From the NCBI GenBank assembly GCA_001577025.1, contig LSCF01000010.1, forward strand, positions 1 to 34,078: a stretch of 34,078 nt of DNA, in the 5' to 3' direction. Source of the DNA: Fidelibacterota bacterium TCS55. GTDB lineage: Bacteria > Fidelibacterota > Marinisomatia > Marinisomatales > TCS55. Position numbers and translations under genes: made by a program. Of the stretch, positions 1 to 34,078 are shown piece after piece; the stretch's first letter is position 1; each line of letters begins with the position of its first letter. Below the pieces are notes generated by a model that made no database searches, was not told the DNA's origin, and saw only the letters and a program-made list of their open reading frames with translations.

Positions 1-41
1 AGTGTCTTTATTAAATAGTCAAGGTTATAAAGATTTAATCC

Positions 42-836
42 ATGATTGTTCAGAAGAAAGATCATTTGCAAGGAGATCAGGTAACGACCTCCATGTACTA
101 TTTAAAGTCTAATCCGGATGGTTCCTGGGATGAATTATACGAGCTTATGGAAGATGAGTTCACAAAAATGAACCAGTTGGATAAAGAATTAGTGAGTCTA
201 ATGGTCTTAGGCCATTCATTGACTGGTTCTTTAAACGAAGTTGTACAAGTTGCGGAATGGAAATCCATCGCAGACGCAGATAAAAGTACCGTGAATACAG
301 GGGCCATGCGTAGAAAAGCACGGCCAAATGATGAAAAGCGAAGTGCCTTTTATAATAAATACAATAAATATTGGTCAACAAAGCATTCAGACTTGGCTGT
401 TAGGGAACTGGTAACTAGAAGGGTCAAACGGAATAACAAAAGAACCACAGAAAATACCGTGGTCACAGTTCAGGAATTCTACATGAAACCTTTGGGTCAG
501 GTCGAAGGTGGTACTGCCCAAGAGCGGGAAGCCCTTTTTGATGAATATCACGATAAAGTAATTATGAGAAATGATAAAATACTAAGTCGTAAAGAACTGA
601 GGCACTATTGGTCAGGTTCACTTGGGGGTGACACAGCGCCTTTTGTTATCATTACAGAATTTGCAAATACAGATGACATGATCAATAGGACTCCTGATAA
701 TCAGGAAGTCATACGGAAGGCTTGGCCCAATGAAGATGACCGCAGAGAATTCTTTGAAAAAAGGAATAAATATTTAGCCTGGGGCCATAGGGATATTGCA
801 ATTCACAATAATTTGGTAAAAATGAATAAAAGATAA
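42..836 (+). CDS. B1: two-domain barrel-like paralog, divergent, no signal peptide
   Basis: I do not recognise a named family. The protein (264 aa) is an internal duplication. The block around residues 92-120 (RPNDEKRSAFYNKYNKYW) recurs near residues 226-250 (WPNEDDRREFFEKRNKYL), and each half opens with a beta-strand-like segment (TTSMYYLKS and VTVQEFYMKP). The two-domain layout matches the seven secreted proteins that follow, so I take it as the most divergent member of that array. Unlike them it has no visible signal peptide, and an in-frame TAA at 36-38 blocks extension upstream. The ATG at 42 has no clear Shine-Dalgarno, and the next ATG (93) lies 17 nt after an AAGGAG. The 5' end may therefore be wrong, or lost through an indel near the window edge. 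It ends 26 nt before the next gene. Confidence 0.6.
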   Translation: MIVQKKDHLQGDQVTTSMYYLKSNPDGSWDELYELMEDEFTKMNQLDKELVSLMVLGHSLTGSLNEVVQVAEWKSIADADKSTVNTGAMRRKARPNDEKRSAFYNKYNKYWSTKHSDLAVRELVTRRVKRNNKRTTENTVVTVQEFYMKPLGQVEGGTAQEREALFDEYHDKVIMRNDKILSRKELRHYWSGSLGGDTAPFVIITEFANTDDMINRTPDNQEVIRKAWPNEDDRREFFEKRNKYLAWGHRDIAIHNNLVKMNKR

Positions 837-862
837 ATATTATTCACCAAAAGGAGAAACCG

Positions 863-1599
863 ATGAAGAAACGAATATTATGGGGTGCTGCACCCTTATT
901 AACATTCACTGTATTGTTTTCACAATCTGACCCTGTTGCAGCCACCGGTCAGTATAGTAAGGTATACAAAGGTAAAGAAGCAGCTTTTGAAAAGGCAGTG
1001 GCCGGACATGTAAAAAAATGGCATGGCCCTGACCAGTGGCCTACATTCGCAACTGTTGTCATGAATGGACCTCGTATGGGGCAATATTTTATGGGATCCA
1101 CAGGTCATTACTGGAAGGACTATGCAGAAAGAGAGTCTTCAAAGGCCCATAATGTTGAATGGAGGAACATCGTACATAAATATGTAGAAGAACAGAGCGG
1201 TATGATGATGTTTGAAAAAAAACTGGATGCCAGTTATAATGATCGCTCTACCCCAATGTGGGAAGGGACCATTTATTATACTAAACCCGGTAAGCGGGGG
1301 AAAATGCTGGAAATAATGCGTGAGGGTGCAAAAGCTAATCGTAGACTAAGACATAAAGGAAGCACCGGTGTATATAATGTTATTTCAGGTGGTGAACAGG
1401 ATGGAATGCTAGTATTGATAGTATGGATAGCATGGCTGATTTAGCGCCTCAGACTCCATCGATAAGAGATCGATGGGTCAAAGTATATGGTGAAGAAGTA
1501 TTTGAGCAGGCTGTAAAGGATTGGTATGACAGTTACACTAAATCCGAATCAGAAATTCTCAGGTTATTGCCTGAAATGACAACGCCATCAAATAATTAG
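863..1599 (+). pseudogene. B2: secreted two-domain barrel-like paralog, frameshifted
   Basis: AAGGAG at 851-856 sits 6 nt before the ATG. A signal peptide (MKKR, then a hydrophobic run ending LFSQ) is followed by a domain with the family motif HVKKWHG, a GP-containing beta hairpin, and a W-rich helix. The starting frame stops at 1444, just after GGEQDGMLV. The frame one base back continues without interruption (DSMDSMADLAPQTPSIRD, then WVKVYGEE) to TAG at 1597-1599 and ends LPEMTTPSNN. That matches the C-terminal motif of its paralogs (LPELST, RPDMSSP, RRDLSTP). The break lies at about 1405-1420 and fits loss of one base. The most similar paralog is B7, which shares the H..K(F/W)HG..QWP signature. 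It could be a real pseudogene or a sequencing indel. Function unknown. Confidence 0.75.
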
Positions 1600-1611
1600 G
1601 AGGATATGAAA

Positions 1612-2352
1612 ATGAAGAAAAGAATTCTAGGGATAATCATCCCATTAATCACTTCTGTCACCATGTTTGCCCAGGACTACATTATGTTTGAACAGATATA
1701 CCTTGAGCCTTTGAATGGACAGGTCTCAAAACTTGTTGACGGTGTAAAAAAGCATAATGCTAAGTATCATGATGGTAAAAATGGTCCAAAAGCATATTTA
1801 TTTTATGTTTGGACCGGTCCATATTCTGGTCAATATGTTTGGGTTAAAGGTCCTGTAAAATGGACTGATATGGATAATGCAATTGCTGATGATAGTCATA
1901 CGAAAGATTGGGAAATGAACGTAGATAGGTATGGCCGGAGCCATAACATAATGTATTCTGTGAGAGATGAAGACTTGACTTATAACCCAGCAAATGAAAC
2001 TGTGGGTGAAAATGTATTAATCAGAGTACTTGATGTAACCAACTCAAGTGAAGCTATGCCAGCCCTCACTCAAATGGTAAAGGAAATAAGAGACGTTTTA
2101 GAGAAAACTGGTTCCACTCAAGCCCGACGGGTTTACAGGAACAGATTTCGTTCAGAACAAAGAAGAGATCTGACATTAGTTTATCCGTTTCAAAGTTGGG
2201 AATATTTTGAAAATAGCACTGGATTACCCCCTGGTTTTAGTACAGAATTTGAGAAAACACATGGTGAAGGTAGCATGAAAAAAATGGTTGGTGATGTATT
2301 AAGTAAATATACCGATGGCCGGTATGATGAAGTACGAACTATGGTAAAATAA
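1612..2352 (+). CDS. B3: secreted two-domain barrel-like paralog
   Basis: An ATG lies at 1606, but the AGGAGG at 1598-1603, which overlaps the stop of B2, is only 2 nt from it and 8 nt from the ATG at 1612. I therefore choose 1612 (246 aa). The signal peptide ends MFAQ. The first domain runs from DYIMFEQIYLEP through the helix GVKKHNAKYH, the TGPYSGQYVW hairpin and a KGP turn. The second begins near NVLIRVLDV. It is the closest relative of B8: both carry DY.MF, KKHNAKYH, a Y.P.NE.VG linker between domains and a C-terminal MVK. I infer a periplasmic or cell-surface protein with ferredoxin-like (dimeric alpha/beta barrel) folds. No catalytic residues can be assigned. Confidence 0.85.
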   Translation: MKKRILGIIIPLITSVTMFAQDYIMFEQIYLEPLNGQVSKLVDGVKKHNAKYHDGKNGPKAYLFYVWTGPYSGQYVWVKGPVKWTDMDNAIADDSHTKDWEMNVDRYGRSHNIMYSVRDEDLTYNPANETVGENVLIRVLDVTNSSEAMPALTQMVKEIRDVLEKTGSTQARRVYRNRFRSEQRRDLTLVYPFQSWEYFENSTGLPPGFSTEFEKTHGEGSMKKMVGDVLSKYTDGRYDEVRTMVK

Positions 2353-2376
2353 AGAAAAAATGTTTAGGAGCGTAAT

Positions 2377-3129
2377 ATGCTAAAACGTAGCCTAGGAATA
2401 ATTGTCCTATTAATGACCTGTGTTTCTATGCTCGCACAGGAAAATGCAAATATCTATGGAGTGAATTACTTCAAACCAAAAGCGGGTCAAAGAGAAGCCT
2501 ATCTTTCTGGCCTTAAGGATCATACTAAAAAACATCATAGTAAAGGAATCATGAGAGTGAGGACTTACAGTGTTGTATCCGGTGAAAAATCTGGTTGGAT
2601 TGTGCGAGTCTCTGGACCTCTTACATGGGAAGAAGTTGATAAGTTTCAGGAAGACACTAGATCTAAAGCCCATATGGAACATGCCGCAAAATATGTTCAA
2701 CCATACATTGAGGAGAGAATTGGCACGATGTATTGGAGACCTGTGGAAGATCTTCATTTTAATCCAAGTACCTCAGAAAAACCCTCGAAGATGACAAGGG
2801 TTCAATTCACACATTTAAATCCCGGGATGAGCGGTGAATATTATGAATTAAGGCGACGCTATAATGAAGCACTCGAGAAAACAAATAGCGATGCTTCATT
2901 TGGTATGGGGCATTTGGTCCATGGCGGTGAAAGGCATGCTATCTATGCTACGTTTCGTGGAATGGATAGTTGGGCTGATATGAATCCGACCGGACCAAGT
3001 CTTTCTTCAAGATTCAACCAAGTACATGGTAATGATGCCTGGGGTCGATTTTTGAAACAGATTTCAAAGGTTGTAAAGAAGAGCCATGATGAAATGCGTA
3101 TTTATATGGAAGAATACAGTACACGATAA
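2377..3129 (+). CDS. B4: secreted two-domain barrel-like paralog
   Basis: AGGAG at 2366-2370 sits 6 nt before the ATG. The 250-aa product has a signal peptide ending MLAQ. Domain one contains NYFKPKAGQ, the helix GLKDHTKKHH and a VSGEKSGWIVRVSGP hairpin. Domain two starts at about residue 140 (MTRVQFTHLNPG) and carries the family block KTNSDAS...GMGHLVHGGE. The second-domain ending differs slightly from its neighbours (MEEYSTR). The 24-nt spacing from B3 and 32 nt to N1 suggest one transcript. Function unknown. Confidence 0.85.
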   Translation: MLKRSLGIIVLLMTCVSMLAQENANIYGVNYFKPKAGQREAYLSGLKDHTKKHHSKGIMRVRTYSVVSGEKSGWIVRVSGPLTWEEVDKFQEDTRSKAHMEHAAKYVQPYIEERIGTMYWRPVEDLHFNPSTSEKPSKMTRVQFTHLNPGMSGEYYELRRRYNEALEKTNSDASFGMGHLVHGGERHAIYATFRGMDSWADMNPTGPSLSSRFNQVHGNDAWGRFLKQISKVVKKSHDEMRIYMEEYSTR

Positions 3130-3161
3130 TTAATAAAATAAAAACTGAAAGGAATTCAATA

Positions 3162-3623
3162 ATGAAAAAGATAATCATTCTCTCCATTGTCTTCAGTCTG
3201 GGATTACCAACAATCTTATTCGCTGGAGATAAAGAGGAAATTATAGCACTTATTATGGAAAGAGATGCATATGTAAATAAAAATAAAAAATACCCGAATG
3301 AAATCTCAAAAAATGGTTCATTAGAGTTTTGGTCTAGCGGCGGTTTAATGAATAAAAATAATGGCTCAAATACAACATTATATGAAATTTATGATTTAAA
3401 GAGTAAGCATATTAAAATCATTGTACTTGTTCCTGGAAAAGCAGCAGTTGCTATGTTTTATTCTGAAGGATCGATGAAAGCAAAAGGTTTACCTACAGTT
3501 AGCCATTACATGACGCGTGCTACCCAAGCGTTTGTTAAAGAAGGTGGTAAATGGAAGGTTGCTGCTTCCCATTGGTCAGCCCTCAAAGGTGGTGCAGGAA
3601 CAAACCAAACTACTATTGATTAG
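3162..3623 (+). CDS. N1: secreted NTF2/SnoaL-like protein
   Basis: 153 aa, with an N-terminal signal peptide ending LFAG. The rest resembles the SnoaL_3/DUF4440 branch of the NTF2-like fold. An opening helix (DKEEIIALIMERDAY) is followed by strands and the typical closing pair of strands, HYMTRATQAFVKEGGKWKV then ASHWSAL. Such cone-shaped domains bind small molecules or act as simple isomerases or hydrolases. Nothing in this sequence tells which, so function is open. It shares the GDKE start and the Y.TRA...VK.GGKW block with N2 at 5251, so the two are paralogs. It sits between B4 and B5 on the same strand, which suggests a role with the barrel proteins. Confidence 0.8.
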   Translation: MKKIIILSIVFSLGLPTILFAGDKEEIIALIMERDAYVNKNKKYPNEISKNGSLEFWSSGGLMNKNNGSNTTLYEIYDLKSKHIKIIVLVPGKAAVAMFYSEGSMKAKGLPTVSHYMTRATQAFVKEGGKWKVAASHWSALKGGAGTNQTTID

Positions 3624-3649
3624 CGTACAATAAATAATAGGGAGAAACC

Positions 3650-4399
3650 ATGATTAGTAAAAAAAATAGATTCCTTCCATTTACTCTATTTTTTGCCATT
3701 TTAGTTGGGCAGGATGTAACGGTTTATCAGGGCCGTCTCTGGCACCCAAAGCCCATGGAAGGCGAAAAGATGGAAGCAGCCATGGCGGCGAAAACAAAAA
3801 AATACAATGTAGGGAATGAAAATTATCCCATGATCTCATTTCGAACCCTGACAGGTAAGGATCAAGGTGCTGTGTTGAGGGTCAGTTCCGGGACATTTGC
3901 AGATAGAGACAAATATAAACTGCGACAAGCGGAGTTGGAGTATTGGCAGAAGAATGTCATTCCCTATGTGGATATGAGTAAAGATGAAGGCACCACACTT
4001 TGGCGAAAAATGGAAGATCATTCCTATAATGGTTCCGGGAGTGATAAACGATTAAAATACACACAAGTAACGGAATATCTAGTTGGATCAGGTAATTTTC
4101 AAGAATGGAATGCTTTAAGAAGTGAACTTGTCGAAGCCCACAAAAAAACTGGCAGTAAGGCTCGTTTTAACCATTACTATCGTTTTTCAGGAGGTGAAAC
4201 ACATTTGATTGGTATGTCTGTTTACTTTGACTCATGGGAAGAATATGAAAAAATACCTTCAATTTTCAGTGTTGAGCTTTTTGATAAAGCCTATGGAGAA
4301 GGTTCAAGTAAAAAATGGCTATCTAGACAATCAAAAATTGTTAAAAAACGATCAACATTCATTCGTGAGTATTTACCGGAACTGAGCACAATTCAATAG
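3650..4399 (+). CDS. B5: secreted two-domain barrel-like paralog
   Basis: GGGAG at 3640-3644 is correctly spaced before the ATG. The 249-aa protein has a signal peptide ending LVGQ. Domain one: GRLWHPKPMEG, the helix MAAKTKKYN, and the RTLTGKDQGAVLRVSSG hairpin. The linker contains SYNGSGS. Domain two starts near YTQVTEYLVG and has KKTGSKARFNHYYRFSGGE and a VYFDSWEEY strand-turn. The C terminus is LPELSTIQ. B6 is its nearest relative (both have AxKTxKYN and a YNG linker where others have YNP). Function unknown. Confidence 0.85.
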   Translation: MISKKNRFLPFTLFFAILVGQDVTVYQGRLWHPKPMEGEKMEAAMAAKTKKYNVGNENYPMISFRTLTGKDQGAVLRVSSGTFADRDKYKLRQAELEYWQKNVIPYVDMSKDEGTTLWRKMEDHSYNGSGSDKRLKYTQVTEYLVGSGNFQEWNALRSELVEAHKKTGSKARFNHYYRFSGGETHLIGMSVYFDSWEEYEKIPSIFSVELFDKAYGEGSSKKWLSRQSKIVKKRSTFIREYLPELSTIQ

Positions 4400-4420
4400 A
4401 ATAATATAAAATAAAAGGAG
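4395..4420 (+). repeat. Duplicated leader, copy 1
   Basis: A 26-nt leader containing the ribosome binding site of B6. It is identical base for base to 5219-5244 upstream of N2, and it begins inside the B5 stop region. Such a match between unrelated genes (barrel and NTF2-like) points to recent duplication or gene conversion of the intergenic segment. Confidence 0.85.
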
Positions 4421-4428
4421 AAATAATC

Positions 4429-5181
4429 ATGATGAGAATTATAAAAAATATCGCACTATTAATTACATGTTCCTTAGCATTTGGGCAAAGTGATCCACTG
4501 ATAACTTGGACTAGGATTATGAAACCTAAAACTGGTAAACAGAGTCAATTTGTAAAGGCAGTGGCAACAAAAACAGAAAAATATAATAGCCAAAAAGGAG
4601 ATGAAATAATCCGGACATATCGAATTATGGATGGACCTAATGAGGGATCATTTGTCAGGCTAGGCATACCAGGACCTTGGTCACAATTTGATTCAAGATC
4701 TGAAAGACAAAGAGCAGGTACAGAGTATTGGATGAAAAATGTATCTCCTCATGTTGAAATAAATAAAGGGAGGCAGTTTTGGAGTACATCCTCCGATTTG
4801 GCCTACAATGGGACAGGGAACTCCGGCCCAGTACCATTTATCATGTTACGGTACTATCATATTAAACCAAATACATCATTCAGGAACCTTGCAACAAAAG
4901 TCATAGAAACATCGAAAGCTATTAATGAAGATTCACGCTATGCTTGGTACCGTTTGGAGTCCGGTGGGGACAGAAGCACATGGGTTTTTGCCTCAGCCTT
5001 TGACTCATTTTCAGAATTAGATGCAGGAAATTCTGCTTTCTGGGATGCATTTGAAAAACGTCATGGCAAAGGAAGTATGGATAAATGGTTTGAAGAATTT
5101 GGTAATACTGTTCAATCGAATCCCAAATCGCGGGCTGCAGTTATATATGAATATCGGCCCGATATGTCTTCACCTGAATAA
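4429..5181 (+). CDS. B6: secreted two-domain barrel-like paralog
   Basis: 250 aa. It is preceded by a 26-nt leader (4395-4420) that recurs exactly upstream of N2. Two adjacent ATGs (4429, 4432) are possible, and the AAGGAG at 4415-4420 is 8 nt from the first. The signal peptide ends AFGQ. Domain one has RIMKPKTGK, the helix AVATKTEKYN and a MDGPNEGSFVRLGIPGP hairpin. The linker is YNGTGN, as in B5. Domain two carries the ESGGD and FASAFDSFSELD segments and ends YRPDMSSPE. Function unknown. Confidence 0.85.
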   Translation: MMRIIKNIALLITCSLAFGQSDPLITWTRIMKPKTGKQSQFVKAVATKTEKYNSQKGDEIIRTYRIMDGPNEGSFVRLGIPGPWSQFDSRSERQRAGTEYWMKNVSPHVEINKGRQFWSTSSDLAYNGTGNSGPVPFIMLRYYHIKPNTSFRNLATKVIETSKAINEDSRYAWYRLESGGDRSTWVFASAFDSFSELDAGNSAFWDAFEKRHGKGSMDKWFEEFGNTVQSNPKSRAAVIYEYRPDMSSPE

Positions 5182-5218
5182 TCATTAATTTATGTAATTA
5201 AGTAGATTCAATTGATTG

Positions 5219-5244
5219 AATAGAATAATATAAAATAAAAGGAG
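5219..5244 (+). repeat. Duplicated leader, copy 2
   Basis: Exact 26-nt repeat of 4395-4420, ending in the AAGGAG that serves N2. The flanking bases differ, so the duplicated block is short. Confidence 0.85.
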
Positions 5245-5250
5245 CATATC

Positions 5251-5718
5251 ATGAAAAAACGCATGATTTTTGTCATTGGTATATTATTTATTAATAATCT
5301 GATGGCTGGAGATAAGGAAGATCTAATTGAACAAATCAAACAGTTGTGGATAGATATTTCAAATAAAAAAATAGATATGGCTACAATGAATCCTGATGGA
5401 GCTTGGCAGGCAACCTCGCAAGGAGGCTTATGGCAGTTCTTAAGTCCGGAAGGATTTAAGGCTCAAATTGAAGGATCACCATATACCTTAAATTTTTCTC
5501 CCCGTCATATTGAAGTCACAATTTTAGGTAAAAGTAAGGATGTGGCTTTTGCAAACTATTATCTTGTGGGTACAATTAATGGCCCAGACGGTAAGCCGAT
5601 TGCAACCAATTACAGGACCAGAGCCTCTGGTACAATGGTTAAAAAAGGTGGAAAGTGGATTGATATTGGTCAACACTACAGTCCACTTTATGGTGGTTCC
5701 GGCGTCATATTTGAATAA
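5251..5718 (+). CDS. N2: secreted NTF2/SnoaL-like protein
   Basis: 155 aa, signal peptide ending LMAG. After GDKEDLIEQI the protein follows the same NTF2-like pattern as N1, closing with YRTRASGTMVKKGGKW and a final QHYSPLYGG strand. A W-rich stretch (residues 50-65, GAWQATSQGGLWQFL) matches the FWSSGG region of N1. The leader is nearly identical to that of B6. The ligand or reaction is unknown. Its position between B6 and B7 repeats the pattern of two barrel proteins followed by one NTF2-like protein. Confidence 0.8.
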   Translation: MKKRMIFVIGILFINNLMAGDKEDLIEQIKQLWIDISNKKIDMATMNPDGAWQATSQGGLWQFLSPEGFKAQIEGSPYTLNFSPRHIEVTILGKSKDVAFANYYLVGTINGPDGKPIATNYRTRASGTMVKKGGKWIDIGQHYSPLYGGSGVIFE

Positions 5719-5734
5719 AAAATAAGATAACGAT

Positions 5735-5763
5735 GTAGAGACGATCCGGCGGATCGTCTCTAC
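5735..5763. repeat. GTA...TAC palindrome, perfect copy
   Basis: A 13-bp arm (GTAGAGACGATCC) and its exact reverse complement surround a 3-nt GGC loop. It lies between N2 and B7. The arm start GTAGAGACG recurs at 33096. It could act as an RNA hairpin or attenuator, but no T-tract follows. A dispersed REP-like palindrome is more likely because related copies occur elsewhere in the window. Confidence 0.85.
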
Positions 5764-5767
5764 AAAT

Positions 5768-5787
5768 AAATAACAAAATGGAGAAAA
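5768..5787 (+). repeat. Leader shared by B7 and B8, copy 1
   Basis: A 20-nt block (AAATAACAAAATGGAG then AAAA) is identical to 6585-6604. It holds the ribosome binding site of B7. In both copies it begins exactly 4 nt after a GTA...TAC palindrome. Confidence 0.85.
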
Positions 5788-5792
5788 TGATT

Positions 5793-6542
5793 ATGAAACG
5801 AATCGTAGGGATTGTTGTCCCTTTACTTACGTGTGCCGTATTGATCGCACAGGAAAAAGGTAATGTATGGCGCACGTGGTACCTTAAACCGGCTGACGGT
5901 AAAGTTGCTCAGTTAGAAAAAGGTCTGAAAGATCATGTGGAAAAATTTCACGGAAAAGGTCAATGGCCAGAATATTACCACGATATATTAACGGGGCCTA
6001 ATGCAGGTTTATTGATGGGGTGGTCAGGTCCACACACGTTTAAAGCTATGGATGAACGCGTTCGCAGTCCTGAAGATTTTAAACATTGGCAAAAATACGT
6101 TGCCCCTTATGTGGATAATAATACAAACACCGGGATTAGTTTTATGGTTTATGAAAAGGATTTGAGCTATAACCCCAAATTAAAAGGCCCCTATTGGCAT
6201 TATTCATACAATATGGTTCGACCCGGAGCCCATGGTGAATATATCGAGTTTTTAGAAGCAATAAAAAAGACGAAAGCGGCCAATAAAGATCCCCTTTCTC
6301 ATAATATCTATCGTGTGGCTTCTGGCAAATATCCTGATGCATGGGTCTGGGAATATCCCGGGGAATCTTTGGAAGAAATATCAGGCAGTATGCAATCGCC
6401 TGCGGGCCAGTTGGGTATGGATGATGTATTAGGTGAAGAAGAGGCCAAGCGATTAAATGCGATTTACCAAAAAGTGGTCAAATATCGTGTGCGGGAAATA
6501 ATCAAAACGCGTAGAGATTTAAGTACGCCAGAAGACAATTAA
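5793..6542 (+). CDS. B7: secreted two-domain barrel-like paralog
   Basis: Three in-frame ATGs exist (5778, 5787, 5793). The GGAG at 5780-5783 overlaps the first and is 9 nt from the third, so 5793 is preferred (249 aa, MKRIVG). The signal peptide ends LIAQ. Domain one: TWYLKPADGK, the helix GLKDHVEKFHGKGQWP and a LTGPNAGLLMGWSGP hairpin. The linker is LSYNP. Domain two starts at SYNMVRPGAHGEY. The C terminus is RRDLSTPEDN. Just upstream lie a perfect 13-bp palindrome and a leader shared with B8. Function unknown. Confidence 0.85.
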   Translation: MKRIVGIVVPLLTCAVLIAQEKGNVWRTWYLKPADGKVAQLEKGLKDHVEKFHGKGQWPEYYHDILTGPNAGLLMGWSGPHTFKAMDERVRSPEDFKHWQKYVAPYVDNNTNTGISFMVYEKDLSYNPKLKGPYWHYSYNMVRPGAHGEYIEFLEAIKKTKAANKDPLSHNIYRVASGKYPDAWVWEYPGESLEEISGSMQSPAGQLGMDDVLGEEEAKRLNAIYQKVVKYRVREIIKTRRDLSTPEDN

Positions 6543-6552
6543 ATTGACAGAT

Positions 6553-6580
6553 GTATAGACACATAGCGATGCTTCTATAC
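6553..6580. repeat. GTA...TAC palindrome, degenerate copy
   Basis: 28 nt with 7-bp outer arms GTATAGA / TCTATAC and an unpaired centre. It sits 4 nt before the B8 leader, exactly as the perfect palindrome sits before the B7 leader. I read it as a decayed copy duplicated with the leader. The outer G-C pair of other copies is a T-A pair here, so pairing is kept. Confidence 0.6.
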
Positions 6581-6584
6581 CATT

Positions 6585-6604
6585 AAATAACAAAATGGAG
6601 AAAA
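6585..6604 (+). repeat. Leader shared by B7 and B8, copy 2
   Basis: Exact copy of 5768-5787, holding the ribosome binding site of B8 and placed 4 nt after a weaker palindrome at 6553-6580. Confidence 0.85.
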
Positions 6605-6606
6605 GG

Positions 6607-7335
6607 ATGATAAAACGAATAATTGGGATTTTTATCCCTATTCTGACGTGTGCAACATTGTTTGCACAAGATTATGTAATGTTCAACCTGACAACTCTTG
6701 AATTGAGAAAAGGTCAAAATGCCGCGTTACAAACTGGGATTAAAAAGCATAATGCGAAATACCATAATGGAGAAGATGGTGCCAAAGCGTATGCATGGTA
6801 TGTGCATACCGGACCCGATGCAGGCAATTACGTTTGGGGAATGGGGCCCGTACAATTTTCACATATGGACGGCGATCTAAGTCCAGATCATGTGAGAGAT
6901 TGGGATAATAATGTTGCTAAATATGCAAAAGTAACCGAGAATAGTTTTATGGTGCGTGATGAAAAAATGACTTACAATCCAAAAAATGAAGTTGTAGGCC
7001 AAAATATATTGGTGAAACGATTCAAGGTCAAATTTGGACCCCGCCATATGAATGCAGTGAAAGAAGTAGTAGGATCCATTACAAATGTCCTAAAGAAAAC
7101 AAATGCAGATTTTGCCAGACGCGTATACATTAGCCCCTTTAGAGCTAAATATGAACTGATGCTGGTTTATCCATTTGACAGTTGGACCCGTTTTGAAGAT
7201 GGGCAAGGTCTAGGTGCAGACTTTTGGGAAGCCTATGAAAAAATCAATGGTAAAGGTAGTCAACAAAAAGTGGGCGAGATATTAGAAAACCATACTCACG
7301 GTATTACCAACGAAGTTATGACCATGGTAAAATAA
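6607..7335 (+). CDS. B8: secreted two-domain barrel-like paralog, last of the array
   Basis: ATGs occur at 6595 and 6607. GGAG at 6597-6600 overlaps the first and is 6 nt from the second, so 6607 is preferred (242 aa, MIKRIIG). The signal peptide ends LFAQ. It closely tracks B3: DYVMFNLTTLEL, KKHNAKYH, a HTGPDAGNYVWGMGP hairpin, the linker MTYNPKNEVVGQN, a second domain with KKTNADFARRVY and VYPFDSW, and the end MTMVK. B3 and B8 therefore form a subfamily at opposite ends of the array. An intrinsic terminator follows 20 nt after the stop. Function unknown. Confidence 0.87.
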   Translation: MIKRIIGIFIPILTCATLFAQDYVMFNLTTLELRKGQNAALQTGIKKHNAKYHNGEDGAKAYAWYVHTGPDAGNYVWGMGPVQFSHMDGDLSPDHVRDWDNNVAKYAKVTENSFMVRDEKMTYNPKNEVVGQNILVKRFKVKFGPRHMNAVKEVVGSITNVLKKTNADFARRVYISPFRAKYELMLVYPFDSWTRFEDGQGLGADFWEAYEKINGKGSQQKVGEILENHTHGITNEVMTMVK

Positions 7336-7354
7336 TTTTTTTTATATTATTTTG

Positions 7355-7385
7355 AAAAAGCCCTGCATTTTTGTGGGGCTTTTTT
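7355..7385 (+). terminator. Intrinsic terminator of the barrel-protein array
   Basis: AAAAAGCCC (7355-7363) pairs with GGGCTTTTT (7376-7384), and weaker pairing continues into the loop. The stem runs straight into a T-rich tract. It lies 20 nt after the B8 stop and ends the plus-strand array. Confidence 0.9.
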
Positions 7386-7432
7386 CTTTATTCAAACAGC
7401 ATTAGTTTTTTTGTTCAACTAAAGAGAATTTT

Positions 7433-7783
7433 TTGAAATTATTCAAATGTATATCAAGATCCGTAGTGGGGCGGTGTCCTCAGTGTGAAAACAAAACACT
7501 GAGACATAGTCGTTTTAGAATTAATGAAACTTGCAGTAAATGCGGTCTAAAATTTGTGGAAAAACCAGGAGATTCTTGGGGATTTTTACTATTTATAGAT
7601 CGGGCAGTATTTATCTTTCCAATTATTGCCATCTATTATTTGGGCATTGATACAATTTCAGCTCTATCTGCAGTCATCATTGGGGTGATCTTTTTGATTG
7701 CATTTATTTTTTTGACACCACAAAGAATCAGTATTTCAATGGCAATAGAATATTGGCTGCGAGAAGGAAGAAAAAATGGATAA
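7433..7783 (+). CDS. DUF983 family zinc-ribbon membrane protein
   Basis: 116 aa from a TTG start, with a weak AAAGAGA about 6-7 nt upstream; no ATG is suitable. A four-cysteine zinc ribbon (RCPQCEN at about 14-20, CSKCGL at about 34-39) is followed by a GDSWG segment and two membrane helices (residues 50-68 and 74-93). This order is typical of DUF983. The family's role is not established. It overlaps the start of the aminotransferase gene by 8 nt, so the two are probably co-translated. Confidence 0.8.
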   Translation: MKLFKCISRSVVGRCPQCENKTLRHSRFRINETCSKCGLKFVEKPGDSWGFLLFIDRAVFIFPIIAIYYLGIDTISALSAVIIGVIFLIAFIFLTPQRISISMAIEYWLREGRKNG

Positions 7784-8949
7784 TTCCCCAACGGCATTAA
7801 AAAGTCAATTCATGCTTGATCCAGAAATCACTTTTCTGAACCACGGATCCTACGGTGCCTGCCCCAAACCTGTATTCGAAGCCTATCAACAATACCAAAA
7901 AGAATTGGAAGTACATCCCATCCAGTTTATGCAAGAGAAAGTCTACGAACTCTTGACGGTCCCGGGAAGCCCTTGGAGATTATATCAATTGCGATAAGGA
8001 TGATGTGATCTATGTGCCGAACCCGACCCACGCCGTGGGTACAATCATCCACAATGTAGATTTAGGTCCCGGCGATGAGGTGCTTTCCACCAATTTAGAA
8101 TATGGTTCATGTGATCGAATGTGGGTCTACGATGGCGCCCAACGGGGATACAAATATATTCAGGCAGAGATGACTCTGCCGGTTGTGGATACGGATACAT
8201 TTTGCAAAGAATTCTGGAACCATGCATCAAAAAATACACGATACATTTTTATCAGTCAGATTACAAGCAGCACGGGGATGATTTTGCCCATTCCAGAAAT
8301 CATGGCCGAAGCAAAAGCTAGAGGTATTGGCACCATTGTTGACGGCGCTCATGTGCCGGCCCACATTCCATTGAATATTCGTGAATTAGATCCGGATTAT
8401 TATACAGGTGCTCTCCATAAATGGTTGTGTTGCCCCAAAGGAAATTCATTCCTTTATGTGAAACGGAAACTGCAGGATGGGATTCAGCCTATGGTAAAAA
8501 GTTGGGGCTGGGGCGAGGAGTATGATGTATTTAAGGATTCCACCCAATTACCTGGTGAGAGTCGGTTTATTAATGTGTTTCAGTGGCAGGGGACTCGGGA
8601 TATGTCGGCCTTTTTCACCGTTCCCGAAGCGATCAAGTTTCAGGCGGACTATGGTTGGGATGATGTGCGCCAGCGATCTATGGATACGGTGCGATCTATC
8701 CGGGATGAGGTAACGGCCATGACGGGATTGCCGAAAATATGTCCCGATGATTGGTTGGGGCAGATGGCGACGATTTTATTTCCATCTGATAATGCAGTAG
8801 CATTCAAAGAAACATTATACCATGATCATGGTATTGAAATGCCCACCATGGCGCCGGATGGTCAGAGTGGTTTCCGGGTATCCATTAATGGGTATAACAC
8901 AGATGCAGATGTGGATTATTTATTGAAGACCTTGAAGACGTTTTTGTAA
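7776..8949 (+). pseudogene. Class V aminotransferase (isopenicillin-N epimerase-like), frameshifted
   Basis: The first segment (7776 on) carries the family N terminus TFLNHGSYGACPKPVFEAYQ. It reads to ELLTV, then leaves the family pattern and stops at 7997. The frame one base further on gives SREALGDYINCDKDDVIYVP from 7960 and runs on to 8949. It shows PNPTHAVG, the PLP-proximal DGAH, and GALHKWLCCPKG with the presumed Schiff-base lysine. The break is at CCCGGG (7961-7966) and fits one inserted base. Joined, the protein is about 390 aa, the normal length for this PLP fold-type I family. The substrate cannot be told from sequence. It may be a decayed gene or a homopolymer error. Confidence 0.85.
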
Positions 8950-8967
8950 AGCATACCGCTGCGTATC

Positions 8968-8995
8968 GTAAAGGCTAGGCATGCTTAGCCTTTAC
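8968..8995. repeat. GTA...TAC palindrome between convergent genes
   Basis: 28 nt with arms GTAAAGGCTA / TAGCCTTTAC around a GGCATGCT core. It lies between the convergent aminotransferase and antiporter genes, so it may also stop transcription from both sides. Length, GTA/TAC ends and the GCATGCT core match the copy at 33096, with paired substitutions in the arms. Confidence 0.7.
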
Positions 8996-9017
8996 ATTTT
9001 AATTAAATACCAACCCT

Positions 9018-10448
9018 TCATGTTTCATCTTCCTCGTAAAAACACCCTTTACCCATAATAGCCAAAGCAGGCGCCATGACCAAATTGATCAAGGACAGCA
9101 ACTGCCAGTGCCAGTAATCCCCGTAGGCTACGCCTAAAGTGGTGGTGAGAAAAATTGCCGTGGCGTGCCATGGCACAAGACTCTCAAACATGGTGCCATA
9201 ATCTTCAATGGATCGGGACAACACCTTCCGGTTCACGCCACTTTGATCATAGCGCTTCCCAAAAGCATCCCCAATAATGAAACTGGTGGCGGATTGATTC
9301 GACGTAATCCCATTGGTAAAAGCCGTGGCAAACAGAGAGGACACAATGAGGGATGACCGAGATTTGATGAATCCAAACACACGATCTACAATGGTGGGCA
9401 TGGCATCAATGAGATCAATGGTGCCGATGAAAACAAATACCATGATGGAGAAAATAATGGCTTCATTTAATTCATACAGTCCGCCCCGTGTGAATAAAGT
9501 ATGAATGCTTGCGGGGACATCGTTCACCCCAAATGCCATATTTGTATCAAAACCTTTATGGATGGCGGCCATGACATCCGCAGAAGAATAAGGCTGAAAA
9601 ATCAAAGCCAACAATGCAGCGGACATAGATGATGTTAACAATGTGGGGAGGGTGGCCATCTTCCGAATAGAGCCAATCAAAACAATGATGGGCGGAATTA
9701 ATAGCCATCCATTGAAATTGAACATGGATGCAATGGCATTCAATGTGGGGGCCACCTGTTGAGTGTCAATTTCACTCCCGGTGGGTGGATAGACAAATCC
9801 CAGAATAAAATAGATTGTTCCCGCAATGATAGCAGAGGGGAGGGTGGTCACCATCATGGATCGAATATGATCATATATATCCACATCCGTGGCCATGGCC
9901 GCAAGATTTGTCGTGTCAGATAAGGGCGAAAGTTTATCTCCAAAAAATGCCCCGCCCACAATGGCACCGGCAGTAATGCCAAGATTTGCACCTATCACTG
10001 CAGCGATTCCGATAATGACTACCCCTATAGTGCCAATGGACCCCCAGGAAGTACCGGTTAATGTAGAGAAAATAATGGGAATTAAGAATGCTAGAAGATA
10101 AATATAGGCCGGATTGATAAGTCGTATACCGTAATAGATTAGCATGGGAATAGTACCACTGACCATCCATGTTCCGATGATCACCCCAATTGAAAATAAG
10201 ATTAGGATGGCAGGAAATCCACGGGCCAGTTTTTTGATGATGGCATCCTGGATATCCCCCCAGGCAAAACCCAAGATCATGAGTTCGCCAATGGCAAAAA
10301 CCGCTGCCAGCATAAAGATAACTTCTAAGGGAAAGATAGGCTGTTCAAATACTTGGGGCCTTAGGACCATTCCATACAGGATTAGTCCGCCTAAAAATAG
10401 TACAGGTAATATGGTCTTTATAAAGGAGAGCCTGGTTATTTTGGCCAT
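9018..10448 (-). CDS. nhaC: NhaC-family Na+/H+ antiporter
   Basis: 476 aa, about a dozen hydrophobic helices. The stretch GGAFFGDKLSPLSDTTNLAA (near residue 165-185) is the hallmark of NhaC-type antiporters, and TGTSWGS precedes it. NhaC proteins exchange Na+ for H+ (or related pairs) across the inner membrane. It is the last gene of a minus-strand group with an exported Xaa-Pro aminopeptidase and an amidohydrolase, 17 nt after the former. It could support Na+-dependent uptake of the peptides or amino acids released there, or link amino-acid uptake to ion cycling. Some NhaC relatives exchange organic acids, so ion specificity is not certain. Confidence 0.85.
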   Translation of the reverse strand: MAKITRLSFIKTILPVLFLGGLILYGMVLRPQVFEQPIFPLEVIFMLAAVFAIGELMILGFAWGDIQDAIIKKLARGFPAILILFSIGVIIGTWMVSGTIPMLIYYGIRLINPAYIYLLAFLIPIIFSTLTGTSWGSIGTIGVVIIGIAAVIGANLGITAGAIVGGAFFGDKLSPLSDTTNLAAMATDVDIYDHIRSMMVTTLPSAIIAGTIYFILGFVYPPTGSEIDTQQVAPTLNAIASMFNFNGWLLIPPIIVLIGSIRKMATLPTLLTSSMSAALLALIFQPYSSADVMAAIHKGFDTNMAFGVNDVPASIHTLFTRGGLYELNEAIIFSIMVFVFIGTIDLIDAMPTIVDRVFGFIKSRSSLIVSSLFATAFTNGITSNQSATSFIIGDAFGKRYDQSGVNRKVLSRSIEDYGTMFESLVPWHATAIFLTTTLGVAYGDYWHWQLLSLINLVMAPALAIMGKGCFYEEDET

Positions 10449-10465
10449 TTCACTCTAAAAATTTA

Positions 10466-11920
10466 TCATCGTCCGTTTAAGTAATTTTTATAATCTTTTT
10501 CTGTAAGTGGTTTATATTTATCCAACATGCCTTTTTCTCGCATGAGTTTTTCAATTCCATTAATATCCATAGGCACAAAATCGGACACGATCTCTGCCCC
10601 CGTTTCTGTAATTACTATCAGATCCTCAAGTCGGATGTAAATATTTTCTTCAGGAACTCGAAGTGCGGGTTCTATGGTAAAAACCATACCGGGTAATAGC
10701 ATCTTGGAATGGTCACCTACATCGTGTGTGGCCATGCCCACACCATGGCCGAGACTTGAATATGCCCGCTTTGCTGAACGGGCATAATTATTTACAAAGT
10801 TTTTTGCAGCTTTCCGATGATGAGGTTGGTCAAAAGTGGATTTACTCAGTATCCCTTCCATCGCTTTTGCAGCTTCTTTTCGCACTTCAACAGGTGCCAC
10901 ATGGGGTCGAATATGATCCAGAATGGCTCGGTAGCACTTCACATAAAAATTATAGAGTTGGGCCTGTTCTCGTGAGAATTTTCCGTTCACTGGAATCATT
11001 CGTGTAATGTCACTCATGTAATATTGGTAATCTGGAGAATAATCCATTAAGAAAAGATCGCCATCTTTCAGCTTATCCATCTTTTTGTGATAATGAGGCA
11101 TATAAGCATTAGGCCCATTGGCAATTAAAGAGTAATAGGCATCTCCTTGGGCACCATTGATATGATAGATGTACTTGGCCATACCATCCAGTTCATATTC
11201 ATACATTCCTGGTTTGGCAGAACGCATAGCCTCCATGAGCCCCAGACAGGATAAAACCGTAGCTTTCTTGATCACATCGATTTCGGATGGACTTTTGATC
11301 AACCGAAGTTGATCTAAGATCGGAGTCAGATCTCTAACCTCAGATCCTGCCATTTGATTTGACATATTCTTAATGAAATCTTTATACCGTGGTTCCGTTT
11401 GATCCCAGGGGTCATTTTGAATATCTCCTTCATAACGGAGAAGAAGGTCCCGGCTTTCTGCATGCCGTTCTGGCGGTGAAAGGTAAAGATAAACAATTGG
11501 TTTAGACCGCATTCGCATCCGCCAGAGATGTTCACCCATCATTTCCGTAGGATGAACATTATCCGCACCAGATACAATTTTGGCACCATCTACATCCGAT
11601 GCAGAGATAAGTGGTCCTTCGCTCCGCTCTCGTCTGGGGTTTTTATGAGGTAAATAGAGTGTGGTCTCACCCGTTTTCCCGCGGATAATGGCATAAGCAT
11701 GAGGTGTCTCAATTCCTGTGAGATAATAAAATTCATTGTACTGGCGAAATTTTACATAACCAGTCTCAGAGGGTGCTCCTTGGAGAATGGCTATAGCATT
11801 TTCTGGAATGGCTTTTGCAAGTTTTGTGCGGCGGGTTTTGAATTCTTCTGCCGTAAAAACACTTTCCCCAAAAAGGGAAGAAAAGGTAAAAATACTAGTT
11901 AGGATTAATGGGCGAATCAT
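10466..11920 (-). CDS. pepP: Exported Xaa-Pro aminopeptidase (M24B)
   Basis: 484 aa with an N-terminal signal peptide (hydrophobic to about residue 18, LFG/ES). An aminopeptidase P N-terminal domain (about 22-160; FRQYNEFYYLTGI) precedes the M24 pita-bread domain. Metal ligands visible are D293 (MDYSPD), D304 (MSDITR), H392 (SLGHGVG), E417 (FTIEP) and E432 (IRLED), with H399 in the THDVGD motif, so the dinuclear metal site is intact. It removes an N-terminal residue next to proline (or hydroxyproline), in the periplasm or outside the cell. With the hydroxyproline operon nearby, degradation of collagen-like or proline-rich peptides is a reasonable inference. There is a 17-nt gap to nhaC. Confidence 0.88.
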   Translation of the reverse strand: MIRPLILTSIFTFSSLFGESVFTAEEFKTRRTKLAKAIPENAIAILQGAPSETGYVKFRQYNEFYYLTGIETPHAYAIIRGKTGETTLYLPHKNPRRERSEGPLISASDVDGAKIVSGADNVHPTEMMGEHLWRMRMRSKPIVYLYLSPPERHAESRDLLLRYEGDIQNDPWDQTEPRYKDFIKNMSNQMAGSEVRDLTPILDQLRLIKSPSEIDVIKKATVLSCLGLMEAMRSAKPGMYEYELDGMAKYIYHINGAQGDAYYSLIANGPNAYMPHYHKKMDKLKDGDLFLMDYSPDYQYYMSDITRMIPVNGKFSREQAQLYNFYVKCYRAILDHIRPHVAPVEVRKEAAKAMEGILSKSTFDQPHHRKAAKNFVNNYARSAKRAYSSLGHGVGMATHDVGDHSKMLLPGMVFTIEPALRVPEENIYIRLEDLIVITETGAEIVSDFVPMDINGIEKLMREKGMLDKYKPLTEKDYKNYLNGR

Positions 11921-11931
11921 AATTATTCCTC

Positions 11932-11966
11932 AAAATAAAACTGCCCCATAATTTATTGGGGCAGTT
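11932..11966 (-). terminator. Intrinsic terminator after the amidohydrolase
   Basis: AACTGCCCCA and TGGGGCAGTT (11939-11966, 10-bp arms, 8-nt loop) are followed on the minus strand by TTTTATTTT. It lies 26 nt after the amidohydrolase stop and 12-18 nt before the aminopeptidase start, so the two minus-strand genes may be separate or attenuated transcripts. Confidence 0.85.
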
Positions 11967-11992
11967 AATGAAATTGCTTTCGTTTGTTTAAT

Positions 11993-13582
11993 TTATTTGA
12001 ATGGTTCCGTTACAATGTCTGTTCCTGCATCTTTCTTGGATTCCTTCACGATCCGTTCTACTTCTCGCATTAGATTCTTATTCTCAAATACAACACCATC
12101 TTTGATTGTGTGAATGATACCCTGAGTGCGGTACATTTCTTCATTATCCGGATTCATATTAATGGCGCCGAAGGGGTAAAGATAACGGAAATTCTCCGCT
12201 GGAGATCCATCAACTACCAATATATCAGCGATATATCCCTTCTGAATCATTCCAAGCTTCGGCTCAAGGATAGTCTGGGCACTATTGTGTGTTGCTGACT
12301 GGAGTACTTCTAATGGATGCATCCCTGATTCTAAGACCAATTGCAGTTCACGGATATTTCCAAAACCGCCTGTGGACCATTGGTAGTTATCATCTGTACC
12401 ATAGGCCACTCTGCCGCCACGTTTATTGAATTCGAATATTAGATCACCCCATAGATCATACATATAATGCCATCGATATTCATCCAGTGAAGTCCAATTA
12501 TATTGGAAGGATGCATGCATATGGGGACTGGGTAGGTGCATTTCCCATAGTGCTTGATGGGTATACTTTTCATGCCATGGGAGACCATGGGCACGAACAA
12601 TATCTCGATTCGCTTCGTATGTTGCCCGATTAGGCTGCATTGTTACACCATAATAAACCAATGAATCAGCAATATCATTCAGTAGCCGATGGCGAGTTTC
12701 TGGATTTTCTCCTGCTTCGATCCATACTTGGGCTGCTTCCCTAAATCTGATATTTTCATCTAGGTAGTTATAGTCTACAGGATAATTCATCACACCTCGA
12801 TTTAAAGCCGATTCTGCATAACCGTAGTGATGGACAATCATAGTTACTCCCAATCGTGCCGCATCTAAGGCATTTACCTGCGACGTAGATGAAGGTTGAA
12901 TATGAACAGCTGTTATGCCTCCTGCCTTTTCAATGGCTTTGGCTGCCGCCCCAAACATAGTAGGATTCCAGCACAGGTTATTAATGTATACTTGCCTGAC
13001 GCCATTTTTAAGCATCTTTTTTGCTACCTTGTCTGCATTGGCAGGATCCATGATATATTCTTGTTCAAAATCGGTTTTACTCCCCCAGCCATAGAGAGGG
13101 AAAAGGCGGGGTGAAATGACTTCATTATTTCGTTCTGCTTCAAGAATATTTTGAACGCGGCCTTCTTCTGCAGGTCCTATGGAGGTTACGCCGGTAGCCA
13201 ACTGCATATAAAATATGTAATCCAAAGGCAATTTTTCATTTCGAAGGTGTAAGTGAAGATTCAGCATCCCCGGCATAACAAATAGGTTGTCCCCTTGAAT
13301 AACTCGGTTCCCTTTCATTCGATCTGGTTTCTTGGGGTCGTGTCGCCTCATATCCGCGATGACATTTCCCGTTACCAAAATATCATAAGGACCAGTGGCT
13401 GGACCTCCATGCCCAGGGATTACCATAACATTTCGAATCACCAGTTTTTCATAAGGACCGGCTCCTAGATCTCCAAAATCTACCATGCTGGTGGGTTTGG
13501 GCTTATGCTCTACCTTTTCCAGTTGGGCATAACCAATTGTTAAGATGGCCAATAGAAAAGTGGCCAAGTAGCGGAATTTCAT
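11993..13582 (-). CDS. Exported amidohydrolase (M38-like metal-dependent hydrolase)
   Basis: 529 aa. AAGGAGG (13588-13594) stands 5 nt before the ATG at 13582; a TTG five codons earlier overlaps that site and is unlikely. The signal peptide ends GYAQ. The composite beta-sandwich/TIM-barrel layout is clear: MPGMLNLHLHLR gives the HxH metal pair (H110, H112), later come histidines in AVHIQPSS and VHHYGYAE, and YGTDDNYQW holds the catalytic aspartate. A C-terminal sandwich strand (GYIADILVVDG) closes the fold. Members hydrolyse amide bonds, including Xaa-Pro dipeptides (prolidase-like imidodipeptidases). The substrate here is inferred only from its neighbours, the aminopeptidase P and hydroxyproline genes. 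Confidence 0.85.
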   Translation of the reverse strand: MKFRYLATFLLAILTIGYAQLEKVEHKPKPTSMVDFGDLGAGPYEKLVIRNVMVIPGHGGPATGPYDILVTGNVIADMRRHDPKKPDRMKGNRVIQGDNLFVMPGMLNLHLHLRNEKLPLDYIFYMQLATGVTSIGPAEEGRVQNILEAERNNEVISPRLFPLYGWGSKTDFEQEYIMDPANADKVAKKMLKNGVRQVYINNLCWNPTMFGAAAKAIEKAGGITAVHIQPSSTSQVNALDAARLGVTMIVHHYGYAESALNRGVMNYPVDYNYLDENIRFREAAQVWIEAGENPETRHRLLNDIADSLVYYGVTMQPNRATYEANRDIVRAHGLPWHEKYTHQALWEMHLPSPHMHASFQYNWTSLDEYRWHYMYDLWGDLIFEFNKRGGRVAYGTDDNYQWSTGGFGNIRELQLVLESGMHPLEVLQSATHNSAQTILEPKLGMIQKGYIADILVVDGSPAENFRYLYPFGAINMNPDNEEMYRTQGIIHTIKDGVVFENKNLMREVERIVKESKKDAGTDIVTEPFK

Positions 13583-13642
13583 ATTTACCTCCTTCAAATT
13601 ACCATTAGATGATATGCATTACGGAGTGGATTGGTCAAGGAA

Positions 13643-13828
13643 TTAAAAATAATCTATAATGGTGAATACCAAAGCCGTAATCCATGCTGCTGTGGCGAAT
13701 AAAGCGAACATACTGCGTCCTACTTTGGTTTTTGGCATTGTTTTGGGATATTGATCTGTCTTGAAGGATATCAATATATCGATCATAGGAATAGACGTAA
13801 TAATTAGAAAAAGTAAGCTGGTTTTCAT
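13643..13828 (-). CDS. Small two-helix membrane protein
   Basis: 61 aa, not recognised. Two hydrophobic segments (about 3-21 and 41-59) flank a basic loop (KTMPKTKVGRS), as in many tiny inner-membrane proteins. No convincing Shine-Dalgarno precedes the ATG. It lies in the 360-nt gap between the divergent amidohydrolase and hydroxyproline operons. The remaining 115 nt (13829-13943) should hold the operon promoter, but I see no clear -35/-10 pair. Confidence 0.5.
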   Translation of the reverse strand: MKTSLLFLIITSIPMIDILISFKTDQYPKTMPKTKVGRSMFALFATAAWITALVFTIIDYF

Positions 13829-13943
13829 AATGAAATATAGGATGCAATTTTCATCCTTTTTATTCTCTTTTTCTCATAATTTTATGACTGAGTTAACCCT
13901 TACTTAAACCATTGATACCCAAAAACAAACAAAAGGAACTCTA

Positions 13944-14849
13944 ATGAAGCCAAATTGGAAAGGTATTTATCCGGCACTAACAACAAAATTTACGGATGAG
14001 GATCAATTAGACATCCCCACATTTCTACAGAATATTGAGTATCAGATTGAAGCAGGTATACATGGATGTGTGATTGGTGGCAGTCTTGGTGAAGCCAGTA
14101 CTTTGACTCAAAAAGAAAAAGTAGATTTATTAAAAGCTGGGGTGGATCATGTGAACAACCGTATCCCTGTGATTATGAATATCGCGGAACAGTCCACAGC
14201 AGAAGCCGTTACGGCTGCCCAAAATGCGCAAGAGAATGGCGCCAATGGCCTCATGATGCTGCCTCCCATGCGTTATCTATCTGATGACCGTGAAACGGTC
14301 GCCTTTTATGAAGCGGTGGCCACATCATGTGATTTGCCCATCATGACCTACAACAACCCCTACGATTACAAAATTGAAATTACGATTCCCATGTTTGAAG
14401 CATTGTTAAAATTTAATACCATCGAAGCAACGAAAGAATCCACACGGGATGTGACTAATGTAACCCGAATGCGGAATGCATTTGGTGATGATATAAAGAT
14501 ACTCTGCGGTGTGGATACACTGGCATTGGAGGAACTGGCTCTCGGTGCGGATGGCTGGGTAGCTGGACTCGTAGATGCTTTCCCCAGAGAGACCGTGGTG
14601 ATCTATGAATTGGTGAAACAAAACCGGATTGCAGAAGCAACAGAAATTTATCGCTGGTTCATGCCCCTTCTTGAATTGGATATACATCCAAAGCTGGTTC
14701 AAAATATTAAACTGGCAGAAGTGGCAACCGGAATTGGTACAGAAAATGTCCGTCCGCCGCGCCTGCCATTGGTCGGTGAAGAACGGGTTCGTGTCCAAAA
14801 TATTATTGATTCTGCATTGGCTTCCCGGCCAGTCATGCCGGAGATTTAG
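13944..14849 (+). CDS. DapA-family deaminase, probably for pyrroline-4-hydroxy-2-carboxylate
   Basis: 301 aa TIM barrel of the dihydrodipicolinate synthase/N-acetylneuraminate lyase family. The Schiff-base lysine is K164 (EATKEST), the catalytic tyrosine Y136 (TYNNPY), and GGSLGEAST replaces the usual GTTGE loop. In hydroxyproline catabolism a DapA-like enzyme deaminates and dehydrates delta1-pyrroline-4-hydroxy-2-carboxylate to 2-oxoglutarate semialdehyde. The three genes immediately downstream supply exactly the other steps, so that role is preferred over lysine synthesis. AAAGGAACT precedes the ATG. First gene of a four-gene operon. Confidence 0.87.
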   Translation: MKPNWKGIYPALTTKFTDEDQLDIPTFLQNIEYQIEAGIHGCVIGGSLGEASTLTQKEKVDLLKAGVDHVNNRIPVIMNIAEQSTAEAVTAAQNAQENGANGLMMLPPMRYLSDDRETVAFYEAVATSCDLPIMTYNNPYDYKIEITIPMFEALLKFNTIEATKESTRDVTNVTRMRNAFGDDIKILCGVDTLALEELALGADGWVAGLVDAFPRETVVIYELVKQNRIAEATEIYRWFMPLLELDIHPKLVQNIKLAEVATGIGTENVRPPRLPLVGEERVRVQNIIDSALASRPVMPEI

Positions 14850-14857
14850 TACGTATT

Positions 14858-16426
14858 ATGATTGAATTAAATTTAATTGGATTTTCCACCAGCGGCCGCG
14901 GTGATACTTTTACCACTGGAATGAACCCTGCAACGGGTGAAGCCCTGTCCGGTCAATTCCCCGGTGCCACCATAGATGAAGTGAATCAAGCAGTCACGTC
15001 CGCTCAGGATGCTGCAGTCGTTTATGGAAAAATGTCTGGTGAAGAAAAAGCTGAATTCCTCAACGCTATCGCTGAAGAGATTGAAAATCTTGGCGATACA
15101 CTTGTGGAAAGATGCTGTGCCGAATCGGGGTTACCTGAAGCACGGATTATTGGTGAACGAGGCAGAACCACCGGTCAATTGAGAATGTTTGCAGATCTTA
15201 TTTCTGAAGGGTCATGGCTTGAAGCCACCATTGATACCGCCCAAAAGGATCGTGCGCCCGTCCCCAAACCGGATTTACGGCGTATGTTGGTACCCATGGG
15301 TCCTGTAGTCGTTTTTGCTGCCAGTAATTTCCCGCTGGCTTTTTCAACGGCTGGTGGCGACACCGCATCGGCACTGGCGGGTGGTAACCCCGTTATTGTA
15401 AAGGCCCACGGTGCCCATCCCGGCACCAGCGCAATGATCGGTGAAGCAATTGTAAAGTCAGCAAAAAGAACGGGCATGCCCCATGGTGTATTTTCGTTGC
15501 TCCACGGTTCAGGAAAAATTGTGGGCCAAGGTCTTATTCAGCACCCTGGCATTAAGGCCGCAGGTTTCACTGGTTCTGAACAGGCCGGCAGAACCCTTTA
15601 TGATTTGGCCAACCAGCGCCCCGAACCCATTCCATTTTTTGCAGAAATGGGGAGTGTCAATCCTGTATTGCTTTTGCCCAGTGCATTCAACTCAGAAACT
15701 GCAGACATGCTGGCAGGATCCATTACCATGGGCGTTGGGCAGTTTTGCACCAATCCTGGACTTATCATCAGCACAGCCGGATCGGACCTCGACCACTTTA
15801 TTCAGATGCTTGGCGCTGCCTTGTCCCAATTAGAATCAGGTGTGATGCTGACAGAACGGATTTGCAAGTCGTATCAAGATGGGGTTGAATCCACTTTATC
15901 ACAACAGGGAATTACCGTAGAAGCGCGATCCGAAAATGGTGATGGCCCAAATATGGGACAACCCACGCTGGCCTCTGTTGCAGGACAGACATTTTTAGCG
16001 GACCCTGAGTTAGCAACAGAAGTATTTGGACCATTTAGTATGGTGGTGAAGTGCAAAGATAATGCCGAACTGGAAGCAGCCATTGGATTACTTGACGGAC
16101 AGCTCACTGGTTCTGTGATTGGATCTAAAGATGAGCTAGATCAATATCACGCTGCCATCGAAACTATGGAAAGTAAAGTAGGACGCATCATTTATAATGG
16201 GGTGCCTACCGGAGTAGAAGTTTGTCCATCCATGCAGCATGGAGGACCTTACCCTGCTGCGTCTGATGCGCGATTTACTTCTGTGGGAACTGGAGCTATT
16301 AAACGATTCGTACGACCTATTGCATTTCAATCTTGGCCTCAGGAAAAATTACCTCGCGAATTACAAGATGGAAATCCCATGAATATCTGGCGGCTAGTAA
16401 ATGGAAATTTATCCAAGGATAGTTAA
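14858..16426 (+). CDS. Aldehyde dehydrogenase, 2-oxoglutarate semialdehyde type
   Basis: 522 aa NAD(P)-dependent aldehyde dehydrogenase. Visible catalytic residues are N157 (ASNFP), E263 (FAEMGS) and the nucleophile C297 (GQFCTNPG). The length and the FPLAFSTAGGDTASALA signature resemble the 2-oxoglutarate (2,5-dioxopentanoate) semialdehyde dehydrogenases found in hydroxyproline and sugar-acid pathways. It would oxidise the semialdehyde made by the preceding deaminase to 2-oxoglutarate, feeding the TCA cycle. It starts 8 nt after the previous stop, and its own stop overlaps the next start (TAATG at 16424-16428). Confidence 0.9.
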   Translation: MIELNLIGFSTSGRGDTFTTGMNPATGEALSGQFPGATIDEVNQAVTSAQDAAVVYGKMSGEEKAEFLNAIAEEIENLGDTLVERCCAESGLPEARIIGERGRTTGQLRMFADLISEGSWLEATIDTAQKDRAPVPKPDLRRMLVPMGPVVVFAASNFPLAFSTAGGDTASALAGGNPVIVKAHGAHPGTSAMIGEAIVKSAKRTGMPHGVFSLLHGSGKIVGQGLIQHPGIKAAGFTGSEQAGRTLYDLANQRPEPIPFFAEMGSVNPVLLLPSAFNSETADMLAGSITMGVGQFCTNPGLIISTAGSDLDHFIQMLGAALSQLESGVMLTERICKSYQDGVESTLSQQGITVEARSENGDGPNMGQPTLASVAGQTFLADPELATEVFGPFSMVVKCKDNAELEAAIGLLDGQLTGSVIGSKDELDQYHAAIETMESKVGRIIYNGVPTGVEVCPSMQHGGPYPAASDARFTSVGTGAIKRFVRPIAFQSWPQEKLPRELQDGNPMNIWRLVNGNLSKDS

Positions 16427-17430
16427 TGGGTAGGTACGTTTTTGATTGTATTGATGCTCATACCTGCGGCAATCCAATTCGCTTGATCAAGTCCGGAGGG
16501 CCCAAGCTCGAAGGGAAGACCATGCTGGATAAACGACAACACTTCATGGTAGAATATGATTGGATCCTCAGGGGACTCATGTTCGAACCAAGAGGCCACG
16601 ATATTATGTCTGGTAGTTTTTTGTATGAACCCAGTAGTGATGAATTTGATATCGGTATTCTATTTATTGAGACCAGTGGCTGTTTGCCCATGTGCGGCCA
16701 TGGCACTATTGGGACAGTTACGATAATGATTCAGGAGGGATTGGTCACCCCTAAAACAGAAGGGGTTGTGATTTTGGAGACACCCGCTGGTAGGGTTGAT
16801 GCCCATTATGCCATGAAGGGGGATAAGGTCAGTTCAGTCAAGATTGTAAATGTGCCCTCATTCCTCTATGCGCGAGATTTGGAAATTAAATCTTCCCATT
16901 TGGGACCCCTAAAGATTGATGTATCCTATGGTGGCAATTTCTATGCTATCGTAGATATGCAGGAGAATTTCAGCGGCATTGATAATTATACTGCAGGTGA
17001 TCTGGGCACATTCAGCCGTGAGATCCGAATCAAACTGAACCAGGAGTATTCATTCGTTCACCCTGATGATGATCGGATCAATAAATGCATTCATATTCTA
17101 TGGTGTGGTGATACTAAATCCCCCAATGCTACCGCTCGTAATGCAGTTTTTTATGGTGAAAAGGCTATCGACCGATCTCCTTGTGGTACCGGGACGTCTG
17201 CCCGTATGGCCCAATGGATGGCAAAGGGGCAATTAGCACCGGGAGCACAATTTGTCCACGAAAGTATTATCAGCAGCCAATTCATCGGGCGCATCGAATC
17301 AGAAACCAAAGTGGGTGAATTTGATGCCATTGTTCCAAGCATTGAAGGTTGGGCTAAAGTATACGGGTATAACCAGATCATCATTGATGAAGAAGATGAC
17401 CCTTATGCTCATGGATTTCAGGTAATCTAA
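16426..17430 (+). CDS. lhpA: 4-hydroxyproline 2-epimerase (proline racemase family)
   Basis: 334 aa. Both catalytic cysteines are present, C90 (PMCGHGT) and C253 (SPCGTGTSAR). That points to an epimerase or racemase, since trans-3-hydroxyproline dehydratases replace the second cysteine. It would convert trans-4-hydroxy-L-proline to cis-4-hydroxy-D-proline. Proline racemase is the alternative, but neighbouring genes complete the hydroxyproline route. It overlaps the aldehyde dehydrogenase by one base and abuts the oxidase gene with no gap, so translation is probably coupled. Confidence 0.9.
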   Translation: MGRYVFDCIDAHTCGNPIRLIKSGGPKLEGKTMLDKRQHFMVEYDWILRGLMFEPRGHDIMSGSFLYEPSSDEFDIGILFIETSGCLPMCGHGTIGTVTIMIQEGLVTPKTEGVVILETPAGRVDAHYAMKGDKVSSVKIVNVPSFLYARDLEIKSSHLGPLKIDVSYGGNFYAIVDMQENFSGIDNYTAGDLGTFSREIRIKLNQEYSFVHPDDDRINKCIHILWCGDTKSPNATARNAVFYGEKAIDRSPCGTGTSARMAQWMAKGQLAPGAQFVHESIISSQFIGRIESETKVGEFDAIVPSIEGWAKVYGYNQIIIDEEDDPYAHGFQVI

Positions 17431-18681
17431 ATGCCCCAATCTGATGTGGTCATCATCGGTGGTGGTGCCATCGGTCTTTCATCCGCCTATTATCTAAACC
17501 GCGCTGGATATAGTGTAACTATTCTGGATGACCAAACACCGGATCAAGTGGGGTCATGCTCTTGGGGGAATGCGGGCATGGTTTGTCCCAGTCACTTCGT
17601 GCCATTGGCGGCCCCCGGTGTAGTAAAGCAAGGTCTTAAATGGCTCATGGATCCGGAAAGTCCATTCTCAATCGAACTTTCTCTCTCATTTGAAATGATC
17701 CAGTGGCTCTGGCAATTTCGGAAAGCCGCTAACCCAACCCATGTGAAAAATAGTGCCAATACCCTACGAGAGTTGGGTATGTTCAGCCGGTCATTATTTA
17801 TAGAATTAGACCAGACTTTAAATTTTGGATTCACCCAAGATGGCATCCTCATGCTCTGCAGTGAAGAAGAGACTCTATCCCATGAATTATCTGTATCCAA
17901 AATGGCCAGAGATATGGGGTTGGATGCGATCGATTTAGACCCTGAAGGTGTGGCGAAAACGGAAACAGGTATGGCCACCGATTTGGCTGGTGGTGTTTAT
18001 TATCCACTGGATTGCCACGTGAATCCGGTCACTTTTTTGTCCGCCATGAAAAACCATTTAAAAGAACAGGGTGTATCTATTCACCATGGAACGTATGTCA
18101 CGGGTATTGATGGAGAAAAAAATAGAATCACCATGGTCCATACTGAAAATGAATCATGGAAAGGAGATCATTTTGTATTGGCTGCGGGTGCCTTTTCATC
18201 CAAACTGATTCATTCACTGGGATTAAAGATGCCGCTCATGGCCGGGAAAGGATACAGCGTTACAATGGATTTACCGACCCAAAAGCCGGCCATCCCAGCC
18301 ATTTTGGTAGAGGCTAGAATTGCGTCCACACCCATGGGGTCGACTTGGCGATTCGGCGGCACCATGACCGTGACCCAGCGGTCGAAAGAAATAAACCAAC
18401 GAAAATTGCACGCCATGCTTCGAGCCGTATCCAACTATTATCCGGAATATGAATATGATTGGACGACCTCACTCGAGCCATGGGTAGGGCTTCGACCCCT
18501 ATCCGCTGACGGGATGCCCTATATTGGCCCATTTGAAAAATATCCCAATCTCATTGCTGCAACGGGCCACGCCATGGTGGGGGTTAGCCTGGCCACAGGG
18601 ACAGGCCATTTAGTGACTGATATTGTTTCTAAGCGGAGACCTGCCATGGATTTATCCAATCTTAGACCGGATCGGTTTTGA
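17431..18681 (+). CDS. DadA-like FAD oxidoreductase, probable cis-4-hydroxy-D-proline dehydrogenase
   Basis: 416 aa. The N terminus holds a dinucleotide-binding motif (VVIIGGGAIGLSSAYYL) and the C terminus the DAO-family signature (GLRPLSADGMPYIGP, then ATGHAMVGV). It belongs to the DadA/glycine-oxidase group that oxidises D-amino acids to imino acids and passes electrons to the respiratory chain. In this operon the substrate should be cis-4-hydroxy-D-proline, giving pyrroline-4-hydroxy-2-carboxylate for the deaminase. It is a single polypeptide, unlike multi-subunit hydroxyproline dehydrogenases. It begins directly after the epimerase stop and ends with TGA. Confidence 0.88.
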   Translation: MPQSDVVIIGGGAIGLSSAYYLNRAGYSVTILDDQTPDQVGSCSWGNAGMVCPSHFVPLAAPGVVKQGLKWLMDPESPFSIELSLSFEMIQWLWQFRKAANPTHVKNSANTLRELGMFSRSLFIELDQTLNFGFTQDGILMLCSEEETLSHELSVSKMARDMGLDAIDLDPEGVAKTETGMATDLAGGVYYPLDCHVNPVTFLSAMKNHLKEQGVSIHHGTYVTGIDGEKNRITMVHTENESWKGDHFVLAAGAFSSKLIHSLGLKMPLMAGKGYSVTMDLPTQKPAIPAILVEARIASTPMGSTWRFGGTMTVTQRSKEINQRKLHAMLRAVSNYYPEYEYDWTTSLEPWVGLRPLSADGMPYIGPFEKYPNLIAATGHAMVGVSLATGTGHLVTDIVSKRRPAMDLSNLRPDRF

Positions 18682-18715
18682 TGTAATTCACTATCCTTTA
18701 TCCGTATATTTCACT

Positions 18716-19360
18716 ATGGTCAAGGTTATTTATATATCATTCTTTTTACTTATGTCCGGTTTATTCGGACAATATCGATCTCCATCAGATTCTCATCAAC
18801 ATCAGTGGGCTCTTCGTATCTACAAGGGGTATGCCACCTATCGACCACTCATGGCTATTATTACCTATGGGGATATGCCGAGAGAAAGACACGATACGGG
18901 TATTCGAGGCATTGATTTAAGTAGAACCATGATCAGAAATTGGCGCGGACTTCCATTGGATTGGAGCCTTCGTGCCGGATTTATTCACCACAATGAAATG
19001 GGGTATCAGCCGGATCATAATCAATATACGCTATTTTTTCAGGGTCATTATTATAGGAGGGTATTGGGGTTCCCAGTAACCTTTTTTATTGGTGAAGGAT
19101 TATCCTATTCAGAATTGGTGCCTTATGTAGAGGGGAGAGAAACCTATCGACTGAGTAACCGAAGATCAAATCTCATGAATTATTTGAACGTGGGCTTTGA
19201 ACTCAAGACATCCCATTTATTCCCTGGGTTGGGATATGATTTTGTCAGCGTGGGATTTGCGGTTTCTCACCGCTCAGGAATATATGAACAGGTTAAATTA
19301 TTCAACAATACCAAAGGGGGCGGAAACTTTGTGACCCTGTTCACAGAATATAAATTCTAA
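18716..19360 (+). CDS. Outer-membrane beta-barrel protein
   Basis: 214 aa from the ATG at 18716; a longer in-frame start inside dadA (18623) would put a signal peptide in the middle of the protein. The signal peptide ends LFGQ. The rest is rich in alternating aromatic strands (TLFFQGHYYRRV, FVSVGFAVSHRSG) and ends in EYKF, a C-terminal aromatic as expected for a barrel inserted by the BAM machinery. HRSGIY and the closing GGNFVTLF recall the lipid A deacylase-like group, but the match is weak. It follows the hydroxyproline operon by 34 nt and might be co-transcribed. Confidence 0.65.
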   Translation: MVKVIYISFFLLMSGLFGQYRSPSDSHQHQWALRIYKGYATYRPLMAIITYGDMPRERHDTGIRGIDLSRTMIRNWRGLPLDWSLRAGFIHHNEMGYQPDHNQYTLFFQGHYYRRVLGFPVTFFIGEGLSYSELVPYVEGRETYRLSNRRSNLMNYLNVGFELKTSHLFPGLGYDFVSVGFAVSHRSGIYEQVKLFNNTKGGGNFVTLFTEYKF

Positions 19361-19398
19361 CCTCTATCTTATCCGGATGTAAATTCGGTTCTTTAAAA

Positions 19399-19734
19399 AT
19401 GCGAATCTTCATGCGGAATCAAATCAAACACTTTCTTCTCATCCTCATTATTGTTTCAGGATTGACCTATAGTCAATCAACGGCCATCTATTTTAGTGCA
19501 TTGAAGATGGGGGATGATGTCCGTACTTCTGGGGAATATTGACAGAAACAAAATTATGGGTTGCATGCCATCGAATTGGATTTGGGAAAAAAGGACACAA
19601 TATTCATCGCCATTCATGGATATGGCTCCCGAGCCTATGAATGGGTTTATGACCTGAGGCAAATATCTCTGATCCAACGCCAGACTTATTATTTTCGAAA
19701 CGATTGGGAGTATTGCCCAAGCACCATTACCTAA
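19399..19734 (+). pseudogene. Decayed secreted alpha/beta hydrolase fragment
   Basis: One frame gives a signal peptide (KHFLLILIIVSGLTYSQ) and then, after an in-frame TGA at 19540-19542, continues as DTIFIAIHGYGSRAYEWVYDL and YYFRNDWEYCPS before TAA. The HGYGS region is the oxyanion-hole strand of alpha/beta hydrolases. The nucleophile elbow and all later parts are missing. TGA probably replaced a TGG (GEYWQKQ reads naturally). Internal stop plus truncation make this a remnant. TGA also ends intact genes here (18681, 32773), so recoding is unlikely. Confidence 0.75.
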
Positions 19735-19780
19735 GTTATGGATTAATATATGAAAATAGAAAATTAGAAAGAGGAATTCA

Positions 19781-20251
19781 ATGAACTACACGAAACAATC
19801 TTATGACTTTGAAAATCTAAACCCATGGTTGACTTTCCTGCGGGATGATTTGGATTTAAAAGGTGTCGCTATGGGGTTGGCGCGTATCCCTGAGGGAAAA
19901 GGATATACATTTATGCACCAGCATGAAGAACAAGAAGAAGTATATGTGGTTATTATGGGGAGAGGGATTATGTACGTGGATGGCGAAATTTTGAATATGT
20001 ATCCCGGTGATATTATTAAAGTAGATCCAGAAGGCAAGCGGTGCATTAAAGCGGACGATGATACTGAATTGGTGTGCATGATTATTGGGGCGGTTCCTGC
20101 CAAAGGATATCCCAAAAAAAACGTATCAAAAACATTGATTGATGACGGTCTTCCTGATTGGGAAAATTTGCCCCCTTGGTATGAAGGGAATGAAAAGATC
20201 GTTGAAATCAATAAAAAGATTAGGGCTCAACGGGAAGAAGGGAAATCCTAA
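19781..20251 (+). CDS. Cupin-domain protein
   Basis: 156 aa. A single small beta-barrel with the cupin motif 1 pattern HQHEEQEEVYVVIMGRG (H46, H48, E52/E53) and motif 2 at MYPGDIIKVDP, so it probably binds one metal. A charged tail (KIVEINKKIRAQREEG) follows. Such proteins include sugar isomerases, dioxygenases and ligand sensors; nothing here selects among them. GAGGAATTCA precedes the ATG. Its stop overlaps the next start (TAATG). Confidence 0.8.
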   Translation: MNYTKQSYDFENLNPWLTFLRDDLDLKGVAMGLARIPEGKGYTFMHQHEEQEEVYVVIMGRGIMYVDGEILNMYPGDIIKVDPEGKRCIKADDDTELVCMIIGAVPAKGYPKKNVSKTLIDDGLPDWENLPPWYEGNEKIVEINKKIRAQREEGKS

Positions 20252-20733
20252 TGGCTCTAACTGTGACAGAGCGATTAAAGTATAATCTTTATCTATGGTA
20301 TTTTAGTCTGACTCAGGTCAGGCTTATTCATTACTGCCGCCCAAAAATTCATGATATAACTGAGGATGGGGTGACCCTGTTCATGCCCTTGGATCGGCGA
20401 ACACGTAACCATGTGAAATCCATGTATATCGGCGCCATGGTGGTGGGGGTAGATATGGTGGCGGGATTCACTGCCATGCTGAAAATTCGCAAATCTAAGC
20501 GGAATGTGATTTTAATCTTCAAAGATTTGAATGCTGAATTTTTTAAGCGGGCAGAAGGGGATGTTCATTATATATGCAAAGAAGGGAAGGCCATAGAAGC
20601 TGCAGTTGAAGAAACCCTTCGCACAGGAGAAAGGGTGAACTTGCCTGTGCCCGTCATAGCCACCGTGCCCGATAAATTTGGTGATGAGCCAGTGGCGAAG
20701 TTCAGTATAACACTGTCTATGAAAGAAAAATAG
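20251..20733 (+). CDS. DUF4442 hotdog-fold protein
   Basis: 160 aa. The pattern RNHVKSMYIGAMVVGVDMVAGF, followed by strands and an FKDLNAEFFKRAEGD segment, fits DUF4442, a hotdog-fold family related to acyl-CoA thioesterases. It might hydrolyse or bind an acyl-CoA; activity is unproven. It is translationally linked to the cupin gene (one-base overlap) and 10 nt from the transporter gene. Confidence 0.75.
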   Translation: MALTVTERLKYNLYLWYFSLTQVRLIHYCRPKIHDITEDGVTLFMPLDRRTRNHVKSMYIGAMVVGVDMVAGFTAMLKIRKSKRNVILIFKDLNAEFFKRAEGDVHYICKEGKAIEAAVEETLRTGERVNLPVPVIATVPDKFGDEPVAKFSITLSMKEK

Positions 20734-20743
20734 AAGTTTCTCC

Positions 20744-21580
20744 ATGAAATCACCTTCCTCCGCCTATATCTTACTCATCGGTGCGGCCTTGCTGTGGAGC
20801 CTTGGGGGGCTTTTTATTAAATTGGTTGATCTCCACCCAGTGGCCATTACAGGGATTCGAAGTCTTGGTGCCGCCACTGTTTTTCTCCTTTATATCAAAA
20901 AGCCGAAGTGGTATTGGCGGCCTTATTTTATCGGAGGGATTCTTGCCTATAGCGCTATGGTCATACTCTACGTGATTTCAATTCGATTGACTACGGCAGC
21001 CAATGCCATCTTTTTGGAATTCACTGCACCGGTTTGGGTAATCATTTTTGGCTATTTCATTTTAAAAGAAAAAGTGACAATCTTCGATGTAGGCATAATG
21101 GCCATTATTTTTATCGGTATGGGATTGTTTTTTATGGATGAACTTTCCTTCACTGGTTTCTGGGGTAATATCATGGCATTGGTCGCCGGTGTTTGTTTGG
21201 CCCTGGTGACTGTTATATTGAGAAAGGAAAAAGAAGGTGCATATGAAATTGTCTTATTTGGAAATGGGATCACCGCATTAATCTGTCTGCCCTTTATGGT
21301 AGATGGATGGCAAAGCCATCTTATTAATGATTGGATCATGATATTTTTCTTGGGTGTATTCCAATTGGGTATTCCATATGTCATGTATACCACTGCATTG
21401 AAGTATGTACCGGCCATAGATGCCATTTTAGTTGGCATGATTGAACCCATATTGAATCCGGTTTGGGTGTTCTTGTTTATCGGCGAAAGGATGGGAGACT
21501 GGGCTTTTGTCGGCGGCGTGCTGGTCTTAGGCGGATCTCTGGGGCGCAGTTATTTAAAATATAAGCACAGCCGTAATTAG
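20744..21580 (+). CDS. EamA-family (DMT) transporter
   Basis: 278 aa with about ten membrane helices forming two EamA repeats (about 8-135 and 145-272). The second repeat ends EPILNPVWVFLFIGE, the usual EamA signature. Members export amino acids, nucleotides or metabolites across the inner membrane. The substrate is unknown. It is the third gene of a short operon with the cupin and DUF4442 genes. Confidence 0.88.
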   Translation: MKSPSSAYILLIGAALLWSLGGLFIKLVDLHPVAITGIRSLGAATVFLLYIKKPKWYWRPYFIGGILAYSAMVILYVISIRLTTAANAIFLEFTAPVWVIIFGYFILKEKVTIFDVGIMAIIFIGMGLFFMDELSFTGFWGNIMALVAGVCLALVTVILRKEKEGAYEIVLFGNGITALICLPFMVDGWQSHLINDWIMIFFLGVFQLGIPYVMYTTALKYVPAIDAILVGMIEPILNPVWVFLFIGERMGDWAFVGGVLVLGGSLGRSYLKYKHSRN

Positions 21581-21725
21581 ATAATTTAACCAGCCGAAGA
21601 CCGCCAACCCCATGCTCGATCATCAGATATTTGGGCATGACGATGTCGTTTGGTTTGTTTTTATTCCACCCCAGCATAGCTAACTTTAATCAATGAATCA
21701 AAGAAGTCTAAAATAGGAAAACTCC

Positions 21726-21926
21726 ATGACAGGTACGGTAAAAGAATATAATCAAATTAAAGGATTCGGATTTATTTCAGGGGATGATGGCGAAGATTAT
21801 TTCGTCCATGTATATGGTCTAGGGCCGAAACTGAAGAAATTCGGATTAAGAGAAGGCCAGCGTGTGGCTTTTGATGTGGACTTCGATATGAAGGGGGATA
21901 AGGCGATAAATGTTCGACCCGGTTGA
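21726..21926 (+). CDS. Cold-shock domain protein
   Basis: 66 aa, the normal length for a single cold-shock domain. RNP1 is KGFGFISGD and RNP2 is DYFVHV, giving the five-stranded OB fold that binds single-stranded RNA or DNA. The N terminus is TGTVKEYN rather than the usual GTVKWFN, and YGLGPKLKKFG replaces the common SAI..GFK loop, so it is a divergent member. Upstream, 21581-21725 shows no gene I can support. Confidence 0.9.
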   Translation: MTGTVKEYNQIKGFGFISGDDGEDYFVHVYGLGPKLKKFGLREGQRVAFDVDFDMKGDKAINVRPG

Positions 21927-22090
21927 TTTATTTTAGATAGATAATCTGCTGGGTCAATAATGACCCCATCACTTCTAATTGTAGAATCTAAGTTCCAGAG
22001 GACTAACCCTTTGGTGCAATTTGCCATTCATGATAGCCCGGTCCCTTTATTCCTAGATTCTGTGTCAAAACCATTTTATTTTAAAAAATA

Positions 22091-23779
22091 TTATCGCTTA
22101 AATCGAATGCCTTGATCTTCGTTCATGAAAATCCAAGCAACTACTTTTCCAATATTAAGCGGTTGGTCAAGATCCCAATATTGAGACCCATGAACATACT
22201 GTGAACTTGTATCTTGTTTGGGCAATGATTCTACCCAATCAATAATTTGCTCCACTCTGTCACTCCAACGGATTAGATTGTTTATACGAAGGTCTATCCA
22301 TCCTCCATCAGCCCATTGGTTTAGTTGATTTTGGGTTATATCCATGGATCCGGACTCATGTTTTGTAGGTATTTTTACTTCGGGTCCTCTTAAAAATGTT
22401 TTACCATCTCCCATCAAAATCGGGATACCAATGGACAATGCATGGGATCGGAATTTTTCATTTTCTTTAACAAATTTTTCCGCCTTTTCTTGCAGTTCTT
22501 GTGAGTCTTTTATGGTAATACATTTTAAATCACCACAAATTTTATTTAATAAGTGTGCTTCATAAAGCAATTTTGATAATCGTGGTGGACCTAAAATTTC
22601 AAAAGCAACACTTTCAGATTCATGAACCTGTTTGAGCTTTTCTAATTGTTCCATGGCCTGATGGCGCATATAACCAGCTCGATAGGTTGGACCCATAATT
22701 GAATTATCTAGCCCATTTATAATGTCATGTCCTGTGCTATCACCCAAAATTTCCAAAATAACATTTTCAGCAATTTCTTCTGGGGTTACAAACTCCATCT
22801 GGCCAACAGCGGTAATTGTTTCAAATTCACCCGACGAAAAAATGCCATTCTCACCTGTGTCAATGTAGACCGATTTTAAATTTTCATTTAAATCAACCCA
22901 ATTTTGCTGACCTGATTTTCGAAACTTGGATGTAATTGTTTCTGCTTGGTCGGGTGGGCAATCATAAAGCCGAATGGGTTTCCCATGTTTTTTAATTTCA
23001 TCATGACCTATGCTTTTCCATGCGATTGCAGCTGCAGGTTTCACTTCTTTGCATATTGGACCACCTGGGGTTCGCCCCATGAGAAATAATAACATGGTGT
23101 GGGCTCCGGCCAAGGATGATTTACTGAGTAAGACGCGAGACGGTTTTTCTTCACTATGAGTATAGGGGATGTTAAGGCCCATTCCACCCGTACCTGTAGT
23201 TCCTATTTTAATATAAATACCTGTTTTATTATTCACCATACTTTGGTGTAATATTTGGATATGGCGGATGATTTGCGGAATATAAAGTGTTGTAAGCAGT
23301 TTCTCGACATCCGCTTTTGGGATTGAGCCACGTTCATCCTGAATAGCTGTTTTTAAGTTAAAATAACTATCATAAACATCCTGGTATGCCAATGCTGTAG
23401 ACGTATTAATTGAATCAATTATTATATGTGGTTTATGTTTGGAAATTAGCTGGTATAAAAATGAATGTTCTAAAATATCATCCGTGAATGTTTCTAGATT
23501 GTCTACCAACAATTGTTGTCGTGTTTCTTCTTGTTCCAAAAGAATAGTTCTAGATAAATTTTTCAAGGATTCTCTTACAAAAATATTTCCCCATTCAGGA
23601 ATAAACTCAACGTTGGGATACAACTTTTCCATAGCATCACATGCATCCTTTGCTTCTGATTTCAACAAAGAAAGTATAATAACTGTACTGGGTTTATATT
23701 CATTTAACTTATGAAGAACGGCAGTACCTACCAGTCCCCATCCACCTAAAAGTAATACTTTTTTCTGACGGATATCCAT
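22091..23779 (-). CDS. Large SDR-like Rossmann protein of the 2-oxoacid operon
   Basis: 562 aa. The N terminus has a nucleotide-binding motif (VLLLGGWGLVGTAVL, GxxGxxG at about residues 12-18) as in extended short-chain dehydrogenases. A region with GTTGTGGMGLN, PYTHSEEKPSRV and LLSKSSLAGAH (about 192-225) could hold the substrate site, but I cannot point to a standard YxxxK pair. The C-terminal 200 residues match no family I recognise, and the whole is about twice the size of a plain SDR. It is the last gene of the operon, starting directly after the phosphotransacylase stop, with AGGTTAA as ribosome site. A role in reducing or modifying the acyl or 2-oxo intermediates is only a guess. Confidence 0.7.
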   Translation of the reverse strand: MDIRQKKVLLLGGWGLVGTAVLHKLNEYKPSTVIILSLLKSEAKDACDAMEKLYPNVEFIPEWGNIFVRESLKNLSRTILLEQEETRQQLLVDNLETFTDDILEHSFLYQLISKHKPHIIIDSINTSTALAYQDVYDSYFNLKTAIQDERGSIPKADVEKLLTTLYIPQIIRHIQILHQSMVNNKTGIYIKIGTTGTGGMGLNIPYTHSEEKPSRVLLSKSSLAGAHTMLLFLMGRTPGGPICKEVKPAAAIAWKSIGHDEIKKHGKPIRLYDCPPDQAETITSKFRKSGQQNWVDLNENLKSVYIDTGENGIFSSGEFETITAVGQMEFVTPEEIAENVILEILGDSTGHDIINGLDNSIMGPTYRAGYMRHQAMEQLEKLKQVHESESVAFEILGPPRLSKLLYEAHLLNKICGDLKCITIKDSQELQEKAEKFVKENEKFRSHALSIGIPILMGDGKTFLRGPEVKIPTKHESGSMDITQNQLNQWADGGWIDLRINNLIRWSDRVEQIIDWVESLPKQDTSSQYVHGSQYWDLDQPLNIGKVVAWIFMNEDQGIRFKR

Positions 23780-24604
23780 TTAACCTCCGGATAAAAATGT
23801 GCCTAGTGCCATCGAATTTAATCGAGTTGATTTATCATCAGATCTTGATAATAAAATAATTGGAATACTTGCTCCCATGATAATGCCACCCACTTCTGCA
23901 TTTCCAAGCGCTATAAGTGCTTTCACAATATGATTGGTGGCAGTAATTGATGGCCCAACGAAAATATCTGTTTCCCCAGCAATAGAAGAAGCAATCCCCT
24001 TTCGTTCTGCAGAAGTCGAAGAGAGTGCTACATCTAAAGCAATTGGTCCTTCAATCGTGATTCCGTCTTCATGGGTAAAAATGTTTTTCAATTCATGCGC
24101 CATCAATGTTTCTGGAAGTTGGTTCATCAATTTTTCTACCAATGTTAATAATGCAATTTGTGGATGTGTGTTACCTAGTGATTTTGATAATGAAATTGCA
24201 TTTTGAATCATAGATATTAGAACATCTTGTGTAAGCTCAATGTTGACGCCGCCATCAGTCCATAACATTAATTTCTCATATGCTGGTGATTCCATCACGG
24301 CCACATGTGACAGTCTATTCATCACTGGAATCCCTGTTGAAGATAAAATTCCCTTTAGAAGAGTTGTTGTGCTTATATCTCCCTTCATAATGAGAGAACA
24401 TTGACCTGAATGAATTGCTTGAATTGCTTGTTGGGTTGCATTCACATCATTTTCATCTTTAAAATAATATGGATCAACCCAGCCATTATCTCTGGCAATT
24501 TTGACAGAATCAATCACCATAGATTTTTTCGGTTGAACCACGGCTAAACCAATGGGCTTTCTGGATTTTAAATGGCTTTTTAATTGGTTAAACGTTTTAA
24601 TCAT
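23780..24604 (-). CDS. ptb: Phosphate butyryltransferase-like phosphotransacylase
   Basis: 274 aa of the phosphate acetyl/butyryltransferase family. Visible are MKGDISTTTLLKGIL (about 78-92), SHVAVMESP, and near the C terminus EVGGIIMGASIPIILLSRSD. It would convert acyl-CoA plus phosphate to acyl-phosphate plus CoA. It overlaps the butyrate kinase stop by 4 nt (ATGA), the standard ptb-buk arrangement, so the pair makes ATP from acyl-CoA. With the oxidoreductase upstream, branched-chain acyl-CoA (isobutyryl, isovaleryl) are the likely substrates. Confidence 0.88.
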   Translation of the reverse strand: MIKTFNQLKSHLKSRKPIGLAVVQPKKSMVIDSVKIARDNGWVDPYYFKDENDVNATQQAIQAIHSGQCSLIMKGDISTTTLLKGILSSTGIPVMNRLSHVAVMESPAYEKLMLWTDGGVNIELTQDVLISMIQNAISLSKSLGNTHPQIALLTLVEKLMNQLPETLMAHELKNIFTHEDGITIEGPIALDVALSSTSAERKGIASSIAGETDIFVGPSITATNHIVKALIALGNAEVGGIIMGASIPIILLSRSDDKSTRLNSMALGTFLSGG

Positions 24605-25638
24605 GAATACTGTTTGGGTTTTTCTTGATGGTTTAGAACCCGTAATACGCCCTCACAAAGTGCTTCCAATTCGAATGATCCGGGATAAATAAATATTGGT
24701 TTTATAAACTCTAATTTTTCTTTCAACTTTGATTGCAATATTGGAGAATGACTCAATCCACCTGTTAAAATTACTCCATAACAATTCCCATTTAACACAC
24801 CGTAGCCACTCCCGACTTCCTTCACAATTTGATATACCATTGCTTCAAAGATAGATATGGCTTTTGAATCTCTTTTTAAGATTTGTTTTTCAATAAGTTT
24901 AAAGTTATTCGTACCAAGATACCCTTTTAATCCACACTGTTTGCTTAAGAATTTCTCAATCTCTTTTTTTGAATATTCATTTTGATATACCAGAGATAAA
25001 AGTCCTGCGATTGGCATGGCACCTGCCCGTTCAATAGAAAAGGGCCCCATTCCCAGTAAGGCATCATTTACATCAATAATTTTGCCACCTTGGACAACAG
25101 CAATGGAAAACCCGCCTCCTAAATGGCACACAATCATTGAAGTAGTTTTTGGATCTTTTTCGAGTTGAGAACATGCCTTTCTAAAACAATATTTGATATT
25201 TAAAGCATGGCTTCGGCTTTTTCGCTCAATGCCCGGGACCCCTGATATACGGGCAACTGGGGGAAAATCATCTGTTGTAACTGGCTCAACAATATAGGAA
25301 TTAACATTAAATTGTTTTGATAAAGATGATGCTACCATTGCACCAAGATTGGATGCGTGTGTTCCATATTTCCCAACTGATAAATCGTCTATCATGGTTT
25401 GGTTTACTTTATATACACCACCGGGAACAGGTTTTAATAATCCACCACGGGCTGCAATTGCGTCAAGATGATTGATTTCAGCTTCAGCCATTAATTGTTG
25501 AAACCGAGGTTCTATTTGGTCAACAATTTCAGGCGGTAGATTTTGGGAAGAATGATCAACTTTTTTTGACCAAATATTTTTTGTTTGGTTAAAGTACCCG
25601 ATTTCAGTGGATGTAGATCCGGGATTTATTGCAAGAAT
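24601..25638 (-). CDS. buk: Butyrate kinase with non-canonical start
   Basis: An acetate/butyrate kinase of the ASKHA fold. From the first ATG (25491) the protein would be 296 aa and lack the phosphate-1 loop. The same frame upstream reads ILAINPGSTSTEIGYFNQTK, the expected kinase N terminus, so the gene must start earlier. Between the in-frame TAG (25656-25654) and that motif no ATG, GTG or TTG exists. AGGAGG (25655-25650) leaves ATT at 25638 as the best candidate (11 nt), giving 345 aa, close to the family's usual 355. Other motifs: CHLGGGFSIAVVQGG (phosphate 2) and GVILTGGLSHSP (adenosine). It forms ATP from acyl-phosphate. A one-base error in the T6 run is the alternative. Confidence 0.85.
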   Translation of the reverse strand: MLAINPGSTSTEIGYFNQTKNIWSKKVDHSSQNLPPEIVDQIEPRFQQLMAEAEINHLDAIAARGGLLKPVPGGVYKVNQTMIDDLSVGKYGTHASNLGAMVASSLSKQFNVNSYIVEPVTTDDFPPVARISGVPGIERKSRSHALNIKYCFRKACSQLEKDPKTTSMIVCHLGGGFSIAVVQGGKIIDVNDALLGMGPFSIERAGAMPIAGLLSLVYQNEYSKKEIEKFLSKQCGLKGYLGTNNFKLIEKQILKRDSKAISIFEAMVYQIVKEVGSGYGVLNGNCYGVILTGGLSHSPILQSKLKEKLEFIKPIFIYPGSFELEALCEGVLRVLNHQEKPKQYS

Positions 25639-25649
25639 AAAAAAGGCTA

Positions 25650-25655
25650 CCTCCT
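25650..25655 (-). promoter_or_regulatory. Shine-Dalgarno for buk overlapping the upstream stop
   Basis: AGGAGG on the minus strand overlaps the TAG of the ferritin-like gene. No standard start codon follows in the kinase frame, so this site is the main evidence for starting buk at or near the ATT at 25638. The upstream gene is in the same frame, so ribosomes ending there could reinitiate. Confidence 0.7.
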
Positions 25656-25911
25656 AATACTGGGAGTCGAATGATTCCTGAACACCCAATACGGAAAAAT
25701 GGTCTGCTTCCATTTCTTCCAATTTTTTTCTGAGTTCTTGATAGTGCTCATCTTCCTTCGTCGCCATTTGAAGTAAAAATGCTTTTACGTGTGGATCGGC
25801 TGTTCTACATACAGCTTTTCTATAAAATGCAGCTGCGAATTCTTCTTCTTGCATTGCATAGAGCAAAATATCTTCAATGGTTGTTGTTGGTGTTATGACG
25901 AGTGGATCCAT
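25654..25911 (-). CDS. Small ferritin-like (rubrerythrin-type) protein
   Basis: 85 aa from the ATG at 25911, which has GGAGG 7 nt upstream; an earlier in-frame ATG overlaps that site. Helix one carries AMQEEEFAAAFYRKAV and helix two FLLQMATKEDEHYQELRKKLEEM. The E...E / E..H spacing is what a rubrerythrin-type diiron helix pair shows. At half the usual four-helix length it would have to dimerise. It lies between the oxidoreductase gamma subunit and butyrate kinase, in frame with the kinase and overlapping nothing else. An oxygen- or peroxide-protective role for the ferredoxin oxidoreductase is plausible but inferred. Confidence 0.75.
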   Translation of the reverse strand: MDPLVITPTTTIEDILLYAMQEEEFAAAFYRKAVCRTADPHVKAFLLQMATKEDEHYQELRKKLEEMEADHFSVLGVQESFDSQY

Positions 25912-25912
25912 T

Positions 25913-26464
25913 TTATACCTCCGCAACTTGATGTATGATGCCTTGTCCCTTTTTAAGCGCTTGCTTATTTAATGGGAGTAGGTGGTGGTGCCGTTCGGGC
26001 AACACTTTTTTAAGCGCATTAATAACAGACGGAATATCAACAATAGCGTTTGTTCCCAACAGAGCACCCAGCATAATCATATTCATAGCACGTTTATTAT
26101 TTAATGCATGCGCCTCTTTGGTAGCTGAAATGCCAATTGCATGAATATCTTGTCTGCAATCTGCGTTAAAAATTTGGTCTTGTTCATATAACAAATACCC
26201 ATGGGGTTTCACCATGGGTTGAAATTTGTCAAAGGACGGTTGATTCAAGACAACAGCAATATCGAATGAATTCAAAATCGGTGAACTCACCGGTTGGTCT
26301 GAAATAATAACGGTACAATTAGCGGTACCACCACGCATTTCTGGACCATAACTTGGCATCCAGGAAACTTCCTTATTTTCAAGCATACCTGCATAGGCCA
26401 ATGTCATCCCCATAGACAACACACCTTGACCGCCAAATCCTGCTATAACTATTTCATGTTTCAT
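25913..26464 (-). CDS. korC: 2-oxoacid:ferredoxin oxidoreductase, gamma subunit
   Basis: 183 aa. The N terminus IVIAGFGGQGVLSMG and WMPSYGPEMRGGTANC are the signatures of the gamma domain of pyruvate/2-oxoglutarate/2-oxoisovalerate ferredoxin oxidoreductases. It is a structural subunit of the cytoplasmic complex. It lies 5 nt after the beta gene. Which 2-oxo acid is used cannot be read from this subunit. Confidence 0.92.
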   Translation of the reverse strand: MKHEIVIAGFGGQGVLSMGMTLAYAGMLENKEVSWMPSYGPEMRGGTANCTVIISDQPVSSPILNSFDIAVVLNQPSFDKFQPMVKPHGYLLYEQDQIFNADCRQDIHAIGISATKEAHALNNKRAMNMIMLGALLGTNAIVDIPSVINALKKVLPERHHHLLPLNKQALKKGQGIIHQVAEV

Positions 26465-26469
26465 AATTT

Positions 26470-27258
26470 TTATTTTGGAAATGGTTTTATATCACCCAAT
26501 GGGTAATGATTAAAAACATGGTCTTGTAACCATTCGTTTGATTCAATAGGTGTCATCTTCCACCCCGATGGACAATTGGATACAATTTCTAAAAAGCAAA
26601 CACCTTCACCACCGTTCATATGAAATTGAAAAGCTTTTGTTAATGCTTTTTTAGTTTTCCGCACTGCTTTAGCAGTATCGACTGATTGGCGTGTAACATA
26701 GGATGCACCAGGTAGTTGAGAAATTAAAGGAGTAATATCCAGCGGATATCCATGGCGATCATATTCTCTACCGGATGATGTGGTGGATGTGATAGACCCT
26801 TTTAAAGTTGTTGGGGCCATTTGTCCACCTGTCATGCCATATATACCATTATTAATAAAAAGCATTATAATGTTTTCACCACGATTCACGGTATGAATTG
26901 TTTCTGCCGTTCCGATGGCTGCAAGATCACCATCACCCTGATAGGAAAAAACAAACCGATCTGGTAAAATTCGTTTTATGCCTGTTGCAACAGCAGAAGC
27001 TCTTCCATGTGCAGCCTCTTGCATATCAATATCCATGTAGTGGTACATAAATACGGCACAACCTACTGGCGCAACACCGATCGTTTTATCTTGGATACCC
27101 AGCTCTTGAACAACTTCCATTAAAAGGCGATTCATTACCGAGTGTCCACAACCAGGACAATAGTGAAATGGTTTTTCTGTTAACGTTTCCGATCGATCCC
27201 AAACGACATCTAATTCAGATAAATAATCGCATTGTACACCTTCCATTGAAATACTCAT
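26470..27258 (-). CDS. korB: 2-oxoacid:ferredoxin oxidoreductase, beta (thiamine diphosphate) subunit
   Basis: 262 aa. FHYCPGCGHSVMN holds the CxxC pair of the cluster site, and GDGDLAAIG with the later NNGIYGMTGGQ forms the thiamine diphosphate/Mg2+ site. The active complex decarboxylates a 2-oxo acid, forms acyl-CoA and reduces ferredoxin. Its start overlaps the alpha-subunit stop by 4 nt. The downstream ptb-buk pair favours a 2-oxoisovalerate (VOR-like) specificity; 2-oxoglutarate is the alternative. Confidence 0.92.
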   Translation of the reverse strand: MSISMEGVQCDYLSELDVVWDRSETLTEKPFHYCPGCGHSVMNRLLMEVVQELGIQDKTIGVAPVGCAVFMYHYMDIDMQEAAHGRASAVATGIKRILPDRFVFSYQGDGDLAAIGTAETIHTVNRGENIIMLFINNGIYGMTGGQMAPTTLKGSITSTTSSGREYDRHGYPLDITPLISQLPGASYVTRQSVDTAKAVRKTKKALTKAFQFHMNGGEGVCFLEIVSNCPSGWKMTPIESNEWLQDHVFNHYPLGDIKPFPK

Positions 27259-28340
27259 GAATTAACCTGTGTTGATGATGATGAATAAACCTGATGAATC
27301 CTTTTCAGTAATTCATCCGGTTGTGGAATTACACCACCCATTCTACCTTGGAAATAGACCGGAACCTTTCCGTTTACAGCTAATCGAACATCTTCCACCA
27401 TTTGTCCTGCACTCATTTCAACCACCATCATGGAAGTAACTTGGTCTGCTAAAACTGCTAAGTGTTGGCTCGGGAAAGGGAATAATGTTTTTGGTCTTAA
27501 TAATCCAACCTTTAGACCATCATTTCGAGCAAGCTCTACTGCTTTATGAGCAATGCGAGATGTTAAGCCATAAGCGACCAAAACAAGATCTGCATCTTCA
27601 GTTTGAATAGATTCAATCATAACTTCATTCGCCATAATTGTTCTGTATTTTTCTTGAAGTTTCAAATTGACAGCCTCCATTTTATCGGCTTCAAGGTGCA
27701 ATGTTGTAATGACATTTGGCCCTCTTGAAGCTGGCTTTCCTTGTGTCGCCCAATCAGAGTGATCCACCAGATTATCTTCTGGGTTATAATCGGGAAACGT
27801 TACAGGCTCCATCATTTGACCCAGCGCACCGTCTGCTAAAATGAGAACAGGATTTCTGTATTGATCAGCCAAGTCAAACCCTTTAAAAACGAAGTCAGCC
27901 ATTTCTTGAACACTATTCGGTGCGAGTACAATGAGTCGATAGTCTCCATGTCCACCACCTTTAACTGCTTGAAAATAGTCACCTTGAGATGGTTGAATGG
28001 TACCAAGACCAGGGCCGCCTCTTACAACATTAACCAATAAACAGGGCAATTCACCACACGCGATGTATGAAATTGCTTCCTGCATAAGGGAGTAACCGGG
28101 GCTACTGGTGCTTGTCATAACACGTTTGCCACAACCAGCCGCACCATATACCATATTGATGGCTGCCACTTCACTTTCAGCTTGAATAAATTCACCACCT
28201 CTATCAATTAAGTGGCGTGATAAATATTCTAATAATTCAGATTGGGGAGTAATTGGATATCCAAAATATCCTTTTAGGCCAGCACGTATGGCGGCCTCAG
28301 CTAAGGCTTCATTTCCCTTCATGAGTTGTTTTTCAGGCAT
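27255..28340 (-). CDS. korA: 2-oxoacid:ferredoxin oxidoreductase, alpha subunit
   Basis: 361 aa. N-terminal pyrimidine-binding domain (LKGYFGYPITPQSELLEYL, then QAESEVAAINMVYGAAGCG with the catalytic-type glutamate; MTSTSSPGYSLMQE) followed by the second domain (VLVAYGLTSRIAHKAVELAR). Four-subunit KOR/VOR enzymes have this size, while fused PFORs are far longer. Start codon 10 nt downstream of the ferredoxin stop. It pairs with the beta subunit in the cytoplasm. Confidence 0.92.
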   Translation of the reverse strand: MPEKQLMKGNEALAEAAIRAGLKGYFGYPITPQSELLEYLSRHLIDRGGEFIQAESEVAAINMVYGAAGCGKRVMTSTSSPGYSLMQEAISYIACGELPCLLVNVVRGGPGLGTIQPSQGDYFQAVKGGGHGDYRLIVLAPNSVQEMADFVFKGFDLADQYRNPVLILADGALGQMMEPVTFPDYNPEDNLVDHSDWATQGKPASRGPNVITTLHLEADKMEAVNLKLQEKYRTIMANEVMIESIQTEDADLVLVAYGLTSRIAHKAVELARNDGLKVGLLRPKTLFPFPSQHLAVLADQVTSMMVVEMSAGQMVEDVRLAVNGKVPVYFQGRMGGVIPQPDELLKRIHQVYSSSSTQVNS

Positions 28341-28350
28341 TCATAAAACC

Positions 28351-28584
28351 TTACTCAGTTTTATATTTATTTTCCCTGAAAACTTTTATCGCTGCATCGG
28401 GGCAAACCAATGCACAGTTTGTGCAACCGGTACAAACATCTTTTGCTAAAATCGCATAATGATATCCATGACGATTCATTCCTTGAGAAAGCCCCATGCC
28501 ATTTTGGGGGCACTCAACTATACAAAGCTCACAACCTTTGCAGATTTGGCTATTAATTGTGATATGTCCTTGTAATTTTGCCAT
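28351..28584 (-). CDS. korD: 2-oxoacid:ferredoxin oxidoreductase, delta subunit (2[4Fe-4S] ferredoxin)
   Basis: 77 aa with two cluster motifs: C15, C18, C21, C25 (CKGCELCIVECP) and C51, C54, C57, C61 (CTGCTNCALVCP). It carries electrons from the thiamine centre to soluble ferredoxin. It is the first gene of the minus-strand operon and is divergent from tryptophanase, with 94 nt between the two starts. No strong ribosome site is seen before its ATG. Confidence 0.92.
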   Translation of the reverse strand: MAKLQGHITINSQICKGCELCIVECPQNGMGLSQGMNRHGYHYAILAKDVCTGCTNCALVCPDAAIKVFRENKYKTE

Positions 28585-28678
28585 AATGAGAAAATAGGAG
28601 CTAAATATCTTGTTATAATTTAACTTTTAATATGGAATGAATCCAGTTTTCGTTGATTTAAATATTTAGGAAAAATAC
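28585..28678. promoter_or_regulatory. Divergent promoter region between korD and tryptophanase
   Basis: This 94-nt AT-rich gap must hold the promoters of both the oxidoreductase operon and tryptophanase. A TATAAT (28614-28619) lies on the plus strand but lacks a good -35 at 17 nt. No long open leader with tryptophan codons, as in the enteric tnaC attenuator, fits here. Shared control of the two transcripts is therefore possible but unproven. Confidence 0.35.
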
Positions 28679-30064
28679 ATGAAGTCGAATTTTCGCACAG
28701 TTATTGAGCCGTTTGTTATTAAATCTGTGGAGCCCATACAGATGACCAATAGAAACGAAAGAAAACAAATTCTCAAGGAAAACCATTATAATTTATTTAA
28801 AGTGCCTGCCAAAGATGTTTTAATTGATTTGCTTACAGATAGTGGCACAGGTGCTATGAGTTCAGCACAATGGGCAGGAATGATGTTGGGAGATGAATCC
28901 TATGCAGGTAGTAATTCATTTCAAAAATTTGAATCAACCATTCAAGAAATTTTTGGCTTCAAACATGTCATTCCAACGCACCAAGGTCGGGCAGCAGAAC
29001 GAATTCTATTTTCTGTTATGTGTAATAATCAATCCGTTGTACCCAATAACACACATTTTGATACCACACGTGCCAATATTGAATTTCAAGGTTCGGAAGC
29101 ATTAGACCTGGTGATTGACGAGGGTAAAGATCCGAATTCATTATTTCCATTTAAAGGGAATATGGATATTCAAAAACTTGAACGAGCCATTCAGAAACAT
29201 GGAAAAGAATATATTCCACTATGTATGATAACAGTAACAAATAATTCTGGTGGTGGACAGCCTGTTTCCATGGAAAATATCCGAGCTGTAAAAACTGTCT
29301 TAAAACAATACGACATACCACTTTATTTTGATGCGGCACGATTTGCAGAAAATGCATTTTTTATTAAAATGCGAGAAGATGGCTATGCCCATAAAACAGT
29401 AAAAGAAATTGTACATGAAATGATGTCCTATGGGGATGGTTGTACCATGAGTGCGAAAAAAGATGGCATGGCAAATATTGGCGGGTTTTTATGCACTAAC
29501 GATGATCAGCTGGCACAAATGGAAAAAGACTTGCTCATTTTAACAGAAGGGTTCCCAACTTATGGTGGACTTGCTGGGAGAGATCTGGAAGCAATTTCGG
29601 TTGGCCTTCAAGAAGTATTAGATGAAAATTATTTAGCCTACCGAATAGCTGAAACACAATACTTGGGTGAACATTTGACCGGTATTGGTTATCCAATAGT
29701 TCAACCGCCGGGTGGTCATGCAATCTATGTGGATGCGAAAGCATTATTACCCCATATTCCGCCGTTGCAGTATCCAGGGCAAGCACTCTCAGCCGCACTT
29801 TATTTAGAAGGTGGAATTCGTACTGTTGAAATTGGATCAGTCATGTTTGGAAAGGTGGATGAATCAACCGGTGAAGAATACCCTGCAAATATGGAACTGG
29901 TTCGATTGGCTTTGCCGAGACGTACTCATACACAAAGCCATATTGATTATGTCATAGAAGTGATGAAAGAGCTATTTAATGAAAAAGATAAGCTAACGGG
30001 ATATAAGATTGTAAAACAGCCAAAGTATCTTCGACATTTTACTGCAGAGTTTGAATCAATTTAG
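28679..30064 (+). CDS. tnaA: Tryptophanase
   Basis: 461 aa PLP beta-eliminating lyase, normal length. Family blocks: DLLTDSGTGAMS, PTHQGRAAER, DAARFAENA, and TMSAKKDGMANIGG with the PLP lysine at K261. It resembles tyrosine phenol-lyase in places (AGRDLEAI), so I checked the residues that separate the two. The arginine that binds phenol in the lyase (MERG) is isoleucine here (TVEIG), and the C-terminal RHFTA has the histidine of tryptophanases in place of phenylalanine. It should cleave tryptophan to indole, pyruvate and ammonia. AGGAAAAATAC precedes the ATG. Divergent from the 2-oxoacid operon. Confidence 0.88.
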   Translation: MKSNFRTVIEPFVIKSVEPIQMTNRNERKQILKENHYNLFKVPAKDVLIDLLTDSGTGAMSSAQWAGMMLGDESYAGSNSFQKFESTIQEIFGFKHVIPTHQGRAAERILFSVMCNNQSVVPNNTHFDTTRANIEFQGSEALDLVIDEGKDPNSLFPFKGNMDIQKLERAIQKHGKEYIPLCMITVTNNSGGGQPVSMENIRAVKTVLKQYDIPLYFDAARFAENAFFIKMREDGYAHKTVKEIVHEMMSYGDGCTMSAKKDGMANIGGFLCTNDDQLAQMEKDLLILTEGFPTYGGLAGRDLEAISVGLQEVLDENYLAYRIAETQYLGEHLTGIGYPIVQPPGGHAIYVDAKALLPHIPPLQYPGQALSAALYLEGGIRTVEIGSVMFGKVDESTGEEYPANMELVRLALPRRTHTQSHIDYVIEVMKELFNEKDKLTGYKIVKQPKYLRHFTAEFESI

Positions 30065-30081
30065 AGCAACCTTATTGGAAA

Positions 30082-30426
30082 TTAAAACCACCACATTGTT
30101 CCAATTTTTTGACTGGTTTTAAAATAGAAAAACCAGAATACACCTAATAAAATAAAATTGATCCATCCACTCACGGAGGTCATCATTTGTATTGTGAAGT
30201 CCAAATAGTTGGCTTCAATATTCCAATAATTCAAATATAGTCCAGCGAAAAAATGGATTAACCAAAGAGCCATGAATGAATATGTTTGGGCGCGTCCAAT
30301 ATAAATATCCTTTCTCCACATTCCGCAATTAAGACATTTAAGAGATAAATCTATTTGCTCCGACTGACACCATTCACAATGGTTTTGAGATGCCAGAGAT
30401 GAACCAACAGGATTTATTTTTTGCAT
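30082..30426 (-). CDS. Zinc-ribbon two-helix membrane protein
   Basis: 114 aa, family not recognised. A four-cysteine ribbon (HCEWCQS at about 16-22, CLNCGMW at about 31-37) is followed by two hydrophobic segments (about 51-67 and 88-105). GGAGG lies just before the ATG. It is convergent with tryptophanase. Upstream, 30427-30579 holds nothing I can support. Confidence 0.65.
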   Translation of the reverse strand: MQKINPVGSSLASQNHCEWCQSEQIDLSLKCLNCGMWRKDIYIGRAQTYSFMALWLIHFFAGLYLNYWNIEANYLDFTIQMMTSVSGWINFILLGVFWFFYFKTSQKIGTMWWF

Positions 30427-30579
30427 TAAACCTCCACGGCTAATGCTTAAATTTACATCAAGTAGATATTTCTATGAATAGGCACTTGGGAATCGGGACA
30501 AAAAGCAATGGCAAGTCGCGCAATTGGGCCTGAATGAATTGTCTATTCTATACGTGCTTGTGCAGCAGCTATGATTTAC

Positions 30580-31245
30580 CTATTGAGGCGAAATTGCAGA
30601 AAAAAAGTGATTTGGGTTTGAAATATATTCTTGAACCAATGGTATAGACTTCAATGATATTTTATGGGGCGCGTTATAAATTTCTAAATGGACTTCATGT
30701 CCCCGCCCATCTAAAAATGTTTTCGCCTCTTCACTATGGGTATGGGGAATAACAGAATCCTGATCGCCATGGAGGAGAAGCACCGGTGTGTCGGTACTTT
30801 GTGGTGTGGCTTCTGATTCCAACACATCCAAGGTTTTAATAAACCCTGCAATGGGAATAATACCACCGATTCCATAAGGAAGTCGCAGGGCATACTCCAT
30901 GGCCAGGCTGGCACCCTGCGAAAATCCAATTAAGAAAATATTTTCTCTGGCGAATCCTTCTTTTTGGATATCACCCATTAATTGATGTAGACCAATCCAG
31001 GTCTTTTCGAAATTCCATCCTTTTTCATCACTACCACTAAACCAGGTATAACCTTTACCTAAATCCGATCGATAAGGGGCCCGGGGGAAATACCATTTCG
31101 CATGTTCAACCTTCATCATCTTGGCCACAGGTTCAAATACATGTTCATTACCCGTCCACCCATGGAGGCCAACGATAGCCTTTTTCGGCCGATCACTGGT
31201 GGCATAAATTCGTGTGATTAAATTAGAACTCACAGCAGCATGCAT
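30580..31245 (-). CDS. Alpha/beta hydrolase (phospholipase/carboxylesterase type)
   Basis: 221 aa. Nucleophile elbow GFSQGAS (S109), acid HGDQDSVIP (D163) and APHK histidine (H194) form a complete triad. The oxyanion hole is GLHGWTGN. This is the carboxylesterase/lysophospholipase family, normally cytoplasmic; no signal peptide is seen. Its start overlaps the end of the small lipoprotein gene by 23 nt and lacks a clear ribosome site, so translation is probably coupled. Substrate unknown. Confidence 0.85.
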   Translation of the reverse strand: MHAAVSSNLITRIYATSDRPKKAIVGLHGWTGNEHVFEPVAKMMKVEHAKWYFPRAPYRSDLGKGYTWFSGSDEKGWNFEKTWIGLHQLMGDIQKEGFARENIFLIGFSQGASLAMEYALRLPYGIGGIIPIAGFIKTLDVLESEATPQSTDTPVLLLHGDQDSVIPHTHSEEAKTFLDGRGHEVHLEIYNAPHKISLKSIPLVQEYISNPNHFFSAISPQ

Positions 31246-31480
31246 CTAAAACCGTGACGGATTGGAGAGAGAGTTCTTCATTGTATATATAGGCTTGAAT
31301 GCAGGTGCCTACAGTAACGCCGGATATCTGCGCCAACCCCTCATATTTACTTAAATCGTTTTCAGATACTTTCATGACAATCATTCCGCCGAAAACATCT
31401 CCGCAATTATTACATTTTGAATCCTTGTCGCAGGATAAGGACATGATACCGATTAATGTAATAAATAAAAGTCGTTTCAA
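31223..31480 (-). CDS. Small cysteine-rich putative lipoprotein
   Basis: 85 aa from a TTG at 31480: GGAG (31487-31490) is 6 nt upstream and lies inside the preceding gene, whose stop is one base before this start. A longer TTG start (31492) overlaps that site and is unlikely. The hydrophobic signal ends MSLSC (possible lipobox, C17, with a weak -3 residue). Then come CNNCG, a lone C60, and a C-terminal ACCCEF. Eight or so cysteines in 85 residues suggest disulphides or metal binding. I do not recognise a family. Confidence 0.6.
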   Translation of the reverse strand: MKRLLFITLIGIMSLSCDKDSKCNNCGDVFGGMIVMKVSENDLSKYEGLAQISGVTVGTCIQAYIYNEELSLQSVTVLDACCCEF

Positions 31481-31481
31481 T

Positions 31482-31793
31482 TTATTCTCCAAAATTGGAT
31501 TCTGCAGTCAATACCCATTTGGCATTGCCGGGGGTACGGCTTGGTTCAAGGCGATAGAGTTCACCTGTGGCCGTATCTAGCATGTAGTGCCAGTGGGTCC
31601 GCTCGATTTGAAAAGACTGAAGTTGGAATCGGCCGGCGGCTTTATCCTTCCCCAATTGATCCTGTACATAGGTGTCTAACTCTGTCATGATGGTGGCTAA
31701 ACTATCATCCTGGGCTTGGGTTGCGCCCATGAAGGTAAAGAGCATGGCTGTGAGCGACGTACCTGTGATTAATCCGGTTATATATCGTTTCAT
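31482..31793 (-). CDS. Small secreted protein of unknown function
   Basis: 103 aa from the ATG at 31793; GGAG overlaps an earlier in-frame ATG (31805), so the later start is preferred. A signal peptide ends TQAQ. The mature part is mostly helical at first (LATIMTELDTYVQDQLGK), then has FQIERTHWHYMLDTATGELYRLE, a strand-turn-strand that resembles a repeat reporting a protein's own kinetic or binding surface, but no family is recognised. It lies between the MBL-fold gene and the lipoprotein gene in one minus-strand operon. Confidence 0.65.
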   Translation of the reverse strand: MKRYITGLITGTSLTAMLFTFMGATQAQDDSLATIMTELDTYVQDQLGKDKAAGRFQLQSFQIERTHWHYMLDTATGELYRLEPSRTPGNAKWVLTAESNFGE

Positions 31794-31807
31794 CTTGTTC
31801 TCCATGG

Positions 31808-32470
31808 TTAAGATCCGATTGTTCGGTCGGCCTCGTAATCGGCCATCCGCTGGACGAAATCGTCCTCGTCCTCTGCCTGAAGCAATGGACTGATTGCAAT
31901 ATTATCTTTTAGTGTAATGGTCATTTTGGGTCCATAATCATGACCGGGATAAATGGTGGTTTGATCCGGGAGTTCCATAATGGTATCATAAACAGATCGG
32001 TATAAAGTGCGTGTGTCGCTGCCCTTGCTTATGGTGCGGCCCGTACGGCCCACAAATAGTGTATCCCCTGTAAACAGAATATCATCCAATAGATAACAGA
32101 CTGAATCTGGGTAATGGCCCGGCGTATAATAGACTTCCAAACTCAATTGACCCACTGTAACAATGTCTCCTTGCTTCACGGGCTTGATATAATGACATTT
32201 TACCTTATCCTCCGATTCTTTATAGACCATAGAAACCAGGTTGGGGAATGCATCCACATATTCATCTATATAGGCGATATGATCTCCATGGGTATGGGTA
32301 ATGAATAGAGCGATTAATCCCCGACGATTAACAAAGGGTTTTAATTGTTTGAGGGGAATTGCCGCATCCACCAGGAACTGATTCCCCGTACGCATGCAGG
32401 AAACAAGGTAGGTGAGGTTATCGTCATACCCCCCCTTAAAGGATCGAACGGAATAATCTGTTTCAGCCAT
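31808..32470 (-). CDS. MBL-fold metallo-hydrolase
   Basis: 220 aa. Metal ligands of the metallo-beta-lactamase fold are all present: HTHGDH (H59, H61, D63, H64), H119 (TPGHYPD), D136 (FTGDTLF) and H177 (YPGHDYG). The GRTGRT stretch is close to that of glyoxalase II and persulfide dioxygenase-like enzymes, so a thioester or persulfide substrate is likely. It is the first gene of a minus-strand group with a small secreted protein, a lipoprotein and an esterase. Confidence 0.87.
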   Translation of the reverse strand: MAETDYSVRSFKGGYDDNLTYLVSCMRTGNQFLVDAAIPLKQLKPFVNRRGLIALFITHTHGDHIAYIDEYVDAFPNLVSMVYKESEDKVKCHYIKPVKQGDIVTVGQLSLEVYYTPGHYPDSVCYLLDDILFTGDTLFVGRTGRTISKGSDTRTLYRSVYDTIMELPDQTTIYPGHDYGPKMTITLKDNIAISPLLQAEDEDDFVQRMADYEADRTIGS

Positions 32471-32495
32471 AAGTGGGGGGAATTTAAATACCTTT

Positions 32496-32524
32496 TTGGA
32501 ACAATTATCACTCCGTTATATTCT
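32496..32524 (+). promoter_or_regulatory. Candidate sigma70-like promoter
   Basis: TTGGAA (32496-32501) and TATTCT (32519-32524) are 17 nt apart, 30 nt before the small membrane protein start. It lies in the divergent gap between the MBL-fold gene and the plus-strand pair. Similarity to consensus is only moderate. Confidence 0.35.
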
Positions 32525-32554
32525 AATAGGTTAAAAAGCGAATATGGAGAGCAT

Positions 32555-32773
32555 ATGGAAATAAAAAATATAGGTATTTACCTCATTCTAGCCGGCGGTG
32601 TGATTCTGGCGCTAAAATTCATCAATGCCATTATCAGTTTTATTTTGAGTGATTTTCTCCTGGGATTGGGAACCATCCTTCTTATTGGCGGTGCCGTCGT
32701 TTTGGCATTAAAATTCGTGAAAGAAAAACGGGATGATAAAAATGATGAACCATTTCGAGGGATAGACAAATGA
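32555..32773 (+). CDS. Small two-helix membrane protein
   Basis: 72 aa from the ATG at 32555, with GGAG 5 nt upstream. An upstream in-frame extension would run into the divergent gene and is not used. Two hydrophobic segments (about 7-27 and 32-51), both ending ALKF(V/I), flank a short loop, and a charged tail follows (KEKRDDKNDEP). The two halves look like a repeat of the same helix (LAGGVILALKF / LIGGAVVLALKF). Its TGA overlaps the ATG of the YbjQ-family gene (ATGA). Confidence 0.65.
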   Translation: MEIKNIGIYLILAGGVILALKFINAIISFILSDFLLGLGTILLIGGAVVLALKFVKEKRDDKNDEPFRGIDK

Positions 32774-33088
32774 TCCTCAACAACTGAACACATTGCCGGA
32801 TATGTCATTACAGAACATTTGGGCACTGTCATCGGGAATACAATCCGGGCCCGTCATGTTGGTAAAGACATCATGGCAGCATTTCGAACCCTTGTGGGCG
32901 GTGAAGTAAAAGAATACACGGGTATGATGGCTGAATCCCGAGAGCAAGCCCTGATGCGTATGAAAGACCGTGCAGAAGAAATGGGTGCAGATGCTGTGGT
33001 AGGTGTGAGGTTTCAAACATCCATGATTTTGCAGGGAACCGCAGAACTGCTGGTTTACGGCACTGCAGTGAAGATTGGGCGGAAATAA
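32770..33088 (+). pseudogene. YbjQ-family protein, start region frameshifted
   Basis: The YbjQ/UPF0145 family has about 105 aa. The frame open from 32774 reads SSTTEHIAGYVITEHLGTVI, then RARHVGKDIMAAFRTLVGGE and MGADAVVGVRF, and ends GTAVKIG, a full family match apart from its beginning. The ATG at 32770, overlapping the preceding stop as ATGA, is in another frame; dropping one C at 32775-32776 makes it read MISTTEHIAGY, the expected start. The only start in the open frame is an internal TTG at 32819 that would cut off the first strands. So this is an early one-base insertion or error. Function of the family: putative metal-binding, pentameric; not established. Confidence 0.8.
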
Positions 33089-33095
33089 TTTACAT

Positions 33096-33123
33096 GTAGA
33101 GACGCAGCATGCTACGTCTCTAC
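33096..33123. repeat. GTA...TAC palindrome between convergent genes
   Basis: 28 nt with 9-bp arms GTAGAGACG / CGTCTCTAC around a near-palindromic centre containing AGCATGCT. It fills the short gap between the convergent YbjQ-family gene and the large sortilin-like gene. It is the closest relative of the perfect palindrome at 5735. Confidence 0.8.
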
Positions 33124-33127
33124 TATT

Positions 33128-34078
33128 TTATTTCTTCTCTGCCTTCCAGAAATCGTCTTCCATCAATAATTCAAATGCGGCTCGTTGTTTGCGGAGCCGT
33201 TCTGCCAATACTTCATAGACTTCTACTTGCTGATTGGTAGGCTTAAAGTCTGCTCCGTATCGCGTTAAGTCACTGCCCAACGCAGCCAACCGTCCATAAA
33301 TTTTATTGGGATTCCGAAAGGCGTCCTCCCGAGCCCCCGTCAATTTTACATCAAATAAATGACTTTCAATCTGGTATAGCTTGTCGTCCATATCTCGGGC
33401 GGCCTTTTCTTCATCTGGCGTATTGTAATCATTCTGAAGTGAATACCGTAGGTCTTCGATATGATTGATTAATTCCACATTGTCATTAATCGTTTCCCGG
33501 ATCGTCATAAGAAACTGGAATTGGTCATCGATATCTTTTATTGTCCCCGATGTATTGGGATCCTTCAACACGGTAAATGTCTGCCTATATACATACCCAT
33601 CTACTTTGAGGACGGCTTCGTATTTCCCCGGCACGGCTTTTGGACCCAGTTTACCGCATTCACATCAATATCCCAAGTGCGTAAGGGGCGCCACCCATCT
33701 TTATTATAAGTGACCCAATCCACACCACGAGGATTCACCCTCAGCTTCGGTGTTTTTGTCCGTTCATGTCGAAGATCCCACATTGCACGATTCACCCCTT
33801 GTGATGTCCGCAATGGCGTAATCTTCCGAATTTCGTCTCCATCCAAAGTCCGAATTGAAATGGATACATCTTTATGATTGGTGTCCGGTAAAAAGAAATC
33901 CAAGTTGGCACCATAGGCAGGATTCCGACCGCGGATGAGACTGGCACCATCACTCTTAATACTCTGTTTAGATTGAAAGCGCCATGCATCCTGAACCGGA
34001 AGAAATTGAACTTTGTTTTGTTCGGCTTTAGCAATTTCACGAAATGGACTGATATCATCTAAAATGTAGAAAAATTGA
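33128..34078 (-). pseudogene. C-terminal part of a large sortilin/BNR-type glycosyl hydrolase-like protein, frameshifted
   Basis: The gene runs off the right edge (its 5' part lies beyond 34078). The first frame reads YILDDISPFREIA, RGRNPAYGANLDFFLPD, GVNRAMWDLRHERT and TWDIDVNA, then fails near 33655. The frame one base back continues GKLGPKAVPGKYEAVLKVDG, YRQTFTVLKDPNTSG and a helical C terminus to 33128. The break is at the GG of GCGG on the minus strand (33654-33655) and fits one lost base. This beta-strand then helical ending is typical of exported proteins with VPS10/sortilin-like BNR repeats, common in peptide- and polymer-feeding bacteria. The substrate is unknown. Confidence 0.65.

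Follow-up and report, generated by a model that had tools for sequence, protein, structure and literature searches.

The first 7.4 kb of the window (the whole stretch of 34,078 nucleotides analysed here, which is one entire contig, G000:C2, of a 1.72-Mb Fidelibacterota genome in 98 contigs) hold an array of ten plus-strand open reading frames. Seven of these genes, B2 to B8, are true paralogs as judged from their sequences, and leader DNA and signal peptides in the array track array membership and not orthology. Of all features of the array, this sharing of leaders is the most novel. We give roughly even credence to the overall reading that an exported tandem-barrel family is kept here in a reshuffling array, with old subfamilies that each bind, and probably convert, a different small molecule outside the cytoplasm. 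The family has no Pfam or NCBIfam model and belongs to a mostly uncultured marine phylum; its predicted fold is a known one and suggests chemistry on small molecules outside the cytoplasm; the analysis also names subfamilies worth testing.

Layout of the array and its protein families

The genes stand in the order B1, B2, B3, B4, S1, B5, B6, S2, B7 and B8. An earlier, sequence-only reading had described an array of eight secreted paralogs. The eight same-strand reading frames are present, but the paralogs number seven, since B1 (42..836) had no BLAST match to B2-B8, and two SnoaL-like genes, S1 (3162..3623) and S2 (5251..5718), are interleaved with them. A terminator-like hairpin with a T run (7354..7385) closes the array, as that reading had proposed. 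However, a perfect 31-nt palindrome (GTAGAGACG...CGTCTCTAC, 5734..5764) lies between S2 and B7, and a single unbroken array transcript is therefore not assured. No RNA family or tRNA was found in the window, B4 had no match among plasmids, and no viral contig was confirmed for a distant relative. A defence system was rejected, with no PADLOC match.

B2-B8 were joined into one connected group by BLASTP. B3 (1606..2352) and B8 (6595..7335) formed the best pair at 47% identity, and B5 (3650..4399) with B6 (4429..5181), as well as B2 (863..1444) with B7 (5778..6542), were best or near-best partners, in agreement with the subfamilies first read from the sequence; B4 (2377..3129) completes the group. 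The proposed common length of about 250 aa does not apply to B2, which is frameshifted and reads as 193 aa, with its remaining C-terminal part in a different frame, to about 1599; an unbroken relative was found at L066:1210-1947. No Pfam, NCBIfam or PADLOC model was matched above its cut-off by B2-B8, which upholds the claim that they belong to no recognised family. Sub-threshold matches to DUF6854 (PF21614, two members, E 0.055) and NIPSNAP (PF07978, one member, E 0.084) were under the curated cut-offs, the Pfam ABM model had no match at E <= 1 for the window members or the 23 aligned members, and PDB sequence searches with four profiles returned nothing credible.

The signal-peptide-like N-termini, read from the sequence and not by a predictor, end in an invariant Q in all 49 of 49 homologs, and B2-B8 are probably Sec-exported and extracytoplasmic. 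This Q, at the presumed cleavage site, is the only family-wide invariant polar residue. Matches to Peptidase M28, a possible glutaminyl cyclase for an N-terminal Q, were very numerous. The B proteins also contain the GP hairpin that had been noticed earlier, as TGPxxG, together with YNP and P(D/E)LS(S/T) motifs. Helix 1 keeps an HxxKxH motif in 19/23 aligned members, with KxxKxN in its place in B5, the B5 orthologs and B6.

By sequence, B1 appears to be a different, internally duplicated family whose kinship to B2-B8 is not shown. Its halves match each other (hhalign E 1e-36), and neither of them matched a B domain (hhalign E >= 0.028); the whole B1 and B profiles had a marginal similarity (probability 48%, E 2e-4) that is too weak to call. 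The AlphaFold2 model of B1, from an alignment of two sequences, had a pLDDT of 35. Export-like N-termini had been correctly noted for all copies except B1, but the missing signal peptide of B1 is accounted for by a 5' end that is broken at the contig edge, with in-frame stops upstream; relatives with a signal peptide occur at five other loci (L038, L065, L068, L075 and L076). Neither unrelated folds nor separate known families, which the sequence-only reading had named as grounds against a single family, were found among B2-B8, while B1 falls outside a single-family reading by sequence.

S1 and S2 are linked by BLASTP (31% identity) and are SnoaL-like (NTF2-like) and putatively exported. Their Pfam matches were weak and below cut-off: SnoaL_3 (E 0.004) and DUF4440 (E 0.009) for S1, and SnoaL_3 (E 0.026) for S2, with SnoaL_3 scores of 17.9 and 15.3 bits, respectively, against a cut-off of 22. 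The matches cover the C-terminal part. Unlike the SnoaL-like and DUF4440 families, S1 and S2 are putatively exported and embedded in a barrel array, with scores under the curated cut-offs.

Spread, tree and reshuffled arrays

A search in other Marinimicrobia had been suggested, and it recovered both the family and related arrays. The B family occurs in 42/245 genomes of the phylum, mostly with one to three copies, and the window holds the most. A single-protein B4 scan of named genomes gave one genome, the Candidatus Neomarinimicrobiota MAG NIOZ-UU60, which is the closest named relative found and carries an array piece with members 92-98% identical to B3 (97.6%), B4 (94%) and B5. More distant members in genomes of family f15 (0.4-1.0 Mb) are clear homologs (hhalign E 1e-27), and some of them form tandem pairs in a conserved neighbourhood. 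B and B1 co-occur in 17 genomes (Fisher p 2e-6, kinship ignored) and are neighbours in the window and in seven other genomes. S adjoins B in six genomes, and a further companion type, the 149-aa T protein, adjoins B in 4/5 strong occurrences.

The corresponding site in relatives, beside the DUF983, aminotransferase, NhaC, aminopeptidase P and amidohydrolase genes or a part of this set, carries different arrays: B4-B3-B8 in G008, B2-T-B8 in G012, B1-B7-S1 in G006 and B1-B8 in G150. The aminotransferase gene, like B2, has a frameshift. The array of G009, B2(fragment)-B3-B4-B1-S1-B5-S2-B8(fragment), is on a contig with other neighbours, and that of G147 reads B1-S1-B2-T-B4. Since G147 and G150 are 6-7% contaminated, the family placement of both is uncertain. 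We read the array as a reshuffling set of this Marinimicrobia genus, made of B2-B8 plus other small exported proteins, in which recombination would bring genes in, remove them and change their order.

The sequence-only reading had taken the copies for an amplification that suggests selection, either for the dosage of an exported protein or for its diversity. A recent amplification, retained because it raises the dosage of a surface protein or diversifies it in an antigenic manner, would fit the copy number of the window, which is the highest among the 245 genomes, as well as the leader DNA common to array genes and the variation in array gene content between close relatives. However, the mature parts of the window copies are only 16-48% identical to one another, and in a maximum-likelihood tree of 49 B-family members the seven copies take seven separate places, all seven forced by well-supported branches and most with orthologs in other genomes. 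B2 groups with G147 and family f8, B3 and B8 with genera g1, g5 and g7 (which hold the B8 orthologs), B4 with copies of genera g1 and g7 and of G147, B5 with its orthologs in family f8, and B7 with its orthologs in genus g8 and G126; B6 lies on a long branch and had no close ortholog among those found. Ortholog pairs of B3, B4, B5 and B7 had dN/dS values of 0.06-0.16, and on these sequence comparisons the B orthologs are under purifying selection. Recent amplification with diversifying selection was rejected on the tree and dN/dS, and we regard amplification for dosage or diversity as very improbable. As the B subfamilies are old and conserved, the array is better read as a toolkit of distinct functions than as a recent amplification.

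Leader and signal-peptide sharing

The stretch made of the B7 leader and signal peptide (5757..5854) recurs at B8 (6574..6671) with 80% identity over 98 nt, a match reported by a repeat finder. DNA identity between B7 and B8 was 79% in the untranslated leader and 75% in the signal-peptide codons, and dropped to 25% in the next 63 nt, compared to 27% +/- 6% by chance. The perfect palindrome described above lies 5' of the B7 leader and forms the upstream border of this type of leader; a decayed hairpin stands immediately upstream of the B8 leader, and palindromes of this type were found in four places in the genome. In addition, B6 and the unrelated S2 have a common 30-nt leader at 97% identity.

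We observed the same pattern when signal peptides and mature parts were compared separately. B7 is 46-51% identical to its g8 orthologs in the mature part and 20-30% in the signal peptide, whereas B7 and B8 are 21% identical in the mature part and 62% in the signal peptide. Likewise, B4 and its g7 ortholog are 66% identical in the mature part and 33% in the signal peptide, against 23% and 62% for B4 and B3, and 22% and 76% for B4 and B8 within G008. At the DNA level, B genes of G008 and G147 are about 70-80% identical in the signal-peptide region and roughly 20-50% beyond it. The B5 signal peptide is an exception, being unlike those of its neighbours, and T genes do not have the B signal peptide.

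Such likeness could also arise with no exchange of DNA, if selection maintains one export or expression signal across an ordinary cluster of old paralogs, and KRIxGIIIPLxTC-like leaders do occur in several genomes of the genus, beyond one array. This explanation is nevertheless unlikely in our view, since the B7/B8 likeness reaches into untranslated DNA and ends with the signal peptide, and the leader common to B6 and S2 joins unrelated proteins. In addition, for orthologs from other genera the mature parts are 49-66% identical and the signal peptides only 20-33%; for array paralogs, 21-24% identity goes with signal peptides up to 62-76% identical. The simplest reading of these comparisons is that leader DNA has apparently been copied between array genes. 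We tentatively propose, as something short of an even prospect, a leader-exchange system in which the palindrome, the untranslated leader and the signal peptide would be recombined as a unit onto different exported barrel proteins, with the leader alone being passed even to an unrelated SnoaL-type gene. Genes would thereby come to be expressed and exported through the same front end, and their mature parts would keep separate, old functions. If true, leader exchange would be a simple route for bacteria to put unlike genes under common expression and export, and signal-peptide similarity may mislead the inference of paralogs.

Predicted fold and possible functions

The dimeric alpha+beta barrel consists of two ferredoxin-like beta-alpha-beta-beta-alpha-beta units, dimerised or fused (PMC4835899). 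B4 was modelled with AlphaFold2 from an alignment of nine relatives from the window and NIOZ-UU60 (pLDDT 85, pTM 0.79), and the model has the order strand-helix-strand-strand-helix(es)-strand, twice. B4 is thus predicted to consist of two ferredoxin-like repeats forming a tandem dimeric alpha+beta barrel, which at the fold level places it in this superfamily; the same fold is predicted for B2, B3 and B5-B8 by homology to B4. Within the family profile, the N-half matched the C-half (hhalign E 1.6e-6), which indicates an internal duplication. The two barrel-like domains of dimeric alpha/beta barrel type anticipated from the sequence are supported by the B4 model, its Foldseek matches and this duplication. 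The YNP linker and the P(E/D)LST tail had been listed as separate features; both are present, but they represent one motif closing each half, because the repeat is plain in the f15 proteins, where the N-half ends in LRPDLSxN and the C-half in RPDLS(T).

Foldseek gave 109 PDB matches for the B4 model at E <= 0.001, with 2PGC first, followed by 3F44, Cld/ChdC structures, 5F9P, 3MCS and PenE. The best match, 2PGC (JCVI_PEP_1096685590403, E 8e-10, TM 0.55/0.64), is a tandem alpha+beta barrel from a marine metagenome, and likewise of marine source; it differs from the B family by about 12% identity, a length of 206 aa and no sequence match at the profile level. The tandem putative monooxygenases 3F44 and 3MCS, the anthrone oxidase-like 5F9P and PenE (9KDP) likewise consist of a fused pair of ferredoxin-like domains (E 2e-8 to 9e-6), but their identity to B is 7-11% and the B proteins lack the ABM match; we know of no exported arrays of this type. 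Literature searches on Marinimicrobia with the dimeric barrel fold, and on 2PGC, returned nothing.

This fold does not fix function by itself: heme enzymes, isomerases and cyclases all have it, as do proteins for which no activity is known. One alternative gives the B proteins a role with heme or porphyrin outside the cytoplasm, in which they would either work like chlorite dismutase (Cld), coproheme decarboxylase (ChdC) or DyP or serve to capture heme. B4 has Cld and ChdC among its best structural matches (E about 1e-6), and their two-domain subunit of about 240-250 aa resembles the B proteins in architecture and size. The frequent helix-1 HxxKxH would suit such a role, and heme sites have migrated within the superfamily (PMC4835899), which also counts for it. 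Identity of Cld/ChdC to B is however 8-14%, and Cld, ChdC and DyP bind the porphyrin in their C-terminal domain, through a proximal His (PMC7611857), whereas the best C-domain His column in the B family reaches only 9/23. Because this proximal His is not conserved, a Cld-type heme role is disfavoured, and a Cld-type heme enzyme was rejected by sequence; moreover, the HxxKxH pair itself is replaced in the B5 group and B6. A heme function is quite improbable overall. For site-directed work, the HxxKxH pair is the foremost candidate.

Pure extracytoplasmic binding or scaffolding, without catalysis, is possible though somewhat doubtful. No catalytic residue common to the whole family is apparent, and for many barrels with this fold no activity is known. 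The SnoaL-like company hints instead at small-molecule chemistry, as does an exported methyltransferase-like protein that accompanies two subfamilies elsewhere. According to the reading that we prefer, with small molecules bound and probably converted, each B protein would be made of two fused ferredoxin-like domains closing into a barrel that holds a hydrophobic small molecule, a different one for each subfamily, in the periplasm or outside the cell. Conversion would proceed without an obligatory heme, probably by the cofactor-independent monooxygenase or cyclase type, like tandem antibiotic-biosynthesis-monooxygenase-like barrels; otherwise the proteins would act as binders. The absence of any family-wide polar residue but Q counts against the enzyme view, being unusual for a single-mechanism enzyme family. 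The SnoaL-type proteins would be companion small-molecule proteins. The methyltransferase-like protein, judged by reading and with no Pfam match, was found in 9/130 genomes of the order, and lies near a B gene of one of these two subfamilies in five genomes.

Exported proteins encoded beside the B genes

Among the 49 aligned homologs of the exported tandem-barrel paralogs B2-B8 (B genes), the presumed signal-peptidase +1 position was Q in every member (49/49). This is similar to the Q-rule of Bacteroidetes, which has been reported not to be general within the FCB group (PMC5837995).

Genes of the T family nearly always adjoin B genes; they encode an exported protein of 149 aa, found at L034:6170-6619, L037:7765-8190 and L066:746-1195 in relatives, which showed a weak likeness to DUF6614 (E 0.009). 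We also observed another exported companion (L033:11133-11945, L069:974-1786, L063:7946-8725 and L073:6705-7508), which we read as methyltransferase-like; a Pfam search with this protein gave no match. It was present in 9 of the 130 genomes of the order, and in five of these nine, B genes of two subfamilies lie nearby. In the small-genome lineage f15, a B gene is adjoined (L060:5481-6410) by genes for an exported metallo-beta-lactamase-fold protein, resembling PqqB by eye, and for a protein judged rhodanese-like in the same way.

Frameshifts, and an apparent junction in the array

The class V aminotransferase-like gene (window 7815-8949) lacks its N-terminal part in frame, with an in-frame start at 8005 and the upstream piece in a different frame. 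This gene is unbroken in relatives, and a 92% identical copy is carried on contig C42 of the source genome. Since B2 is also frameshifted, giving two frameshifts within 7 kb, a sequencing or assembly error is possible.

In the relative G009, about 28 residues resembling the start of a PIN-domain protein are fused in front of the C-terminal part of B2 (L031:9674-10030), apparently a recombination junction within the array.

Palindromes and putative catabolic genes

REP-like palindromes, GTAGAGACG...CGTCTCTAC, were located at window positions 5735-5763 and 33096-33123. A pattern search of the genome found four such places and none for a control pattern.

Consecutive DHDPS-family, aldehyde dehydrogenase, proline-racemase-family and DAO-family genes, assigned by Pfam matches, occupy 13944-18681 and resemble what we take to be a full 4-hydroxyproline degradation route. 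Aminopeptidase P-like and amidohydrolase genes neighbour this row.
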